In this document: piece by piece, positions 1 to 64,000 of the stretch
Layout of the letters: the number at the start of each line of letters is the position of its first letter
Position numbering within the stretch: the first letter of the stretch is position 1
From: Longimicrobiaceae bacterium
Lineage (GTDB): Bacteria > Gemmatimonadota > Gemmatimonadetes > Longimicrobiales > Longimicrobiaceae
DNA: 64,000 nucleotides
Assembly: GCA_036375715.1 (NCBI GenBank)
Contig: DASVBS010000047.1
Span: forward strand, 1-64,000
Direction: 5' to 3'
Position numbers and translations under genes: made by a program
Notes under the pieces: generated by a model
Databases searched by the model: none
What the model was told of the DNA's origin: nothing
The model's input: the letters and a program-made list of their open reading frames with translations, nothing else

Positions 1-2
1 AG

Positions 3-827
<825 letters not shown>

Positions 828-905
828 GGTGAGGTGGGTTGTCCGCTAGCATGGTTTTACGGGTGACGCACTAGCTTGTGGATGCAAAATCGGTCGCTGG
901 ACGGC

Positions 906-941
906 GAAGAGGCCGGTGGGGGATTCCCCCACGGCCTCTTC
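906..941 (+). terminator. gyrB terminator hairpin
   Basis: Long stem: GAAGAGGCC (906-914) pairs with GGCCTCTTC (933-941), continued inside by GTGGGGG (916-922) and CCCCCAC (926-932) around a 3-base loop. There is no clear T run, so termination is inferred from stem strength and position about 80 bases after the gyrB stop. Confidence 0.7.
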
Positions 942-1057
942 ATGTTGAATCGAGCAACACCGCCTGATCAGCAGACATTCACGCCCAGCGATGAGGCAGC
1001 GAGGTGAATTGCGCTGCGTAAGCCCATCCATTCCCATCGTCTAACCAACCGCCGTTC

Positions 1058-1168
1058 ATGTCGCCGAGAGCACTCGTCACCGTCCTCGCGGTGCTGTCAC
1101 CTGTGGGGTGTGCGGATTCAACTGCGCCCTCCGTGGTTCCTTCCCGCGAGCCCGCCCGAGTCAAATAG
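1058..1168 (+). CDS. Possible 36-aa lipoprotein remnant
   Basis: Short open frame starting ATG at 1058 and ending TAG at 1166-1168. It has a hydrophobic stretch and a lipobox-like SPVGC followed by ADSTAPS, closely resembling the N-terminus of lipoproteins in this genome (compare GACDDSTAP in the gene at 63574). No ribosome-binding site is visible and nothing follows the signal peptide. It may be the remnant of a decayed lipoprotein gene, a very small lipoprotein, or chance. The rest of 942-1239 shows no other gene. Confidence 0.25.
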   Translation: MSPRALVTVLAVLSPVGCADSTAPSVVPSREPARVK

Positions 1169-1220
1169 TTCAGCAAAACGGCAGGTCGGACGACACTTCT
1201 GGGCGGAATCGCCACGAGGG

Positions 1221-1246
1221 CGAAACCCGTGTGAAGTTCGTCCGTA
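1221..1246 (+). promoter_or_regulatory. ECF-sigma-like promoter of 41-aa peptide gene 1
   Basis: CGAAAC (1221-1226), 16 bases, CGTA (1243-1246). This matches the TGAAAC-N16-CGTA pattern known for Bacillus SigW/SigM-type ECF sigma factors except for the first base. The same element with the same spacing precedes the second gene copy (1618-1643). The ATG lies 47 bases beyond the CGTA. Confidence 0.5.
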
Positions 1247-1293
1247 GGGTGCTCTGTGGTTGAAGGGCATCCTCAATAACAGGAGAATTGCAC

Positions 1294-1419
1294 ATGTTCC
1301 GATATTCGATCGTTGTCAAGCTCGTCGAAGCCATCCGCGCTCCGCGTACGCGCGGCGTTCATGCCCTCTCGGGCTGGCGTTCCCGTACCGCCCGCGAGGT
1401 GCGGCTTCAGGCCCGGTAA
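1294..1419 (+). CDS. 41-aa basic peptide, tandem paralogue 1
   Basis: ATG at 1294 with AGGAG at 1281-1285 as ribosome site; TAA at 1417-1419. The product is 41 residues, strongly basic (ten Lys/Arg plus one His), begins MFRYSI and carries the block IRAPRTRGVHALSGWR at residues 14-29. It has no Cys, no signal peptide and no obvious membrane segment; residues 4-15 could form an amphipathic helix. It is 29/41 identical to the product of 1691-1816. In the identical 16-residue block, 12 of 16 codons differ synonymously, which shows selection on the protein. I do not recognise the family. A nucleic-acid-binding small protein, a membrane-active peptide or a RiPP precursor are possibilities; none can be shown here. 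Confidence 0.85.
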   Translation: MFRYSIVVKLVEAIRAPRTRGVHALSGWRSRTAREVRLQAR

Positions 1420-1440
1420 CTCCGCGTAGCGGATGAAGGC

Positions 1441-1475
1441 AAAGAGGCGGTCCGGAATCTTCCGGCCGCCTCTTT
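1441..1475 (+). terminator. Terminator of 41-aa gene 1
   Basis: AAAGAGGCGG (1441-1450) and CCGCCTCTTT (1466-1475) form a perfect stem. It is extended by CCGGA/TCCGG (1452-1456/1461-1465) around a 4-base loop, and ends in a T run at 1473-1475. It begins 21 bases after the stop codon. Confidence 0.85.
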
Positions 1476-1617
1476 CCGTTGGTGTGTCGACGCCAACTCC
1501 TTCCCCGTGTCAGTCGCCGGAACATCACCCGCGCCACGACTCAGCCCGACTCCTGCGGAAATCCGGTTTGCGCGACCGGTGGCCGGCCGGCCGTCCTGCA
1601 TCGGCTCAAGCCAAGCT

Positions 1618-1643
1618 TGAAACCTTCGCGCAACCCGTCCGTA
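1618..1643 (+). promoter_or_regulatory. ECF-sigma-like promoter of 41-aa peptide gene 2
   Basis: TGAAAC (1618-1623), exactly 16 bases, CGTA (1640-1643): a full match to the TGAAAC-N16-CGTA ECF pattern. The 12 bases between the shared GAAACC and GTCCGTA blocks are poorly conserved between the two gene copies, while the boxes are kept. Confidence 0.55.
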
Positions 1644-1690
1644 AGGTGTGCTGCGGTTGCAGGACAACCTCAGACAACGGAGCAGAGAAA

Positions 1691-1816
1691 ATGTTCAGAT
1701 ATTCGATCATCTCCCGGCTCGTCGAGACGATTCGTGCCCCTCGCACCCGCGGTGTGCACGCACTCTCGGGATGGCGCGCTGGCGCAGCTCAGGACGCTCG
1801 GATGCAGGTGCGGTAA
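1691..1816 (+). CDS. 41-aa basic peptide, tandem paralogue 2
   Basis: ATG at 1691 with GGAG at 1679-1682; TAA at 1814-1816. The frame is open upstream to 1433, but the ATG at 1691 matches the start of paralogue 1 exactly in sequence and in distance from the leader, so it is chosen. The product starts MFRYSI, has the same block IRAPRTRGVHALSGWR at residues 14-29 and ends MQVR where the first copy ends LQAR. Differences cluster at residues 7-9 and in the C-terminal third, so the centre is the constrained part. Function unknown. Confidence 0.85.
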   Translation: MFRYSIISRLVETIRAPRTRGVHALSGWRAGAAQDARMQVR

Positions 1817-1841
1817 GAATCGAGCGAAATCCTGGCCACTG

Positions 1842-1874
1842 AAAGACGGCCCGGAGATTCTCCGGGCCGTCTTT
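1842..1874 (+). terminator. Terminator of 41-aa gene 2, possibly bidirectional
   Basis: AAAGACGGCCCGGA (1842-1855) pairs with TCCGGGCCGTCTTT (1861-1874). It is symmetrical, with A and T runs on both sides, so it can also end the minus-strand yceI-like gene whose stop is at 1880. Confidence 0.85.
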
Positions 1875-1879
1875 GTGGA

Positions 1880-2455
1880 TCATCCTTCCTGGTCCCGCAC
1901 GAACTGCAACTCGCCCTCCACCTTGACCCTGTTCGCGACCAGCACCCCGCCCGTCTCCAAGGCCTGATTCCAGCGCAGCCCCCAGTCCTGCCGATCGAGC
2001 TCCGTACGGAAGGTGAACCCGGCTCGGGTCTTCCCCCACGGATCGACGCCCCGTCCCAGGTACTCGCAATCCAGCATGACCTCCATGGTGCTGTCGCGAA
2101 TGGTCAGGTCGCCGACCACGCGGAAGCGGTCGCCCTCCTTGCGCGGCGGGTCCCCCTCCAGGCGTTTGCTGCGGAACGTGATCTCCGGATAGGTCAGCGC
2201 GTCGAAGAAGTCGGCGCTGCGGAGGTGCGCATCGCGATCCGCGACGCCGGTGTCGATGCTGGCCACATCGATGACGGCTTCCACGCCCGCGGCCTCCGGC
2301 TGCTCGCGGTCTCCCGTGAGTGTCGCCCTCAGCTCTTTGAAGCGGCCTCGCACCGTGGTCATCATCATGTGTTTGACCGAGAACTCCACGGCCGAATGAG
2401 AGGGGTCGAGCTGCCAGGTAGGCACGCCGACCTGGGGGACGGTTTGCGTTGCCAC
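1880..2455 (-). CDS. YceI-family protein
   Basis: 191 residues, the normal length of the YceI lipocalin-like family, which binds polyisoprenoids or other amphiphiles in a beta-barrel. The typical opening is present (WQLDPSHSAVEFSVKHMM), as are the internal SIDTGVADRDAHLRSADFF and ITFRSK motifs. No signal peptide is seen, so it is probably cytoplasmic, unlike E. coli YceI. It stands alone. A perfect 12-base palindrome (2497-2508) lies about 40 bases upstream of the start. Confidence 0.93.
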   Translation of the reverse strand: MATQTVPQVGVPTWQLDPSHSAVEFSVKHMMMTTVRGRFKELRATLTGDREQPEAAGVEAVIDVASIDTGVADRDAHLRSADFFDALTYPEITFRSKRLEGDPPRKEGDRFRVVGDLTIRDSTMEVMLDCEYLGRGVDPWGKTRAGFTFRTELDRQDWGLRWNQALETGGVLVANRVKVEGELQFVRDQEG

Positions 2456-2496
2456 GGTTCGCTCCTTGTGGGGAGGTTGGGGAGGATGATGGTGCC

Positions 2497-2508
2497 CGCT
2501 CGCGAGCG
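2497..2508. promoter_or_regulatory. Palindrome upstream of the yceI-like gene
   Basis: CGCTCGCGAGCG, a perfect 12-base inverted repeat about 40 bases before the YceI start on the minus strand. It could be an operator; short GC palindromes also arise by chance here. Confidence 0.25.
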
Positions 2509-2559
2509 AACGTCCCCCGCATGAAGCGCTCCTGTTCGTCCTCCGATGTCTCCCAAGAT

Positions 2560-2594
2560 GAACGGAGGCGCAGTCCAGCTGTACGCCTCCGTTC
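2560..2594. other. Stable hairpin between yceI and plug lipoprotein genes
   Basis: GAACGGAGGCG (2560-2570) and CGCCTCCGTTC (2584-2594) form an 11-bp perfect stem with a 13-base loop. It lies 66-100 bases after the stop of the minus-strand gene at 2660. There is no T run, so a terminator role is only probable. Confidence 0.45.
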
Positions 2595-2659
2595 GGCGAA
2601 CGAGATCGAAAAATCCGGCAAAGGCCGCGTTGTGGACCCGGGCGGATGACCTGAGCAGA

Positions 2660-3142
2660 TCAGAAGACGGGACCTTTGGTTCGCTTCGTCGTCACCAGCA
2701 CGACCCCGGATTCTCCCCTGGCGCCGAATATCGCGGTGGAGGGAACGTCCCGACGTACCTCCACGGCGGCGATTTCCCAGGGATAGAGTAGCCGCAGGTC
2801 GCCCGGAAGAGCCTCGGCGCCGTCGATGATCACCAGCGGGACCCGCCCCCGCAGCAGAACGAGGAGATCGTCGGTCCCCCGGGCGCGCACGACCAGGCCC
2901 GGCACGCTCGACAGCACTTCCTCCACCCGCTCCGCCTGTACCCACCGGGTGCGTGTGATGCCGTTGCTGGTGATCGAGATCGGGAACCGCTCGAGCTGCG
3001 GGAGCACCGGGTCAGGGGCGCCGGCCGAGCTCGGGCGAGTGTCGCCAGAATTTCCGATCGAGGCGCAGGCCGTGGTCAGGAACAGTAGGCCGGTGGCGAG
3101 GAGTGCCCGGGGGGCGGCGGAGCGGCGGATCTGGATGGACAT
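2660..3142 (-). CDS. Lipoprotein with a stand-alone TonB-receptor plug-like domain
   Basis: 160 residues. A signal peptide ends in a lipobox (LTTACAS, Cys at about residue 26). Residues 60-155 look like the plug domain of a TonB-dependent receptor: VEEVLSSVPGLVVRARG, then LVIIDGAEA and the conserved IAAVEVRRD...AIFGARGESGVVLVTTK. No barrel follows, so it is not a receptor. Such lone plug-like lipoproteins occur in Gemmatimonadota and Bacteroidota without a settled function. It is divergent from the sigma/kinase operon at 3404. Confidence 0.8.
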   Translation of the reverse strand: MSIQIRRSAAPRALLATGLLFLTTACASIGNSGDTRPSSAGAPDPVLPQLERFPISITSNGITRTRWVQAERVEEVLSSVPGLVVRARGTDDLLVLLRGRVPLVIIDGAEALPGDLRLLYPWEIAAVEVRRDVPSTAIFGARGESGVVLVTTKRTKGPVF

Positions 3143-3403
3143 GGGAGCCTCCGTTGAGGGGAGGGATCCCGGGGTGCGGCGGGCGCTCTGTCAGCCTCTT
3201 CCGCGAGGATCCCTCGTCGGTGCTCCCTCTGCTCGGATTCCTTTCTCGAAACGGCTCAACGCTTCGTGAACCGGGTCGGCGGTCTACATAAGGTCGCCGT
3301 CGGCTAGTGGATACGCCGTCAGGCTTGGATATCGCCGGTGCGGTCACTAATCTGGAGAAGCCCACCGCCGGCTGTGCCAGGAGTCCCCCACGGCGCAGGC
3401 AAC

Positions 3404-3982
3404 ATGGAAGCACCCGCTTCCGAGGTCACCCGACTGCTCCATCGCTGGAGTGACGGCGACGAGGGCGCGCTCGCTCGGCTGATCCCCATCCTGTACGAGC
3501 GATTACGCTGGATCGCCCGCCAGCGGTTGCGCGGCGCAGCCGCAGAGCATTCCCTCAACACGACTGGGCTGGTCCACGAGGCCTACATCCGCATGGTGGA
3601 GGCCCCTCACCGCACCTTCCGGGACCGCAGCCATTTCCTCGCCCTTGCTTCCCGTGTCATGCGTTGCCTGCTGGCGGACCACGCGCGCGCCCGAATGGCG
3701 GCCAAGCGGGGAGCCGGGGCGGCAAGGATGGAGCTGAAGGAAGCCTTCCTGATCCCGGACGATCGGATGGAGGCCATTGCGGAGCTGGACGAGGCCCTCG
3801 CCCGCCTCGAGGCTCTGGACCCGCGCCAGGCCCGCATTCTCGAGCAGCGCTATTTCGGCGGTTTGTCGCTCGAGGAGACCGCGGCGGCGATGGACCTCTC
3901 GCTGGCCACGGTGAAGCGGGAGCTGCGTTCGGCCCGCGCCTGGCTGCTGGTCGAGCTCACCGCCGAGCCGCCCCTCCCATGA
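3404..3982 (+). CDS. ECF-type RNA polymerase sigma factor (TIGR02999-like)
   Basis: 192 residues from ATG 3404; an upstream GTG at 3338 would add 22 residues with no similarity to the family. Region 2 is visible as HSLNTTGLVHEAYIRM and FLALASRVMRCLLADHARA; region 4 is LDPRQARILEQRYFGGLS with the helix-turn-helix ETAAAMDLSLATVKRE. This subfamily is typically found next to Ser/Thr kinase genes. Its TGA overlaps the kinase ATG by four bases (ATGA at 3979-3982), so the two are coupled in translation, and the kinase or its sensor domain probably controls the sigma factor. Confidence 0.93.
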   Translation: MEAPASEVTRLLHRWSDGDEGALARLIPILYERLRWIARQRLRGAAAEHSLNTTGLVHEAYIRMVEAPHRTFRDRSHFLALASRVMRCLLADHARARMAAKRGAGAARMELKEAFLIPDDRMEAIAELDEALARLEALDPRQARILEQRYFGGLSLEETAAAMDLSLATVKRELRSARAWLLVELTAEPPLP

Positions 3983-6819
3983 TCGATCTCGACGCCACCC
4001 GCTGGCAGGAGATCCGCCAGCATTTCGAGGCTCTGCTGCGGTTGCGCTCGCGGGATCAGAGCGCGGCCCTGGCCAGGATCGGCGCCACGGATCCGGAGAT
4101 GGGCTCGGCGCTGGCGGCGTTGCTGGCGGCGGACGAGGAGAGCAGTGGCCTGCTCCGGATCTCCAGCGGGGGCAGCGGCGGGCGCGCTGCCTCGCAGGGA
4201 GCGGACCTCCTGGGTCACGCCGGCCGGACCATCTCGCACTTCCGGGTGCTGCGTCCGATCGGCGCGGGCGGGATGGGGGTGGTCTACGAGGCCGAAGACA
4301 CCCGGCTCGGTCGCGCGGTGGCGCTGAAGTTTCCGCTGCCGCAGTACTTGCTGGACGAATCCTCCCGCCAGCGCTTCCTGCAGGAGGCGAGGGCTGCCGC
4401 CGCGCTCGATCATCCGAATCTCTGCACGATCTACGAGGTGGGGGCGCTGCCGGACGGCCAGCTCTTTCTGGCCATGGCGCTCTACCGGGGGGAGACCTTG
4501 CGGGCAAGGCTCGCCCGGCTGGGAGCTCTGGAGATCGGCGAGGCGGTAGAGATCGCACGCCAGACGGCGCTGGGCCTCGCCTGTGCGCATGCCGCCGGCA
4601 TCGTTCACCGGGACCTCAAGCCCGGGAACCTGATGCTGTTGCCGGATGGCACAGTGAGGATCCTCGACTTCGGGTTGGCGAAGACGCTTGGCTGGGGTGG
4701 CACCACGGTGGGAGCGGCGGTCGGCACGGTCCCGTACATGGCGCCGGAGCAGGTCCGGGGAAGGGCGGTAAGCCCCGCGACGGACCTGTGGGCGCTCGGG
4801 GTGGTGCTCTACGAGATGCTGACCGGCGCGCGGCCCTTCGTGGGGGAGAACGAGTTTACGGTCGCGCAGGGGGTGCTGGAAGCGACTCCGCTGCCACCCA
4901 GTGCCCGGCGGCCGGAGGTGGGTGCGGAGCTCGAGGCTTTGGTCAATCGCCTGCTGCGCAGAGGGGGCGACGAGAGCTTCTCGAAGGCGGCGGAGCTGGC
5001 CAGGGAGCTGTCGGCGCTTACGAGGCCCTCGTCCGTCGAAGCGCACACACCGGATCGTCACCCGCGCTGGCGACCCATACCACGCTGGCGGAGACGTCCG
5101 CTCCTCCTGGCCGCCGTCGCCGCAGCGATGGGCACTGCGGCGCTCGCGATCTATGCGTTGCGGGAAGATGCCTCTGCCTCGCCGGATGACCGCCGGGTAG
5201 TGGTGGCGGTGTTCGAGAACCAGACCGGCGATTCGAGCCTGGCGCCGCTGGGCCGGCTGGCGGCCGCGTCGATCAGCCAGGGTCTGTCCGAGCTGGGCTA
5301 CCTGGAGGTGCGCGACGCCGAAATGATCCCCGGAATATGGAGTGACTCGGGCTACAGTCCGGCTCTGGTCGCGCGGCTCGTCGAAGGGACGGCCGCGGGT
5401 ACGCTCGTCAAGGGAAGCTATTCTCTGGAGGGGGATAGCATCCGCCTGGTCGCGCAGATCACCGATGCGGATGACGGCCGGGTTCTGCAACGGGTGGGAC
5501 CGATCTCGACGCCGATCTCCGCGCCGCATGAAGGGATCGATCAGCTGGTCAGCACCGTCATGGGCGGCGCTGCACTGATCTTCGACCCCCAGACCTCCCC
5601 GTGGGAAGCCAGGTCACGGCGGCGCGTGCCGACATTCGAAGCCTATCGCGCCTACAGCGCGGGTCTGGACGCCTATCAGATGAACGACTGGCTCCAGTCT
5701 GCCGCGCATTTCGAGCGTGCTTTCGAGGTAGACACCACCTTTGTTGGCGCCGCGATCTGGGCAGCCCTGAGTCGGATGTTGATCACTTGGGGGATGGGTG
5801 GCATCTCCCGGGATGAACAGGTGTGGAATCTCGCTCGCGCGGATTCGATTGCGGCCGAGGTCGAAAGGAGGCTAACCCGCCTGGAACAGTACGACCGGCA
5901 TTTCTTCGATTGGTATCTGTCGCTCCGCTACGCGAACTACGATGGCGCCTATGTCGCGGCCACAAGGATGCTGGACGTTGCGCCCGGATCATACGTGGCG
6001 CTGAAGGAGGCGGCGTGGGGGGCGAGGCGGGGCCAGCGCCCGCGGGAAGCGCTCGAGCTGTTGCAGCGTCTGGGACTGGAGAACGGGCTCCTGCGTAGCT
6101 CCGCTTCATACTGGTGGGAACTCGTCTCGGTGACCCACCGGCTGGGCGACTACGACCGGGAGATCGCATACGCCCGGATGGGAAGGCAGGTGATCCCGCT
6201 GTGGTCGTACGGGACCGTGGCCGAGGTGCGAGCGCACGCGGCGGCGGGGCGGATCGACACCGCCGCCTGGATTGTCAACGAACGGGCCGGAACGCTGGAT
6301 GGTGTGCACCTGCTGGAGATCGCCGTTGAGTTCTCCACGCACGGATTCGATCGTGAGGCGCGCTCCGTCCTGGGACTTGTTGAGCCCTGGGTTGCCAGCC
6401 GTACCGGAGACGTCCGCAACAGTGAAGCGATTGCGCGGATCAGAGCCGACGCCCTCTATATGCTTGGTGATTATGCCGGCGCCAGAAGGGAGTACGAGGC
6501 GAGATCCTGGTCGCAGCCGCTGTACTGGTTCGTTAAAGGCCGGCTCGGGCTCATTGCGATCGAAGAGGGCGATACGCTCACGGCCAGACGGCTTTATGCC
6601 GAACTGCTCGCCGATACGCCGCTACTTCCTCAGCGCGACTGGCCGCTCTTCATGGCCCGCGCGGGCTTGGCGGCACGAGTCTCCAACCTGGAGGAGGCCG
6701 CTGCGCACGCGCGCGAGCTGCTGTGGACCGGCGGATGGGAACGGCTGCACTTCTTCCCCGAGCTTGCTCCGCTGCGCAGCTATCCACCGGTCCAGGCTAT
6801 GATGAGGCCCAGTGGCTGA
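3979..6819 (+). CDS. Membrane Ser/Thr protein kinase with periplasmic TPR region
   Basis: 946 residues from the ATG that overlaps the sigma-factor stop. Residues 1-85 are an N-terminal segment usual in this family. The kinase domain follows with GAGGMGVVYE at about 95, VALKF (catalytic Lys), HRDLKPGN with His at 210, DFG at about 230 and YMAPEQ. One membrane helix lies near 374-395. The outer part begins with a TolB/FlgO-like segment (VVVAVFENQTGDSSLAPLGR) and continues as helical TPR-like repeats to the end. All catalytic residues are present. It probably phosphorylates a cytoplasmic partner in response to an envelope signal, the adjacent sigma factor being the obvious candidate. Confidence 0.93.
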   Translation: MIDLDATRWQEIRQHFEALLRLRSRDQSAALARIGATDPEMGSALAALLAADEESSGLLRISSGGSGGRAASQGADLLGHAGRTISHFRVLRPIGAGGMGVVYEAEDTRLGRAVALKFPLPQYLLDESSRQRFLQEARAAAALDHPNLCTIYEVGALPDGQLFLAMALYRGETLRARLARLGALEIGEAVEIARQTALGLACAHAAGIVHRDLKPGNLMLLPDGTVRILDFGLAKTLGWGGTTVGAAVGTVPYMAPEQVRGRAVSPATDLWALGVVLYEMLTGARPFVGENEFTVAQGVLEATPLPPSARRPEVGAELEALVNRLLRRGGDESFSKAAELARELSALTRPSSVEAHTPDRHPRWRPIPRWRRRPLLLAAVAAAMGTAALAIYALREDASASPDDRRVVVAVFENQTGDSSLAPLGRLAAASISQGLSELGYLEVRDAEMIPGIWSDSGYSPALVARLVEGTAAGTLVKGSYSLEGDSIRLVAQITDADDGRVLQRVGPISTPISAPHEGIDQLVSTVMGGAALIFDPQTSPWEARSRRRVPTFEAYRAYSAGLDAYQMNDWLQSAAHFERAFEVDTTFVGAAIWAALSRMLITWGMGGISRDEQVWNLARADSIAAEVERRLTRLEQYDRHFFDWYLSLRYANYDGAYVAATRMLDVAPGSYVALKEAAWGARRGQRPREALELLQRLGLENGLLRSSASYWWELVSVTHRLGDYDREIAYARMGRQVIPLWSYGTVAEVRAHAAAGRIDTAAWIVNERAGTLDGVHLLEIAVEFSTHGFDREARSVLGLVEPWVASRTGDVRNSEAIARIRADALYMLGDYAGARREYEARSWSQPLYWFVKGRLGLIAIEEGDTLTARRLYAELLADTPLLPQRDWPLFMARAGLAARVSNLEEAAAHARELLWTGGWERLHFFPELAPLRSYPPVQAMMRPSG

Positions 6820-6856
6820 CTGTCCGCCATCTCACCATGTCGCCCCAACGAACAAA

Positions 6857-6879
6857 GCCCCGAGCCGTGAGCTCGGGGC
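6857..6879. terminator. Bidirectional hairpin between kinase and RYG-rich gene
   Basis: GCCCCGAGC (6857-6865) and GCTCGGGGC (6871-6879) with a 5-base loop. Read on the minus strand it is followed by TTTGTT, so it best fits the end of the minus-strand gene at 6905. Confidence 0.7.
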
Positions 6880-6904
6880 ATCCGTGCCTCCTGATCCTGA
6901 GCGA

Positions 6905-7339
6905 TCAGAACCAGCGAGTCCAGTCGCTGAACCAGGTATCGTCGCGCAGTGGTCGGGGCGGTCGGCGGTAGGCGTAGCTCCCGCCCATCGCCCCGTACGT
7001 CCCGCCGACAGGGGAGTAGCGGGGGTGCCACTCGCGGTCGAAGCGCGCATACGCTTCGTCGTAGCGATTCAGAGCCCCCCGGCGCCTCAGCTCATGCTCT
7101 CCGAGCCACCAGTAGTCGCGATCATAAGGGCGCGGCAGTTCGCCGGGTCTGTCCTGGTACGCCGAGCGGTACCCCCCGGGGCCGGAGCGATTCCCTCTTC
7201 CACGGCGATAGCCCCGTTCGCCGCTCCGTCCCAGCCCCTCCATCCAATCGCGATTGCGGTAGCCGGGGCGTGGTCCCTCGTACCAGTCGTAGTCACGGTA
7301 GCCGCCGCGCATACCGTAGGTCCGATCGTAGCGAGCCAT
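6905..7339 (-). CDS. Arg/Tyr/Gly-rich low-complexity protein A
   Basis: 144 residues, dominated by Arg, Tyr, Gly, Asp and Trp; no Cys, no signal peptide, no known fold. It starts MARYDR, as does its upstream neighbour (start 7779), and both share the motif YSx[IV]GGT. The ribosome site GGAGGG precedes the ATG. The composition is that of an intrinsically disordered, possibly phase-separating or nucleic-acid-binding protein; this is inferred from composition only. It is the second gene of a two-gene minus-strand operon. Confidence 0.7.
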   Translation of the reverse strand: MARYDRTYGMRGGYRDYDWYEGPRPGYRNRDWMEGLGRSGERGYRRGRGNRSGPGGYRSAYQDRPGELPRPYDRDYWWLGEHELRRRGALNRYDEAYARFDREWHPRYSPVGGTYGAMGGSYAYRRPPRPLRDDTWFSDWTRWF

Positions 7340-7377
7340 CGTCCCTCCCTGGTCAGGTTGAGAGTAGTGCGGCCATG

Positions 7378-7779
7378 TCAGAGCTCGTCCGGGAAGCGGC
7401 CTCCGTAATTGGGGCCGTACCGGACCGGATCGAAGGGTGGTGGTGGTCGCACGCCCCGGCGCGTGCGCGTGCCTCCGATGGTGGAGTAGGGGGCACGGTA
7501 GTAGCCCTCGTCGACCATGCGATCCAGCCGGTCTCCCCCGAAGCCGTAGCCGTAGCTCCGCCGCCGGTTGAGGCGGTCGTCCACGTACTCCCGATTGTAC
7601 CGGCGCGTGACCCTGTTAGGCAGCGGGATCTCCTGTCCGATCTCCGAGTACGACTCTAGGTAGAAGGTGTCGTAGCGGGGCGGGTAGAGTCGACGCCGAC
7701 CGAGCGGTCGCGTGGTCTCGCGATAGCCCCGCATCCCGAAGTCGTAGCGTCGGCGCAAAGGCCTGTCGTAGCGCGCCAT
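7378..7779 (-). CDS. Arg/Tyr/Gly-rich low-complexity protein B
   Basis: 133 residues from the ATG at 7777-7779, preceded by an excellent ribosome site (AAGGAGGAG). The frame is open further upstream, but that part looks non-coding. It begins MARYDRPLRRRYDFGMRGY, shares MARYDR and YSTIGGT with protein A, and is rich in Arg, Tyr and Gly with a Pro-rich patch (RGVRPPPPFDP). Probably an old tandem duplicate of protein A that has drifted. Function unknown. Confidence 0.7.
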   Translation of the reverse strand: MARYDRPLRRRYDFGMRGYRETTRPLGRRRLYPPRYDTFYLESYSEIGQEIPLPNRVTRRYNREYVDDRLNRRRSYGYGFGGDRLDRMVDEGYYRAPYSTIGGTRTRRGVRPPPPFDPVRYGPNYGGRFPDEL

Positions 7780-7915
7780 GGTGGCTCCTCCTTCCCGGGT
7801 TTGATGGCCCTGGGGCGGGAGTTGCAAGCGGTGAGCCGGCATGCGCCGTTCGCTTGCAGGAGAGCGCCCCCGTGCAGAGTCGCGGGTTTGACGAACGTCC
7901 CCATCTACCTGAGCG

Positions 7916-8542
7916 ATGCGTGACTTTCGCGATCTCGCCCGTGAGTACGAGGAGCGCCATTTCCCTCCCACGCGCCGCCTGGACCTGCATGGTGAAGGGC
8001 CCGTCCGGGCGCGAGAGCTCGCGCTCCAATGGATTCAGTCGCGGGCCCACGAGCAGCCGGGGGACGAGCTGCTGCTGATCGTCGAGCGGGGCCGCGCCCC
8101 GGGCCGTCCTCCGACGGCTGTGAGGCGCGCAGTGGAGCGCCTCCTCGGCGAGCTGCAGGGCAAGCTGGTCGACTGGTGGCAGGATTTCGGCACCGGCGGA
8201 CTTGCCCTCCGCATCTCCGATCAACCCTCCGTGCTATCGCCACCCGCCCGTCCCGAACCCACCGGCGAGGGGCGTACGCCCGAAACGGCTGCCGCCTTCC
8301 TGCCGGTGCACGAAGACATCCCCGGCGAGCTGCAGGGCATTGCGCGCCGCATCGCCGAGCTGAGACGCGATCGGGAACAGCTCTCGCTCGGGCTAATGGA
8401 GGTCATCCTGCGCCGCGTGTGGATCGAAGCTCAGGCGAAAGCAATGCAGGAGAGGGTCGGCTTCGAGAAGGCTCTCGAGGAGATGCTGGAAGAGGAACTC
8501 GGGGAGGAGGAGCGGCGTCGGGAGGCAGGGGGTGGGGGGTGA
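7916..8542 (+). CDS. Smr-domain protein
   Basis: 208 residues. Residues 18-75 fit the Smr (small MutS-related) domain: the LDLHG motif (RRLDLHGEGPVRARELALQW) and, after about 30 residues, a GDELLLIVERGRA strand with a variant of the usual GxG loop, followed by the helix TAVRRAVERLL. Smr domains nick or bind DNA or RNA. The second half (about 120-208) is a charged helical region ending in Glu-rich and Arg/Gly sequence. The last codons run into the tandem-repeat element at 8541. Confidence 0.75.
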   Translation: MRDFRDLAREYEERHFPPTRRLDLHGEGPVRARELALQWIQSRAHEQPGDELLLIVERGRAPGRPPTAVRRAVERLLGELQGKLVDWWQDFGTGGLALRISDQPSVLSPPARPEPTGEGRTPETAAAFLPVHEDIPGELQGIARRIAELRRDREQLSLGLMEVILRRVWIEAQAKAMQERVGFEKALEEMLEEELGEEERRREAGGGG

Positions 8543-8781
8543 CGGAGGAGACAGGGGAGGCGGGGAGACAAGGGACAAGGAGACAGGGAGAGACAAGGAG
8601 ACACGGAGACAAGGAACGACCCACACTGTAGTGGGCCACGTGAGCTGTAGCTGGTACCAAACAGCCCGGCGTGCGGCTGCGAACGATCCAGAGATCGGCT
8701 GGGTTCACCCGTTCACTCCCTGTCTCCGTGTCTCCGTGTCTCCTTGTCTCCACCCGTTCACCGGTTCGCCCGTCCACCCGT
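8541..8781. repeat. Inverted-arm GGAGACAA repeat element, copy 1
   Basis: The whole gap between the Smr and NYN genes. The left arm (8541-8615) is degenerate tandem GGAGACAA/GGGACAAG; the right arm (about 8713-8781) is its complement, TGTCTCCG and TTGTCTCC repeats. Between them lies a core of about 95 bases with its own small hairpins (CCCAC..GTGGG, CGATC..GATCG). Related elements are at 19497-19685 and 54222-54457. Not CRISPR: the units are 7-9 bases with no spacers. Confidence 0.8.
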
Positions 8782-9204
8782 CTACCCTGGCCGCCGCTTC
8801 ACACGCCTCTCGAAGACCACCTCGCCTTCCACGATCATATAGCGAATGAGGCGTCCGACCGCTTCGGGGAAAGCCTGCTGGCGGTCACGGAAGCGGTCGT
8901 TCGACACCACCGATGCGTCGAGTTCCCGCGCAAAGGAGAGGATGAAGTAATCGGCGTCCGTTCCGGCCGGTGCCTGACGGATCTCACCTCGTTCCACCAT
9001 ATCCTCGTATTTCTGGGGCTCATCGATCTGGTGGCGCAAGGCCGCATCGACTACTACGACTGGCTGGTAGCCTTCCTCCTTCAGGCGACCGCAGACGAGT
9101 GAGATGTTCTTCAGGTGCGGGCGGGCGCCTTCACTCGAGTGCGCCACGTTCGAGCCGTCGACGATAGCGATAGGTCGCTTTCGCTCTTCCTCGCTCATTC
9201 GCAT
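8782..9204 (-). CDS. NYN/PIN-like ribonuclease (Zc3h12a-type)
   Basis: 140 residues. The core matches the Zc3h12a-like NYN nuclease family: IAIVDGSNVAHS with the first acidic metal ligand, VVVVDAALRHQID, then AGTDADYFILSFARE and DASVVSNDRFRDR carrying further Asp ligands. All four expected acidic positions seem present, so it is probably an active RNase. No signal peptide. Either of two ATGs six bases apart could be the start; neither has a clear ribosome site. Confidence 0.85.
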   Translation of the reverse strand: MRMSEEERKRPIAIVDGSNVAHSSEGARPHLKNISLVCGRLKEEGYQPVVVVDAALRHQIDEPQKYEDMVERGEIRQAPAGTDADYFILSFARELDASVVSNDRFRDRQQAFPEAVGRLIRYMIVEGEVVFERRVKRRPG

Positions 9205-9384
9205 CGGAAACGGGCACGGTGTACTGTCGCGGGCCAGGATCGCATCCCGGGGGCGGCGGTGGAAAATCGCAATGCAGGTGCCACCTTACGGGTTTATTGC
9301 GGCGCTGGCTCGAATCGGGCTCGTTCCGTGCAGAGGCAGGCGGGTGACTCCGGTGAGGTGAGCGCCCTACCAGAGGGGGGAGCG

Positions 9385-10002
9385 ATGAGACGAGCGGTGC
9401 GTGGGCGGAGCGCGGCGCTGTTGAACATCCTCGCCGTCGCGTTAGCCGCGCTATTTGCGGGAGAGGCCTCCGCCCAGCTCCCGCTCGAAGCCTGGGTACG
9501 CCCGCTGGCCGCGGTTCCAGTGGGAGCGTTCGCCGGTCGCGACGACGGAATCGAAGCCGGCGCGAGCTTCGGCTTCGATGCGGGAGCTTCCATCGATGTG
9601 GGGGCGCTCACGCTCTACGGCGAATACCAGGAAATCGGATTCAGCTGCGGTGAGTGCGAAGAGGTGGAGGTGGAGGAAACCGCCCTGGACCGGGGCTGGG
9701 GAGCCGGGGTGATCGTGCCCCATCCTTCTACCATCGCCGGGCTGCGCCCCTGGGCGCGAGCCGGGATCATCGTCCATCACCTGCGCTTTCGCTTCGGAGA
9801 CGAGCGGGCATACTCCGATCCTTCGTTGGGCTGGTCCCTGGGCGTCGGAGCCGAAGCACGCCCCCTCCCCTGGCTCCGCCTCGAGCCCAGCCTGCTCTTC
9901 AACCGCTACAGCGCCGAATACGGCTTCGCCATCGATGTGCCCGATCGTCGTACCTCCATTTCTTATATCACCTTAGGCCTGGGTGTGGGGGTTGGTCTCT
10001 GA
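9385..10002 (+). CDS. Outer-membrane beta-barrel protein
   Basis: 205 residues from ATG 9385, chosen because GGGGGG precedes it and because it opens a good signal peptide (ALLNILAVALAALFAGEASAQ). The mature part alternates polar and hydrophobic residues, with strands such as GASFGFDAGASIDVGALTLYG and YITLGLGVGVGL at the C-terminus, typical of a small OmpA/OprG-like barrel. A short insertion, CGECEEVEVEE, may be an extracellular loop with two Cys. Specific function unknown. It is 25 bases upstream of the metalloprotease gene and probably in its operon. Confidence 0.75.
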   Translation: MRRAVRGRSAALLNILAVALAALFAGEASAQLPLEAWVRPLAAVPVGAFAGRDDGIEAGASFGFDAGASIDVGALTLYGEYQEIGFSCGECEEVEVEETALDRGWGAGVIVPHPSTIAGLRPWARAGIIVHHLRFRFGDERAYSDPSLGWSLGVGAEARPLPWLRLEPSLLFNRYSAEYGFAIDVPDRRTSISYITLGLGVGVGL

Positions 10003-10027
10003 GACCCGCTCCCCCGATCGAGTAGCA

Positions 10028-11737
10028 ATGAAGATCCACGGCCGCACTTTCCTGCTCCTCCTCGCCCTTCTGCCCGCCTGCGTCGACGCCGAGCCGATCG
10101 GGCCGGACTTCGAGCAGCGACTCTTCAGTATCCTGGGAGGGCTCGAGGTGGGTGAAGCACTCACGCTCGCGGGGGTCAACGCCCAGTCGATCGTGCTGCC
10201 GGGAGGTGAGGATGGGGCGCGCTACCTCTTCGTCCCCTTCCTCGCGGCGGAGGAGGGCTCGGTTCGCCTGCGCGTGCGAGTGAGCGGTGAAGCGCTGGAG
10301 GAGCTGGATTCGGGAGTGGCGTTGTTCAATCGATCTCCAGATTTCTCCACGCGGGCCCTCCGCTCCCCGCTGACGGACGATTCCTCGCACTTGCGGCTTC
10401 GTGAGTTCGAGCGCCGGCGCGCGGCCGCTTTCCTGGCGAATCCCGCGGCACGCGCTGCGGTGGACTCCGATATCGCGTCGCGAGCCCAGGTGGCTCCGCC
10501 GGCGGTCGGTGAAACCGTGGCGATGCGCGTCATCAATCGCAGCCCGGAGAATCCCGACCTGTGCAGCAATCCCCTTATGCGCTCGGGACGGGTAGCGGCG
10601 GTTACGGAACATGCGATCCTGGTGGAGGACGTCCTGAACCCGGTTGCGCTTTCCGCGGCCGACATCGAGAGGATCGCCTCCGAGTTCGACGACCTCGTCC
10701 TCCCGGTAGCGGTGGAGAACTTCGGCGAGCCCACCGACATCGACGGGAACGGACGCGTCTTCATCTTCATGACGTCGGCCATCAACGAGATGGCGGACCG
10801 TGAGGGCGGTGGGATCACGGTCGGCTTCACCTTCGCGCTGGACCTGCTTCCGCGCACGAGCGCAGTTGGCACCTGCGCGGCCAGCAACGAGGGGGAGATC
10901 TTCTACCTGATCGCTCCCGATCCGCAGGGTGAGGTGGGAGTGAGGGTTCCCGAGGAGGTGGTGCAGCAACTCGCTACCTCGATCATCGTGCACGAGCTGC
11001 AGCACATGATCAACGCGGGGCGCCGGCTGTACGAGGTGCCGGACGCCCGCGAGTTCGAGGAGCTCTGGCTGAACGAAGGTCTCTCCCACATCGCGGAGGA
11101 GCTCGTCTTCTACGCCGCCACCGGACTGCAGCCCCGCTCCGACATCGGCTGGAGGACCCTCACCAGCTCCCAGCAGATCTTCGAAGCGTACCAGCGCTTC
11201 GTGCGCGACAACCTCGCCATCTATTCGGAGTACCTGACCGCGCCGGATGCCGAGACCCTGATGGGCAAGTCGCGCAACGATGACGATTTCACCACGCGCG
11301 GGGCGAGCTGGGCATTTCTCCGCTACCTGGCGGACCAGACGCCCTCCGAGGATGCGGAGCTGTTCCGGGCGCTGGTGAACTCGCCTATCGGAGGCGTGGA
11401 GAACCTGGACCAGGTGCTGGAAATCAGCCCGCTTACCTGGATGCAGCGGTGGACGGTGTCAAACTTCGTGGACAACCTGCGGGATGAGGACATAGAGGAA
11501 CAATTCAAACAGCCGAGCTGGGATTACCGCTCGATATTCGAGGAGGAGATCGGCTTCCTGCCTCTCTCCCCCCATTTCCTCCAACCCGGTGACACACTAC
11601 GGGTGACGCTGCGCGGCGGAGGCTCGTCCTATCTGGTCCTGCAGGCCGCGGGGGACGGTCAGGCCCGAATCAACACGATACAGGGTGGCGACCCGGTCTT
11701 CGGCGAGTTCCGCGCCTCGGTCGTGCGCCTGAAGTGA
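10028..11737 (+). CDS. Lipoprotein metalloprotease (M30 hyicolysin-like)
   Basis: 569 residues from ATG 10028, which opens a lipoprotein signal (FLLLLALLPACVDAE, Cys at about 18). A zinc-protease motif HELQHMIN lies at 322-329 and the third-ligand motif NEGLSHIAEE has its Glu near 350, as in gluzincins and the M30 family. Residues 30-120 look like a beta-rich pro or binding domain; the C-terminus (from about 515) is another beta domain. It is probably anchored facing the periplasm or outside and cleaves extracellular protein. It converges on the minus-strand gene ending at 11767. Confidence 0.82.
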   Translation: MKIHGRTFLLLLALLPACVDAEPIGPDFEQRLFSILGGLEVGEALTLAGVNAQSIVLPGGEDGARYLFVPFLAAEEGSVRLRVRVSGEALEELDSGVALFNRSPDFSTRALRSPLTDDSSHLRLREFERRRAAAFLANPAARAAVDSDIASRAQVAPPAVGETVAMRVINRSPENPDLCSNPLMRSGRVAAVTEHAILVEDVLNPVALSAADIERIASEFDDLVLPVAVENFGEPTDIDGNGRVFIFMTSAINEMADREGGGITVGFTFALDLLPRTSAVGTCAASNEGEIFYLIAPDPQGEVGVRVPEEVVQQLATSIIVHELQHMINAGRRLYEVPDAREFEELWLNEGLSHIAEELVFYAATGLQPRSDIGWRTLTSSQQIFEAYQRFVRDNLAIYSEYLTAPDAETLMGKSRNDDDFTTRGASWAFLRYLADQTPSEDAELFRALVNSPIGGVENLDQVLEISPLTWMQRWTVSNFVDNLRDEDIEEQFKQPSWDYRSIFEEEIGFLPLSPHFLQPGDTLRVTLRGGGSSYLVLQAAGDGQARINTIQGGDPVFGEFRASVVRLK

Positions 11738-11766
11738 CCCGCCGCGGCGCCATCCAGAGGTGCCAA

Positions 11767-12747
11767 TTAGTGGTGATGATGGACGGCGGTGCCAGCTCCC
11801 GCGCCCCCGCTCGTGTCTGTAGTGCCGCCTGATTGCCGCACCGGCGCGGCCACCAGGCTCGCGGAGTCGCGCACCCGCGCCTCCACCCAGCGGGCCATCC
11901 CGGGGTGAGGCAGGAGAGCCTCGCCTTCATAGACCACCGGTAGCCCCTCCAGATCCCGGGGGAACTTCTCCCGGCTGACCGATCCAGTCGAGATCAGCAC
12001 CGGTACGACCACTACCGGGCGGCCGGTGGCGAGATGCTGGAGCTGGATGATCTCCCGGATGGACGCGACCGCCTCCTCGCGCACCGGCGCGGGGGCGTCG
12101 TCGCGCACCAGCCCGACCATCACGTTGCGGAACCCGGTGACCTGCTGCACCCGTCTGGCGATGGGGCGCAGGTTACGCATCCACTCCGCGTTGTCCTCGG
12201 CCGAGTTCGGACCGTGACCCATCAACAAGAGCGCCTGCTCTGAAGGGTTCTCCGCCAGAGCGAGGGCTCGCTCCGCAAGGACGTCGGCGACCTCGGGTGA
12301 GTCGTCGATGGCGCGCGTGAGCACAATCGGGACGTCCACATCGGGACGCTCGATTCCCGACATCTCCAGGTGGTGGCGCATCACCTCAGAGCGCTCATCC
12401 GCCTGTCCCACCAGGTAGCGGATCTGCTGGTAGTGGCCACTGTGGCTGGACACCAGCAGCGGTACTACAACGATCCGATCCACGCCCTGTTCGGCGAGCC
12501 GCCGAGCGGCGTCCTGAAAGCGGTGCTCGGCCGCGCCCGGCCCCATCAGGAAACTGACCTCAACCGGGCCGCCGGTGTCCGCCAGTTGCGCGATACGGAG
12601 CACCTGGGCGTCCCAGGCGGGGCCGCCGCCATGTGCGATCAGAATGGTTCCCACCGACTCCCCGGCCGGGGCACTCTGGGCGAGAAGCGACGGGGGAAGC
12701 AGCAGTGTCGCGCTGAGCGCGGCTATAGTGCGAAGCCTCGGCAGCAT
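11767..12747 (-). CDS. Exported CbiX/sirohydrochlorin-chelatase-like protein with His tail
   Basis: 326 residues from ATG 12747, which opens a clean signal peptide (TIAALSATLLLPPSLLAQ). A TTG at 12768 overlapping the receptor stop is an alternative start. Two class II chelatase-like halves are visible: ILIAHGGGPAWD with VVVPLLVSSHSGHYQQI, and LLLMGHGPNSAEDNAEW with VVVPVLISTGSVS. The protein ends in four His. Normal CbiX/SirB enzymes are cytoplasmic and insert Co or Fe into sirohydrochlorin; an exported form beside a HmuY-like lipoprotein and TonB receptor suggests work on a metal tetrapyrrole in the periplasm. Whether it inserts, removes or only binds metal cannot be told. Confidence 0.8.
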   Translation of the reverse strand: MLPRLRTIAALSATLLLPPSLLAQSAPAGESVGTILIAHGGGPAWDAQVLRIAQLADTGGPVEVSFLMGPGAAEHRFQDAARRLAEQGVDRIVVVPLLVSSHSGHYQQIRYLVGQADERSEVMRHHLEMSGIERPDVDVPIVLTRAIDDSPEVADVLAERALALAENPSEQALLLMGHGPNSAEDNAEWMRNLRPIARRVQQVTGFRNVMVGLVRDDAPAPVREEAVASIREIIQLQHLATGRPVVVVPVLISTGSVSREKFPRDLEGLPVVYEGEALLPHPGMARWVEARVRDSASLVAAPVRQSGGTTDTSGGAGAGTAVHHHH

Positions 12748-12764
12748 CTTCAGTCCATGGCTGA

Positions 12765-14924
12765 TCAATTGGCACTGTGGGCCGCCACCTGCCAGCCGAG
12801 GCCGACGTAGAGGTGGCGTCCTGTGAACCCCGGCCAGTGGGTAGGCCGAACGTCGAAGAGATTGCGGACTCCGCCACTCAGCTGGAGCCCACCCCGCAGC
12901 TTTCCCGAGAGTGAAGCATCGAATCGCAGGAAGGCCTCGCGCTCCATCACCGCGTCATCTTCGTTCCTTTGAACGGGAGTGGCGCCGGTGTACACGCCCG
13001 TCACCGCCGCGCGCAGGCCCAGTGGAAGGGTGCTCTCGAGGGAGGCCCGGCCCGAGTGCTCGGGCCTCCCGAGCAGCGGCTGCCCGGTGTCGGTCGCTTT
13101 GGCGAGCAGGTAGGAATAACCCGCCTCCGCCCGCAGCCCACCGCTCGAGATCGCACCTTCGACCTCGATGCCGCGCGTCATCCCTCTGGCCACGTTGCCG
13201 TATGTGTAGACCTCGACCCCGCTCGAGTCGCCGGCGAGTACCGTCTCGATGAAGTCGTCGAACCGCGTATCGAAGAGCTGCGTTCGTAGGTAGGCGTTGC
13301 CGGGGCTCCATTCGAGCCCGAAGGAGACGTTGGTCGAGGTCTCCGGCTGCAGCTCGGGATTGCCCCGCACAGTGTAGCTGAATCCGGGTCCCACATTCAG
13401 GAACTCCATGTAGAGCTCCTTGAACGCGGGTGCGCGATATCCCTGGCCCACCGAGGCTCGAACCGCGAGCTCCGGAAACGGGCGGAGCAGTGCCGCTACC
13501 CGAGGAGTGAAGTGTGCACCCCACTCCTCGCTCCAGGCGATCCGCGCACCGGGGACGAGGCTGACCGGCCCGATCGGCAGAGTGGCCTGAGCAAACGGTT
13601 CCACGGTGTGCAGCACGCGGTCCGCATCCACCACGCGGTCCGAAGAGATCTCTTCCCGCTTGGCCTCGACGCCGAGGTCGAGCGCCGCGCCGTCACCGCG
13701 GCCGAAGTTGTAGAGCAGCTCCGCTTCGTAAAGCCGCTGAATTTCGGTCTCCCCGCCGTCACCCGACGGTGTCTCGACCGCGGCGCGACGCGAGAGGTGC
13801 TCGAACTCGGTCCAATGCAGCGTCGGCGCGAGCCGGTGGATGCCGGAGGACCACTCGGCGCCGATGCGGGCACCCCGCTGATCGTTGTCCGCGAACTGGA
13901 AGAGCTGGCCACCCTGCCATCGCTGCCGCTCGTCCAGAAGGAGCCCGGATCCCTCGAGCCGCAGTTCCGGCGACACCGTCCAGCCCACCTTCAGCAGACC
14001 ATCCCATCGCTCGGCCAGAGCGCCCTGCGGAGACTCGATTCCCGGAGCCACTTCCGTAAGGCGCCGCCCGGCATCCAACAGGTAGTCCACCGATCCAATG
14101 GTCCCGCCCACGGTACCGGAGAGGTCCCTCCGCCCCTGTGATCCCGTGGTGGCGTCGAGACCCAGGCGCCAGCGCTCACTCCCAGCCGAGCGGGTGATGA
14201 TGTTCACCACCCCGCCCATCGCCTCGGAGCCGTAGAGCGAGGACTGCGAACCCTTCACCACTTCGACGCGCTCGATCATCGAAGTAGGGATCCGGGAGAT
14301 GTCGAGCGTCCCCGAGAGCCGACCCACGATGGGCTGCCCGTCCAGGAGGACGAGCACGCGCTCCGAGCCCAGGCCCTGCAGCATGACTCCCTCCCCGGCC
14401 GGATGTCCGGGCTGAAGCTCGATCCCCAGTCGCTGCGTGAGGAGGGTCGAGAGGTCCGACACCCGCGCGATCTCGATATCGCGGCGGGTGATCAGCTCGG
14501 TCGTGACCGGGGCGTCGGCGAGCCGCTGCAGTCGCCGGGAGGCAGTCACCACCAGTGCGTCGAGTGGCAGGGCACTGGGGGAGAGGCGAATCACCACCGG
14601 CTGGCTCGTCGCTCCGGGTACTGTGAAGGTGACGGGCTCGCCAGCGAAACCGATCCGCTCTGCGCTGGCGCGGTAAGGGCCCGGCGCCAGCCCGGTCGCT
14701 TGCCAGTCGCCCTGGGCATCGGTGGTCACTAGCCGTTCTCCCCCAGCGCCATCGACGCGGACCGTCGCCCCGGCGATCGGTTCACCCGTGCTCGCGTCCA
14801 CCACGCGGCCGCTCACGTTTGCCTGCTGGGCGACTGCCGCGGCCGGTGCTGCCAGGAAGGTCAGCGCCAGAAAAAGCGCGGCGATCTCGCTGGGCGCGAC
14901 GGGCTTACTCCGAGAGGGGCGCAT
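12765..14924 (-). CDS. TonB-dependent receptor, probably for haem (HmuR/BtuB-like)
   Basis: 719 residues with a signal peptide, an N-terminal carboxypeptidase-regulatory-like domain (VSGRVVDASTGEPIAGATV, about 35-110), a plug (LITRRDIE..., LVLLDGQPIVG, VEVVKGSQSSLYGSEAMGG) and a 22-strand barrel. YRAPAFKELY followed by NPEL resembles the FRAP/NPNL boxes of haem receptors, although BtuB has similar motifs and no His lies between the two boxes here. It overlaps the HmuY-like gene by 20 bases and touches the CbiX-like gene, so the three form one operon. The Fur box and HmuY favour haem; cobalamin is the alternative. Confidence 0.9.
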   Translation of the reverse strand: MRPSRSKPVAPSEIAALFLALTFLAAPAAAVAQQANVSGRVVDASTGEPIAGATVRVDGAGGERLVTTDAQGDWQATGLAPGPYRASAERIGFAGEPVTFTVPGATSQPVVIRLSPSALPLDALVVTASRRLQRLADAPVTTELITRRDIEIARVSDLSTLLTQRLGIELQPGHPAGEGVMLQGLGSERVLVLLDGQPIVGRLSGTLDISRIPTSMIERVEVVKGSQSSLYGSEAMGGVVNIITRSAGSERWRLGLDATTGSQGRRDLSGTVGGTIGSVDYLLDAGRRLTEVAPGIESPQGALAERWDGLLKVGWTVSPELRLEGSGLLLDERQRWQGGQLFQFADNDQRGARIGAEWSSGIHRLAPTLHWTEFEHLSRRAAVETPSGDGGETEIQRLYEAELLYNFGRGDGAALDLGVEAKREEISSDRVVDADRVLHTVEPFAQATLPIGPVSLVPGARIAWSEEWGAHFTPRVAALLRPFPELAVRASVGQGYRAPAFKELYMEFLNVGPGFSYTVRGNPELQPETSTNVSFGLEWSPGNAYLRTQLFDTRFDDFIETVLAGDSSGVEVYTYGNVARGMTRGIEVEGAISSGGLRAEAGYSYLLAKATDTGQPLLGRPEHSGRASLESTLPLGLRAAVTGVYTGATPVQRNEDDAVMEREAFLRFDASLSGKLRGGLQLSGGVRNLFDVRPTHWPGFTGRHLYVGLGWQVAAHSAN

Positions 14925-15957
14925 AGCGGAAGGTGATGTGGCGCGCCGCGCCGTCGCTCGGGCGGTAGTAGCTGGTGAGCTGGAGCTTGTAGACCGTGTC
15001 GCCGACCCGAATCAGGTAGACGTTGAAGGTCGGCCAGATCTGATGTCTGCCTTCCAAGTTGTACCGGTACCAGCGGTGCTCGTCGAACACGCCGCCGTAC
15101 TGGTCGGCCGCGAAGACACTCTCCTCGACCTCCGTGGCAGGAGGCGTGTCATCGAAGTGCGTGCCTGCCAGGACGGCTGCAGCCTCGCCGCTCCCGCTCA
15201 CCCCGCCGTTGACGCGGACCTCGAATCCCTCGAAGCGAAGGTCCCAGTTCTCCTCGTCCGAGACCGCGCCAGTGAGCAGGTCCACGTGCGCCGGCCCTCC
15301 GGAGACGTCGACGGTGAGAGATTTCGTCTCGCCGTAGCTGTTCGTTCCCTCGTCGAAGAGGGCGAATTCCAGCGTAACCGAACCGGCGTTATCCCGGGTG
15401 GCCCCGGCAATCTCCGTCACCCGCAGCTTGAAGTAGGAGTCGCCTTCCGCCGTGCGCACGATCCAGCTCTGGTCGTCGGCCGCGCTCACGGTGTGGGTGG
15501 CCATGTCGTAGCGCCACCATCCGTCGATCGCGGGGTTGAGCGCGTCGCTCTGCCAGGAGTCCTCGTCGGTGGGGATGTCAGCCGTAGTCACCGCTTCGAA
15601 GTCCGCCCGTTCCGTGTCGGCAGTCATTGCTTTGACGTCGGCATCGGTGGCGTTCTCGTTCTGGCAGATGCAGTAGCCGACCACGTCGGAGGGTCCGGCG
15701 GCGCCGCTATTGAGCATCACGCCGGTGGCGAAGAAGGCGATGTCCCAGGAAGTCGAGCTGGCGGGGGCGCTCACCTGCACCGTGCTGGCGTTGTCGCCCA
15801 GGCGAACGAAGGTCCAGTCTGCGGAGGCATCGACTGTGAGGGTGCCGAAGGGTTCGCCGACATCGGGGCCGGTCGGGTTGCTGTTGTCGGTACAACCGGC
15901 GAAAGCGGTGGCGAACAGTCCCAGTCCCACCGTGCTGAGAAGTAGAGAGCCGCGCAT
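14905..15957 (-). CDS. HmuY-like haem-binding lipoprotein
   Basis: 350 residues, with a lipoprotein signal ending AFAGC (Cys 22). The HmuY family features are TSWDIAFFATGVMLN near residue 70 and the closing YLIRVGDTVYKLQLTSYY...ITFRYAPL. HmuY proteins capture haem at the cell surface and pass it to a TonB receptor, which is the next gene. It is longer than Porphyromonas HmuY and has a central part with two nearby Cys (GYCICQNEN). The haem-ligand His residues cannot be assigned by eye. First gene of an operon under the Fur box at 16000-16014. Confidence 0.85.
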   Translation of the reverse strand: MRGSLLLSTVGLGLFATAFAGCTDNSNPTGPDVGEPFGTLTVDASADWTFVRLGDNASTVQVSAPASSTSWDIAFFATGVMLNSGAAGPSDVVGYCICQNENATDADVKAMTADTERADFEAVTTADIPTDEDSWQSDALNPAIDGWWRYDMATHTVSAADDQSWIVRTAEGDSYFKLRVTEIAGATRDNAGSVTLEFALFDEGTNSYGETKSLTVDVSGGPAHVDLLTGAVSDEENWDLRFEGFEVRVNGGVSGSGEAAAVLAGTHFDDTPPATEVEESVFAADQYGGVFDEHRWYRYNLEGRHQIWPTFNVYLIRVGDTVYKLQLTSYYRPSDGAARHITFRYAPLSE

Positions 15958-16264
15958 GCGTGGACGTTACGTGTCTATACGTGTAGCCAGCAGTGATGTT
16001 GAGAACCATTCTCATCCATCTCCCATCGTACGGGGCGGAGATGGTGCTGTCAAGATGGCGAAAAGGCGGCTCGACGGCTGACGCTCGGCGGGTGCATGGG
16101 AAGCGGGGTGAGAGGGGTGAGAGGAACCGGATAGCGGCAGCAGGGTATGGCTCGGGGCATCGCCGTGGGGACCAAGGGGTCCCCGCCTGCGAGCCGCCCG
16201 CGGCGCTCGTTTCCCGCAGACGAGAACCGCGGGTTCATTTTTTATGTTCAGCACGGAGGTGGCT
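15958..16264. other. Divergent intergenic region, hmuY-like / infA
   Basis: 307 bases without a gene. It holds the Fur-like box (16000-16014) for the minus-strand operon. Short frames near 16140-16240 lack ribosome sites. A T-rich patch (16238-16244) lies just before infA. Confidence 0.6.
16000..16014 (-). promoter_or_regulatory. Fur-type box before hmuY-like operon
   Basis: TGAGAACCATTCTCA, a 7-1-7 inverted repeat with one mismatch, the same as the classical Fur core TGAGAAT-C-ATTCTCA except one base. It sits 43-57 bases before the HmuY-like start, where a repressor would cover the promoter. Outer GATG/CATC bases extend the symmetry. Confidence 0.8.
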
Positions 16265-16486
16265 GTGGCCAAGGAAGAGGGCGTCGAAGTCGAAGGGCTC
16301 GTCACCGAAGTGCTCCCCGATCGCATGTATCGGGTGAGGCTCGAGAACGGGCACACGGTCCTTGCCTACGGCGCCGGCAAGATGTCGAAGTTCAAGATTC
16401 GCGTACTCCAGGGAGATCGCGTCACGCTTTCTCTCTCTCCTTACGACCTCTCCCGCGGACGGATCACCTATCGACACAAATCCTAG
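16265..16486 (+). CDS. infA: Translation initiation factor IF-1
   Basis: OB-fold factor that binds the ribosomal A site with IF-2 and IF-3. A GTG start at 16265 gives 73 residues (family usual length 72) and the standard opening [16 protein letters not shown] at 16255-16260 is a good ribosome site. The ATG at 16244 would add seven residues and put the ribosome site inside the gene. Signature segments [15 protein letters not shown] and [21 protein letters not shown] are intact. Followed after 7 bases by a gene of unknown function. Confidence 0.95.
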
Positions 16487-16493
16487 AGGCGCT

Positions 16494-17066
16494 ATGGACC
16501 AGCTCAGCGGCAGCGGTGCCGGGCGCTGGCTCGGCCACGACTTTCCGGCCGAAGGGCCGGACAGCAGCGGACTGTGGGTGGGACGACACGCCGCGGATGA
16601 CGACCTGCTCGTCTTCGACCCTGCCCAGGCGGATGGACGTGGCGACGTGATCTCCTTCTACAGTCTGGCCAAGCATCGGATGCGGAGCTTCCCTCGCTCG
16701 GTGCTGGGGGAGAAGATCCAGCCGGTCACCGACGAGGTATCCAGCGCGCGAGCGCTCAAGGACTATGCGCGGCGAGAGACGCTGCAGGCTCAGGCCGAGG
16801 ACGCGCGGGAGGCCGATCGGAACGCCCACGCGGAGCAGCAGCGTGAAGCGGTGATCGAGGCGCATCGTCGCTACCTCGAAGCGCTGGGTGTCGACTACGC
16901 AGGCGTAGAGCGCACCGATGGACACCGCCGTTCGGGGCGCCGGACCAAATGTCCCACTTGCGGCATCGTGCTCGACGATTTCGCCCACGCGGCCTGTGCC
17001 GCCTGTGGCGGGGTGCTCTGTTCCTGCGGAGCCTGTTTGTGCGGAGCACCGGTGAGGGGGCGGTGA
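16494..17066 (+). CDS. Unknown protein with C-terminal zinc ribbon
   Basis: 190 residues from ATG 16494 (GAGG just upstream), 7 bases after infA, so likely co-transcribed. Residues 1-80 contain a WLGHDFPAEGPDSSGLWVGRH segment and no known motif; residues 85-150 form a charged helix (ALKDYARRETLQAQAEDAREA). The end is Cys-rich: CPTC, then CAAC, then CSCGACLCG, consistent with one or two bound zinc ions. I do not recognise the family. Its place after IF-1 hints at translation or nucleic-acid binding, which is inference only. Confidence 0.7.
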   Translation: MDQLSGSGAGRWLGHDFPAEGPDSSGLWVGRHAADDDLLVFDPAQADGRGDVISFYSLAKHRMRSFPRSVLGEKIQPVTDEVSSARALKDYARRETLQAQAEDAREADRNAHAEQQREAVIEAHRRYLEALGVDYAGVERTDGHRRSGRRTKCPTCGIVLDDFAHAACAACGGVLCSCGACLCGAPVRGR

Positions 17067-17100
17067 AGCGGATCTGATACCACACCAGCCGGAGGAATGG

Positions 17101-17364
17101 ATGGCCAGGACCAGGGGAGCGAAGAGCATGCGGGTCGAGGAGTTTCTGGTGAGCCCGGAGGATCGGCCGGGTTGGGTCCGGGCGAGCGAACGTACACCGG
17201 AGGTGGGGCAGCAGGTGTACTGTGCAGGGGGCTCGGGAGAGGTCGTTTCCGTGCACGGCCGCACCGGGGACGGGAGCCGGTTGCTTCAGATCCGACTGCA
17301 GGACGACAACGCGCGTCCGTTCTTCGCCGCGGCTTCCAACGTGCTGGTGGATCCGCACGCCTGA
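17101..17364 (+). CDS. Small unknown protein
   Basis: 87 residues; ATG 17101 preceded by GGAGG with a 5-base gap. An internal ATG at 17128 is possible. The C-terminal half (VGQQVYCAGGSGEVVSVHGRT, then LLQIRLQDDNARPFF) looks like a small beta-barrel of KOW or SH3 type, as in proteins that bind RNA or the ribosome. No signal peptide. A strong terminator follows, closing the infA cluster. Function unknown. Confidence 0.65.
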   Translation: MARTRGAKSMRVEEFLVSPEDRPGWVRASERTPEVGQQVYCAGGSGEVVSVHGRTGDGSRLLQIRLQDDNARPFFAAASNVLVDPHA

Positions 17365-17383
17365 GCGCCGACGCCGCAGCCCG

Positions 17384-17417
17384 GAGCCCGCGGTATCCGA
17401 ACGGATGCCGCGGGCTC
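17384..17417 (+). terminator. Terminator after infA cluster
   Basis: GAGCCCGCGG (17384-17393) and CCGCGGGCTC (17408-17417), continued inside by ATCCG/CGGAT around a 2-base loop. It starts 20 bases after the stop at 17364 and is followed by ATTGTA. Confidence 0.8.
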
Positions 17418-17527
17418 ATTGTACATAGAGCCGTGCTTCGCGATCATACCGTTGCACAAGCGACCTCGCGTCGCTCCCCGCCCGGGGGCGACCGGCCGTT
17501 CAATCCGTTCGATCCCGAGATTTGCGC

Positions 17528-19201
17528 ATGATCCACGGCTTCTTCCGCGGAACGGTGGCCGTCGCACTCCTGATGACCGCCGCGCCGCTCATCTCCGCCC
17601 AGGAGGCGACTCCTACCTTCACCCGCGCAGACACGCTGCGGGGCACCATCACCCCGGAGCGAAGCTGGTGGGACGTCGTCTTCTACGATCTCCACGTGCG
17701 GGTGAACCCGGCCGATAGCTCGATCTCGGGATGGAACGGAATCACCTACCGGGTGGTGGAGGCGCCGCGGGAGATGCAGATCGACCTCTTCGCGAACCTC
17801 GAGGTCGACAGCATTCTGCAGGATGGGCGTCCGCTGCAGTATCGCCGCGAGGGGAACGCGATCTTTGTTACCGGCGTCGCCAATGCGCCGATCGGGGCTA
17901 TCGACACTGTAACGGTGCACTACCACGGGAAGCCCACCGTGGCCGCCAACGCTCCCTGGGATGGAGGGTTCGACTGGAGCCAGGACCGCAACGGCAATCC
18001 CTTCGTCGCCACCGCGGTCCAGGGGATGGGGGCGAGCGCCTGGTGGCCCAACAAGGACCACCAGTCGGAGGAGCCGGACAGCCAGCGCATAGCCATCACC
18101 GTACCCGCACCCCTCGTGGACGTCTCCAACGGGCGGCTGCGGTCGCGTCGGGAGAACGACGACGGGACCGTGACGTACGAGTGGTTCGTCTCCAATCCGA
18201 TCAACAACTACAACGTCGCCGCCAACATCGGCGACTATGCCCACTTCAGCGACGTCTATCAGGGGGAAGCCGGCGAGCTGACGCTGGATTTCTGGCCGCT
18301 CTCCTACAACCTGGAGGCTGCCCGGCGGCAGTGGCAGCAGACCAAGCCGATGCTGGCCTGCTTCGAGCACTGGTTCGGCCCCTACCCGTGGTACGAAGAC
18401 GGTTTCAAGCTGGTGGAGACGCCCCACCTGGGGATGGAACACCAGAGCGCAGTGGCCTATGGGAATGGCTACGGCAACGGCTATCGGGGACGCGACCTAT
18501 CCGGTACGGGCTACGGGTTGAAGTGGGACTTCATCCTCGTCCACGAAGCGGGTCACGAGTGGTTCGGCAACAACGTCACCACCGAGGACATCGCGGACAT
18601 GTGGGTGCACGAGGGGTTCACGAACTACTCGGAGGGGCTGTACACCGAGTGCCGGTCCGGAAAGGAGGCCGGTGCGCAGTACATCATCGGCAGCCGCCGG
18701 AACATCCAGAACGACCGCCCGATCGTCGGGGTCTACGGCGTGAACAATGAAGGCTCCGGTGACATGTACTACAAGACGGGCAGCATGCTGCACATGATCC
18801 GGCAGATCATCGACGACGATGAGCTGTGGCGCAGCATCCTCCGCGGGATCAACCAGGACTTCCGGCACCAGACCGTTACCGGCACAGAGATCCAGGCGTA
18901 CATCAACCGACGATCGGGCAAAGATTTCAGCCGGGTGTTCCAGCAGTATCTGACCACGACGGAGATCCCTCAGCTCGAGTATCACTTCGAGGGGAACGAG
19001 CTGCGCTTCCGCTGGCAAAACGTGGTGGAGGGCTTCGACATGCCGGTCCGGGTGTGGCTCGGGAATGAGCTGCGCTGGCTGCAACCCACCCAGGAATGGC
19101 AAACGGTCACCGTATCCCCGGCCGACCCCGAGTCCTTCCGCGTGGACGACGACTTCTACGTCGAGGCCGTCGCTCTGGAAGGGGCCGGGTCCAGCGGTTG
19201 A
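17528..19201 (+). CDS. M1-family metallopeptidase (exported aminopeptidase)
   Basis: 557 residues from ATG 17528, with a signal peptide (AVALLMTAAPLISAQ). M1 hallmarks: the substrate-binding GMEHQSAVAYGNGYG near residue 302, zinc motif HEAGH at 339-343 and the third ligand Glu in WVHEGFTNYSE at 362, exactly 19 residues after the last His. It is shorter than full-length aminopeptidase N because the long C-terminal helical domain is missing, as in many Bacteroidota and Gemmatimonadota M1 proteins. Likely periplasmic, trimming peptides for uptake. The stop codon lies inside a Fur-like box for the next gene. Confidence 0.93.
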   Translation: MIHGFFRGTVAVALLMTAAPLISAQEATPTFTRADTLRGTITPERSWWDVVFYDLHVRVNPADSSISGWNGITYRVVEAPREMQIDLFANLEVDSILQDGRPLQYRREGNAIFVTGVANAPIGAIDTVTVHYHGKPTVAANAPWDGGFDWSQDRNGNPFVATAVQGMGASAWWPNKDHQSEEPDSQRIAITVPAPLVDVSNGRLRSRRENDDGTVTYEWFVSNPINNYNVAANIGDYAHFSDVYQGEAGELTLDFWPLSYNLEAARRQWQQTKPMLACFEHWFGPYPWYEDGFKLVETPHLGMEHQSAVAYGNGYGNGYRGRDLSGTGYGLKWDFILVHEAGHEWFGNNVTTEDIADMWVHEGFTNYSEGLYTECRSGKEAGAQYIIGSRRNIQNDRPIVGVYGVNNEGSGDMYYKTGSMLHMIRQIIDDDELWRSILRGINQDFRHQTVTGTEIQAYINRRSGKDFSRVFQQYLTTTEIPQLEYHFEGNELRFRWQNVVEGFDMPVRVWLGNELRWLQPTQEWQTVTVSPADPESFRVDDDFYVEAVALEGAGSSG

Positions 19202-19213
19202 GAATCATTTGCA
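19199..19213 (+). promoter_or_regulatory. Fur-type box before DUF1540 gene
   Basis: TGAGAATCATTTGCA: the left half is a perfect Fur half-site (TGAGAAT-C-) and the right half ATTTGCA matches a common Fur variant at five of seven bases. It overlaps the stop codon (19199-19201) of the M1 peptidase and lies about 100 bases before the DUF1540 start. Confidence 0.65.
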
Positions 19214-19313
19214 AGTAAGCGATTGATATAGACTTGCGCGTTTGGAGGGCGGTCCCCTATTTGCATCTCACCGACACTGTCGAGCGACTTCACCATTTCA
19301 AGGGAGGGAATGC

Positions 19314-19493
19314 ATGGCCGAGCCTCAGGAAAGACCGACCACCGCGCAGTCCCGGGTCGCCTCGTGCAGCGCCACCGACTGCACCTACAACGAGAACCGT
19401 GAGTGCCACGCCGGCGAGATCCGGGTCGAGATGGGCGCTCAAGGTGCCGTCTGTGGCACGTACACGCCGCAGAAGGCGAAGGTAAGACCGTAG
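19314..19493 (+). CDS. DUF1540 small Cys-rich protein
   Basis: 59 residues from ATG 19314, with AGGGAGGG just upstream. The DUF1540 pattern is clear: CSATDCTYNENRECHAGEIRV and later VCGTY, giving four Cys that could bind a metal. The family is widespread and without assigned function. The Fur-like box upstream suggests expression under iron limitation, which would fit a metal-binding role. Confidence 0.85.
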   Translation: MAEPQERPTTAQSRVASCSATDCTYNENRECHAGEIRVEMGAQGAVCGTYTPQKAKVRP

Positions 19494-19496
19494 ACG

Positions 19497-19685
19497 GCAG
19501 ACAAGGGGAAGAGGAGACAGGGAGACAAAGAGTGAGGGGGTGACAAGGTGACAAGGTGAACGGGTGAGGGGCGGCGACCCGATGGGTCGCAGAAACAATG
19601 ACCGGTAATCCGGCTCATCTTGTTGTTACCCTCCCTGCCTCCCTGTCTCCTTGTCTGCTTGTCCCTGTGTCTCCTTGTCCCTGTC
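19497..19685. repeat. Inverted-arm GGAGACAA repeat element, copy 2
   Basis: Left arm 19497-19570 (GGAGACAG, GGTGACAA units), right arm about 19628-19685 (CTGTCTCC, TTGTCCC units), core with hairpins GCGACCC..GGGTCGC and CCGG-TAAT-CCGG. Same layout as 8541-8781 and 54222-54457. It fills most of the gap between the DUF1540 and TPR genes. Confidence 0.8.
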
Positions 19686-19721
19686 GGTGGATTGACGGGA
19701 GGCTGAACAAGCGCTATCCTG

Positions 19722-19740
19722 GTTGAGAACAATTCTCAAC
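19722..19740 (+). promoter_or_regulatory. Fur-type palindrome before TPR gene
   Basis: GTTGAGAA-CAA-TTCTCAAC: perfect 8-base arms around a 3-base centre, the same half-sites as the other two Fur-like boxes. It ends only seven bases before the ATG at 19748, so a bound repressor would also cover the ribosome site. Confidence 0.75.
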
Positions 19741-19747
19741 CTCGCGG

Positions 19748-20758
19748 ATGAACGGTCTCTCCCAGGCGATGCAGGACGCTGCAGGTGAGCTGCAGCGGAT
19801 CTCCGAAATAAATCGCGGCGCGCGGCGGCAGCGTGCCGCGGCGGTGGCGCTCGTGCTGCGCAGCCTCGAATGCTCGCTTTATGGATGTGAGTCGGGGGGC
19901 TTCGTGGCGCGTCGCGCCCGGCAGGAGGTGGAAGCCCTTCCGGCCGGCGCGGAGCGCGCTCTGCTGCTGCGTCTCCTCCTGCTCGAAGGGAGCCCTGCCG
20001 CGCCGGGGACCGCGGCCCTGATCGCCGATCTGCTGGTCGACTACGCGTACGAGCTGGAGGTCACGCGGCGTCTGCCCGAGGCGGAAGCGGTCATCAACCT
20101 CGCGCTCGTCTTCGCTCCCCACAGCGCCGCGGTGGCCCTGCACGCTGGACGCATCGCGCGCAAGCAGGCCCGGCACGACCGGGCACTCGAGCTCTATCGC
20201 CGGGCGCGCGAGCTGGACAGGGCGAGCGGAGCCATCGGCCGCCTGGCGTCGATCGGTGAGGCAGTTGTCTCTCCTGATCCATTTCCCCGCCTGGCGGCCG
20301 TCCTGCGTGAATCGATTCGAGCGCGCGACTTCGACGCTGCCGCTGTGGCGCTGGAGGAGCGCGCCCGGCTGAGGCGGGCCGCCGGGGACCGGGCAGGGGC
20401 GGCGCGAGACCTCTCCATCGCCGCGGTTCGCTACGTCGACCCGGTGGACCGCGCCCGGGTCGCGCACCAGCTCGCCGACCTCTTCGCCTCGGTCGGTGAC
20501 CGGCTCGCGGTGCGCGAGGCGCTGCTCCTCGCCCTGGCGGTGGGCGACGCCTCGCAGCGCGACCACGCACAGGCGCGTCTTCACGCGATCTCGCGCGACC
20601 TCGGGGATCAACTCGGCACCCGCAGGTGGCGCAGCTTCCAGCGCCCGGCTCTGGTTTCGCTCTCCCCGACGCCGCGAACACCCAGCACGCGCTCGGTGGC
20701 ATCGCGGCTCGCTCGCTGGCGCATGCAGCTCGAGAGCGCGGTGGCCGCCCCTGCCTGA
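19748..20758 (+). CDS. TPR-like helical repeat protein, Fur-box regulated
   Basis: 336 residues, mainly Ala/Arg/Leu-rich helices arranged as TPR-like pairs (for example AEAVINLALVFAPHSAAVALHAGRIARKQ, then HDRALELYRRARELDRASG). No signal peptide or membrane segment, so cytoplasmic. The last 40 residues are Ser/Thr/Pro/Arg-rich and look disordered. TPR proteins act as adaptors; the partner is unknown. The Fur-type palindrome directly before the start suggests an iron-linked role. Confidence 0.75.
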   Translation: MNGLSQAMQDAAGELQRISEINRGARRQRAAAVALVLRSLECSLYGCESGGFVARRARQEVEALPAGAERALLLRLLLLEGSPAAPGTAALIADLLVDYAYELEVTRRLPEAEAVINLALVFAPHSAAVALHAGRIARKQARHDRALELYRRARELDRASGAIGRLASIGEAVVSPDPFPRLAAVLRESIRARDFDAAAVALEERARLRRAAGDRAGAARDLSIAAVRYVDPVDRARVAHQLADLFASVGDRLAVREALLLALAVGDASQRDHAQARLHAISRDLGDQLGTRRWRSFQRPALVSLSPTPRTPSTRSVASRLARWRMQLESAVAAPA

Positions 20759-20777
20759 TCGGCGGGGGCTTCTTTTT
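20747..20777 (+). terminator. Terminator with the TPR-gene stop codon in its loop
   Basis: GCCCC-T-GCC (20747-20755), loop holding the TGA stop (20756-20758), then GGC and GGGGC (20761-20769), then TTCTTTTT. A typical intrinsic terminator directly at the end of the gene. Confidence 0.8.
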
Positions 20778-20812
20778 CGTCAGCCCCTTTCCCACATGGA
20801 AAGCGCGCCTTC

Positions 20813-21832
20813 ATGAGCGGTGCCCGCCCTCCCGTCGGCGCTGATCCAGCATCTAAGTCCGCTCCGGTATCCAGCCCTGGTCCGGCTTCCGGAAGTGGCC
20901 GCACACCGGCAAACCCGGGTGAGCCTTTCGGTCGGGAGTGGGTGCTGGCCGGGCACGCGGATCCTGCCGAGGTGGAGCGGACCGTGGGCGACGACATGGA
21001 ATCGAGGGCGACCTCCCGGGTCAGCGCCGCATCCGACGAAGTTCAGCAGCTAATGCGGGCACTCCGCTGCATCGACCTCACCACCCTGGCGGCGGACGAT
21101 ACACCCTCCACGGTCCGCGAGCTGTGCGCCGTGGCCCGTGAGCCCCTGCCGGCAGTGCTGCGAGAGCGGCTGGGCGTTCCCGAGCCCGCAGCTCGTGTGG
21201 CCGCGGTCTGCGTCTATCCCTACTTCCTTCGCGTCGCGCTCGACGCGCTCGAGGGGAGCGGCATTCCGGTGGCCGTGGCCGCAGCCGGATTCCCCGCTGG
21301 TCTCTCGCCGCTCTCTGCCCGCATCGAGGAGATCCGGAGCTCCGTGCAGGCCGGGGCGCAGGAGATCGACGTCGTGATCAACCGCTCCCTGGTGCTCACC
21401 GGAGCGTGGGGGGAGCTCTACGAAGAGGTGAGGGCCTTCCGCGAAGCGAGCGGCCCTGCACTGCTGAAGGTGATCCTGGCGACGGGCGAGCTACGCTCGC
21501 TGGATAACGTGGCGCGCACGGCGCGGCTCTGCATGCAGGCCGGCGCGGACTTCATCAAGACGTCGACCGGAAAGGAGGCGGTGAACGCGACCTATCCGGC
21601 CGGTTTGGTGATGCTTCGCGAGATCGCGGCCTACCGCGAGCGGACGGAAAGGGAGGTGGGCTTCAAGCCCGCTGGGGGCATCCGCACGCCGGAACAGGCG
21701 CTGGCCTGGATGCGGCTGGTCGAGGAGACGCTCGGGGAGAAATCGGTCCGCCCGGAGCGCTTCCGCCTGGGAGCAAGTGCCCTGCTGGATTCGATTCGCC
21801 TACGGTTGTCCTCACTGGCGGAACGAACGTGA
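20813..21832 (+). CDS. deoC: Deoxyribose-phosphate aldolase
   Basis: Class I aldolase splitting 2-deoxyribose 5-phosphate into glyceraldehyde 3-phosphate and acetaldehyde, for nucleoside salvage. Motifs: IDLTTL, VCVYPYF, IDVVINRSLVLTG, LKVILATGEL, the Schiff-base Lys in DFIKTSTGKEAVNATYPAG and the closing GFKPAGGIRT. At 339 residues it is about 80 longer than usual; residues 1-60 are Pro/Ser/Gly-rich. An internal ATG at 20996 would give the normal length, and neither start has a strong ribosome site. It stands alone, separated from the TPR gene by a terminator. Confidence 0.92.
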   Translation: MSGARPPVGADPASKSAPVSSPGPASGSGRTPANPGEPFGREWVLAGHADPAEVERTVGDDMESRATSRVSAASDEVQQLMRALRCIDLTTLAADDTPSTVRELCAVAREPLPAVLRERLGVPEPAARVAAVCVYPYFLRVALDALEGSGIPVAVAAAGFPAGLSPLSARIEEIRSSVQAGAQEIDVVINRSLVLTGAWGELYEEVRAFREASGPALLKVILATGELRSLDNVARTARLCMQAGADFIKTSTGKEAVNATYPAGLVMLREIAAYRERTEREVGFKPAGGIRTPEQALAWMRLVEETLGEKSVRPERFRLGASALLDSIRLRLSSLAERT

Positions 21833-21856
21833 ATCGAGCGTGAGAGGAGGGGGCAC

Positions 21857-22813
21857 TCAGCGCTTCTCCTTCTTGTCCTCTTTCTTCGGTGAGGCGGGCG
21901 GCTCCTCCGCCTGCTGGCGGGCCAGCGCGGCAATTCCCATCACCCCGTGCGGCCCCACCGAATCGACGATGCTGCTCGGCACCACCATCATCCCGCCCTT
22001 CTGCTTCAGGCCTTCATAGAGGATGTTCATCGCGCGAAGCTGCATGGCGACCGGGTTGTCGCGGTAGGCCTCTGCCGCGTGCTCGAACATCCGCGCGATC
22101 TCCACCTCCGCTTCGCCCAGGATGATGCGCGCCTGCTTCTCCCGCGACGCTTGCGCCTCGCGCGACATCGCGTCTTGCAGAGAGGCGGGGATGACGATGT
22201 CGCGCATCTCCACGGCATGCACTGAGACCCCCCAGGGGGTGGAGCGCTCATCGATCAGCGCCTTCAGCTCCTCCTCGATGCGCTCCCGTCCGCGCAGCAG
22301 GTCGGTCAGGGAGGTCCGGCCGATAATGTCGCGCAGCGCCGTCTGCGCGGCCCAGCTCACCGCCTGATGATAATCCTGAACCTCCAGCGCGGCCTTCTCG
22401 GCGTCGTAGACCGTCCAGAAGAGCACCGCGTCGACGTTCACCGGCACGGCGTCGGAGGTGAGCGTCTCCTCGGCGGCGAAGCTGGAGGTGATGGTACGCT
22501 GGTCGATCCACGCCGCGACGGAGTCCACAAACGGGATCACCCAGAACGGGCCGGGGCCGCGGAGGCCGGTATAGCGGCCGAAGCGAAGCACCACCGCTCG
22601 CTCCCACTCCTGCGCCACGCGCGGCGACATCGCCCCCAGGATGCCCACGACCCAGCCCAGCAGCATCGCGAACCACCAGCCTCCGAAGACCGCGAGCAGC
22701 GTCCCTATCGCCACCGGGACACCGAACGCGCCCGCGGTGAGCAGGTTGATGTGGCGGGCCGGATTCACCTCGGGAAAGCTGGAGCGGAAGGGAACGAGAT
22801 CGGTACTGGGCAT
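21857..22813 (-). CDS. SPFH-domain stomatin/slipin-like protein
   Basis: 318 residues. A hydrophobic hairpin at about 25-65 anchors it to the membrane. The SPFH/Band 7 domain follows: ERAVVLRFGRYTGLRGPGPF, VPVNVDAVLFWTVYD, WAAQTALRDIIGRTSL, GVSVHAVEMRDIVIP. A coiled region then ends in a charged tail (KKEDKKEKR). Slipins form membrane-microdomain oligomers and often pair with an NfeD protein, which is absent here. It is last in an apparent operon with the GntR regulator and the POT transporter. Confidence 0.9.
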   Translation of the reverse strand: MPSTDLVPFRSSFPEVNPARHINLLTAGAFGVPVAIGTLLAVFGGWWFAMLLGWVVGILGAMSPRVAQEWERAVVLRFGRYTGLRGPGPFWVIPFVDSVAAWIDQRTITSSFAAEETLTSDAVPVNVDAVLFWTVYDAEKAALEVQDYHQAVSWAAQTALRDIIGRTSLTDLLRGRERIEEELKALIDERSTPWGVSVHAVEMRDIVIPASLQDAMSREAQASREKQARIILGEAEVEIARMFEHAAEAYRDNPVAMQLRAMNILYEGLKQKGGMMVVPSSIVDSVGPHGVMGIAALARQQAEEPPASPKKEDKKEKR

Positions 22814-22828
22814 CGGAGGGGCCGGGGT

Positions 22829-23200
22829 TCAGGGAGATCTGCGGCGACTGTCCAGGTGGATGATTACGTCGTCAAGATTGAAGCCGAGCTCGGCCGCGGC
22901 GCGCAGAAAGGAATCCTCGAGGGCGGTGAGCTCCTGTATCACCACCTCGTGATCGACCTCCTCGGGGGAGGCACGGACGAAGTAGCCGACGCCCCGACGC
23001 AGCTCGATGATCCCCTCGCGCTGCAGCGCCCTCAGCGCCCGTTCGATGGTGTTGGCGTTCACGCGGAGGTCGACTGAGAGCTGACGAACCGTCGGCAGCT
23101 CGTCGCCAGGCGCAAGGAGCCCGGCGGCGACAGCCGAGCGAATGGTACGCGCCAGCTGGAGGTCGATGGGCGTCGGGTCGGAGGGATCGACGTGGAACAC
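22829..23200 (-). CDS. GntR-family transcriptional regulator (YtrA type)
   Basis: 123 residues from a GTG at 23200. N-terminal winged helix: PIDLQLARTIRSAVAAGLL, DELPTVRQLSVDLRVNANTIERAL as helix-turn-helix, then GIIELRRGVGYFV as wing. Only about 45 residues of helix follow, as in the short YtrA subfamily, which usually controls transporter genes in its own operon. It lies between the POT transporter (3-base gap) and the slipin gene (15-base gap), so both are likely targets. Confidence 0.9.
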   Translation of the reverse strand: MFHVDPSDPTPIDLQLARTIRSAVAAGLLAPGDELPTVRQLSVDLRVNANTIERALRALQREGIIELRRGVGYFVRASPEEVDHEVVIQELTALEDSFLRAAAELGFNLDDVIIHLDSRRRSP

Positions 23201-23203
23201 CGG

Positions 23204-24763
23204 CTACTTCACCCCTCCCATCATGCGCTTCACCAGGCCCCCGCCGAGCAGCAGCAGCAGCCCAAAACCGATGCTGACCCCTGCCACCAGCATGAAGACA
23301 TCCACTGCCAGGGCGGGGCTGATCTCGCCCGCGGCTTCCGCCTCGGCGGCGCCGATCTGCGCGGCCAGCAGCCCCGCGAGGAGGTTTCCGAGCGATGCAG
23401 CCATGAACCAGATCCCCATCATCTGTCCGACCATACGGTGTGGCGACAGCTTGGTGACCGTGCTCAGCCCCACCGGGCTCAGCGCCAGCTCGCCGCAGGT
23501 GTGCAGGAAGTAGGTGAGAATGAGGAAGATCACGCTCATCCGCTGCACCGAACCGGAGGCCACGCTGGCGGTTCCGCCCAGGACGACGAGGAAGCCGAGT
23601 CCCAGGAGGATCAAACCCACCGAGAACTTGCGTGGGCTGGACGGTTCGAGTTTGCGCGTCGCGAGCCAGATCCACAGCCAGGCGAAGACGGGCGCCAGGC
23701 TGATGATGAAGAGTGGGTTGATCGCCTGCAGCCAGCTGGCGGGCATCTCCCAGCCGAGAAGGTTGCGGTCGGTGAGCTGCTCCGCCACCAGGTTTAGGGA
23801 GGTCGAAGCCTGCTCGAAGCCGGCCCAGAACACGGCGGCGGCCACGAAGAACACTCCGATGGCCGCCACTCGTCCCTTCTCCTCGCGGGTGAGGCCGCCC
23901 CAGAGGAAGACGTACCCGAAGTACAGCACGGTCGAGCCGACGATGACGGCGGTGCCTGCCCCGGCGATCTGTTCCACCGACACGCCCATCAGGAGCAGCG
24001 CGGCGATCACGGCCGCGAAGGCGACCAGTCCGAACAGCAGCCTCCGCAGGTTGGCGGAGCGTTCCGCCTCCGTGGCGTCCGGGTGAAGGCCGGCCTCGCC
24101 GAGGTGCTTGCCGCCGAGCACGTACTGGATCAACCCCAGCACCATCCCCACTCCCGCCGCACCGAAGCCGAGGTGCCAGTTGACTTTCTCACCCAACCCG
24201 CCCACGATCAGCGGCGCCAGGAAGGCGCCCAGGTTGATCCCCATGTAGAAGATGGAGAACCCGGCATCGCGGCGAGCGCTGGCCTCGATCGGGTAGAGGT
24301 CGCCGACCATGGCGCTGATGTTCGGCTTCAGCAGCCCGGTACCCAGCACGATGAGCAGCAGGCCGAGATAGAAGGTCTCGAGCCTGGGAATGGCCATACT
24401 GAAGTGGCCGCAGGCGATGACGATGCCACCGAGCAGCACCGCCTTCCGCTGGCCGATGATGCGGTCGGCGACCCAGCCGCCCGGGAGTGCCATCAGGTAT
24501 ACGGCTGCCGTGTAGATGCCGACGATGGCCGCCGCGCGTGAGACCTCGAAGCCGAGGCCTCCCTCCGCCACCGGCGCGACCATGAAGAGGATGAGGATGG
24601 CGCGCAACCCGTAGTAGGAGAAGCGCTCCCACATCTCGGTGAAGAAGAGCGTCGACAGCCCCCAGGGGTGGCCGAAGAAGCTTTTTCCAGGGGGGGCGAG
24701 GGTAGCCGACGCCGAGCTTGCACCCGGGTGGGAGGTGAATTCGCCCGCGGGGGTTTTCGCCAT
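23204..24763 (-). CDS. POT/PTR2 proton-coupled oligopeptide transporter
   Basis: 519 residues, 12-14 membrane helices. Family signatures near the start: FFTEMWERFSYYGLRAIL (the ExxERFxYY motif), then GGWVADRIIGQRKAVLLGG and LGTGLLKPNISAMVGDLY. It imports di- and tripeptides with protons. Conserved Glu/Arg of the ExxER motif are present. First gene of a minus-strand operon with a GntR regulator. The exported peptidases elsewhere in the window could supply its substrates; that link is inference. Confidence 0.93.
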   Translation of the reverse strand: MAKTPAGEFTSHPGASSASATLAPPGKSFFGHPWGLSTLFFTEMWERFSYYGLRAILILFMVAPVAEGGLGFEVSRAAAIVGIYTAAVYLMALPGGWVADRIIGQRKAVLLGGIVIACGHFSMAIPRLETFYLGLLLIVLGTGLLKPNISAMVGDLYPIEASARRDAGFSIFYMGINLGAFLAPLIVGGLGEKVNWHLGFGAAGVGMVLGLIQYVLGGKHLGEAGLHPDATEAERSANLRRLLFGLVAFAAVIAALLLMGVSVEQIAGAGTAVIVGSTVLYFGYVFLWGGLTREEKGRVAAIGVFFVAAAVFWAGFEQASTSLNLVAEQLTDRNLLGWEMPASWLQAINPLFIISLAPVFAWLWIWLATRKLEPSSPRKFSVGLILLGLGFLVVLGGTASVASGSVQRMSVIFLILTYFLHTCGELALSPVGLSTVTKLSPHRMVGQMMGIWFMAASLGNLLAGLLAAQIGAAEAEAAGEISPALAVDVFMLVAGVSIGFGLLLLLGGGLVKRMMGGVK

Positions 24764-24951
24764 GGGAGATTGTTTCTGGTGGAACGCTGGGGATGCGCGA
24801 ATCTAGCCTTTACGCATGCGCATTGCCAGCGTAACTCAATGGCCGGCACCGCATCCGATGGGATGGGCGGAGCCGGGCGGATTTCGCTCTCAACGCCGCG
24901 TCGCCGTGGGTCGAGTGCGAGGCGGCTTCTTGCATTCTGGATGGTGGGTCG

Positions 24952-25869
24952 ATGATGGGTTCCAGGCTGTCTCCGGGCGTCCGCTACATGGCGGCGAGTG
25001 CCCTCTTCTTCAGCGTGATGAGCCTGGGCGTGAAGCTCGTGGGACAGCGCATACCTACGCAGGAGGTGGTCCTGGTTCGCGGGACGCTCAACGCAGCCTT
25101 CACCTACGCGCTGTTGCGGCGCGCCGGTGTGCCGGCTTTGGGCCATCGACCGGGCGTGTTGATCCTCCGCGGGATGTTCGGCTTCCTGGCGCTGAGCTGC
25201 CTCTACTACGGCATCGTCCGTCTGCCGCTCGCGGACGCCACCGTGCTCCAGTACACCAATCCGGTCTGGACGGCGCTGCTCGCGGGCTGGTTGCTGCGAG
25301 AGCGGGTGGATGCCTGGGAGGTGGCTCTGATCCTGGCCAGTCTGGTCGGAGTGACGCTCATCGCCCGCCCCGGCTTTCTCTTCGGTGGGATGGCAGGGCG
25401 ACTGGATCTGTTCGCGGTGGGCGTGGTGCTACTCGGATCGGTCTTCAGCGCGGCCGCGTACGTGACCGTGCGACAGCTCGCCCGCAGCGAGCATCCACTC
25501 GTGATCGTCTACTACTTTACCCTCGTGTCGATTGCTGGATCGCTGCCGGGAACGCTGCTGGAGCCGGTCTGGCCCACGCCGAGCGAGTGGGCCTTCCTGT
25601 TGCTGGTCGGTATCACGGCGCAGGGCGGACAGGTCTATCTCACCCGTGGTCTGCAGCTGGAGCCGGCCGGGCGGGCCACGGCGATCGGGTATCTCCAGGT
25701 GGTCTTCGCAGCCATCTGGGGCGCCGTCGTCTTCGGGGAGGTGCCGGATGGCTGGGTCCTCGCCGGGGCAAGTATCATTCTGGGAAGCACACTGATTCTG
25801 GCGAGCCGTCGCGCGCGGGCCGTGGCGCCCACGGCGCCCGGCGTCGCTCTCAAAGGAGAGGGAGGATGA
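24952..25869 (+). CDS. EamA/DMT-family transporter
   Basis: 305 residues, about ten membrane helices in two EamA halves (LALSCLYYGIVRLPLADATVLQYTNP in the first, GGQVYLTRGLQLEPAGRATAIGYLQ in the second). Members export amino acids, metabolites or drugs; the substrate cannot be read from sequence. Two ATGs in tandem at 24952. The stop overlaps the ATG of the next gene by four bases (25866-25869), so the two are coupled. Confidence 0.9.
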   Translation: MMGSRLSPGVRYMAASALFFSVMSLGVKLVGQRIPTQEVVLVRGTLNAAFTYALLRRAGVPALGHRPGVLILRGMFGFLALSCLYYGIVRLPLADATVLQYTNPVWTALLAGWLLRERVDAWEVALILASLVGVTLIARPGFLFGGMAGRLDLFAVGVVLLGSVFSAAAYVTVRQLARSEHPLVIVYYFTLVSIAGSLPGTLLEPVWPTPSEWAFLLLVGITAQGGQVYLTRGLQLEPAGRATAIGYLQVVFAAIWGAVVFGEVPDGWVLAGASIILGSTLILASRRARAVAPTAPGVALKGEGG

Positions 25870-26681
25870 TCGAGGCTGGTGAGGCGGTGTCCTTCGCGGC
25901 CGAGTTGACGGTCGCGAAGCAGGCGGCGGCGGACGCGGCACAAGTGCTCCTGCGTGCGGCCACCCCCGCGACGGTCCGCGAGAAGCAGGGGGCGGCCGAC
26001 CTGGTCACGGAGGTCGACGAGCAGGCGGAGCGGCTCATCCTGGAGCGGTTGAAGCGCCACTTCCCCGGCGACCGGTTCGTCGCTGAAGAGAGCTCGGCAG
26101 GTGCGCTCAGGCACGGAGAGCGCACCTGGATCATCGATCCGCTGGACGGCACCACCAACTTCGTGCACGGGCACCCTTTCGCGTGCGTCTCCATTGCTTT
26201 CGCCGACACGGAGGGGCTGGCGGTGGGTGTGGTCCACGCTCCCTTCCTGGGCGAGGTCTACCACGCCGTGCGCGGGGGCGGCGCATACCTCAACGAGCGG
26301 CCGCTGCAGGTCAGCGCAGTGGCGGAGGGGCCTGCGGGGCTGTACGCGACAGGCTTCCCCTTCAAGGCGGGAAAGGGAGACCCCGAGCTGTACTTCCGGC
26401 TCGTCGCCGACATGGTGGCGAGCTCGCACGGCGTGCGGCGCGCGGGATCCGCCGCGCTCGACTGTGCCTTCGTCGCCGCGGGCCGGCTGGAGGGCTACTT
26501 CGAGATCGGTGTCTCCGCGTGGGACGTCGCCGGCGGCCTGCTGCTGGTCACCGAGGCCGGCGGCCGCGTGACCGGCTGGCCCGGTGACACGGAGCCTCCT
26601 CTGCAAACCGGGCGAGTGCTTGCGACGAACGGGAAGGTGCATGGGTGGTTGGAGGAGAAGGTGGGGAGGGCGGGGCTGTAG
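25866..26681 (+). CDS. Inositol monophosphatase family protein
   Basis: 271 residues from ATG 25866, which overlaps the EamA stop. Mg-dependent sugar/inositol phosphatase with the family motifs: FVAEESS (first metal ligand), WIIDPLDGTTNFVHGHPF and the C-terminal SAWDVAGGLLLVTEAGG. Length and motifs fit SuhB/IMPase; the true substrate (inositol phosphate, a sugar phosphate or PAP) is open. Probably in one operon with the EamA exporter. Confidence 0.92.
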   Translation: MIEAGEAVSFAAELTVAKQAAADAAQVLLRAATPATVREKQGAADLVTEVDEQAERLILERLKRHFPGDRFVAEESSAGALRHGERTWIIDPLDGTTNFVHGHPFACVSIAFADTEGLAVGVVHAPFLGEVYHAVRGGGAYLNERPLQVSAVAEGPAGLYATGFPFKAGKGDPELYFRLVADMVASSHGVRRAGSAALDCAFVAAGRLEGYFEIGVSAWDVAGGLLLVTEAGGRVTGWPGDTEPPLQTGRVLATNGKVHGWLEEKVGRAGL

Positions 26682-26764
26682 GGGGAGTTTGGAACGGCAC
26701 CCTCCCTGCATCCGCGAACATTCCAACCAGCCTTCATTTCGGACCGAACACCAGGAGCCGCTCG

Positions 26765-26947
26765 ATGTCGTCTTTTCAGACGTACCTGCTCGGGTATATC
26801 ATCCTGATCATCGGTCTAGCGATTGCCGCCTACCTGCTCGGTGCTCCGACGATCTGGATCGCCGTCGGGGTCATCGTGCTGATCGGCATCGGAATCATTA
26901 CCGCGACGGGGCGGACCAAGCCGCGCGACCCGCAGCCACCTTCCTGA
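26765..26947 (+). CDS. Small two-helix membrane protein
   Basis: 60 residues from ATG 26765, GGAG about 9 bases upstream. Two hydrophobic helices (YLLGYIILIIGLAIAAYLLG and IWIAVGVIVLIGIGIITATG) joined by a short turn, with a polar Pro/Arg tail. No known family motif; such proteins are common and often untested. The reading frame continues upstream but that part is not plausible protein. Confidence 0.75.
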   Translation: MSSFQTYLLGYIILIIGLAIAAYLLGAPTIWIAVGVIVLIGIGIITATGRTKPRDPQPPS

Positions 26948-26999
26948 GGGAAGGCCGCGGCGGCCGCGTAGCCGGTTCCGCGCTGGAAGGAATAGTCAG

Positions 27000-27437
27000 A
27001 TGAGCGAAGGGGTCTGGGTCGATTATCCGGTCGAGGTGGAGTGGGAGGGAGGACAGCGCTTCCGCGGCGGTCGCCCCGGCGGCCCCACCATCCTGCTGGA
27101 CGGGGATCGCGAGGAGGGACCCGGGCCGGTCGACTCGGTGGTGATCGCGCTGGTGGCCTGCTCCGGGATCGACGTGGTCGAGATCCTCAATAAGCGACGG
27201 ACCCCGCCGAGCCGCATGGACGTGCGCATTCGGTTCGCGCGGGCTGCGCAGCCGCCGCGCCGGCTCACCGCCATTCAGCTCCTCTTCCGGGTTGCCACCG
27301 ACTCACCTTCGTCGCAGGTTGCCCGCGCAGTCGAGCTTTCCGTGCAGAAATACTGCTCGGTGGTACATTCCCTCAAGGAAGACATCGACATTTCCTGGGA
27401 GGTGGAGGTGGAAGCGCCCCAGCCCGCCTCGGGATGA
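27000..27437 (+). CDS. OsmC-family peroxide reductase-like protein
   Basis: 145 residues. OsmC/Ohr fold with both redox Cys: VACSGIDVVEIL near residue 58 and QKYCSVVHSLKEDI near 119. It reduces organic hydroperoxides or handles electrophiles. The middle has the expected GPVDSVVIALVACSG helix. Four-base overlap with the cysteine synthase gene (27434-27437) indicates one operon and a link between thiol supply and peroxide defence. Confidence 0.9.
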   Translation: MSEGVWVDYPVEVEWEGGQRFRGGRPGGPTILLDGDREEGPGPVDSVVIALVACSGIDVVEILNKRRTPPSRMDVRIRFARAAQPPRRLTAIQLLFRVATDSPSSQVARAVELSVQKYCSVVHSLKEDIDISWEVEVEAPQPASG

Positions 27438-28351
27438 TCGACGCCCACATCGGCAACACGCCGCTGGTCCGACTGGAGCGGGTGGTGGAGCCGGGGATGG
27501 CGGAAGTGTGGGTGAAGGTGGAAGGCATGAACCCCGGCGGCTCGATCAAGGATCGCACTGCGCTCGCGATGGTGGTGGACGCGGAGCGGCGCGGCGTCCT
27601 GCGCCCTGGTGGCACGATCGTCGAGCCGACCTCTGGGAACACCGGCGTCGGACTCGCCCAGGTCGCGGCGGCGCGCGGCTATCGCCTCATCCTGTGTATG
27701 CCGGCCACCATGAGCGAGGAGCGCATCAGGACGCTCCGCGCCTATGGCGCCGAGCTCGTCCTGACCGACCCCGAATTGCGAATGCTCGCCGCGATCGCCG
27801 AGGCGGAGCGAATCCGGGACGAGTCCGGCGCCTTTCTGCCCAACCAGTTCTCCAACCCCGCCAACCCCGAGATCCACTACCGCACCACGGGCCCGGAAAT
27901 CCGCGACGCGCTCGACCGCATCGACGCCTTCGTCTATGGATCCGGCACCGGAGGGACCATCAGCGGGGTGGGGCGTTGTCTGAAGGAACGCGATCCCTCC
28001 ACCCAGGTAATCCTGGTCGAGCCCGGCCGCTCAGCCGTCCTGCACGGCGAGCCGCGGGGACAGCACCAGTTCCAGGGCATGGGCCCCGGCTTCATTCCGG
28101 ACAATCTCGACCGTGCGGTGGTGGACCGCGTGATGAAGGCCTGGGAGGAGGACGCCTTCCCGCTGGCGCGTCGCCTGGCACGCGAGGAAGGGCTGTTCGT
28201 GGGGATGAGTAGCGGGGCAATGGTCTGGGCAGCCCTGCAAGTCGCCCGCGAGCTCGGCCCCGGACACCGGATCGTGACTATTGCGCCGGATTCGGGTGCA
28301 CGCTACCTGTCAACGGCTCTCTTCTCCGATCAGCCGGAAGATCGATCGTAA
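27434..28351 (+). CDS. cysK: Cysteine synthase (PLP-dependent)
   Basis: 305 residues. O-acetylserine sulfhydrylase fold: IGNTPLVRLERV, the PLP Lys in NPGGSIKDRTA, TSGNTGVGLAQVAA for phosphate and substrate binding, and FVYGSGTGGTISGVGR. It lacks the CBS domain of cystathionine beta-synthase. The C-terminal GLFVGMSSGAMVWAAL motif is normal. CysK and CysM are hard to separate by eye. Coupled to the OsmC gene and followed 19 bases later by aspartokinase. Confidence 0.93.
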   Translation: MIDAHIGNTPLVRLERVVEPGMAEVWVKVEGMNPGGSIKDRTALAMVVDAERRGVLRPGGTIVEPTSGNTGVGLAQVAAARGYRLILCMPATMSEERIRTLRAYGAELVLTDPELRMLAAIAEAERIRDESGAFLPNQFSNPANPEIHYRTTGPEIRDALDRIDAFVYGSGTGGTISGVGRCLKERDPSTQVILVEPGRSAVLHGEPRGQHQFQGMGPGFIPDNLDRAVVDRVMKAWEEDAFPLARRLAREEGLFVGMSSGAMVWAALQVARELGPGHRIVTIAPDSGARYLSTALFSDQPEDRS

Positions 28352-28370
28352 CCAATTTCGTGATCCATAG

Positions 28371-29732
28371 ATGACGGCGACTGTACTGAAGTTCGGCGGC
28401 ACGTCGGTGGACGATGCCGGGGCCCTGGAGCGCCTGGCGGACATCGTCCGGCGGCAGCTGGATGCGAACCCCGTGGTGGTGGTCTCCGCGATTCGCGGGG
28501 TGACCGACGCGCTCCTGCAGGGCACCCGCCTGGCCCAGGGGGGTGAGATCGGGCGAGCCTTTTCCGAGCTCGAGGGGCAGATAGGCCGCTATTCCAGCCT
28601 GGCGGCGGAGCTCCTTCCGCCCGAGGCCGCCGAGGAGATGGACCGCATCGTCGCCAATTCGGCGCTGGAAATCTCGGATCTGCTACGGGTGATCTCACTG
28701 CATCCGGGCACCTACCTCCCACTGCAGGACGAGATCGCCTCCTACGGCGAGAGGCTTTCGGCCGCGCTCGTCACCCGTGTGCTGCAGAGCCGCGACCTCC
28801 CCGGAGTGCTGGCGGACGCCCGCCGCTGCATCATCACCACCGCCGACCATACCCGGGCGGTCCCGCTCCCGGGTCCCACGGGTGAGAACACCCGCAACAT
28901 CCTCGGGCCTCTGCTCCGGCAGGGGTCCGTGCCGGTGATGGGTGGGTTCATCGGCTCGGCGATGAACGGGGCGGCGACCACCCTCGGTAGGGGTGGCTCG
29001 GATTACACCGCGTCGCTGGTGGGGGCGGCGCTCGACGCGCGCGAAATCCAGATCTGGACCGACGTGACGGGCTTCCTGACCGCGGATCCCCGGGTGGTTC
29101 CGCAAGCGCGCCCGATCGCCCACCTCTCCTACGCCGAAGCGGCGGAGCTCGCCTATTTCGGGGCTCGCGTCCTCCATCCCAAGACGATCCAACCGGCTGT
29201 GGAGCGCGGAATCCCGGTGCGAGTCTGCAATTCACGGCACCCCAACGAGCCCGGCACCCTCATCGACGACGATCCGGTCATCGCTCCCGGTGGGGTGAAG
29301 GCAATCGCCCACAAGCCCGGAGTCACCATCCTCCAGGTGTCGTCGGCGCGCATGCTGGGGGCGTACGGCTTCCTCCGGGCACTCTTCGAGATCTTCGACA
29401 AGCACCGCACCGCGGTAGACGTGGTCTCCACCTCCGAAGTGAGCGTCTCGCTCTCCCTGGATGACACGCACGCGCTTGCCGACATCATCGCGGAGCTCGA
29501 GGGACTCGGAACGGTGGGTGTGGAGCCGGGGCGGGCGATCGTCTGCATCGTCGGTGAGGGACTGCGTTCCACCCGAGGCATCGCCGCACGCGTCTTCGGC
29601 GCGCTGGAAGACGTGGATGTCGCGGTGATCTCGCAGGGCGCTTCCAGCATCAACCTCACCTTCCTGGTACCCGAAGCCGATGTCGGCGACGTGGTGGAGC
29701 GCCTGCACCATCACTTCTTCAGCAACCCGTAA
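28371..29732 (+). CDS. lysC: Aspartate kinase
   Basis: 453 residues. First step of the Asp family pathway (Lys, Met, Thr). N-terminal KFGGTSVDD, catalytic-domain segments GGFIGSAMNGAATTLGRGGSDYTA and WTDVTGFLTADPRVVPQA, then two ACT domains from about 310 (VTILQVSSARMLGAYGFL..., AIVCIVGEGLRSTRGIAARVF) for feedback control. The layout is that of the monofunctional LysC/AK III type with no homoserine dehydrogenase part. Confidence 0.94.
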   Translation: MTATVLKFGGTSVDDAGALERLADIVRRQLDANPVVVVSAIRGVTDALLQGTRLAQGGEIGRAFSELEGQIGRYSSLAAELLPPEAAEEMDRIVANSALEISDLLRVISLHPGTYLPLQDEIASYGERLSAALVTRVLQSRDLPGVLADARRCIITTADHTRAVPLPGPTGENTRNILGPLLRQGSVPVMGGFIGSAMNGAATTLGRGGSDYTASLVGAALDAREIQIWTDVTGFLTADPRVVPQARPIAHLSYAEAAELAYFGARVLHPKTIQPAVERGIPVRVCNSRHPNEPGTLIDDDPVIAPGGVKAIAHKPGVTILQVSSARMLGAYGFLRALFEIFDKHRTAVDVVSTSEVSVSLSLDDTHALADIIAELEGLGTVGVEPGRAIVCIVGEGLRSTRGIAARVFGALEDVDVAVISQGASSINLTFLVPEADVGDVVERLHHHFFSNP

Positions 29733-29874
29733 TGGTCACCGTTCGGCGTTGGCGCAAAATGGCGAAGCATCAACAGCGCTGAGGGTTGCGCCATTCGAGT
29801 TCGATGATCATGTTTGAAAAACACGGCACAGACACGACCCCGACGAAGCGCTCTGCCCCGAACCGGGGGCGGGA

Positions 29875-30168
29875 ATGAGCGTGCTCGACGAGGGAGCGGA
29901 GGGACGTTCTCCCAGACAGCGGAAGCTGGTCAGCCCGGAGCACTTGCTCCGGCTCCTCAACCAGCGCCTGGAGGGATATGGGCACTGCCACGGCTGCAAG
30001 CTCGTCGGCCCGATCCGTCGGCTTGCCGAGCCGGAGGAGGACGGCCGCAACTGGAGCCGCTTCATCCCGCTGGTATGTGGGAGCGCTTCGGCCGGCGGCT
30101 GTATTCGACTGGCCGAGCGGATCATCGACGACGCCACGCTCGAGTACAACCTCCGGGAAGACGAATGA
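29875..30168 (+). CDS. Small unknown Cys-containing protein
   Basis: 97 residues, ATG 29875 behind GGGGGCGGGA. It contains CHGCK near residue 39 and two more Cys (VCGSASAGGC) about 30 residues later, spaced like a zinc site, and a helical end (LAERIIDDATLEYNL). No signal peptide. Not recognised. Downstream is a weak hairpin (GACCCGC/GCGGGTC at 30176-30193) without T run. Confidence 0.65.
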   Translation: MSVLDEGAEGRSPRQRKLVSPEHLLRLLNQRLEGYGHCHGCKLVGPIRRLAEPEEDGRNWSRFIPLVCGSASAGGCIRLAERIIDDATLEYNLREDE

Positions 30169-30305
30169 TCCCGCTGACCCGCGACTGCGGGTCGCGATTA
30201 AAGTGCAACCCCCCGCCTGCCGATATGAAACAGAGGTAAGCCCGCGTGCGCTGTCCCGTACGCGGTCTGCCTGTCCTCCGCAGCTCTGAGCCAGAAGGAG
30301 CCCTG

Positions 30306-30548
30306 ATGCCTTCTCGCGCAACTCCTCGCATCCTCATCGGTCCCCGCGCCCTCGACGACCGGATCTGCCGCCTCATGTACATCCCCGAGACGGACGAGGC
30401 CTGGACGGAAGAATGGGCGGAGCGGGAATGGGTTCGCACTCCCGTGCTGGTCCGGTACCTCATGAAGGCGCCCACCGCCAGCCAGGCCACTCTCCGTCGT
30501 CGCGGCATTCCGCGCGAGCTGGGCGAGTGGGACCGAGAGCTTCAATAG
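30306..30548 (+). CDS. Small unknown acidic/aromatic protein
   Basis: 80 residues from ATG 30306, preceded by AAGGAG. Contains IPETDEAWTEEWAEREWV, rich in Glu and Trp, and a C-terminal helix with several Arg. No known motif or signal peptide. The good ribosome site supports the start. The gene converges on the minus-strand gene ending at 30562. Confidence 0.6.
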   Translation: MPSRATPRILIGPRALDDRICRLMYIPETDEAWTEEWAEREWVRTPVLVRYLMKAPTASQATLRRRGIPRELGEWDRELQ

Positions 30549-30561
30549 CCCTTCCGCGCCT

Positions 30562-32073
30562 CTAATTCTCGGGCGCCTCCGGCATCGCCGAGTTCGAGAC
30601 GAAGGCGATCCGTCGGCCGTCCGGCGACCAGGAAGGCACGTTGATGGTGCCCTGGCCCCCGTATACGTACGCGATCACCTCCGCAGCGCCTCCTTCGATC
30701 GGCATCAGGCGAAGGTAGACCTGCTTGTACCAGGGATGGTCGTCCGCTTCGATCTCCGGTCCGTAGGAGAGGAAGACGATCCACCGGCCATCCGGTGAAA
30801 TGTGCGGGAACCAGTTGTTGTATTCGTCGTCCGTGACCTGCTGCTGGTCGCTTCCGTCGGGCCGCATGCGCCAGATCTGCATCTTCCCCGTACGGCTGGA
30901 GTTGAAGTAGATCCACTCCCCGTCCGGCGTGTATTCCGGCCCGTCGTCCAGTCCCTCCGCCGTGGTCAGGCGAATCTCTTCACCCCCCTCGCTGGCGGCG
31001 CGATACACGTCGAACTCGCCGTCGCGTCCCCCCGTGTAGACGAGATATTTCCCGTCCGGAGACCACCCATGCAGGTAAGAGGGGCCGTTTGCGGTCACCC
31101 GCCGAGGAACACCGCCCTGTATGGGGACGGTATAGATCACGGAAGACTCTCCTTCCGGACTCGCGCTGCTGATGCCGAGCATCGTGCCGTCGAAGGAGAT
31201 GACGTGGTCGTTGTTGTTGCGGATGATCTCCCCGGTGTCGATGACTCGGGATTCCCCCGTCGCGAGATCGAACCGGTAGATCCGACCGTCCACATTGTAG
31301 ATCAGGGCCGCTCCGTCCGGTGTCCAGTTGGGCGCCTGCAGCGCCTTAGGCGATCTGTAGATGATACGACGCGACCGGGTTTCGAGGTCGAGGATCTCCA
31401 GGTTTGCCCCGAGGTAGTCCCGGTAGGGCGTGTAGTCCTCCGCGGGAGGAATGATGATGCGGACGTCACGGAAGGTCGCTTGCTCGACGACCTCCGGATT
31501 GTGGGCGCAGACGAAGAGGCCGACGTAGACCTCGTCGCCCAGGTCCACGTCGGCGATCTCCTCGCGGACGAAGGTCGCGCCCATCTGCGCCACCGACATG
31601 ATGAAGCGGCTACCCCGCCGCTCCAGCTGAATGATGTCGGCCGCGCGGACAGACAAAGCCACCTCCTCAGTCTGGCCGCCGGGGGTTCTTCTGAACTGCA
31701 GCGCGGTGAGCCCGTCGCCGTGGACGGCGGCGGTCACGTGCGCCGATTCCGGGTCGAGCGAGGGTCGGACCGTCCAGCCCATCTTGCGATGCGGATCGAC
31801 GCCGTCGCCCACGAGGTGGGCGCGCGTGCGCAGGATGAAGTCGCCGCGCATACGCTTCCAGGCGAAGTGGAACTCGTCCCGGTCGGCCCACATGTTCGCG
31901 CCCGATCCGGCGATCAGGAAGCTCTGCTCCTCCGGATCATACGTCGTCGCGCCCGGCTGGGCCTGTCCTACGTCGGTGGTACCTTCGAAGGGACCCAGGT
32001 TCTGCGCGTCGGCGGGAAGCGCGCATGCCACGAGGGCCGCGGCGAGGGCAAGAACAGTCGGCTGCGGTCGCAT
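30562..32073 (-). CDS. Exported PD40/TolB-like beta-propeller protein
   Basis: 503 residues from the ATG at 32071-32073, chosen because it opens a signal peptide (TVLALAAALVACALPADAQ); the frame is open to 32160. Residues 30-210 look like a concanavalin-like sandwich (DUF1349 type: GDFILRTRAHLVGDG, MGWTVRPSLDPESAHV). From about 215 a TolB-type propeller follows, with repeated WSPDG or TPDG motifs (APNWTPDGAAL, GWSPDGKYLVYTGG, EYTPDGEWIYFNS, HISPDGRWIVF, SWSPDGRRIAFVS). Probably a periplasmic binding protein. No catalytic motif seen. Confidence 0.85.
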   Translation of the reverse strand: MRPQPTVLALAAALVACALPADAQNLGPFEGTTDVGQAQPGATTYDPEEQSFLIAGSGANMWADRDEFHFAWKRMRGDFILRTRAHLVGDGVDPHRKMGWTVRPSLDPESAHVTAAVHGDGLTALQFRRTPGGQTEEVALSVRAADIIQLERRGSRFIMSVAQMGATFVREEIADVDLGDEVYVGLFVCAHNPEVVEQATFRDVRIIIPPAEDYTPYRDYLGANLEILDLETRSRRIIYRSPKALQAPNWTPDGAALIYNVDGRIYRFDLATGESRVIDTGEIIRNNNDHVISFDGTMLGISSASPEGESSVIYTVPIQGGVPRRVTANGPSYLHGWSPDGKYLVYTGGRDGEFDVYRAASEGGEEIRLTTAEGLDDGPEYTPDGEWIYFNSSRTGKMQIWRMRPDGSDQQQVTDDEYNNWFPHISPDGRWIVFLSYGPEIEADDHPWYKQVYLRLMPIEGGAAEVIAYVYGGQGTINVPSWSPDGRRIAFVSNSAMPEAPEN

Positions 32074-32203
32074 GGGAAGGCGGGAGACGGGGTTTTGTGG
32101 GGCGAGAACAGCATGACCGAGGACTGTATGACAATGTCGCGCAACGGCACCTGAACACAAGCAAATCGTTCACCGCGGCCCGCACCTCCAGGAAGAGAAC
32201 GAA

Positions 32204-32698
32204 ATGGATCAACGCCGGATTCGTGTGCTATTCGTCTGCATGGGGAATATCTGCCGCTCCCCGCTGGCTGAGGCCGTCTTCCGTCACCAGGCCCGCGAGC
32301 GGGGCGTGGAGGACATGTTCGAGATCGATTCCGCGGGGACATCGGGGTACCATGCCGGCGATCCGCCGGATCGGCGCGCCGTGGCAACCGCCCGCGCGCG
32401 TGGCGTCACCGTCACCGGGGTGAGCCGGCCGATAATGGATCGCGACGTGAAGGAGTTCGATTACATCGTGGTAATGGACTCCGACAACCTCGCCTACGTC
32501 GAGCGTCTGCACTCGATCGTCCGCGGCAGCGCGCGTGTGCACCGCCTACGGGAATGGGATCCTGAGCCTGGAGGGCTGGACGTGCCCGACCCCTACTACG
32601 GTGGGGCTCGTGGCTTCGAGGAGGTGCACGACATGGTGGAGCGCTCCTGCGCCGCGCTCCTCGATCATCTGCTGGCACAGCACGAGGCGGTGCGATGA
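32204..32698 (+). CDS. Low-molecular-weight protein tyrosine phosphatase family
   Basis: 164 residues. Active-site loop CMGNICRSPLAEA near residue 12 and the general acid in DVPDPYYGGARGF near 125 are intact, so an active phosphatase. The stop overlaps the start of a fructosamine-kinase gene by four bases (32695-32698). In other bacteria the same gene pair is known, and some LMW-PTP homologues there act as ribulosamine or erythrulosamine 5-phosphatases in protein deglycation. That role is more likely here than tyrosine signalling. Confidence 0.92.
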   Translation: MDQRRIRVLFVCMGNICRSPLAEAVFRHQARERGVEDMFEIDSAGTSGYHAGDPPDRRAVATARARGVTVTGVSRPIMDRDVKEFDYIVVMDSDNLAYVERLHSIVRGSARVHRLREWDPEPGGLDVPDPYYGGARGFEEVHDMVERSCAALLDHLLAQHEAVR

Positions 32699-33585
32699 GT
32701 CTCCCGCCGCTTGTTCGTGAAGCGGTAGAGGCGCGTCTCGGCTCGGTCATCGAGCTCGGGCCGGTAGGCGGAGGTTGCATCAACCCGGCTGTGCACATCC
32801 ATGCTGGCGACAGCGAGCTCTTCCTCAAGTACGGCCGGCGAACCCCCGAAAGCTTCTTCGCGACGGAAGCCCAGGGTCTGCGGCAGCTACGTGCGGCGAC
32901 GTCGCGGCTGCGCGTCCCCGAGGTGGTGGCGTACGCGGACGCCGACGCGGAGTCTCCCTATGGCTGGATCGTGATGGAGTGGCTGGAGCCCGGCCGCCCC
33001 GGCAGGGACTTCGCCCACCGGCTGGCCGAGGGGCTCTGTGAGCTGCACACCCCTCTCGAGGGAGGGTGGGGGGCGGAGTGGAACGGCTACATCGGGACCC
33101 TGGCGCAGGATAACACTCCTACGGAAAGCTGGTCCGACTTCTGGCAGAGGCGCCGTCTCGCCCCCCAGCTCGAGCTCGCGCGGCGTAACGGGTGGGTGCC
33201 CGGCGGAGACGACGGGTGGGAGCGGTTGTTCGAGCGGCTGCCCCGCTTGCTCGCTCCCGCGGAGGTGGACGGCCCGTCACTCCTGCACGGGGATCTCTGG
33301 GGCGGCAACATCCTTGCGACTGCCTCGGGCGAGCCTGCGATCGTCGATCCCGCCCCCTACCGCGGACATCGCGAGGTCGACCTCGCCATGTCCGAGCTCT
33401 TCGGCGGGCCGACACGGACTTTCTACGAGGAGTACGACCGGCGACGTCCGCTCCTCCCTGGCTACCGTGAACACCGGAGGGCCATCTATCAGCTCTATTA
33501 TCTCCTTGTGCACGTCAATCTGTTCGGCGATGCTTATGTTGCCCGCACTGCGGCAAGCCTCAACGCCGTCCTGGCTTCTACCTGA
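32695..33585 (+). CDS. Fructosamine/ribulosamine 3-kinase family protein
   Basis: 296 residues. FN3K/aminoglycoside-phosphotransferase fold: GGGCINPAVHI for nucleotide, FLKYGRR with the catalytic Lys, WIVMEWLEPG hinge, LLHGDLWGGNI (Brenner-type catalytic loop) and AIVDPAPYRGHREVDLAMSELFGG. It phosphorylates ketoamine adducts on proteins so that they break down. Coupled by four-base overlap to the LMW-phosphatase gene, making a probable two-step deglycation unit. Confidence 0.92.
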   Translation: MSLPPLVREAVEARLGSVIELGPVGGGCINPAVHIHAGDSELFLKYGRRTPESFFATEAQGLRQLRAATSRLRVPEVVAYADADAESPYGWIVMEWLEPGRPGRDFAHRLAEGLCELHTPLEGGWGAEWNGYIGTLAQDNTPTESWSDFWQRRRLAPQLELARRNGWVPGGDDGWERLFERLPRLLAPAEVDGPSLLHGDLWGGNILATASGEPAIVDPAPYRGHREVDLAMSELFGGPTRTFYEEYDRRRPLLPGYREHRRAIYQLYYLLVHVNLFGDAYVARTAASLNAVLAST

Positions 33586-33642
33586 TCCGGGAGCGGAGCG
33601 GGGGCCAGGCTGTCCTCCCCTCCTCAGTCGGAGTACTCAGCA

Positions 33643-35175
33643 GTGATCGGTCCGTCGGTCGACGAGGTGTCGACGGAGGTCGACGCCCCGGCGCCACCCG
33701 CCGGAAGGGTCATGCTGGCCCGCGCGCTCGCACGACAGGCGGAGCGCGCGATGGTTCGCGCTTCCGACGCCCCGCTGATCCGCGGCAATACCGCCCGCAT
33801 TCTGGTCGATGGTCCCGTCGCGTTCGACGCGTGGCTCGCGGCCATCGCGCGCGCGGAGAAGTGGATTCACCTCGAGAACTACATCATCCGCGACGATTCG
33901 ACGGGACGTCTCTTCCGTGAGGCGCTGATAAAGCGCGCCGCCGAGGGCGTTCGGGTACGGGTGCTCTACGACGCCGTGGGATGCTGGGCCACGCCCAGGC
34001 GCTTCTGGAAGCCATTCATCGAGGCCGGGGTGGACGTCCGCGCTTTCGCGCCGATGGGCCTGCGCGACCCGCTGAACTTCCTGCGGCGAGATCATCGTAA
34101 GGTGATCGCGGTGGACGGTACGTACGCCTCCGTCGCGGGGATGTGCATCGGCGACGAGTGGCGGGGGGACGTGGCGCGCGGAATTCCGCCGTGGCGCGAC
34201 ACCGGAGTGGAGTTCCGCGGCCCCGTGGCCGCCGCGATCGACCGCGCCTTCGCGCGCACCTGGTCCGTGGCGGGGGAGCCCCTCCCGGCGGACGAGATCC
34301 CCGATCCGGACGAGGTGCCGCGCGCCGGGGACGTGGCCGTGCGGGTGGTGGAGGGGGAGCCGGGGCGGTCGCGAATCTACCGGCTTTCGCAGTTCGTCGC
34401 GGTGGGGGTGGAGCGACGGCTCTGGATCACCGATCCTTACTTCGTAACGCCCCCGGCGATGACCGAGGCATTCGCCGCGGCGGCGCGAGACGGGGTAGAC
34501 GTCCGGATCATCGTTCCGGCGTACAACAACTGGCCCATCGTGGGGGGCTTCTCCCGTGCCGGCTACCGGCCCCTGCTGGAGGCAGGGGTGCGTCTGTTCG
34601 AGTGGGAGGGGCCCATGATCCACGCGAAGACCGCTGTGGCGGACGGCATCTGGTCGCGGGTCGGTTCCAGCAACCTCAACCTGGCCAGCCTCCTCGGCAA
34701 CTGGGAGCTGGACGTGGCCATCCTGGATCGGCAGGTGGCCGCGGAGATGGAGGACCTGTTCATCCAGGACATGCAGTCGTCGGTGGAGCTGCGGGTCCGG
34801 TCGGTGGAGGGTGGGTCGTTGGGAAAGCGCTTCGTGTACCGCGAGCCGGTGCTGGAGCAGACGGCGGAGCCGAACCGGCGCGAGGTGGAAGCCGCGCGCT
34901 CGGCGCGCGAGCGGGCGCCGCGAGGGCGGCGCCTCGGCCGGGTGCTCGGGCGGGTGGCGCGGGCCAGCTCGGTGCTCGGTCGTGCTCTGGTGGGACAGCG
35001 GCAGGTCGGTCGGGAGGATCGAGGCTGGATCCTGATGATCGCCGCCGGTACCCTGGGGCTGGCGGTGTTGGGCATCGTAGCCCCGCGGCTGCTTGCCTGG
35101 CCGCTTTCGTTCCTTCTGTTCTGGCTGGGGATCGGCAGCGTCTTCCGCGCCTGGCCGGGGCGCCGCAAGGGCTAG
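33643..35175 (+). CDS. Phospholipase D-like / cardiolipin synthase protein
   Basis: 510 residues from GTG 33643; an ATG at 33712 is an alternative. Two HKD motifs: DHRKVIAVDG near 150 and MIHAKTAVADG near 325 with GSSNLNLASLLGNWELD after it. The fold is that of cardiolipin synthase, but the membrane helices sit at the C-terminus (WILMIAAGTLGLAVLGIVAP and a second one) rather than the N-terminus, after a basic linker (about 420-460). It probably makes or remodels phospholipid at the inner membrane. No obvious partner. Confidence 0.88.
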   Translation: MIGPSVDEVSTEVDAPAPPAGRVMLARALARQAERAMVRASDAPLIRGNTARILVDGPVAFDAWLAAIARAEKWIHLENYIIRDDSTGRLFREALIKRAAEGVRVRVLYDAVGCWATPRRFWKPFIEAGVDVRAFAPMGLRDPLNFLRRDHRKVIAVDGTYASVAGMCIGDEWRGDVARGIPPWRDTGVEFRGPVAAAIDRAFARTWSVAGEPLPADEIPDPDEVPRAGDVAVRVVEGEPGRSRIYRLSQFVAVGVERRLWITDPYFVTPPAMTEAFAAAARDGVDVRIIVPAYNNWPIVGGFSRAGYRPLLEAGVRLFEWEGPMIHAKTAVADGIWSRVGSSNLNLASLLGNWELDVAILDRQVAAEMEDLFIQDMQSSVELRVRSVEGGSLGKRFVYREPVLEQTAEPNRREVEAARSARERAPRGRRLGRVLGRVARASSVLGRALVGQRQVGREDRGWILMIAAGTLGLAVLGIVAPRLLAWPLSFLLFWLGIGSVFRAWPGRRKG

Positions 35176-35284
35176 CGGAACGCCGGGGGATCGCGGAGGG
35201 TACTCAGCTCAGCTTTGCGTTCTGCGCATGCGCCGACAGGGTGGCGTTCGCGCACGGCCCAAGATCCTTCCATGGGGCAACTAC

Positions 35285-36376
35285 ATGGAACTTCGGTCCG
35301 CATTCTCCCTGTCGGTGTCGCTCGGGGTGGTCCTTGGTCTCGGCATTGTCGCGTCGAGCTCGAGCGACGCCGGCAGTTCGCCGGAGTTGGTCATCGCTGC
35401 CGTCCGGACCCTCACCGTTCCCCCCGTCCGCTTCGACCTCCCCATCGTTCCCAACTCTTCGGTTGATCGCTTCGTCTCGCTCTTCCGGGATGAGCAATCC
35501 GACCGCATGGCGCTCTATCTGAAGCGCGCCGGTCGATACGAGGGGATGATCCGGTCCAAGCTCCGCGAGCGGGGTCTGCCTGAGGACCTCGTCTATCTCT
35601 CCATGATCGAGTCCGGGTTCAATCCCAACGCCCGCTCCCGTGCGAGCGCCGTGGGGCTCTGGCAGTTCATGCCGGGTACGGCCCGAGACTACGGGCTGCG
35701 GGTCGACGCCTACGTGGACGAGCGCCGGCATCCGGAGCGCTCGACCGAGGCCGCGATCCGCTACCTGGAGGACCTGTATGAGGAGTTCGGCGCCTGGAAT
35801 CTCGCTGCGGCCGCCTACAACACGGGCGCGGCACGGGTCGCGCAGGCAATGCGCGAGGTGACCGGAGCCGAGCGGGGGGTGGAAGCCGATTTCTGGCGTA
35901 TCCGGCGCCGTTTGCCGGCCGACACTCGCGAATACGTGCCGCTCATCTTCGCCGCCGCGATCGTCGGGAAAGAGCCGCACAAGTACGGCATCGAGCAGGT
36001 CGAGCGCTGGCTTCCTCTACCCACCGACACCATCTCCGTACCGGGCGGCACCGCCCTCTCCACTCTCGCCGGCGAAATGGACGTCGACGTGGAGAACCTC
36101 CGCTCCCTCAATCCCCACCTGGTGAAATCCATGACGCCGCCGGGGCCGGATTACCCGGTGATCGTGCCGGATGGGGCCGCGCAGCGTTATGCCGCGGCGA
36201 CTGGAGGTGCGAAGTCGCAGGCGGCCCGCGTGCGCACGCACGAGGTCAGGCAGGGGGAGTCGCTCACGCTCATTGCCCGCCGGCACGGCGTCAGCGTTGC
36301 CGCGCTGCGGCAGGCGAACGGGTTGGCTGAGGATTCGGTGGTTCGTCCCGGGCAGATCCTGCGCCTTCCGGTCTGA
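35285..36376 (+). CDS. MltD-like lytic transglycosylase with LysM repeats
   Basis: 363 residues from ATG 35285, which opens a signal-like hydrophobic segment. Residues 100-225 form the SLT domain: YLSMIESGFNPNARSRASAV with the catalytic Glu, GLWQFMPGTARDYGL and the AAAAYNTGAARV motif. Two LysM modules follow, one divergent (TALSTLAGEMDVDVENLRSLNP, about 245-295) and one clear (VRQGESLTLIARRHGVSVAA, to the end). It cuts peptidoglycan in the periplasm. Its TGA is the first part of the ECF-like promoter for lemA. Confidence 0.92.
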   Translation: MELRSAFSLSVSLGVVLGLGIVASSSSDAGSSPELVIAAVRTLTVPPVRFDLPIVPNSSVDRFVSLFRDEQSDRMALYLKRAGRYEGMIRSKLRERGLPEDLVYLSMIESGFNPNARSRASAVGLWQFMPGTARDYGLRVDAYVDERRHPERSTEAAIRYLEDLYEEFGAWNLAAAAYNTGAARVAQAMREVTGAERGVEADFWRIRRRLPADTREYVPLIFAAAIVGKEPHKYGIEQVERWLPLPTDTISVPGGTALSTLAGEMDVDVENLRSLNPHLVKSMTPPGPDYPVIVPDGAAQRYAAATGGAKSQAARVRTHEVRQGESLTLIARRHGVSVAALRQANGLAEDSVVRPGQILRLPV

Positions 36377-36399
36377 AACCTGCTGCCTCTCGCGGCGTA
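36374..36399 (+). promoter_or_regulatory. ECF-sigma-like promoter before lemA
   Basis: TGAAAC (36374-36379), exactly 16 bases, CGTA (36396-36399): identical in both boxes and in spacing to the promoter of the second 41-aa gene (1618-1643). The TGA is also the stop of the MltD-like gene. The lemA ATG is 102 bases downstream. Confidence 0.5.
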
Positions 36400-36501
36400 G
36401 ACAATGAAGCCGACGTTGTGCGGAGTCGGGCTCGGGGGTGCGACTACCCTGGCTTCCCGGTTCCGCATTTCTCTTGACCCCCCTGATCGAGGAGTGGATC
36501 A

Positions 36502-37092
36502 ATGCGCTTGCGACGTGTCGCGGGCCTCATGCTGATTGGAGTGACGCTTTCGGGCTGCGGATACAACCGCATTCAGGAACTCGACGAGCGTACGGAAGAG
36601 CTCAAATCAAACATCGGCGTGGAGCTCACCAACCGGAACTCGCTGATCCCGAACCTGGTGGCAACCGTTCAGGGGGCGGCTGAGTTCGAGCGAGGGACGT
36701 ACACGGAAGTCGCGCAAGCTCGCGCCGGGCAGCTGACGCAGGCGCAGCAGGCGTTGCAACAGGCGGTGCAGAGCGGAGATGTCGAGCAGATGGCGGCGGC
36801 CGAGGGGCAGCTGAACGGTCAGTTGCGTGCCTTTATCCAGGTCGCGGTCGAGGCCTACCCACAGCTACGCGCGCAGCAGAACTTCATGGCGCTCCAGGAC
36901 CAGCTCGCGGAGAGCGAGAACCGGATCAGCGTTGCGCGCCGAGACTACAACGAGGCGGTACGCGCCTACAACACCTACATACGCCAGTTCCCGCAGGCGA
37001 TCACCGCCCGTGTGATCGGGGCGGAGCGCAAGGAGCCCTACGAGGCCCCGCCCGGGAGCGAGGAAGTGCCGGTGGTGGATTTCGGAGGATAG
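36502..37092 (+). CDS. lemA: LemA-family lipoprotein
   Basis: 196 residues, with a ribosome site GAGGAG. A lipoprotein signal (GLMLIGVTLSGC, Cys 19) precedes the LemA fold: RTEELKSNIGVELTNRNSLIPNLVATVQG, then long helices and the closing DYNEAVRAYNTYIRQFP. Most LemA proteins have an N-terminal membrane helix; a lipid anchor serves the same end. LemA is often found with HtpX or TPM-domain genes, absent here. Function unsettled, linked to envelope stress in some species, which fits the ECF-like promoter. Confidence 0.92.
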   Translation: MRLRRVAGLMLIGVTLSGCGYNRIQELDERTEELKSNIGVELTNRNSLIPNLVATVQGAAEFERGTYTEVAQARAGQLTQAQQALQQAVQSGDVEQMAAAEGQLNGQLRAFIQVAVEAYPQLRAQQNFMALQDQLAESENRISVARRDYNEAVRAYNTYIRQFPQAITARVIGAERKEPYEAPPGSEEVPVVDFGG

Positions 37093-37110
37093 CGGGAGGA
37101 TGACTGACGC

Positions 37111-37149
37111 GAGGGCAGGGAGGCGCCCACCAGGGAGCGCCCTGCCCTC
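37111..37149. terminator. Convergent hairpin between lemA and yggT
   Basis: GAGGGCAGGG (37111-37120) and CCCTGCCCTC (37140-37149), with GGCGC/GCGCC inside. It lies between two converging genes and can serve both. Confidence 0.7.
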
Positions 37150-37153
37150 GGTC

Positions 37154-37402
37154 TCATAGCCTCATCAGCATCACCTGGGTCAGGTGGATCGCGAAGAAGG
37201 CGATCAGCGGGGTGATGTCCACGCCACCGAGCGGCGGGATGACCTCGCTCAGCGGGCGAAGGATGGGGTCAGTGACCTGCCGGACGAAGCGCACCGCCAC
37301 GTTGTCCGAGTAGGGGGAAACGAACCAGGACATCAGCGCTCGTGCGATTATCAACCACTTCAACAGCTCGAGGGCATAGTACAACAGCGTCAGCACGATC
37401 AT
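37154..37402 (-). CDS. yggT: YggT-family membrane protein
   Basis: 82 residues, two hydrophobic helices. Family motif IARALMSWFVSP...NVAVRFVRQVTDPILRPLSEVIPPLGGVDITP. Half the length of E. coli YggT, i.e. a single repeat unit, as in chloroplast and many bacterial relatives. Proposed role in membrane or division-protein organisation. Last gene in the long minus-strand run, 14 bases after the M16-like gene. Confidence 0.9.
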   Translation of the reverse strand: MIVLTLLYYALELLKWLIIARALMSWFVSPYSDNVAVRFVRQVTDPILRPLSEVIPPLGGVDITPLIAFFAIHLTQVMLMRL

Positions 37403-37416
37403 CCACGCTCTCCCGT

Positions 37417-38640
37417 TCAGCCGGTTTCGTCCTGGAAAGGCCCCAGGAACAGCACGATCGGGTCACTCAGCCGCCCGACCGCCGCCCTCAGCCGCTCCAC
37501 CGTCATCTCCTCTATTCCCGCCGCCAGACCGCTCGCTTCGCCGTAGACCAGCAGCTCGCGGGCGAGCTCTCGCGCCCGTTCCTCCGGGGCCGCGAGCGAA
37601 TGCAGCCGTTCACCCCGATATCTCCGCAGCCGTGCCTCGAACCGGTCCTCGAGCATCGGCTCGTGTGCGACCTCCTCGACCACCTCGAGGATCCGCTCCG
37701 CCCACGCGTCGGCCTCCTCTGGTGGGGTGACCAGCTGGAAGCGTAGCTCCCCCCCGGTGATGCGTGGCGAGATTTCCGCCCGCGCGTTGAACACGGAGCG
37801 CCGCACGGGGGAGAACTCCAGTTCGTCCAGCGCCAGTTGGGCCAGGAAGCGTATGGCCTCCAGATCGGCACTCACCGGGAAGCGGTAGCTGACCGAGATC
37901 CAGGTGGTGATGGAGTTGTAGTTCCGCCGAACCGGCGATCGCGCGGACAGGATCGGTTCCACCTCTACGGTCAAACGGCCGGCGGGATTCACGAACTGGA
38001 GCAGGTGATCGCGTACGCTATCCGGATCGACCGGCCCCACGACCGCCACGACCACGCGGTCCGACGTGAAGGCGTCCCGGAGGATGTCGTCCACGTCCTG
38101 GACGGTGAGCTCCCGCACGCTGGAGGGGGTCCCGACTGTTGGCCGCCCCCAGGGATGCTCCGAGCCGAAAAACGCCTCATCGGCCGCCCGGCTTGCCGCG
38201 TCTGCGGGGTTGGATTGCCTGCTCAGAAGCTCGTTGAGGACCGTCTCCCTCTCGCGCTCGACGATGGCGCGCTGGGGAGGATCGCGAAAGAGGGAAACGA
38301 AGAGGGCGCGTGTGGCTTCCTCCCAGACGTCGGGCGCGGCAGTGAGGGTGAAGGAGATCGCGTCCTTGTGTGGCTCGATCGCCAGGCGCGCGCCCAGCGA
38401 GTCCAACAAGGGCTGTATCGGCGCCACGACAGACCGCCCCGCCAGATAAACGATACCTTCCTTCCCCTCCGGCTCGTCGGCGGGACCCGCGAGCACCAGC
38501 ACCTCGGTGGCGACCACCGGGCTGCCCGCCTCTGGCACCACCGCGATCCGCTCCTGCGCCGTGGCACCGGAAGCCACCAACATTGCGGCGATGCAGCCCA
38601 GCAAGGCAGGGCGTCGGAACTCCCTTGCCGTGGCTCTCAT
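37417..38640 (-). CDS. M16-family protein without active site, subunit 2
   Basis: 407 residues, signal peptide (LLGCIAAMLVASGATAQ). Recognised as M16 by DDILRDAFTSDRVVVAVVGPVDP, by ERETVLNELLSRQSNPADAASRAADEAFFG (here EHPWGRP follows), and by the second half (SYRFPVSADLEAIRFLAQLA). The HxxEH zinc motif is absent, as in the regulatory subunit of heterodimeric M16 proteases. Its start overlaps the previous M16 gene by four bases, so the two probably form a periplasmic heterodimer. Confidence 0.85.
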   Translation of the reverse strand: MRATAREFRRPALLGCIAAMLVASGATAQERIAVVPEAGSPVVATEVLVLAGPADEPEGKEGIVYLAGRSVVAPIQPLLDSLGARLAIEPHKDAISFTLTAAPDVWEEATRALFVSLFRDPPQRAIVERERETVLNELLSRQSNPADAASRAADEAFFGSEHPWGRPTVGTPSSVRELTVQDVDDILRDAFTSDRVVVAVVGPVDPDSVRDHLLQFVNPAGRLTVEVEPILSARSPVRRNYNSITTWISVSYRFPVSADLEAIRFLAQLALDELEFSPVRRSVFNARAEISPRITGGELRFQLVTPPEEADAWAERILEVVEEVAHEPMLEDRFEARLRRYRGERLHSLAAPEERARELARELLVYGEASGLAAGIEEMTVERLRAAVGRLSDPIVLFLGPFQDETG

Positions 38641-39929
38641 CTGCGGGTGGCCTCCAGATTCTGCGGCGGAATCTCGGCTCGCACGGCGCCCGCCTCGTCG
38701 AGGCTCTCCAGCACCTCCCTGACGTCACTCACCCCGACATCGGCGAGCTCCGCGTAGAAGCGTTGCGCCGACTCTGCGTCGCCTCCTCGATCGATGAACC
38801 GGCCCACCACCTCGGCCATCCGATCGGGAGTTCGTGAATAGAAGAGCATGTCGTGGCGAAGGGCGCGGGCGGCGTCGGACACCCGCGCTTCGGTGAGATC
38901 GGCGGCGAGCTCGGCCGGAGCTTCTCTCAAGCGCTCGGGCGCGCCGCGGAGCGCCGAGGTGGGAGCCGCCACCATCAGGACGAGAGCTTGCCCGTAATGG
39001 GTCCACCAGTGCTCCCCCCACACCTCGGACGAGGGTAGCTGCGCCTGGAGCAGATCGGCGAGCAGACGAGCAGTGACGCTCACCGCCGCCGCCGGAAGGT
39101 CATCGATCGGATAGCCCACCCCGAACCACCCCCGCGTAGCCTCCGCGGGCGCCAGCGGGCCAAGGAAAGCGGTGTCCAAGCGGGCACCGCTGCTCTCTAC
39201 ATCCGGTGCGGCGGGGAGGTCGGCGAATTCGCGTCTCACGTCCTCGAGGGAGACGTCACCGACGGCCAGGATCGCCAGGCGATCGGGCCGGTAGAGTCTC
39301 GCCCACAGCTCGTCCAGGGGCTCCTCGGAGAGCCGCTCCGCGGAAGCGGGGGTTCCCGCGGCGGAGAGGTCCGCCGGGAAGAGGTGGGCTCGCAGCGTTG
39401 AGCGGAGGTGTTTGTCCGCGGTCTCCCATTCCGCCAGCCGTTCCTCGGTCAGCTCGCGCTCCGCGGATAATCGGGCTCCGGCGCCTGCTACGGGGGGTTC
39501 GAGGGCCGAGCGGAGGATGGCGGCGAGGTAGGGGAGCTCGACAGTCGGCCCGGTGACCGTGTAGACGATGGCGTCGCTGGTGCGCTCCACACGGACCTTG
39601 GCACCTACCACCTGCGCCTGCGCCTCGAGGCTGGGGTAGCGGATGTGCTGGAGCAGATGCCCGGCCCCCGCGAGTCCAGGAGGGTCGTCGACGAGGAGCG
39701 ACATGCGCAACGAAACCAGCGGGATGGCGGGCTGCCGGTGTACCGCGAAGAAGGGTTCGGCGCTCTCCTGCGCCTGCGCAGGGAGCGCCAGCAGGAGGCC
39801 TCCGAGAAAGGCACCGAACAGGTTGTCGCGCGCGAGTTTACGCAATATACCAGTCGTCGGGTCCGAGCTGCCGGAGTTCGGTTGCACCTCGGGCCGGCAC
39901 GGCCACCATCGATCGCACGCAGCCCTCAC
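38637..39929 (-). CDS. M16-family protein with altered zinc motif, subunit 1
   Basis: 430 residues from GTG 39929 (GAGGG upstream); a TTG at 39845 would place the signal peptide (LFGAFLGGLLLALPAQA) at the very start and give 402 residues. The M16 fold is clear (SLRMSLLVDDPPGLAGAGHLLQHI, YRPDRLAILAVGDVSLEDVRREF), but the zinc motif reads HLLQH, with Gln in place of the catalytic Glu of HxxEH. In normal M16 pairs this would be the active subunit, so this pair seems catalytically dead or uses another mechanism. Confidence 0.85.
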   Translation of the reverse strand: MRAACDRWWPCRPEVQPNSGSSDPTTGILRKLARDNLFGAFLGGLLLALPAQAQESAEPFFAVHRQPAIPLVSLRMSLLVDDPPGLAGAGHLLQHIRYPSLEAQAQVVGAKVRVERTSDAIVYTVTGPTVELPYLAAILRSALEPPVAGAGARLSAERELTEERLAEWETADKHLRSTLRAHLFPADLSAAGTPASAERLSEEPLDELWARLYRPDRLAILAVGDVSLEDVRREFADLPAAPDVESSGARLDTAFLGPLAPAEATRGWFGVGYPIDDLPAAAVSVTARLLADLLQAQLPSSEVWGEHWWTHYGQALVLMVAAPTSALRGAPERLREAPAELAADLTEARVSDAARALRHDMLFYSRTPDRMAEVVGRFIDRGGDAESAQRFYAELADVGVSDVREVLESLDEAGAVRAEIPPQNLEATRR

Positions 39930-39983
39930 AGGGGCCGTAAGATACCCCGCGGGGGGAGTGAGTTCCAGGGGCGGAAAAAGCGC

Positions 39984-40017
39984 AAAGGGGCCGCCCGGAG
40001 CGCCCGGACGACCCTTT
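39984..40017 (-). terminator. Terminator after M23 gene
   Basis: On the minus strand AAAGGGTCGTCCGG (40017 down to 40004) pairs imperfectly with the GGGCGGCCCCTTT segment ending at 39984, then GCGCTTTTTCC gives a T run. It is 26 bases after the stop at 40044. Confidence 0.65.
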
Positions 40018-40043
40018 CTGGACTGCTTGTCGGCAGCGATCCC

Positions 40044-40979
40044 TCAGTCCGGAATGGCGTCGCTGATGATGAAATTGAGGGGATCCACCTGCTTGCCGTT
40101 CACCTCCACCTCGTAGTGCAGATGCGGTCCGCTGACCAGCCCGGTGGCGCCCACCTCGGCGATCACCTGTCCTCGCTCCACCCGCTGACCGGCGCGCACC
40201 AGGATGCGGGAAGCGTGAGCGAAGCGAGTGCGATAACCGAAGCCGTGATCGATCTCCACGGTGTTGCCGTACCCGCCGCTTCGGTGCCCGGCGTACCGCA
40301 CGACTCCGTTGGCCGGGGCAAGGATGGGCTCCCCGACCGAGGCGGCGATGTCGATCCCGCGGTGGGGGCGGCTGATCCGGAGGATCGGATGGCGTCGATT
40401 GGGTGAAAAAAGGCTGGAAAGGTGTCCATCGGCGGGCGCAATAGAAGGCGTTGCCGCCAGCCGTTCGGTGTTCTCGCGCAGGGCCCCGATGGCCTCGCCG
40501 AGACTCGAGCGAAGCAGGTTCGCCCGGCGGACCAGGGTCTGGAGGTCGTAGGACGCGGCGAAGACCTTGCCGCCCACCTCCTGGTTCAGCTGGTAGATCT
40601 CCGAGCCCTCCAGAGTGGGTGTGCCAGGGCCGCCGATGCCTACGCGCTGAACGTCCTGGTCGATCGGTGGCAGTCCGGCGATCGCGCGGAAGGTTGCGTT
40701 GTTCCGCGAGAGCGAATCCAGTGCGGCGGCGAGCGTCTGCATCTCGTCGCGGATCTGGTCGACCTCGGCGGCGAGCAGCTCGTTCTCGCGCTTCAGCCGC
40801 CCGGCCTCCAAGTGCCGGTCCTGCCGGATGAAGAACCCGACGGTGAAGGTGCTGAGGAGCAGTGCGGTCACGAGCACGAGAGAGATGCCCGCCCGCACCG
40901 CGGAGCTGGTGACATGGAAGGTCCTTACGCGCTCGCTGTCGTAAGGAACGAGCATCAGGGTCCACCTGGTGCGCGCCAT
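40044..40979 (-). CDS. M23-family peptidoglycan endopeptidase-like protein
   Basis: 311 residues. One N-terminal membrane helix (about 29-51: AGISLVLVTALLLSTFTVGF), a coiled coil (55-95), a linker and a C-terminal LytM/M23 domain. Zinc ligands are visible: HRGIDIAASVG (His and Asp) near 203 and HLHYEV near 285, with the usual GYGNTVEIDHGFGYRTRFAHA strand. All catalytic residues are present, so either an active endopeptidase or an EnvC/NlpD-like activator. Downstream of metG on the same strand. Confidence 0.92.
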   Translation of the reverse strand: MARTRWTLMLVPYDSERVRTFHVTSSAVRAGISLVLVTALLLSTFTVGFFIRQDRHLEAGRLKRENELLAAEVDQIRDEMQTLAAALDSLSRNNATFRAIAGLPPIDQDVQRVGIGGPGTPTLEGSEIYQLNQEVGGKVFAASYDLQTLVRRANLLRSSLGEAIGALRENTERLAATPSIAPADGHLSSLFSPNRRHPILRISRPHRGIDIAASVGEPILAPANGVVRYAGHRSGGYGNTVEIDHGFGYRTRFAHASRILVRAGQRVERGQVIAEVGATGLVSGPHLHYEVEVNGKQVDPLNFIISDAIPD

Positions 40980-41140
40980 AGCCGCGGACTGCCGATGGAA
41001 GAGATGATGGAAGCGGTCCAGATTGCCGCCTGAGCCGCTTCATGGTTGCCTGGGCAGAGGGGTCACGCTGCCTTCGCGCGCGGCGAAAGGGCGACACTCC
41101 TCGAAAAGCGCGGGGTGGGGCAAGTGCAAGCCCATGGCCG

Positions 41141-41164
41141 GGGGTTGCGCATGTGCGCAACCCC
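41141..41164. other. 11-bp perfect inverted repeat between metG and M23 gene
   Basis: GGGGTTGCGCA (41141-41151), TG, TGCGCAACCCC (41154-41164). It lies in the 276-base gap 40980-41255, in which I see no gene. No T run on the minus strand, so either a weak metG terminator or a protein site. Confidence 0.5.
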
Positions 41165-41255
41165 TTCTGCGGCAGTCGGTTAAGAGGGAACTCTCGGGGA
41201 AGGGAAGCGGCCCGCCCTGTTGCATCCTGCCAGAGGTGCGGGCCTTTGCAAGATG

Positions 41256-42773
41256 TCAGGAGGAAGGGGCGAGGTCCGGCCGTGGGAAGAGCACGTCACC
41301 CTTCTGCACCTTCCATCCGGTCGGCTGCAGCGAGGCGAGGTCGTCCAGTCGCGGGAGCTGTTCGGGGCCGCCCAGCTGCCGCCAGAGCTCGAGGGCCTTG
41401 GTCGGAAGGTAGGGACTGAGGAGCACCGCGCTGATCGAGAGCGCGCGCGCCAGCGCCCCGAGCACCGCGTCCAGCGCGTCACCGCGATCCGGATCCTTCG
41501 CGAGCTTCCAGGGCGCCTGCTCGCCGACGAACGCATTGGCGGTGGACACAAGGCCAAGTGCAGCCGCGGCCCCCTCGTGTAGGAGGTAGGCGTCCATCTT
41601 TTCGCGATACTGGGCAACCGCCGCCTCGATGGCGCGGTCCAGCTGCGTGCCGCCCGACTCAGGGATCACCCCTTCGCGGTATTTCAGCACCATCGAGATG
41701 GTGCGGCTAGCGAGGTTGCCGAGGTCGTTCGCGAGCTCCGAGGTATAGCGCTCGTCGAAGCGCTCCCAGGTGAAGCTGCCATCCCCGTCCCAGGGGATCT
41801 CCCGAAGGATGAAATAGCGCAGCGCATCCGGCCCGTAGCGGCCGATCGCCTCGTCCAGGGTGAACGAAACGCCCGCGGACTTGGAGATCTTGCCGCCGCC
41901 CAGCGTCATCCACCCGTGCCCCCAGACCTGGCGGGGTGTCGCGACCCCTGCTGACATCAGCATGGCGGGCCAGTAGACGCAGTGGAAGCGCACGATGTCC
42001 TTGCCGATCACGTGGAGATCGGCGGGCCAGAGGCGCTCGTAGCCCGGGTTCGGGAATCCCGTCGCCGAGAGATAGTTGGTCAGCGCGTCGATCCAGACGT
42101 AGACCGCGTGCTCCGGGTCGCCGGGCCAGCGGATCCCCCACGCCAGCGAGGATCGGGAGACCGAGATGTCCTTGATCTCTTCGATCATCCGCCGCACCTC
42201 GTTGCGGCGCGACTCGGGCCGAACGAAGTCGGTTTCCTCGACCAGCTTCAACAGCGGCTCACGGTAGCGCGAGAGGCGGAAGAACCAGTCGTCCTCCTCC
42301 ATCCACTGGATCTCGCGGGTCGGATGCTCGGGACAGCGACCGTCGACCAGCTCGTCGGCGCTCTTGTACGCCTCGCAGCCGACGCAGTAGTAGCCGGCGT
42401 AGGTGCCTCGGTACAGGTCGCCCGCGGCCTCCATCCGATTGATGATCTCGACCACCGCGTCGCGGTGCCGGTCCTCGGTGGTGCGTATGAAGTCGTCGTA
42501 GGAGATGTGCAGCTTCGCCCAGGCGGCTCGGAACGCGTCGGCGATTCCGTCGACCCACTCCTGGGGTGAGACACCGTTTGCTGCCGCCGTCTGCGCTACC
42601 TTCTGCCCGTGTTCGTCCATCCCGATCACGAAGTGCACGGGAATGCCCTTCAGCCGCTGATAACGGGCGATCGCGTCGGCTCCCACCTTCTCGAGCGCAT
42701 GCCCGAGGTGGGGAGGGCCGTTGGCGTAGTCGATGGCGGTCGTGATGTAGAAGGTGTCGGTGCTCACGAGCAA
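41256..42773 (-). CDS. metG: Methionyl-tRNA synthetase
   Basis: 505 residues. Class I synthetase: PPHLGHALEK (HIGH-type signature) near 20, zinc-knuckle Cys CVGC and CPEH near 130-148, GMDEHGQKV, and GGGKISKSAG (KMSKS-type) near 300. The anticodon-binding helical domain follows. There is no C-terminal tRNA-binding (Trbp111) domain, so it is the short form. Part of the minus-strand run dnaE-accA-ricT-metG. Confidence 0.96.
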   Translation of the reverse strand: MLVSTDTFYITTAIDYANGPPHLGHALEKVGADAIARYQRLKGIPVHFVIGMDEHGQKVAQTAAANGVSPQEWVDGIADAFRAAWAKLHISYDDFIRTTEDRHRDAVVEIINRMEAAGDLYRGTYAGYYCVGCEAYKSADELVDGRCPEHPTREIQWMEEDDWFFRLSRYREPLLKLVEETDFVRPESRRNEVRRMIEEIKDISVSRSSLAWGIRWPGDPEHAVYVWIDALTNYLSATGFPNPGYERLWPADLHVIGKDIVRFHCVYWPAMLMSAGVATPRQVWGHGWMTLGGGKISKSAGVSFTLDEAIGRYGPDALRYFILREIPWDGDGSFTWERFDERYTSELANDLGNLASRTISMVLKYREGVIPESGGTQLDRAIEAAVAQYREKMDAYLLHEGAAAALGLVSTANAFVGEQAPWKLAKDPDRGDALDAVLGALARALSISAVLLSPYLPTKALELWRQLGGPEQLPRLDDLASLQPTGWKVQKGDVLFPRPDLAPSS

Positions 42774-42906
42774 TACTGAAAAAGTCGGAATCCAGGAGTC
42801 GCAAGTCGAAATGGCCGTCTGCCACGTGGCATCCGCGCCGCCGTCGCAATCTACGGGGGTTACCCCGAAACAGCCATTCCGACCCCGGACTCCCGGATTC
42901 CGGCTG

Positions 42907-43890
42907 CTATCGTCTCCGGCGCCTGCGCCGCTTCGCGTCCTTCTGCCCGTCCGGCACGGAGATGATCTTCTCCTCGGTGCGAGGGGCGGGCACGGGCTCC
43001 TCCCGCGGCACGGCGGCCATCTCGGCTCGAAGCTGAGCGAGGCCGACGGTCCGACGCTGGCGCTGCTCGTCCATCAAGGTGACGAGGTCCCGCCAGATGT
43101 CGATACCGATCACCTTCTCCGGGCCGTGGGTAGTGTGCAGGACCTTCCCCTCGCGCGGGAAGCGTTTGCGTGCGGCGAGGTAGGCGTCGTGCTCGTAGGT
43201 GAGGCAGCACATCAACCGGCCGCAGGTGCCGGAGATCTGGGCGGGATTCAGCGAGAGATTCTGGTCCTTGGCGAGCTGCAGCGAGATCGGCTTGATCTCC
43301 CGGAGCCAGGTGGAGCAACAGAGCTCTCTGCCACATCGGCCGACTCCGCCGAGCAGAGCCGCCTCGTCGCGCACCCCGATCTGCTTCAGCTCGATGCGCG
43401 TGCGGAAGGTCCGTGCGAGGTCGCGGACGAGCTGTCGGAAATCCACCCGCCGCTCGGCAGTGAAATACAGGATCAGCTTGTTGCGATCCCACTGCCATTC
43501 GGTCTCGGTGACCTTCATCTTGAGGTTGTGCTGCTCAACCATCTCGCGTGCCTTACGGCGCACGCGCTCCTCGTCGGCACGCAGCACCATGAGCTTCTGC
43601 AAGTCCTCCGGCTCCGCTCGGCGCGCGACTCTTCGCTCGGGAGGAGGGCTGGCGTCCCCATTTTCAGCAGGATGGCAGGAGCTGCACTTGCGCGCGGCGA
43701 TCCCTCCCACGGAACGGATCCGCCCGAGGTCCTGGCCTCGTTCGACGTCGACGATCACGTAATCGCCGACGGACAGTTCGGGATCAGTGGTCAGGAAGAA
43801 GTCTCGCCGATTCCCCTTGAACCCTACCTCGACGACATACGGACCATCGGCGGCCGGCGGAGCCGACGGGATCACGGGAAGTGGGAGCAT
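42907..43890 (-). CDS. ricT: RicT/YaaT-like PSP1-domain protein
   Basis: 327 residues from the ATG at 43888-43890 (GGAAGG upstream); the frame opens 22 codons earlier without support. PSP1 C-terminal domain with the family's Cys-rich signatures GRCGRELCCSTWL and SGTCGRLMCC, which in Bacillus bind a 4Fe-4S cluster in the RicAFT complex that controls RNase Y. Partners RicA and RicF are not in the window. It has an extra CSSC pair near residue 70 and a poly-Arg C-terminus (eight Arg). Confidence 0.9.
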   Translation of the reverse strand: MLPLPVIPSAPPAADGPYVVEVGFKGNRRDFFLTTDPELSVGDYVIVDVERGQDLGRIRSVGGIAARKCSSCHPAENGDASPPPERRVARRAEPEDLQKLMVLRADEERVRRKAREMVEQHNLKMKVTETEWQWDRNKLILYFTAERRVDFRQLVRDLARTFRTRIELKQIGVRDEAALLGGVGRCGRELCCSTWLREIKPISLQLAKDQNLSLNPAQISGTCGRLMCCLTYEHDAYLAARKRFPREGKVLHTTHGPEKVIGIDIWRDLVTLMDEQRQRRTVGLAQLRAEMAAVPREEPVPAPRTEEKIISVPDGQKDAKRRRRRRR

Positions 43891-43962
43891 GAATACCTTC
43901 CATGTATCGAAACGACGCGCGGAGACAGGGTCCCCGGGTCGCGGAGGGTGAACCAACAGCGG

Positions 43963-44925
43963 TCAGGCAGCGTGCCACTCGCCCATGGCGAGGTACTTCG
44001 CGCGACGCTTCTCCAGCAACTCTTCCAGGGAGAGCGACTGCAGCTCACCCAGGTGGCGGACGAGTGCCTCGCGGAGGTTCTCGGCGGTACGATCCCAGTC
44101 CGAGTGCGCGCCGCCCGCAGGTTCCGGCACGATTTCGTCGATCACGCCGAGCTGAGCAAGGTCGGGCGCGGTGATCTTCAGCGCGGCCGCGGCCTTGTCG
44201 CGCTCGCTGTTGGACTTCCAGAGAATGGCCGCGCAGCCCTCGGGGGAGATGACGGAGTAGACGCTATTCTCCAGCATGAGAATCCGGTCCGTCACCCCGA
44301 TGCCGAGCGCCCCACCGGAGCCGCCCTCGCCGATCACCACGCTGATCGTGGGCACGCGCAAGGCCGCCATCGCGCGCAGGTTGCGGGCGATGGCCTCGGC
44401 CTGGCCACGCTCCTCCGCGCCGATGCCGGGATAGGCGCCCATGGTGTCGATCATCGTGATCACCGGGCGACGGAATTTCTCCGCGAGCTTCATCAACCGG
44501 AGGGCCTTGCGATATCCCTCCGGGTGGGCCATCCCGAAGTTGCGCCGCAGGTTTTCGTTCATGTCACGGCCCTTCTGATGGCCGATGAGCATGACCGATT
44601 CGCCCTCGAGGCGCGCCCATCCGCCCACGATGGACCCGTCGTCGCGGAAGCCCCGATCACCGTGCAGCTCGACCCAATCGGTGAAGGCGCGCGCGACGAA
44701 ATCCAGCGTGTAGGGACGCGACGGATGACGGGCGACCATCACGCGCTCGAGCGGCGTCAGCTTGCGGTAGACGTCGCGCTTCAGCGAGTGCAGCTTGCGC
44801 TCGAGGGAGCGCAGCTCCGCCGAAACGTCCAGCCCGCGCTCCCGAGCGAGGTCTTGCAGTCGTTCGATCTGCTGCTCGACCTCGGCGATGGCCTTCTCGA
44901 AATCAAGATGGGCAACGGTTGCCAC
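43963..44925 (-). CDS. accA: Acetyl-CoA carboxylase carboxyltransferase subunit alpha
   Basis: 320 residues, the normal length. First committed step of fatty acid synthesis, with AccD (not in the window). Motifs: LDFEKAIAEVEQQIERL at the start, WVELHGDRGFRDDGSIVGG, GHQKGRDMNENLRRNFGMAHPEG, IDTMGAYPGIGAEERGQAEAIA and VVIGEGGSGGALGIGV. It lies between dnaE and ricT on the same strand; accA next to dnaE is a common bacterial arrangement. Confidence 0.97.
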   Translation of the reverse strand: MATVAHLDFEKAIAEVEQQIERLQDLARERGLDVSAELRSLERKLHSLKRDVYRKLTPLERVMVARHPSRPYTLDFVARAFTDWVELHGDRGFRDDGSIVGGWARLEGESVMLIGHQKGRDMNENLRRNFGMAHPEGYRKALRLMKLAEKFRRPVITMIDTMGAYPGIGAEERGQAEAIARNLRAMAALRVPTISVVIGEGGSGGALGIGVTDRILMLENSVYSVISPEGCAAILWKSNSERDKAAAALKITAPDLAQLGVIDEIVPEPAGGAHSDWDRTAENLREALVRHLGELQSLSLEELLEKRRAKYLAMGEWHAA

Positions 44926-45272
44926 AATAACTTCTGAGCTGAAGGAGTCTGGTTAGGTCACCTGGGCGGGAGCTCCGTGCCCCGGACCCAGCGGCCGCTG
45001 GTCGTCCCGGCCCCCCTCCTGCCGTCCCGGGTCGCCTGTCATCTCACGCCCGTCTTTCGATCGTGGGCGCCGCGCAAGAATTGCCTGTAGGGGCGCCTCT
45101 TGTGGGCGCCGGCAGGACGATTTGCGGATCGCCGCCGTCCGGAACCCTCAGCCTCGCGTGCGGGTGGCCACCAAGGGCAGTCCTTAAGGGCCCATCTCGA
45201 TCTACATCCAGCCGAGCGACACCCGCGTGCGACCCCCGCTCCGCAACCCCAAGTCTACAATTGATAACAACA
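44926..45272. other. Gene-free gap between accA and dnaE
   Basis: 347 bases. No frame with a ribosome site. It contains GTGGGCGCC twice (45063-45071 and 45102-45110) with GGGGCGCC between them, a small GC-rich repeat cluster, and otherwise nothing recognisable. An accA promoter probably lies near its left edge. Confidence 0.6.
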
Positions 45273-48200
45273 TCACGCCGTCTTGACCAGCGTGACCGCC
45301 GATTCGCCCAGCGTATCGCGCAGCTGAACGAGCAGCTCCGGACGCGGCATCACGGTCAGAGAACGCGAGCGAAGCCGGGGCGAATCGTCGTCGCCGCCGT
45401 TAGTCCAGCGCACGATCAGAGGCGCTGGACCGGGCGACGCAATGAGCAGAGCGGTTGCGCGACGAATCGAGTCCGCGTCGGAGTCGTGGCCCAGATTGAT
45501 GCAGAGGCCGACGGCTCCGCTCTCTCGCACCGACGCGAGCGGCGTCACCCCGTCGAGGAAGATGGGAGGATCCTCCTCGTCCCGCTCCCGGCCGGAGACG
45601 GCCCCGCGCAGCAGCACCGGGGTGTCCTTCTGCAACGAGTCCTTGTTTCGCTCCCAGGATTCCCCGAAGGCCAGCACGGTGGCAGTTCCGTGGAAGTCCT
45701 CCACCGTGATCCGGCCCCACTCTGCACCGTCACGCTTGGAAATCTGGCGGCTCACCTCGGTGACGACGCATGCCAACTCCACCTTCTGATCCCTGAACTC
45801 CTTCAGGTTGGCGGTGTTCACCCGGTCGAAGAGGGCCATCTCCTCGCGGTAGCGGTCGAGCGGGTGTCCCGAGATGAAGAAGCCGAGGATCTCCTTCTCG
45901 CGCTGCAGCCGTTCGCTCTCCGGCCACGGCTGGACGTTGGGCAAGGGGGGCTCGGAGATTCCCGCACTGTTGACAGAGTCCTCGCCGAGCAGGTCGCCGA
46001 AGATGTTCTCCTGGATGCTCTCGCGATCCTTCTGCGCCTGTTGCGCGGCGGCAAAGGCAGCTTCCAGCCCCGCGAGGAGCTGGGCGCGGCCCTGCGGGGC
46101 GAAGCCGTCCAGGGCTCCCGCGCAGATCAACGCCTCCACGACCCGCTTATTGCAGAGGCGCAGGTCGATCCGGCAGAGGAAGTCGAAGAGCGACTTGAAC
46201 GGCCCCTCCGCCTCCCGCGCAGCGAGGATGGAGCGCACCGCTCCCTCGCCCACCCCGCGGATCGCCCCCAGCCCGAAACGGATGTCGCCCACACCGTCGC
46301 CGACGACGGTGAACTTCAGGTTCGATTCGTTCACGTGGGGCGGAAGCACCTCCAGACCGCGCGGGCAGCGCTCCGGAAGGTACTTGCCCATCTCGCGGCA
46401 GGCGGCGATGTACGCCACGACATCCTCGGTCTTGTCCACCACCGAGCTGAGCAGCGCGGCCATGAACTCGGCGGGATACCAGCATTTCAACCAGGCTGTC
46501 TGGTAGGCGATCAGCCCGTAGGCGGCGCTGTGTGACTTGTTGAAGCCGTATCGCCCGAACGCCTCGATCTGCTCAGCCAGGTCCTCGATCAGCTTACGGT
46601 CGTGGCCGCGCGCCACCGCCCGCTCCACGAAGCCGCCCAGCTCCTTCTTGATCAGCTCGGCGTCCTTCTTTCCCACCGCCTTGCGGAGCACGTCCGCCTC
46701 GGCCAGGGAGAAGCCGGCCAGGATCTGGGCGATTCGCATCACCTGCTCCTGGTAGACGATGACCCCGTAGGTCGGCTCGAGCACCTCGGCCAGGTCCGGG
46801 TGGGGGTAGGAGACCGGCTCCTGACCGAGCTTCCGGCGGATGTAGACCAGGTCCATCCCCATGTCGAGCGGGCCTGGTCGCACCAGCGCGTTGGCGGCGA
46901 TCAGGTCGTCGAACCGATCCGCCTTCATTGCGCGCAGCTTCTCGGTCGCGAGCGCCGATTCGAACTGGAACACGCCAGCCGTGCCGCCGCGGGCGAGCAT
47001 CCGGTAGACCGCTGGATCGTCCAGCGGAATGTCCTCGACCCGGCCGTACTCCACTCCGGTCTCGGGATGTCGCAGCTTGCCGCCGTGGCGGCTGCGGATC
47101 GTCGCTACCGCGTCGTGGATGACCGTGAGCGTCTTCAGGCCCAGGAAGTCCATCTTGAGCATGCCCGCCTTCTCCAGGCAGGTCATGTCGTACTGCGTCA
47201 CCAGTACCGACTCACCGTCGGCTCCTCCCGCGCCCTTGGTGCTCTGGGTGCAGATCGGCACGTAGTCCTGCAGTGGCCCGGGCGCGATCACCACGCCTGC
47301 CGCGTGGACGCTGGAATGGCGGGAGAGCCCTTCGAGCGTCTGCGAGTAGTCGAGGAGCCGGCGGTAGCGTTCCTCCTGCTCGTACAGCGTGCGGATCTCC
47401 GGGATCTGCTTCACCGCCTCCGCTACCGTCAGGGAGTACGCCGGCCCGTTGGGAATCAACTTCGCCAGACGGTCGGTTTCCGCCGGGAGGAAGCCGAGCG
47501 TCCGGCCAACGTCCTTCACCACCGCCCGGGACTTCATGGTGCCGAAGGTGATGATCTGACCGACCGCGTCGCGTCCGTACTTCTCTCGCACGTACTCGAT
47601 CACCTCGCCGCGCCGCTCGAAGCAGAAGTCCACGTCGATGTCGGGCATCGACACGCGCTCGGGGTTCAGGAAGCGCTCGAACAGGAGATCGAAGCGGATG
47701 GGACAGATGTCCGTGATCCCCATGCAGTAGGCGACGATGGACCCTGCTGCGGAGCCCCGGCCCGGCCCCACCGGGATGCCGTGCTGGCGCGCCCAGCGGA
47801 TGAAATCGGCGGTGATGAGGAAGTAGCCCGAATAGCCGAGCTTGGTGATCACGTCGAGCTCGTATTCGACCCGTTCGCGGATGTGGGGCGGGATGTCGTC
47901 GGCCGCCTTTCCGGCGGTGCCCATGGACTCGCCGTCGGCCTGGCCGCTGGCCGCCTGAACGGTCGCCGTGGAGGAGTCATCACCGGTCTTCTTGCCGTAC
48001 CGCTGCCGCGCCCCGCTCCAGACCCAGGCCCGCAGCATCTCCTCTTCCGATGCAAAGCCCTCCGATTCGGTGGGGAAGCGCGGAACGTAGTACTTCTTCT
48101 CGAACTGGAGGTCGACCTCGTCGGCAATGCGCAGGGTGTTCTCCAGCACGTCCGGACGATCCGGGAAGAACTGGGCGATCTCGAGGTGGTTCTTGAAGTA

Positions 48201-48923
48201 CAGCCCCTCGTCGTAGCGCATCCGGTCGGGATCGGAGTGATCCTTTCCCAGACCGATGCAGAGCAGGATGTCGTGCGCCGGGTGATCTTCGGCCCGAAGG
48301 AAGTGCGCGTCGTTGGTGGCCACCACCGGAAGTCCGACCTGGTCGGCCAAGGCCAGGATTCGGCGGTTCAGCTCCGCCTGACCCTCGTAGTCGTGCGCCT
48401 GCACCTCGAGGTAGTAGCGACCAGGGAAGGTCTCGGCGTACCAGGCGGCCGCCTCGCGCGCCTCGTCCTCGCGTCCCTCCATGAGGTGCTGGGCGACCTC
48501 CCCCGCCAGGCAGGCGCTGGTGACGATGAGACCCTCGGAGTACCGCGCCAGCACCTCCCGATCGATGCGCGGCTTGAAGTAGAACCCCTCGCTGAAGCCG
48601 ATGGAGGAGAGGCGGGCGAGGTTGCGGTAGCCGATCAGGTCGCGCGCCAGCAGGACCAGGTGGTAGTAGCCCTTCTCCCCCTTGACCTTACCGCGCTCGA
48701 AGCGACTCCCGGGCGCGACGTAGGCCTCCATCCCCACGATCGGTTTCAGACCCGCCTTTCTGGCCTTCTCCTGGAAGATCCAGGCGCCGTACATCACGCC
48801 GTGATCGGTGAGCGCGAGAGCAGGCTGCTCGAACTCCAGCGCTCGGGTGATGAGGTCGCCGACGCGGTTGGCGCCGTCGAGAAGGGAGTACTCCGAGTGG
48901 CAGTGCAGGTGAACGAACGACAT
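45273..48923 (-). CDS. dnaE: DNA polymerase III subunit alpha
   Basis: 1216 residues. PHP domain with intact metal-site motifs (HLHCHSEYSLLDG at 5-17, LTDHGVMYG), so possibly still nuclease-active. The polymerase core has GPGRGSAAGSIVAYC, the catalytic Asp motif PDIDVDF and GRYGFNKSHSAAYG. Tandem HhH motifs (FRFGLGAIRGVGEGAV region) and an OB fold near 1000-1090 (VELACVVTEVSRQ...) follow. A Ser/Thr/Gly/Asp-rich insert of about 30 residues (about 308-342) sits between the PHP and palm domains and looks disordered. DnaE1-type replicative enzyme. Confidence 0.97.
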   Translation of the reverse strand: MSFVHLHCHSEYSLLDGANRVGDLITRALEFEQPALALTDHGVMYGAWIFQEKARKAGLKPIVGMEAYVAPGSRFERGKVKGEKGYYHLVLLARDLIGYRNLARLSSIGFSEGFYFKPRIDREVLARYSEGLIVTSACLAGEVAQHLMEGREDEAREAAAWYAETFPGRYYLEVQAHDYEGQAELNRRILALADQVGLPVVATNDAHFLRAEDHPAHDILLCIGLGKDHSDPDRMRYDEGLYFKNHLEIAQFFPDRPDVLENTLRIADEVDLQFEKKYYVPRFPTESEGFASEEEMLRAWVWSGARQRYGKKTGDDSSTATVQAASGQADGESMGTAGKAADDIPPHIRERVEYELDVITKLGYSGYFLITADFIRWARQHGIPVGPGRGSAAGSIVAYCMGITDICPIRFDLLFERFLNPERVSMPDIDVDFCFERRGEVIEYVREKYGRDAVGQIITFGTMKSRAVVKDVGRTLGFLPAETDRLAKLIPNGPAYSLTVAEAVKQIPEIRTLYEQEERYRRLLDYSQTLEGLSRHSSVHAAGVVIAPGPLQDYVPICTQSTKGAGGADGESVLVTQYDMTCLEKAGMLKMDFLGLKTLTVIHDAVATIRSRHGGKLRHPETGVEYGRVEDIPLDDPAVYRMLARGGTAGVFQFESALATEKLRAMKADRFDDLIAANALVRPGPLDMGMDLVYIRRKLGQEPVSYPHPDLAEVLEPTYGVIVYQEQVMRIAQILAGFSLAEADVLRKAVGKKDAELIKKELGGFVERAVARGHDRKLIEDLAEQIEAFGRYGFNKSHSAAYGLIAYQTAWLKCWYPAEFMAALLSSVVDKTEDVVAYIAACREMGKYLPERCPRGLEVLPPHVNESNLKFTVVGDGVGDIRFGLGAIRGVGEGAVRSILAAREAEGPFKSLFDFLCRIDLRLCNKRVVEALICAGALDGFAPQGRAQLLAGLEAAFAAAQQAQKDRESIQENIFGDLLGEDSVNSAGISEPPLPNVQPWPESERLQREKEILGFFISGHPLDRYREEMALFDRVNTANLKEFRDQKVELACVVTEVSRQISKRDGAEWGRITVEDFHGTATVLAFGESWERNKDSLQKDTPVLLRGAVSGRERDEEDPPIFLDGVTPLASVRESGAVGLCINLGHDSDADSIRRATALLIASPGPAPLIVRWTNGGDDDSPRLRSRSLTVMPRPELLVQLRDTLGESAVTLVKTA

Positions 48924-49268
48924 CGATTCCTGAAATGGGGGAGGTCCTGGCGGGAGCCGGCGAAAGCCGCCGCGCGCCCTGGATCGGCGGCCGGTTCGGC
49001 CCCACCGACGAAGAACTCAAAGCGAAAGCTTGCTTGCGGTTAATATGGTCCGAGCCGGAGGGTGGGAGCAAGGGACGGGTCGGGGCCGCCAGCTTTGATC
49101 CGAAGGCGCAAATCATGCTGCTTTCGGTGACGGACGGCGGGCGATATATGTGGCGCCGTCATAGCGGTCGGAATCCGATCGGCAGGCCTGGGAGGCGACT
49201 CGCTCCGAGGCCCGTTCGTGTCGTCGTGTGTTCCGACTCCACACCCATCCAGCGTTGGAGGACTCGCA
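48924..49268. other. Divergent promoter region, dnaE / SusC locus
   Basis: 345 bases without a gene. Holds the start region of dnaE and of the polysaccharide locus. TAATAT at 49041-49046 and a GATATAT patch near 49143 are the only AT-rich islands; I cannot pair either with a clear -35 box. GGAGG at 49256-49260 is the SusC ribosome site. Confidence 0.55.
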
Positions 49269-52200
49269 ATGAAACGATTCTTCGTTCGGAAGGGTCGTGG
49301 CGAGCACGCAAGCGTGCGATCCGCGACCCGGCCGTTGAAGCGGGTGGTACCGCTTCTCGTGCTGGGACTTGCCTTGCCTGGTGTGCTCGCCGCGCAGACG
49401 GTGACAGGTACGGTGGTCGCCTCCGAATCCGGGTCTCCGCTCCCCGGAGTGACCGTCAACGTGCAGGGCACCGATGTGACCACCGTCACCGACGCCTCGG
49501 GGCGCTACACCGTCGAGGTCAACAACCCGCAGACCGACACGCTGACCTTCAGCTCGATCGGCTACGCCACCCAGAATGTGCCGGTCAACGGTCGCACCAC
49601 CATCGACGTCACCCTGGTGCAGCAGGCGGTGGCGCTGGAGGAGTTGGTGGTGGTCGGTTACGGCACACAGCAGCGGCGGGACGTGACTGGGGCGGTGGCG
49701 TCGGTGGAAACGGAAGACGTCGCGCAGGTGGCCACCCCAAACGTTGAGCAAGCGCTACAAGGGCGGATCGCGGGCGTCCAGGTCAGCCCCAACTCGGGTG
49801 AGCCCGGACAGAGCGCGGTGGTCCGCATCCGCGGCGTGGGCACGCTGAACAACGCCTCCCCCCTCTACGTCGTCGACGGGATGCTGCTCGACGACATCTC
49901 CTTCCTGAACCCCAATGACATCGCCTCCATGGAGGTCCTGAAGGACGCTTCGGCGACGGCGATCTACGGGTCTCGAGGGGCGAACGGCGTGATCATCGTG
50001 ACCACCAAGCAGGGGGCCATCGACACCCCGACCCGGTTCACGGTGAGCGCCTACGCGGGGTTCCAGGAGGTTCAGAACCCCATCGACATGGTAAACGCGC
50101 GGCAGTACGCCGAGCTCGCGAACGAGCTGGCCGCGAATCAGGGTCTGCCGGAACCGTATTTCCCCGACCCGGCCGCGGTGGGACCGGGCACTGACTGGCA
50201 GGACGAGATCTTCCGGACGGCCCCGATCCAGAACTACCAGGCCAGCGTGAGTGGCGGCAGCGACCGCGTCTCTTACTACTTCAGCGGCAACTTCATCCGT
50301 CAGGACGGAATCATCCCGAAGTCCGACTACGAGCGCATCACCCTGCGCCTCAATAACGACTACGACCTCACGGAGACGTTGCGGCTGGGTAACAACTTCA
50401 ACTTCAGCTACATCGACGATAAGCGGGCCCCGAACGTCCTGCGGACGCTCTATTACGCCGACCCGACGATCCAGCCCCGGGACGAAAACGGGAATTTCAC
50501 CGACGGGAACGTCCGTTCCTCCGCCGGAAACCCCGCCGCGACGGTGTTCTACACCAACAATGGGGGCGAGCGGACGCGGCTGGTCGGCAATCTGTTCGCG
50601 GAGCTCGACTTCCTGAACGACTTCACCTTCCGAACCAGCTTCGGCGTCGATCACGATCGGGACCAGTTCCGCAACTTCGTCCCGGAGTTCATCGTCTCGC
50701 CCATCCAGCAGAACGTCGACTCCGACCTGACCGTCGAGACCACGACGAACAGCTCCTGGCTGTGGGAGAACACGGTGAACTACGACTGGGTGGGGGAACG
50801 GCATCGCGTCTCCGCGGTCGCGGGCATCACCGCGCAGTCGTTCTATACGGAGCGGCTCGGCGGGTCGCGAACGAATCTGGTCGGCGACGATCCCAGCCTC
50901 TGGTACCTCAACGCGGGTGACGAGGAGGGGCAGACCAACTTCAACACCGCCGAGGATTGGCGGATGCTCTCCTACCTCTTCCGAACGAACTACGCGCTGC
51001 TGGACCGCTATCTCCTGACCGCCTCGCTGCGGATCGATGGTTCTTCGCGGTTCGGTTCGGAGAACCGCTACGGCTGGTTCCCTTCCGTGGCGGTCGGATG
51101 GGACCTCGCCCAGGAAGCCTTCATGCAGGACTACGAGAACGTGTCCGCGCTGAAGTTGAGGGCGAGCTGGGGACAGATCGGGAACGACAAGATCGGTGCG
51201 TACCCGGGGATTCCCGTCGTGACGGGGAATCTCAACGCGATTTTCGGGGAGGACGAAACGATGTTCTTCGGGGCTTCGCCCATCGAGCTGGCGAACCCGG
51301 ATGTCAAGTGGGAGCGAACGAGCCAGACCAACATCGGCCTGGATGCATCGTTCTTCGATGGTAGGGTGGGTGCGACCCTCGATTGGTACAACCGGCTGAC
51401 CGACGGAATTCTGGTGCGCGTGCCGATCCCCGACTTCGTCGGCGTGTCCACGCAGCCCTTCGTCAACGCGGCCGAGGTGCTGAACCGCGGCTTCGAGGCG
51501 ACGCTCGAACTGAATCAGCAGTTCGGCGAGCTCGGCGTGTCGCTCGGACTGAACGCCTCCACCATCGATAACGAGGTGAAGGAGCTGGGGCAGGGCAACG
51601 AGGCGATCTTCGGTGGCGGGCTCGGGAACGAGGTCGGAATCACCACCCGCACGGAGATCGGTCACCCGATTGGCGCCTTCTGGGGATTCAAGGTCGACGG
51701 CGTCTTCCAGACGCCCGAGGAGGTGGCGGCGGGTCCGCTGCGCGGCGGCGAACAGCCCGGCGACCTGCGCTACGTGGATACGAACGGAGACGGAGTCATC
51801 ACCGATGCCGACAAGACCTTCCTCGGCTCTCCGATTCCGGACGTCATCTACGGCATGAACATCGACCTCAACTGGCGGTGGTTCGACTTCTCGGCGAACT
51901 TCAGCGGCCAGTCGGGCAACGAGGTCTACAACGGCAAGAAGGCGGTGCGCTTCGGGGTGGACAACTTCGAGAAATCCTTCCTGAACCGCTGGACGGGCCC
52001 GGGGACGAGCACGACCGAGCCTCGCGTGACCAATGCCGGACACAACTATCTCGCATCGGAGCGCTTCATCGAGGACGGCTCTTTCTTCAAGCTGAACTCG
52101 GCGCAGCTCGGCTACCGTCTGCCGGAGTCGGTGACCAGCCAGCTGAACCTGGCCTCGGCTCGTATCTACGTGAACGGCACCAACCTGTTCACGCTTACGG

Positions 52201-52316
52201 ACTACAGCGGCTACACCCCCGAGCTCATTTCGGGGGAGGTGATCAACAGCGGCATCGATCTGGGGGTCTACCCCACGATGCGTGTGATCTCCTTCGGCAT
52301 GGACGTGTCGTTCTGA
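49269..52316 (+). CDS. SusC/RagA-type TonB-linked outer-membrane transporter
   Basis: 1015 residues from ATG 49269 (GGAGG upstream). Signal peptide (VVPLLVLGLALPGVLAAQ), a carboxypeptidase-regulatory-like domain (VTGTVVASESGSPLPGVTV, about 45-120), then LEELVVVGYGTQQRRDVTGAV, the plug motifs VRIRGVGTLNN...LYVVDGM, MEVLKDASATAIYGSRGANGVI, and a large barrel to the C-terminus (VISFGMDVSF). SusC pairs with the SusD lipoprotein of the next gene to import glycans. The locus enzymes suggest a beta-glucan ligand. Confidence 0.95.
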   Translation: MKRFFVRKGRGEHASVRSATRPLKRVVPLLVLGLALPGVLAAQTVTGTVVASESGSPLPGVTVNVQGTDVTTVTDASGRYTVEVNNPQTDTLTFSSIGYATQNVPVNGRTTIDVTLVQQAVALEELVVVGYGTQQRRDVTGAVASVETEDVAQVATPNVEQALQGRIAGVQVSPNSGEPGQSAVVRIRGVGTLNNASPLYVVDGMLLDDISFLNPNDIASMEVLKDASATAIYGSRGANGVIIVTTKQGAIDTPTRFTVSAYAGFQEVQNPIDMVNARQYAELANELAANQGLPEPYFPDPAAVGPGTDWQDEIFRTAPIQNYQASVSGGSDRVSYYFSGNFIRQDGIIPKSDYERITLRLNNDYDLTETLRLGNNFNFSYIDDKRAPNVLRTLYYADPTIQPRDENGNFTDGNVRSSAGNPAATVFYTNNGGERTRLVGNLFAELDFLNDFTFRTSFGVDHDRDQFRNFVPEFIVSPIQQNVDSDLTVETTTNSSWLWENTVNYDWVGERHRVSAVAGITAQSFYTERLGGSRTNLVGDDPSLWYLNAGDEEGQTNFNTAEDWRMLSYLFRTNYALLDRYLLTASLRIDGSSRFGSENRYGWFPSVAVGWDLAQEAFMQDYENVSALKLRASWGQIGNDKIGAYPGIPVVTGNLNAIFGEDETMFFGASPIELANPDVKWERTSQTNIGLDASFFDGRVGATLDWYNRLTDGILVRVPIPDFVGVSTQPFVNAAEVLNRGFEATLELNQQFGELGVSLGLNASTIDNEVKELGQGNEAIFGGGLGNEVGITTRTEIGHPIGAFWGFKVDGVFQTPEEVAAGPLRGGEQPGDLRYVDTNGDGVITDADKTFLGSPIPDVIYGMNIDLNWRWFDFSANFSGQSGNEVYNGKKAVRFGVDNFEKSFLNRWTGPGTSTTEPRVTNAGHNYLASERFIEDGSFFKLNSAQLGYRLPESVTSQLNLASARIYVNGTNLFTLTDYSGYTPELISGEVINSGIDLGVYPTMRVISFGMDVSF

Positions 52317-52353
52317 GCCGCCATTACATCGAACTCTTCGATTTCCAAGCGAT

Positions 52354-54219
52354 ATGAAACCGCTAATGCATAAGAGGTCTGGGGGGCGACGGCGGGTCGC
52401 GGCGACCCTGTTGACCCTGCTGGCCGCCGTGGGCTTCTCCGGCTGCGAGGACTTCCTTTCGACGGAGCCGCGCGGGGAGCTGACCACTCCCAACTTCTTC
52501 ACCAACGAGAGCCACGCGGTACAGGCGACCAACGCCACCTACAACATGCTCCGCGCCTGGCCGGTGCACGTGTTCGCCTGGATCGGAATGACGGACATCG
52601 TCTCCGATGACGCGACCAAAGGCAGCGTTCCGGCGGACGCGAGCTTCCTCGGTGACCTGGACGACCTGAACTTCGATCCGGGCAACATCGCCTTCAGCAC
52701 GGTCTGGGAGGGCTACTACCAGGGGATCTACCGCGCGAACGTCGCGATCCAGAACATCCCCCAGGTGGACATGGATGAGACCCTCAAGGCGCGGCTGATC
52801 GGCGAGAACCAGTTCCTCCGCGCGTACTTCTACTTCTTCCTCGTGCGAGCCTTCGGCGGTGTGCCGCTGATCCTGGAGCCCCTGGTCGCGGGCGAGTTCG
52901 ATCAGACGCGAGCCACCGCGGAAGAGGTCTACAACCAGATCGAGCAGGATCTGCTCTCCGCCATCGAGGTGCTTCCGGAGCAGTACGGGGCTGCCGATGT
53001 CGGTCGCGCGACGAAGGGGGCGGCCCGGGCACTCCTCGGCAAGGTGTACCTGTTCCAGGGAGAGTACGAGAACGCGTACGAACAGCTCCGGCAGGTGATC
53101 GATTCGGGTGTGTACAGCCTCTATCCCACCTACCGGCAGCTCTTCACCCCGGCGGGTGAGAATTCTTCGGAGGCGGTGTTCGAGGTGCAGAACACCACGC
53201 TGGAGGCGGGAGGCGGCTCCAGCCAGTACGCGCAGGTTCAGGGAATCCGCGGCATTCCGAACGTGGGATGGGGCTTCAACACCCCCTCCGACGACCTCGA
53301 GGCGAGCTACGAGCCGGGGGATCCGCGTCTGCAGACCACCATTCTGTATCCCTGGGAGATGCTCCCGGATGATCCCAACCGGGTGGTCTACCTGAACCCG
53401 AGCATGCCCAACAACCGGTACAACCAGAAGGTCTACACCTCGCCGGATACTCCGCGTGGGTCCGACAACAGCAGCGTGAACATCCGTCGGATCCGCTATG
53501 CGGATGTGCTGTTGATGGCGGCCGAGGCGGCCTTCCGGACCGGTCGTGAGGACGAGGCCCGCACCTGGCTCAACCAGGTGAGGACCCGCGCTCGAGACGG
53601 CCACAAGAACACCGTGGGGATTTTCGTGGAGACGCTCGCCCAGTCCATCGCGACCCAGGTGCTGGGGCGTGGTGCGGGCGAGAGCCGGGCGTTCGTGCGC
53701 TACGTGAACCCGGAGAGCGACGCCTTCGACGCGGGGGTGCGGAGCTTCGTCAGCGCCTGCCAGGACCCGTGTGCGGAAGCGCCCGTTCCGCCCGTGCGGG
53801 TAACCAGCATCGACATCATCGAGACGGTCAACGGCAGCCCGGTGCGCGACGCGGACCAGTTCCTCGCGGCCGTGGACGCCGTGCCGACCGGCGCTCCGGT
53901 GGTGCTGACCGGTGAGCGAATCGAGCAAGCAGGCGACGGCTCGACCACCAGCTCCGACTTCATCGTCACGCTGACCGCCCAGCCGCTCCTGCCGGAGGTC
54001 ACGGCCAGCGGAGACGCGCTTCTGCAGGCGATCTGGGCCGAGCGACGCTGGGAGCTGGCGATGGAGCAGCACCGTTGGTTCGATATCATTCGCCAGGGCC
54101 GCGCACCTCAGATCATGGGCGCCCTGGGCAAGACCTTCCAGGAAGGGAAGCACGAGCTGTATCCGCTCCCGGCCACGGAAGTGCAGATCACCGGATTGCA
54201 GCAGAATCCGGGATATTGA
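52354..54219 (+). CDS. SusD/RagB-type lipoprotein with PDZ-like insertion
   Basis: 621 residues; lipoprotein signal (LLAAVGFSGCEDFLS, Cys about 31). The SusD helical fold is visible: LTTPNFFTNESHAVQATNATYNML, IYRANVAIQNIP, RAYFYFFLVRAFGGVPLI, TKGAARALLGKVYL, and the C-terminal AIWAERRWELAMEQHRWFDIIR and GKHELYPLP. Between LNQVRTRAR (about 407) and AIWAERRWEL (about 553) there is an insert of about 130 residues; its second half (481-548: IIETVNGSPVRDADQFLAAV, then TGAPVVLTGER and IVTLTAQP) reads like a PDZ domain. The insert is unusual for SusD. Confidence 0.93.
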   Translation: MKPLMHKRSGGRRRVAATLLTLLAAVGFSGCEDFLSTEPRGELTTPNFFTNESHAVQATNATYNMLRAWPVHVFAWIGMTDIVSDDATKGSVPADASFLGDLDDLNFDPGNIAFSTVWEGYYQGIYRANVAIQNIPQVDMDETLKARLIGENQFLRAYFYFFLVRAFGGVPLILEPLVAGEFDQTRATAEEVYNQIEQDLLSAIEVLPEQYGAADVGRATKGAARALLGKVYLFQGEYENAYEQLRQVIDSGVYSLYPTYRQLFTPAGENSSEAVFEVQNTTLEAGGGSSQYAQVQGIRGIPNVGWGFNTPSDDLEASYEPGDPRLQTTILYPWEMLPDDPNRVVYLNPSMPNNRYNQKVYTSPDTPRGSDNSSVNIRRIRYADVLLMAAEAAFRTGREDEARTWLNQVRTRARDGHKNTVGIFVETLAQSIATQVLGRGAGESRAFVRYVNPESDAFDAGVRSFVSACQDPCAEAPVPPVRVTSIDIIETVNGSPVRDADQFLAAVDAVPTGAPVVLTGERIEQAGDGSTTSSDFIVTLTAQPLLPEVTASGDALLQAIWAERRWELAMEQHRWFDIIRQGRAPQIMGALGKTFQEGKHELYPLPATEVQITGLQQNPGY

Positions 54220-54221
54220 GG

Positions 54222-54457
54222 GAATGACAGGGTGACAAGGTGACAAGGTAGGCGGGGCAGGCAAGACAAGGAGACAAGGGGACAAGGAGACAAGGGGTGA
54301 GCGACCTTCACGCTGACCCCGTCAACGCGAGAGGCTGGCACGCGTGACCTTGTCCCCTGTCACCCTGTCGTCACGCCGTCGATTTTGTCACCCCGTCACC
54401 CTGTCACCTTGTCATCCGTTCCTCCTTGTCTCCTTGTCTGACTAACTCCTTGTCTGC
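54222..54457. repeat. Inverted-arm GGAGACAA repeat element, copy 3
   Basis: Left arm 54222-54300 (GGTGACAA, GGAGACAA, GGGGACAA units), core of about 45 bases, right arm 54344-54457 (TTGTCCCC, GTCACCCT, TTGTCTCC units). It fills the whole gap between the SusD and GH144 genes; its last TTGTCTG unit lies directly before the ATG at 54459, leaving no normal ribosome site. Confidence 0.8.
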
Positions 54458-54458
54458 C

Positions 54459-55871
54459 ATGCGCTACCTCACCCTCCTGAGCCTCCTCCTCCCCCTCATG
54501 GGCTGTGCGAACGCGACCACGAGCCCGGATCGGGCGCCCCCGGCCTTCGATGATTTTGTTCCCGAGGTGCAGGAGCGTACCTTCCGGTGGTTCTGGGATA
54601 CGACCAATCCGGAGAACGGCCTGGTGCCTGACCGGTGGCCGGAGCCGCCGTTCGCCAGCATCGCGGCGGTCGGGTTCGGGCTGAGCGCCTATCCGGTCGG
54701 CGTGGAGCGGGGCTGGATCACGCGCGAGGAGGCGCGCGAGCGAACGCTGAATACTCTGCGGTTCTTCTGGAACGCTCCCCAGGGGGACGCCGCCACGGGA
54801 ATGACCGGATACCGTGGCTTCTTCTATCACTTCATCGACATGGACCAGGGCCTCCGGTACCGCGACGTGGAGCTCTCGACTATTGACACCGCGCTGCTCA
54901 TGGCCGGGGTTCTCACGGTGGGCGAGTACTTCGACCAGGACGACCCGGTCGAGGAGGAGATCCGCGCACTGGCGGATTCGCTCTACCGACGGGTGGAGTG
55001 GGACTGGTTCCAGCGCGAGGACGGGCTGATCCGGATGGCCTGGTATCCCGACCGCGGCTTCGGGCCGCCGGTCTACACGGGGTACAACGAGGCGATGATC
55101 CTCTACCTGCTCGCCCTGGGATCTCCCACCCATCCGGTGGATGCGCGAGCCTGGAGCGCCTTCACCAGTTCGTACGAGTGGGCGGACTTCTACGGGCAGG
55201 AGCACGTGAACTTCGCCCCCCTGTTCGGCCACCAGTACTCACACATCTGGGTCGATTTCCGGGGGATTCGCGACGCCTACATGCGCAGCCGGGGGATCGA
55301 TTACTTCGAGAACTCGCGCCGTGCAGCGCTGGCCCAACGGGAGTACGCGATCGACAACCCCAACGGGTGGGTGGGCTACGACGCGAACGTCTGGGGCCTG
55401 ACGGCCAGCGACGGTCCGGTCGGCGCCACGATCGTCATCGATGGGCGGGAGCGGCAGTTCCGGACCTACTGGGCGCGCGGAGCGGCGGCCGGGGACATCC
55501 GCGACGACGGCACCATTGCACCCACGGCGGTGGGCGGGTCCTTCCCCTTCGTCCCCGAGCTTGCGGCCCAGGCGCTCCGCACCATGGCGGAGCGCTACGG
55601 GGAGCACCTCTACCGCGAGTACGGATTCATCGACGCGTTCAATCCCACGCTCCGGACCGAACATCCGGTCACGGCGGGTGAGATCGTGCCAGGAGTGGGT
55701 TGGTTCGACGACCAGTATCTGGGCATCGATCAGGGGCCAATCGTACTCATGATCGAGAACTATCGCTCGGAGCTGATCTGGAGGCTCATGCGGAACAACG
55801 ACTACATCGTACGCGGGCTCTGCCGGGCCGGGTTCTCCGGCGGATGGCTCGAGGGGAGGTGCACGCAATGA
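54459..55871 (+). CDS. GH144-type glycoside hydrolase lipoprotein (glycoamylase domain)
   Basis: 470 residues from ATG 54459; lipoprotein signal (SLLLPLMGCANATTS, Cys 16). The body matches the glycoamylase (PF10091) family, which includes GH144 endo-beta-1,2-glucanases: QERTFRWFWDTTNPENGLV, GMTGYRGFFYHFIDMDQGLR, WAGYNEA-type segment TGYNEAMILYLLALG, GQEHVNFAPLFGHQYSHIW, and GWFDDQYLGIDQGPIVLMIENYRS. Likely cuts beta-1,2-glucan or a related glucan in the periplasm or at the surface. Coupled by ATGA overlap to the sulfatase gene. Confidence 0.87.
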   Translation: MRYLTLLSLLLPLMGCANATTSPDRAPPAFDDFVPEVQERTFRWFWDTTNPENGLVPDRWPEPPFASIAAVGFGLSAYPVGVERGWITREEARERTLNTLRFFWNAPQGDAATGMTGYRGFFYHFIDMDQGLRYRDVELSTIDTALLMAGVLTVGEYFDQDDPVEEEIRALADSLYRRVEWDWFQREDGLIRMAWYPDRGFGPPVYTGYNEAMILYLLALGSPTHPVDARAWSAFTSSYEWADFYGQEHVNFAPLFGHQYSHIWVDFRGIRDAYMRSRGIDYFENSRRAALAQREYAIDNPNGWVGYDANVWGLTASDGPVGATIVIDGRERQFRTYWARGAAAGDIRDDGTIAPTAVGGSFPFVPELAAQALRTMAERYGEHLYREYGFIDAFNPTLRTEHPVTAGEIVPGVGWFDDQYLGIDQGPIVLMIENYRSELIWRLMRNNDYIVRGLCRAGFSGGWLEGRCTQ

Positions 55872-57412
55872 CGATCCGGTTGGGAAGCTTCGTGAGGAGG
55901 TCCGTAGGCAGCGTCGTGAGAAGGTCGGCAAGTAGCGTCGTGAGAAGGTTGGTAAAGGTCGCCGGAGCGTGGGCGTTGCTGGTCGCTTGCGGCCTTCCGG
56001 CGGCCCGGTCCGTAGCCGCCCAGCAGGCCACCCCCCCGCGCAACGTCGTCTTCATCCTGTCCGACGACCACCGGTACGATTTCATGGGGTTCCACCCCAA
56101 TGCGCCAGACTGGCTGGAGACTCCGAATCTCGACCGGATGGCGCGGGAGGGCGCGCATCTGATGAACGTCTTCGTGACGACCGCCCTCTGCTCTCCCAGC
56201 CGCGCCTCCATCCTTACCGGCAAGTACGCTCACAACCACCGGGTGGTGGACAACAGCTCTCCCATTCCGCCCGGCACCACCTTCTTCCCACAGTATCTGC
56301 AGCAAGCAGGCTACGCGACCGGCTATTTCGGGAAGTGGCACATGGGCGAGAATGCCGAGAGCGACCAGCCGCGGCCCGGATTCGACCGGTGGGTGAGCTT
56401 CCGCGGGCAGGGCACCTATTACGATCCACTCCTCAATATCGATGGCGAGCGCCGCCAGATGGAGGGGTACACTAGCGAGATCCTGACCGATTTTGCGCTG
56501 GAGTGGCTGGACCAGCGTCGGCGAGAGCCCGAACGCCCCTTCTTCATGATCCTGGCGCACAAGGCCGTACACGCGGAGTTCGAGCCGGCGGAGCACCATA
56601 GGGGGCGCTACGCCGACGTGGAGATCCCCTATCCGGCCAGCATGGCCAACACCGAATCGAACTATCGGGGGAAGCCGCACTGGGTGCGTGCACAGCGCGA
56701 CAGCTGGCACGGGGTCGACTACATGTACCACGGCCAGTTCGACTTCGACACCTTCTACCGGCAGTATGCGGAGACCCTGTTGGGGCTGGACGAGAGCATC
56801 GGCCGGGTGCTGGACTACCTCGACCGCACCGGTCTGAGCCGCAACACTCTCGTCATCTACATGTCGGACAACGGGTTCCTGCTCGGGGAACACGGCCTGA
56901 TCGACAAGCGCAACGCCTACGAGGAATCGATGCGGGTGCCGATGCTGGCCTACGCGCCGGGGTGGATCCAGCCGGGGACCCAGATCACCGAGCTGATCCG
57001 CAACATCGACATCGCCCCGACGCTCCTGGAGCTGGCCGGCGTACCGATTCCGGAAGACATGGACGGACACTCGGTGCTGCCGGTCTTCACCGGCGGCCAG
57101 ATCGAGCAGGAGCCGGAGATGCTGTATGAGTACTACTGGGAGTACGCCTTCCCGCACACTCCCACCACCCTTGCGCTGCGCGAGGATCGCTTCAAGTACA
57201 TCTTCTATCACGGGGTGTGGGATACCAACGAGCTCTACGACCTGCAGAGCGATCCGCACGAGATGGTCAACCTCATCCACGTACCCGCCTACCGCGAGGA
57301 GGTAAACCGCATGCGCCAACGGCTATTCGAGCGGCTGGAAGAGACCGGTGGAATGTTGATCCCCCTGAAGCCAGCCGGGACGTTCCAGGCGGCGGAGCGT
57401 GAGCTGCCGTGA
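55868..57412 (+). CDS. Exported sulfatase (FGly type)
   Basis: 514 residues from ATG 55868, overlapping the GH144 stop. The alkaline-phosphatase-superfamily sulfatase fold shows NVVFILSDDHRYDFMGF with metal Asp residues, the formylglycine motif CSPSRASILTGKYAH (Cys at about 108), GYFGKWHMG, and YMSDNGFLLGEHGLIDKRNAYEESMRVPM. Cys-type, needing maturation by a formylglycine-generating or anSME enzyme not seen here. The signal peptide has an unusual N-region of three 8-residue repeats (SFVRRSVG, SVVRRSAS, SVVRRLVK). It presumably removes sulfate or a similar ester from the glycan. Confidence 0.92.
   Translation: MTIRLGSFVRRSVGSVVRRSASSVVRRLVKVAGAWALLVACGLPAARSVAAQQATPPRNVVFILSDDHRYDFMGFHPNAPDWLETPNLDRMAREGAHLMNVFVTTALCSPSRASILTGKYAHNHRVVDNSSPIPPGTTFFPQYLQQAGYATGYFGKWHMGENAESDQPRPGFDRWVSFRGQGTYYDPLLNIDGERRQMEGYTSEILTDFALEWLDQRRREPERPFFMILAHKAVHAEFEPAEHHRGRYADVEIPYPASMANTESNYRGKPHWVRAQRDSWHGVDYMYHGQFDFDTFYRQYAETLLGLDESIGRVLDYLDRTGLSRNTLVIYMSDNGFLLGEHGLIDKRNAYEESMRVPMLAYAPGWIQPGTQITELIRNIDIAPTLLELAGVPIPEDMDGHSVLPVFTGGQIEQEPEMLYEYYWEYAFPHTPTTLALREDRFKYIFYHGVWDTNELYDLQSDPHEMVNLIHVPAYREEVNRMRQRLFERLEETGGMLIPLKPAGTFQAAERELP
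55886..55957 (+). repeat. Three 24-bp tandem repeats in sulfatase signal peptide
   Basis: Units 55886-55909, 55910-55933 and 55934-55957, each beginning AGC[TG]TCGTGAG[GA]AGGT. In frame, they lengthen the basic N-region of the signal peptide by 16 residues relative to one unit. Confidence 0.85.
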
Positions 57413-58689
57413 TCAGGTACGCTGCCGGGTCGGTCGCCCCGCTCCTGCTACTGCTCCTCACCGCTTGCGCCGCCGATTCGTCCGATACCGAATCCGAGGT
57501 CGCCAACCGTTGGTGGAAGGGAAACCTCCATACCCACTCCCTCTGGAGTGACGGGAACGACTTCCCCGAAAGCATCGTTGATTGGTACGCGACGCGAGAC
57601 TACAACTTCCTTGTGATTTCCGACCACAACACGCTCCACGCCGGGGAGAAGTGGGTCACCATCAACCCCGGCACCGATCGTAGGGTCGCCTTCGATCGCT
57701 ACCTGGAACGCTTCGGCGACGACTGGGTCTCGTGGGAACCGCTTGCCGGTGACACCATCCGCGTGCAGTTGAAGACGCTGGACGAGTACCGGCCGCGCTT
57801 CGAGCGCCCCGGGGAGTTCATCCTGATCCAGGGTGAGGAGATCACCGACCGGTTCGAGCAGAAGCCGCTCCACGTGAACGCGACCAACCTCGAGCGGCAG
57901 ATCGAGCCGCACGGAGGCACCAGTGTCGCCGATGTCCTCCAGAACAACATCAACGCCGTGCTCCAGCAGAGGGAGGAGACCGGCCGTCCGATGTTCCCTC
58001 ACGTCAACCATCCCAACTTCGGCTGGGCGGTGACCGTAGAGGACCTCATGGCCCTGGAGGGCGAGCGATTCTTCGAGGTCTACAATGGCCATCCGCTGGT
58101 TCACAACGAGGGGGATCATGAGCATCCCAGCGTGGAGCGGATGTGGGATATCCTCCTCGCCACCCGCATCTCGGAGGGCCGCCCGATCATGTTCGGGCTC
58201 GCCACGGACGACTCGCACAATTACGTGACGTTCGAGACCGGCTCTGCGAACCCGGGGCGGGGGTGGATCATGGTCCGGGCGCCGGAGCTCACCGCGGAGT
58301 CGCTGATCGACGCGATGGAGCAGGGAGACTTCTACGCCAGCAACGGCGTGGTGCTACGCGACGTTCGCCGCGAGGGAGAGGTGGTGCGCGTGGAGATCGA
58401 GCCCGAGGAGGGCGTCACCTACACGACCCAGTTCATCGGCACGCGCCAGGGCTACGACCCGCATAGCGAGCCGGCGGTCAGCGCGGAGGGGGATACGCTG
58501 AGCCGGCGCTACAGCGACGACATCGGCCAGGTGCTCGCCGAGGTCGAGGGCCCGACGGCCGAATACCGTTTCCGGGGAGACGAGCTGTACGTCCGCGCCA
58601 AGGTGATCTCCTCCAAGCCGAAGGAAAACCCCTACCACGAGGGGGAAGTGGAGACGGCGTGGACGCAGCCATTCCTGCGGGAATTTTGA
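57409..58689 (+). CDS. PHP-domain metal-dependent phosphoesterase-like lipoprotein
   Basis: 426 residues from GTG 57409, overlapping the sulfatase stop by four bases. Lipoprotein signal (LLLLLLTACAADS, Cys 20). The PHP motifs are NLHTHSLWSDG near 39-49, FLVISDHNTLH, IQGEEITDRF, HVNHPNFGW and GLATDDSHNY, giving a full set of His/Asp ligands. A beta-rich C-terminal domain follows. Probably a phosphoesterase acting on a substituted glycan together with the GH144 enzyme and sulfatase. The last codons run into the AT-rich repeat at 58683. Confidence 0.88.
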   Translation: MIRYAAGSVAPLLLLLLTACAADSSDTESEVANRWWKGNLHTHSLWSDGNDFPESIVDWYATRDYNFLVISDHNTLHAGEKWVTINPGTDRRVAFDRYLERFGDDWVSWEPLAGDTIRVQLKTLDEYRPRFERPGEFILIQGEEITDRFEQKPLHVNATNLERQIEPHGGTSVADVLQNNINAVLQQREETGRPMFPHVNHPNFGWAVTVEDLMALEGERFFEVYNGHPLVHNEGDHEHPSVERMWDILLATRISEGRPIMFGLATDDSHNYVTFETGSANPGRGWIMVRAPELTAESLIDAMEQGDFYASNGVVLRDVRREGEVVRVEIEPEEGVTYTTQFIGTRQGYDPHSEPAVSAEGDTLSRRYSDDIGQVLAEVEGPTAEYRFRGDELYVRAKVISSKPKENPYHEGEVETAWTQPFLREF

Positions 58690-58902
58690 ATTTTGGATTT
58701 TGAATTACGAATTACGAATTACGAATGACCGCAGACCGAAGGGGCATGGAGGATTTCACAGAGAGCACAGAGGAAACCCCTCTCCGTTTTCGCCTTTTAT
58801 GGGGACGTTGGAGGAAGCCGTAGTGTTCCTCTGGGACCTCTGTACCCTCTGTGACCCCTGCGGTTTGCCCGTAATTCGGAATTCGTAATTCGTAATCCGG
58901 CC
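58683..58902. repeat. Nested inverted repeat with GAATTAC and CACAGAG units
   Basis: Outer arms: GAATTAC heptamers (about 58700-58725) and their complement GTAATTC (58871-58896). Inner arms: CACAGAGAGCACAGAGG (58758-58774) and CCTCTGTACCCTCTGTG (58834-58853 region). No gene inside. It is AT-richer than its surroundings. Same architecture as the GGAGACAA elements but with different units. Confidence 0.8.
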
Positions 58903-58906
58903 TCCG

Positions 58907-60859
58907 CTATCCCCCTGCCGCGAGCCGGGTCGCTTGCCTCTCCTCTGAGGGCTCGGCGCGATCCGCGGATTTGGGGCGCGTCGCCAGGCTCGCGCCGTCC
59001 GGAATCGCGGGGAGGGCGCCCTTCTCGAGCCAGGCATGCTCACCGCGCAGGACCTCCTGCGCGAGGCGATAGGTAGAGTTGTCGGCGTTGCGGAAGAGCT
59101 CGTCGAAGAGCTGCTCCACCTTTCGGCGCGCACGGCGGCAGAACACGTCGGCCATGCGCACCGCCTTCTGACCTTCCTCCCCCTCCTGCCGCATGGCGTG
59201 CGCGCGGACGCAGGCGGCTGACATGGCGTACAGCTCAGCGCCGATGTCCACAAAGCGGAAGAGCAGCGCCTGCTTGCGCTCCAGCTTGGCCTGGTAGCGT
59301 GACATCGCGTAGAACATGCTGCGCGCCAGACGCCGGGAGGTGCGCTCGATATAGCGCAGGTGAGGGGCGAGCTCGCCGAACTCTCCGTACTTGAAGCGGC
59401 TCATCCCCACGTACTGCTTGGGTAGCCAGCTCGCGTAGAAGGCCCCCGCCTTGGCCAGCGCCGACAGCTTGTCGGCGGTCGAGCTCCGCGGGTCGACCAG
59501 GTCGCCCGCGACCTGCAGGTGCGTGTCCACCGCCTCGCGGGCGATGAAGAGGCGCATGATCTCGGAGGTGCCCTCGAAGATCCGATTGATGCGGAAATCA
59601 CGCATCATCCGCTCAACCGGGACGGGCACCTCCCCGCGCGCCTCGAGCGAGGCCGCCGTCTCGTAGCCCCGTCCGCCGCGGATCTGCAGGCAGTCGTCGA
59701 TGATCCGCCACCCGACCTCCGTTGTCCACAGCTTGGCGATCGCCGCTTCCAGGCGGATGTCGTTACGCCCCACGTCGGCGAGCGCGGAAGAGAGCTCGGC
59801 CATCGACTCGATGGCGAAGGCGTCGGCGGCCATTGCACCGAGCTTCTGTGCCACCGCGTCGTGCTTGCCGATGGGCGCTCCCCACTGGACCCGCTCCGCA
59901 GCCCATTTCCGACTGATCTCGAGCGCCACCTTCGCGCCCGCAGCGGCGCTCATCGGCAGCGTCAGCCGACCGGTGTTGAGGGTGATCAGCGCGAGCTTGA
60001 GCCCCTTACCCTCCTCCCAGAGGATGTTCTCCCGCGGCACACGCACGTTGTCGAAACGGATGACCGCGTTCTGAATTGCCTTCAGCCCCATGAAGCGGCA
60101 GCGGTGGACCACCTCGACCCCCGGTGAGTCCGCCTCCACGATGAATGCGGTGACCTGCGGGATCTCCTTGCCGTTCTTGATCTTGGGAGGAGTGCGCGCC
60201 ATCACCACCAGGAGCTCGGCGATGGTGCCGTTGGTGCACCAGAGTTTCTCCCCGTTGATGATGAAGGCCTCGCCGTCTTCCGTGGGCGTCGCGGTGGTGG
60301 TGATCGCCGCGGGATCGGACCCGACCTCCGCTTCGGTGAGTGCGAACGCGGAGACGGCACCCTTCGCGAGTCGGGGGAGGTAGCGGGCCTTCTGCTCGGG
60401 GGTGCCGAACATCTTCAGAGGCTGGGGCACACCGATCGATTGGTGCGCCGAGAGCAGCGCGGTGAGGTTGCCGTCGCGGCTGGTCACCAGCGAGATGGCC
60501 CGGCCGTATCCCACCTGGGACAGCCCGATTCCGCCATATTCCTCGGGGATCTTCAGGCCGAAAGCCCCCAGCTCGCGTAGCCCTTCGACGACATCGGGAG
60601 GCAACTCGCCGGTGCGGTCGATCTCCTCCGAATCCACCTTCTCTTCGATGAAGGCGGCAAGCCGTGCGATGTATTCGTCGGTCTTGCGCCGGTCTTCCGG
60701 AGATTGCTGGGGATAGGGATGGATGAGATCTAGCCGGAAGCGGCCCAGGAAGAGCTCGCGGACGAAGCTGGGGTTCGTCCAGTCTGCCTCCCGCGCCGCT
60801 TCCGCGACCTCGCGGGACTCCTGCTCCGACGGTGAGCCTGGACGTGCGGTCTCGCTCAT
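58907..60859 (-). CDS. Acyl-CoA dehydrogenase, long form
   Basis: 650 residues from the ATG at 60857-60859 (GGAG upstream). FAD enzyme of fatty acid beta-oxidation. Motifs: KIPEEYGGIGLSQVGYGRA, AFALTEAEVGSDPAAI, ALITLNTGRLTLPMSAAAG, QIRGGRGYETAA and INRIFEGTSEIMRLFIARE with the catalytic Glu. About 200 residues longer than short- and medium-chain enzymes because of a C-terminal helical domain, as in VLCAD/ACAD9-type or FadE-like proteins; long-chain substrates are likely. Divergent from the SDR pair. Confidence 0.93.
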   Translation of the reverse strand: MSETARPGSPSEQESREVAEAAREADWTNPSFVRELFLGRFRLDLIHPYPQQSPEDRRKTDEYIARLAAFIEEKVDSEEIDRTGELPPDVVEGLRELGAFGLKIPEEYGGIGLSQVGYGRAISLVTSRDGNLTALLSAHQSIGVPQPLKMFGTPEQKARYLPRLAKGAVSAFALTEAEVGSDPAAITTTATPTEDGEAFIINGEKLWCTNGTIAELLVVMARTPPKIKNGKEIPQVTAFIVEADSPGVEVVHRCRFMGLKAIQNAVIRFDNVRVPRENILWEEGKGLKLALITLNTGRLTLPMSAAAGAKVALEISRKWAAERVQWGAPIGKHDAVAQKLGAMAADAFAIESMAELSSALADVGRNDIRLEAAIAKLWTTEVGWRIIDDCLQIRGGRGYETAASLEARGEVPVPVERMMRDFRINRIFEGTSEIMRLFIAREAVDTHLQVAGDLVDPRSSTADKLSALAKAGAFYASWLPKQYVGMSRFKYGEFGELAPHLRYIERTSRRLARSMFYAMSRYQAKLERKQALLFRFVDIGAELYAMSAACVRAHAMRQEGEEGQKAVRMADVFCRRARRKVEQLFDELFRNADNSTYRLAQEVLRGEHAWLEKGALPAIPDGASLATRPKSADRAEPSEERQATRLAAGG

Positions 60860-61083
60860 CACTATCTCCTCGCGCCGAGTGGATGCTGACCCTGTCCCGG
60901 GTTGCAACATGTGGACCCCGCCAAATCCAAGCTACGACTGAGCCTGGCTCACGCAATCGTCCATCCTTTTCGGGCCTGTCCGCTACCCGTGGGCACCCCG
61001 GTTCCGACGCGGTCCGCACCGTGCAGATGATTCCGATCCGCCAGATCGAAGACGCGACGACACTTCGGCATGCGAGGAGTGCC

Positions 61084-62202
61084 ATGGAGGCAGCGAATCG
61101 AGCTTCGGCACCGGCGGCACTCGTGGCGGGGGCGTTGATGTACGCGGGGTGGCAGGCGCTCCGCCGAGCCAGAGAGGCCGATATTTACGGGCAGGTGGCT
61201 CTCGTGACGGGGGGATCGCGCGGTCTCGGCTTGCTGATCGCCCACGAGTTGCTCGAGGCCGGATGTCAGGTAGCCGTCTGCGCGCGCGATGTGACCGAGC
61301 TGGAAGCCGCCCGGGAGCAACTGGAGCGGAGCGGCGGCCAGGTAATGTCGATCGCCTGCGACGTGAGCGACCCGGTCCAGGTTCGGAACATGGTCGAGCA
61401 GATCGAGGCGGAGCTCGGGCCCGTCGCTCTGCTGGTGAACAACGCCAGCATCATCCAGGTCGGTCCCCTCGAGGCGATGACGCTGGATGACTTCCGCGAG
61501 GCGATGGAAGTGAACTTCTGGGGGGTGGTGAACACAACCCTGGCTGTGCTGCCCGGCATGCGAAGTCGCCGGGCCGGCCGCCTCGTCAACATCACCTCGA
61601 TCGGGGGGAAGGTCGCGATTCCCCACCTCTTGCCATACGACTGCGCGAAGTTCGCCGCGGTGGGCTTCTCGGAGGGCCTCCGAGCCGAGCTGGCTCGCTA
61701 CGGCATCAGCGTTACGACGGTGGTGCCGGGGCTGATGCGCACCGGCTCTCCCGTGAACGCCTTCTTCAAGGGCGAGGTGGATCGTGAGTTCACCTGGTTC
61801 AGCCTGGGCGACGCTACACCGGTAAGCGCGATGAGCGCTCGACGCGCGGCGCGCCAGATCGTGTCGGCCGCACGGCGAGGGGCCGCCGAGGTGACACTGA
61901 GCTGGCAGGCGAAGGCGCTGCGCGTCACCCACGATCTCTTCCCGGGTCCCACTGCGCGGCTCCTGGGCGTGGTGAACCGTGCCCTTCCCTCTGGTAACGG
62001 GGCCGAGAGCGTGCGGGGGATGGAGATCGCCACACCCGTGTCCCCTTCGCCCGCCACGGCGATGATGAATCGGGCTGCTCGTCGCAACAACCAGTACGGA
62101 GGAAGACCGGAGCCCTCGCCGACGCACGCCCGCAAGGTGGGCCTGTCCGGCGTGGCGCAACCGGACGGCGCATCACCATCCGAACCGGAGAGTGAACGAT
62201 GA
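61084..62202 (+). CDS. Short-chain dehydrogenase/reductase 1
   Basis: 372 residues from ATG 61084 (AGGAG upstream). A hydrophobic N-terminus (AALVAGALMYAGWQAL) may anchor it to the membrane. Rossmann motif VTGGSRGLGLLIA, NNAS, catalytic Ser in ITSIGG and YDCAK (YxxxK). The last 90 residues are an extra region rich in Arg, Pro and Ser. Substrate unknown. Overlaps the next SDR by four bases, so the two act together. Confidence 0.9.
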   Translation: MEAANRASAPAALVAGALMYAGWQALRRAREADIYGQVALVTGGSRGLGLLIAHELLEAGCQVAVCARDVTELEAAREQLERSGGQVMSIACDVSDPVQVRNMVEQIEAELGPVALLVNNASIIQVGPLEAMTLDDFREAMEVNFWGVVNTTLAVLPGMRSRRAGRLVNITSIGGKVAIPHLLPYDCAKFAAVGFSEGLRAELARYGISVTTVVPGLMRTGSPVNAFFKGEVDREFTWFSLGDATPVSAMSARRAARQIVSAARRGAAEVTLSWQAKALRVTHDLFPGPTARLLGVVNRALPSGNGAESVRGMEIATPVSPSPATAMMNRAARRNNQYGGRPEPSPTHARKVGLSGVAQPDGASPSEPESER

Positions 62203-63299
62203 GGCGGCGCAGGCGGGAGCGGGTCGTCGTCATCACGGGGGCCTCAGCCGGGGTGGGCCGGGCCACCGCACGTGCCTTCGCCCGCCAGGGTGCCCGGATC
62301 GCCCTTCTGGCGCGGGGCGCTGCCGGACTCGAGGGAGCCCGGCGTGAGGTCGAGGCGCTTGGCGGAACGGCGTTGGTCGTCCCCGCCGACGTCGCCGATC
62401 CCGATCAGGTGGAGGCGGCCGCCGACCGCGCGGAGCGGGAGCTGGGGCCGATCGACGTGTGGGTCAACAACGCGATGAATTCCGTCTTCTCCCCCGTGCG
62501 GGAGATGACCCCGGAGGACTACCGGCGCGTGACGGAGGTGACCTACCTGGGCTATGTCTATTGCACCCTCTCTGCCCTGCGCCGGATGCTCCCGCGGGAT
62601 CGGGGGAAGATCATCTTCGTGGGCTCCGCTCTGGCCTATCGGGGGATCCCGCTGCAGTCTGCGTACTGCGCGGCCAAACACGCCGTGCAGGGATTCTTCG
62701 ATTCCCTCCGCACCGAGTTGATGCACGACGGGAGCAAGGTGCAGGTCACCATGGTGCAGCTCCCGGCGCTCAACACCCCGCAGTTTCGCTGGGTGAAGAG
62801 CCGGCTTCCGAACAAGGCCCAACCGGTCCCTCCGATCTTGCAGCCGGAAGTTGCTGCGGATGCGATCCTGTTCGCGGCGGATCACGATCGACGCGAGCTC
62901 TGGGTAGGTTGGCCGACCGTCAAGGCGATCGCGGGGAACCGGATCGTGCCCTGGTATGCGGACCTGCGGCTCGCGCGTGAAGGCGTTCAAGCTCAGCAGC
63001 TGGACGAACCGGAGGATCCTGACCGACCTCACAACCTGTGGGAGCCGGTGGATGACGAGGTCGATTTCGGTGCCCACGGCGATTTCGACGTTCGTTCGAG
63101 ACCCAGCACATCGCAGCTGTGGCTGGCCAAGCATCGGCCGGCCCTCAGCGTGGCCGGTGCGGCGATCGCCGCGGCAGCGGCCGTCCTGACCGGCCTGGCC
63201 ACTCGCAACGGTCGGTCGGGCGAACCCGAGGCGGACAGTGCGGAAGCCTTCGACGCCCAGCTCGCCTGGCTCGAGGAACGGCATCCGATGCCAGATTGA
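62199..63299 (+). CDS. Short-chain dehydrogenase/reductase 2 with C-terminal membrane helix
   Basis: 366 residues from an ATG overlapping the previous stop. Starts with five consecutive Arg, then VVVITGASAGVGRATARAFA, VNNAMN, FVGSALAYRG and SAYCAAK (catalytic YxxxK). After the SDR fold (about 1-255) comes an acidic linker and a hydrophobic stretch near 310-330 (PALSVAGAAIAAAAAVLTGL), so it is probably membrane-anchored from the C-terminus. Substrate unknown. Confidence 0.9.
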   Translation: MRRRRRERVVVITGASAGVGRATARAFARQGARIALLARGAAGLEGARREVEALGGTALVVPADVADPDQVEAAADRAERELGPIDVWVNNAMNSVFSPVREMTPEDYRRVTEVTYLGYVYCTLSALRRMLPRDRGKIIFVGSALAYRGIPLQSAYCAAKHAVQGFFDSLRTELMHDGSKVQVTMVQLPALNTPQFRWVKSRLPNKAQPVPPILQPEVAADAILFAADHDRRELWVGWPTVKAIAGNRIVPWYADLRLAREGVQAQQLDEPEDPDRPHNLWEPVDDEVDFGAHGDFDVRSRPSTSQLWLAKHRPALSVAGAAIAAAAAVLTGLATRNGRSGEPEADSAEAFDAQLAWLEERHPMPD

Positions 63300-63365
63300 G
63301 CTGTCGCCGGCTGTCCACGCGGGTGTGCGATGGACGGCCGTCCTGTCATCGACAGTGGACGGAAC

Positions 63366-63398
63366 GGCGGCGTGCCGGGCGCGTCGCCGCTTCTTTTT
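63366..63398 (+). terminator. Terminator after SDR pair
   Basis: GCGGCG (63367-63372) and CGCCGC (63385-63390), followed by TTCTTTTT (63391-63398). The stop is at 63299. The following 175 bases up to 63573 are relatively AT-rich at first (to about 63450) and hold no gene; a promoter for the next gene is likely there. Confidence 0.7.
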
Positions 63399-63573
63399 AA
63401 TAGCGTTTATCTCACATATCTACAATGACTTAAACGTACTGCTGAAAGGATAGACGGGGCCGGCCCCGGGCTTGCTCAGGGCGGATGAACATGGTACGTA
63501 CGTAAGCGCGCCGGGCGATCGAGCGGACGGTCGCCAGAGTGTCATCCCTGTTTTCACCCTGATGGAGAGCACG

Positions 63574-64000
63574 ATGTTCAACCGACGATCACTTCTCCTG
63601 CTTCCGATCTTCGGCCTGGTCCTGGGCGCATGCGACGACTCCACCGCCCCGGAGGGGGACGAGCTCAGCGCCGAGGAAGCCGTCGCTCTGGCGATCGCTC
63701 TGGACAACACGAGCAGTTCCGCCGTCGATCCGCAGCCCGATCCGGAGGGTCCCGATCTGGCTCTCCTTCCGTCTGACGGGCCATCGAAGGCGGTGACCAC
63801 CGGTCGAGACGAGTTCTCCATCGATCTCCCCTGTCCTCGCGGCGGCACCGCGCGGCTGGAGGGCGAGCGCGAGCTCGTGATCGATAGCGACGAGGGTTTC
63901 ATCACCTTGGATGTCGAAGCGTCCAAAGGCCACACCGGCTGCACCTTCCGCACGGGTGGGGGGATCGACATCACGATCGACGGGACGGTTACCTTTGTCG
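63574..64000 (+). CDS. Lipoprotein of unknown function (3' end outside window)
   Basis: Open frame from ATG 63574 (GGAGAG upstream) to the window end, at least 142 residues. Another ATG at 63562 is in frame. Signal peptide with lipobox (PIFGLVLGACDDSTAP, Cys about 20), an acidic region (EGDELSAEEA), and a beta-rich part with two Cys (LPCPRGG and GCTFRTGGGIDI). Ends inside a strand-like segment, so the gene continues. No family recognised. Confidence 0.75.
   Translation, partial: MFNRRSLLLLPIFGLVLGACDDSTAPEGDELSAEEAVALAIALDNTSSSAVDPQPDPEGPDLALLPSDGPSKAVTTGRDEFSIDLPCPRGGTARLEGERELVIDSDEGFITLDVEASKGHTGCTFRTGGGIDITIDGTVTFV

Follow-up and report, generated by a model that had tools for sequence, protein, structure and literature searches.

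Comparison with Described Systems

In Bacillus, the consensus promoter of SigW is TGAAAC-N16/17-CGTA (PMC2375139). Two tandem 41-codon units, A and B, occur in the window analysed here, which is the whole stretch of 64,000 nucleotides taken from a Longimicrobiaceae genome (the source genome; assembly GCA_036375715.1, contig DASVBS010000047.1). They resemble the B. subtilis SigW regulon in that the promoter words and spacing of unit B are identical to it, the SigW-like ECF sigma of the source genome carries the same promoter, and most of the genes recognised behind such sites have envelope functions. However, this sigma scores below the curated cut-off, its anti-sigma-like protein was matched weakly, and the peptides belong to no Pfam, NCBIfam or PDB family.

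Stress-sigma-controlled small proteins are a known kind, and short genes of this sort are routinely missed by annotation. As in this general class, each unit is one short gene that has a stress promoter and a terminator to itself; unlike the described members, the units show no sequence relation in Pfam, NCBIfam, PHROGs or PDB and are defined by the core V-x-x-L-[SA]-[GD]-W-R. Neither this family nor the core that defines it turned up in any library searched. LsbB-type leaderless bacteriocins carry a C-terminal KxxxGxxPWE-type motif. One report (PMC5413573) describes an amphiphilic N-terminal helix in these bacteriocins. The peptides are likewise cationic, with an amphipathic N-terminus in several members and a Trp-containing C-terminal motif, but this motif is VxxL[SA][GD]WR instead of KxxxGxxPWE, the promoter is of ECF type, and no immunity or export gene was recognised nearby. 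Type I toxin loci are often duplicated in tandem, and the present units share with type I toxin-antitoxin peptides their small size and tandem copies; however, they are basic rather than hydrophobic, and no antisense gene was seen. Finally, the RAPP arrest peptide (PMC12992588) carries its RAPP-like motif at the C-terminus and is encoded ahead of a regulated gene. Peptides A and B both contain R-A-P, but in mid-peptide and as RAPR, and each gene is followed by a hairpin with no gene behind it in the same transcript.

Organization of the Tandem Units

Units A and B are both encoded on the plus strand, between positions 1222 and 1874 of the window, and each consists of GAAAC-N16-CGTA, a 47-nt leader with a Shine-Dalgarno sequence, a 41-codon gene and a strong hairpin. 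In unit A, the promoter (1222-1246) comprises a -35 element GAAAC at 1222-1226, a 16-nt spacer and a -10 element CGTA at 1243-1246, without the leading T of the full consensus (GCGAAAC). Its leader (1247-1293) contains AGGAG at 1281-1285, and its gene (1294-1419, stop TAA) encodes the 41-aa peptide MFRYSIVVKLVEAIRAPRTRGVHALSGWRSRTAREVRLQAR, followed by a terminator-like hairpin with a short U-run at 1438-1477 (-30.3 kcal/mol, z -6.4). The promoter of unit B (1619-1643) reads TTGAAAC at its -35 end, with GAAAC at 1619-1623, a 16-nt spacer and CGTA at 1640-1643, and presents the full sigma-W consensus TGAAAC-N16-CGTA. It is followed by a leader (1644-1690) with GGAG at 1679-1682, a gene (1691-1816, stop TAA) for the 41-aa peptide MFRYSIISRLVETIRAPRTRGVHALSGWRAGAAQDARMQVR, and a symmetric hairpin at 1842-1874 (-29.7 kcal/mol, z about -7.6). 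This last hairpin is probably common to unit B and the downstream neighbour, a YceI-family gene on the minus strand (1880-2455) that converges on it. The upstream neighbour, gyrB, ends at 827 with a hairpin of its own.

A sequence-only reading of this DNA had already described both promoters, along with strong terminators and a 54-base leader identical at 37 of 54 positions. The hairpins are indeed strong, but both U-runs are short, and a more stringent terminator scan, which asks for 5 T in 8, therefore reported none for either unit. The 37/54 count is right, although the interval 1240-1293 takes in the -10 element; measured from the end of CGTA to the ATG, the leader has 47 nt, 30 of them identical between A and B. 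Further upstream, the ungapped background identity of the two copies is mostly 4-9 per 20. Hairpins in the 5' leaders of both units were left out of the argument because the likely transcript start falls inside them.

Several other features were observed in this region. A 36-aa frame at 1058-1168 (MSPRALVTVLAVLSPVGCADSTAPSVVPSREPARVK) has the look of a tiny lipoprotein, with no evident ribosome site. On the minus strand, a lipoprotein-like protein of 160 aa is encoded on its own at 2660-3142; it bears a SusC/RagA plug signature and lacks the barrel. At 3338-3982, an ECF sigma classed as Sig-70_X6 (TIGR02999) precedes a Ser/Thr kinase-like gene; this sigma is distinct from the SigW-like one discussed below. 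In addition, a second GyrB-like gene occurs near a contig end elsewhere in the source genome (G000:C5:106607-106963); its C-terminal part is 82% identical to the gyrB of the window, and it may represent a paralogue or contamination.

Selection on the Peptide Genes

Peptides A and B are identical at 29 of 41 residues and share the block IRAPRTRGVHALSGWR, in which 12 of the 16 codons differ, all synonymously; both counts had been given correctly before. Independent codon draws would be expected to produce 9.4 different codons in this block, so the synonymous sites of the pair are saturated. Saturation is consistent with the old duplication that had been proposed, but yields no age. Over the complete genes, 38 of 123 nucleotides differ, 24 of them at third positions. 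In 20,000 simulations with 38 changes placed randomly, the number of amino-acid changes averaged 22 and never fell below 14, so that the observed number, 12, was never reached. The dN and dS estimates were 0.18 and 1.95 by NG86 and 0.23 and 1.12 by YN00, corresponding to a dN/dS of about 0.1-0.2. An excess of synonymous change was also found among the homologues described below, with dN 0.036 and dS 0.36 between those of G017 and G014, and four synonymous against no nonsynonymous changes between those of G014 and G013. Purifying selection on the peptide genes, as the sequence-only reading had claimed, is thus clear from these comparisons, and A and B are paralogous, self-contained, protein-coding units. 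The first six codons (1294-1311 and 1691-1708) differ at only 1 of 18 nucleotides despite the saturated synonymous sites of the core, a near-identity that could reflect a constraint on translation start or on the RNA.

A Lineage-Restricted Peptide Family

The peptide family comprises 10 units, eight of them beyond A and B, in 8 of 21 genomes of the taxonomic family, representing three genera; several of these genomes are incomplete, and absence from any one is weak evidence. Homologues outside the strain, the check originally proposed, are therefore present in seven genomes other than the source genome. A single-sequence search clearly recovered only A and B. A two-sequence profile retrieved MLRYIISLFTAPLEAGRAQGVQDLAGWRNAARGRGPESTQRSGTAGGI from G001, behind GAAAC-N17-CGTA and a 44-nt leader, and a promoter-plus-GWR pattern searched across the order retrieved MLAPTYKKVLRKVMSALMLSPAEVPGLAGWRNAAR from G019. 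Profiles of the C-terminal region added G010, G017, G013, G014 and a tandem pair in G007, the last being the weakest family link by score (E 0.009). All units share the core V-x-x-L-[SA]-[GD]-W-R, and M1, V22, L25, W28 and R29 are invariant. The common plan is a peptide of 35-48 residues with a variable, often amphipathic N-terminal segment, the core, and a basic or small-residue tail.

The units of G007 and G010 have promoter, hairpin and neighbourhood in common, and both adjoin the same gene, which is read as encoding a putative ChrA-type transporter. The G007 pair lies in 297-nt direct repeats, 97% alike and spaced by 384 nt; this similarity indicates a recent duplication, separate from that of A and B. 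A hairpin with an energy between -28 and -41 kcal/mol lies at the end of six family units, and the leaders differ across genera in length (44-79 nt) and sequence. No neighbour is conserved across genera (gyrB/yceI, chrA-like, aceA-like and PAP2-like genes, named mostly from sequence reading), which fits a stand-alone gene. No homologue was found downstream of gyrB at the corresponding position in the family genomes, so the peptide family is not syntenic with gyrB.

Elsewhere in the phylum, a 26-position profile scored against about 21 candidates per genome in 395 genomes gave no convincing relative, within the limited reach of such short profiles, and no member was found in plasmids, phages or viral contigs. 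The peptides had no significant match in Pfam, NCBIfam, PHROGs or PDB, in agreement with the earlier impression that they match no known family, and Rfam gave nothing above threshold. Among the candidates rejected, L047-L049, from a scan of genome contigs, were short accidental matches within or opposite long frames, whereas L052, L064, L246, L126, L133, L120 and G041:C153 were antisense, within longer genes, or without a start, ribosome site or promoter. Taken together, this is a real lineage-restricted small-protein family, and we consider the gene-family and promoter part of our explanation highly probable.

Promoter Association and the Candidate SigW-like Regulon

GAAAC-N16/17-CGTA is located 65-105 nt before the ATG in 7 of the 10 family units. 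The units of G001 and G010 and both units of G007 were found by protein profile without the promoter, yet carry it, and the promoter is present in three of the four independent lineages that the protein alone revealed, a count that leaves out A and B as the starting observation and G019 as found with the promoter. The fourth lineage (G013, G014 and G017) has kept the peptide with no GAAAC-N-CGTA, which indicates that the SigW-like sigma is not essential to peptide function. In these three genomes (L330, L329 and L328, respectively; peptide type MLQIIINLPLVNAFVAPRGVVPGLSGWRRGGFNGYPRAV), a conserved, different upstream sequence takes the promoter's place. Across the source genome, the pattern occurs at 40 sites compared with 12 for the pattern read backwards, which gives a chance of about 6e-4 per unit that such a site lies in the 130 nt before any given gene. 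The majority of the 40 sites fall in possible long reading frames on either strand, so the regulon list includes chance sites. Another short-protein family of about 54 aa, from a different family of the order, was also observed behind GAAAC-N-CGTA (L190 in G137, MDERVRFLLRTAIRVEEQEGDLRIAELFRRMAGDL...; L121 in G150, MSVEQRIRQLLRAACRVEREGNLHVAEVLRKIAAESL...).

Contig C60 of the source genome encodes a 203-aa ECF sigma whose best NCBIfam match is SigW (1.9e-48; 164.8 bits against a cut-off of 209) and whose best PDB sequence match is B. subtilis SigW (5wuq, 1.4e-32); it is therefore described here as SigW-like, below the curated SigW cut-off. Its ATG lies 20-25 nt after GAAAC-N17-CGTA. A second site, GAAAC-N16-CGTA, shares bases with the end of the sigma gene and lies in front of the following gene, whose product weakly matches an anti-sigma. 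This pair, with a site before each gene, occupies 3948-2641 on the minus strand of the interval G000:C60:216500-223500 (L332) and is followed by polymer-forming-like and LiaF/toastrack-like genes, as named by sequence reading, making the cluster a candidate envelope-stress operon. Sites of this type also stand in front of the genes for LemA, for an outer-membrane efflux protein, for an HlyD-type adaptor, for a MarR regulator and for small membrane proteins. Two gene types, also named from sequence reading, keep the site across families of the order, supporting a conserved regulon: a helical acidic protein (L164 in G000, L200 in G041) and a YbjN-like protein (L155 in G000, L194 in G148).

Since the SigW-like sigma and the anti-sigma-like gene carry the promoter and other sites precede LemA and efflux genes, a predicted ECF envelope-stress regulon is well supported. 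The C60 sigma would be the factor that drives units A and B, and membership of this regulon would suggest a stress role for the peptides. The ECF control proposed by the sequence-only reading thus gains from the promoters of the G001, G010 and G007 homologues and from the sigma and anti-sigma-like pair, but does not extend to the G013/G014/G017 group. Envelope-stress responses in this phylum seem to have been little studied, and nothing direct came up in a limited search of the literature. A simple handle on envelope stress there is offered by a GAAAC-N16/17-CGTA regulon that includes a SigW-like sigma. Selection, a common promoter and a candidate sigma/anti-sigma pair make a defined small-protein family with a candidate regulator out of two 41-codon frames that had gone unnoticed.

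Possible Function of the Peptides

Net charge ranges from +3 to +8 across the members (A +8, B +6). A, B, G001, G010 and G019 have N-terminal 14-mers with a hydrophobic moment of 0.41-0.60, and N-terminal amphipathicity is weak in G013/G014/G017 and G007 (0.19-0.31); contact with a membrane is therefore favoured by five of the eight sequences and not by the others. The best N-terminal 14-mers of A and B have a mean hydrophobicity of 0.27 and 0.08. AlphaFold modelling of A and B gave low confidence (mean pLDDT 60), and nothing firm can be said on the fold.

In the explanation that we favour, envelope stress would free the SigW-like sigma from its anti-sigma, and the freed sigma would transcribe each unit from its own TGAAAC-N16/17-CGTA promoter into a short single-gene mRNA ending at the hairpin. 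The N-terminal segment of the peptide would then sit on the inner membrane, with the L-x-G-W-R core docking to an envelope partner, and tandem duplication would raise the dose. The regulon and the peptide features lead us to infer the stress signal, the membrane association and the envelope partner. Confidence in this complete account of SigW-like-driven small envelope or inner-membrane effectors is evenly balanced, and the membrane-effector step, predicted from peptide sequence, is given slightly less than even weight. A bolder version is possible but rather doubtful: V-x-x-L-[SA]-[GD]-W-R may be a new docking core for an envelope target, carried by self-contained envelope-stress units that were tandem-amplified repeatedly (separately in the source genome and G007) and placed under another promoter in one clade. 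If true, the novel docking-core family would indicate that the phylum's SigW-like stress response has a branch yet to be described.

The nearest rival is a stress-induced cytosolic regulator or adaptor, with the same genes and promoter, whose L-x-G-W-R would bind a soluble partner such as a protease adaptor, or an RNA polymerase or ribosome factor. Conservation in the core motif rather than in the amphipathic N-terminus is consistent with such a role, as are the net charge and the weak N-terminal amphipathicity of some members; however, the envelope character of most recognisable genes behind the promoter argues against it, and we consider it unlikely. The remaining readings are less likely. 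An exported antimicrobial or signalling peptide, either leaderless bacteriocin-like or a modified-peptide precursor with its C-terminal Trp motif read by a receptor, would agree with short, cationic sequences, an N-terminus that is amphipathic in several members, the conserved W motif and tandem copies in two genomes. This is improbable, as no transporter, immunity or modifying enzyme was recognised among the neighbours read (gyrB, yceI, chrA-like, aceA-like and PAP2-like genes, only part of them profile-scanned), and strong core constraint with cross-genus conservation is unusual for arms-race peptides.

A dual-function sRNA, primarily a regulatory RNA whose leader and early codons pair with targets and only secondarily a messenger for the peptide, could account for the similarity of the A and B leaders (30/47) and of their first six codons, which contrasts with the saturated core. 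Nevertheless, across genera it is the leader that varies and the peptide core that does not, Rfam contained no match above threshold, and synonymous saturation of the core reflects selection on the protein there, making this reading very unlikely. More improbable again is a type I toxin-like membrane peptide, tandem-duplicated and held under an RNA antitoxin: small size, an own promoter and hairpin, and tandem copies in the source genome and G007 would suit it, but A and B possess no convincing hydrophobic transmembrane stretch, a scan for sigma-70-like antisense promoters (a weak test, with other promoter types outside it) found none, and the stress promoter is dedicated to the sense gene. 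The possibility that these are random reading frames that happen to lie beside promoter-like words can be dismissed, since, even though the genes are very short and relatives of 25-35% identity are hard to tell from noise by score alone, such an origin is contradicted by the dN/dS values and by the recurrence of the promoter at a similar distance, and of the hairpins, in independent genomes.
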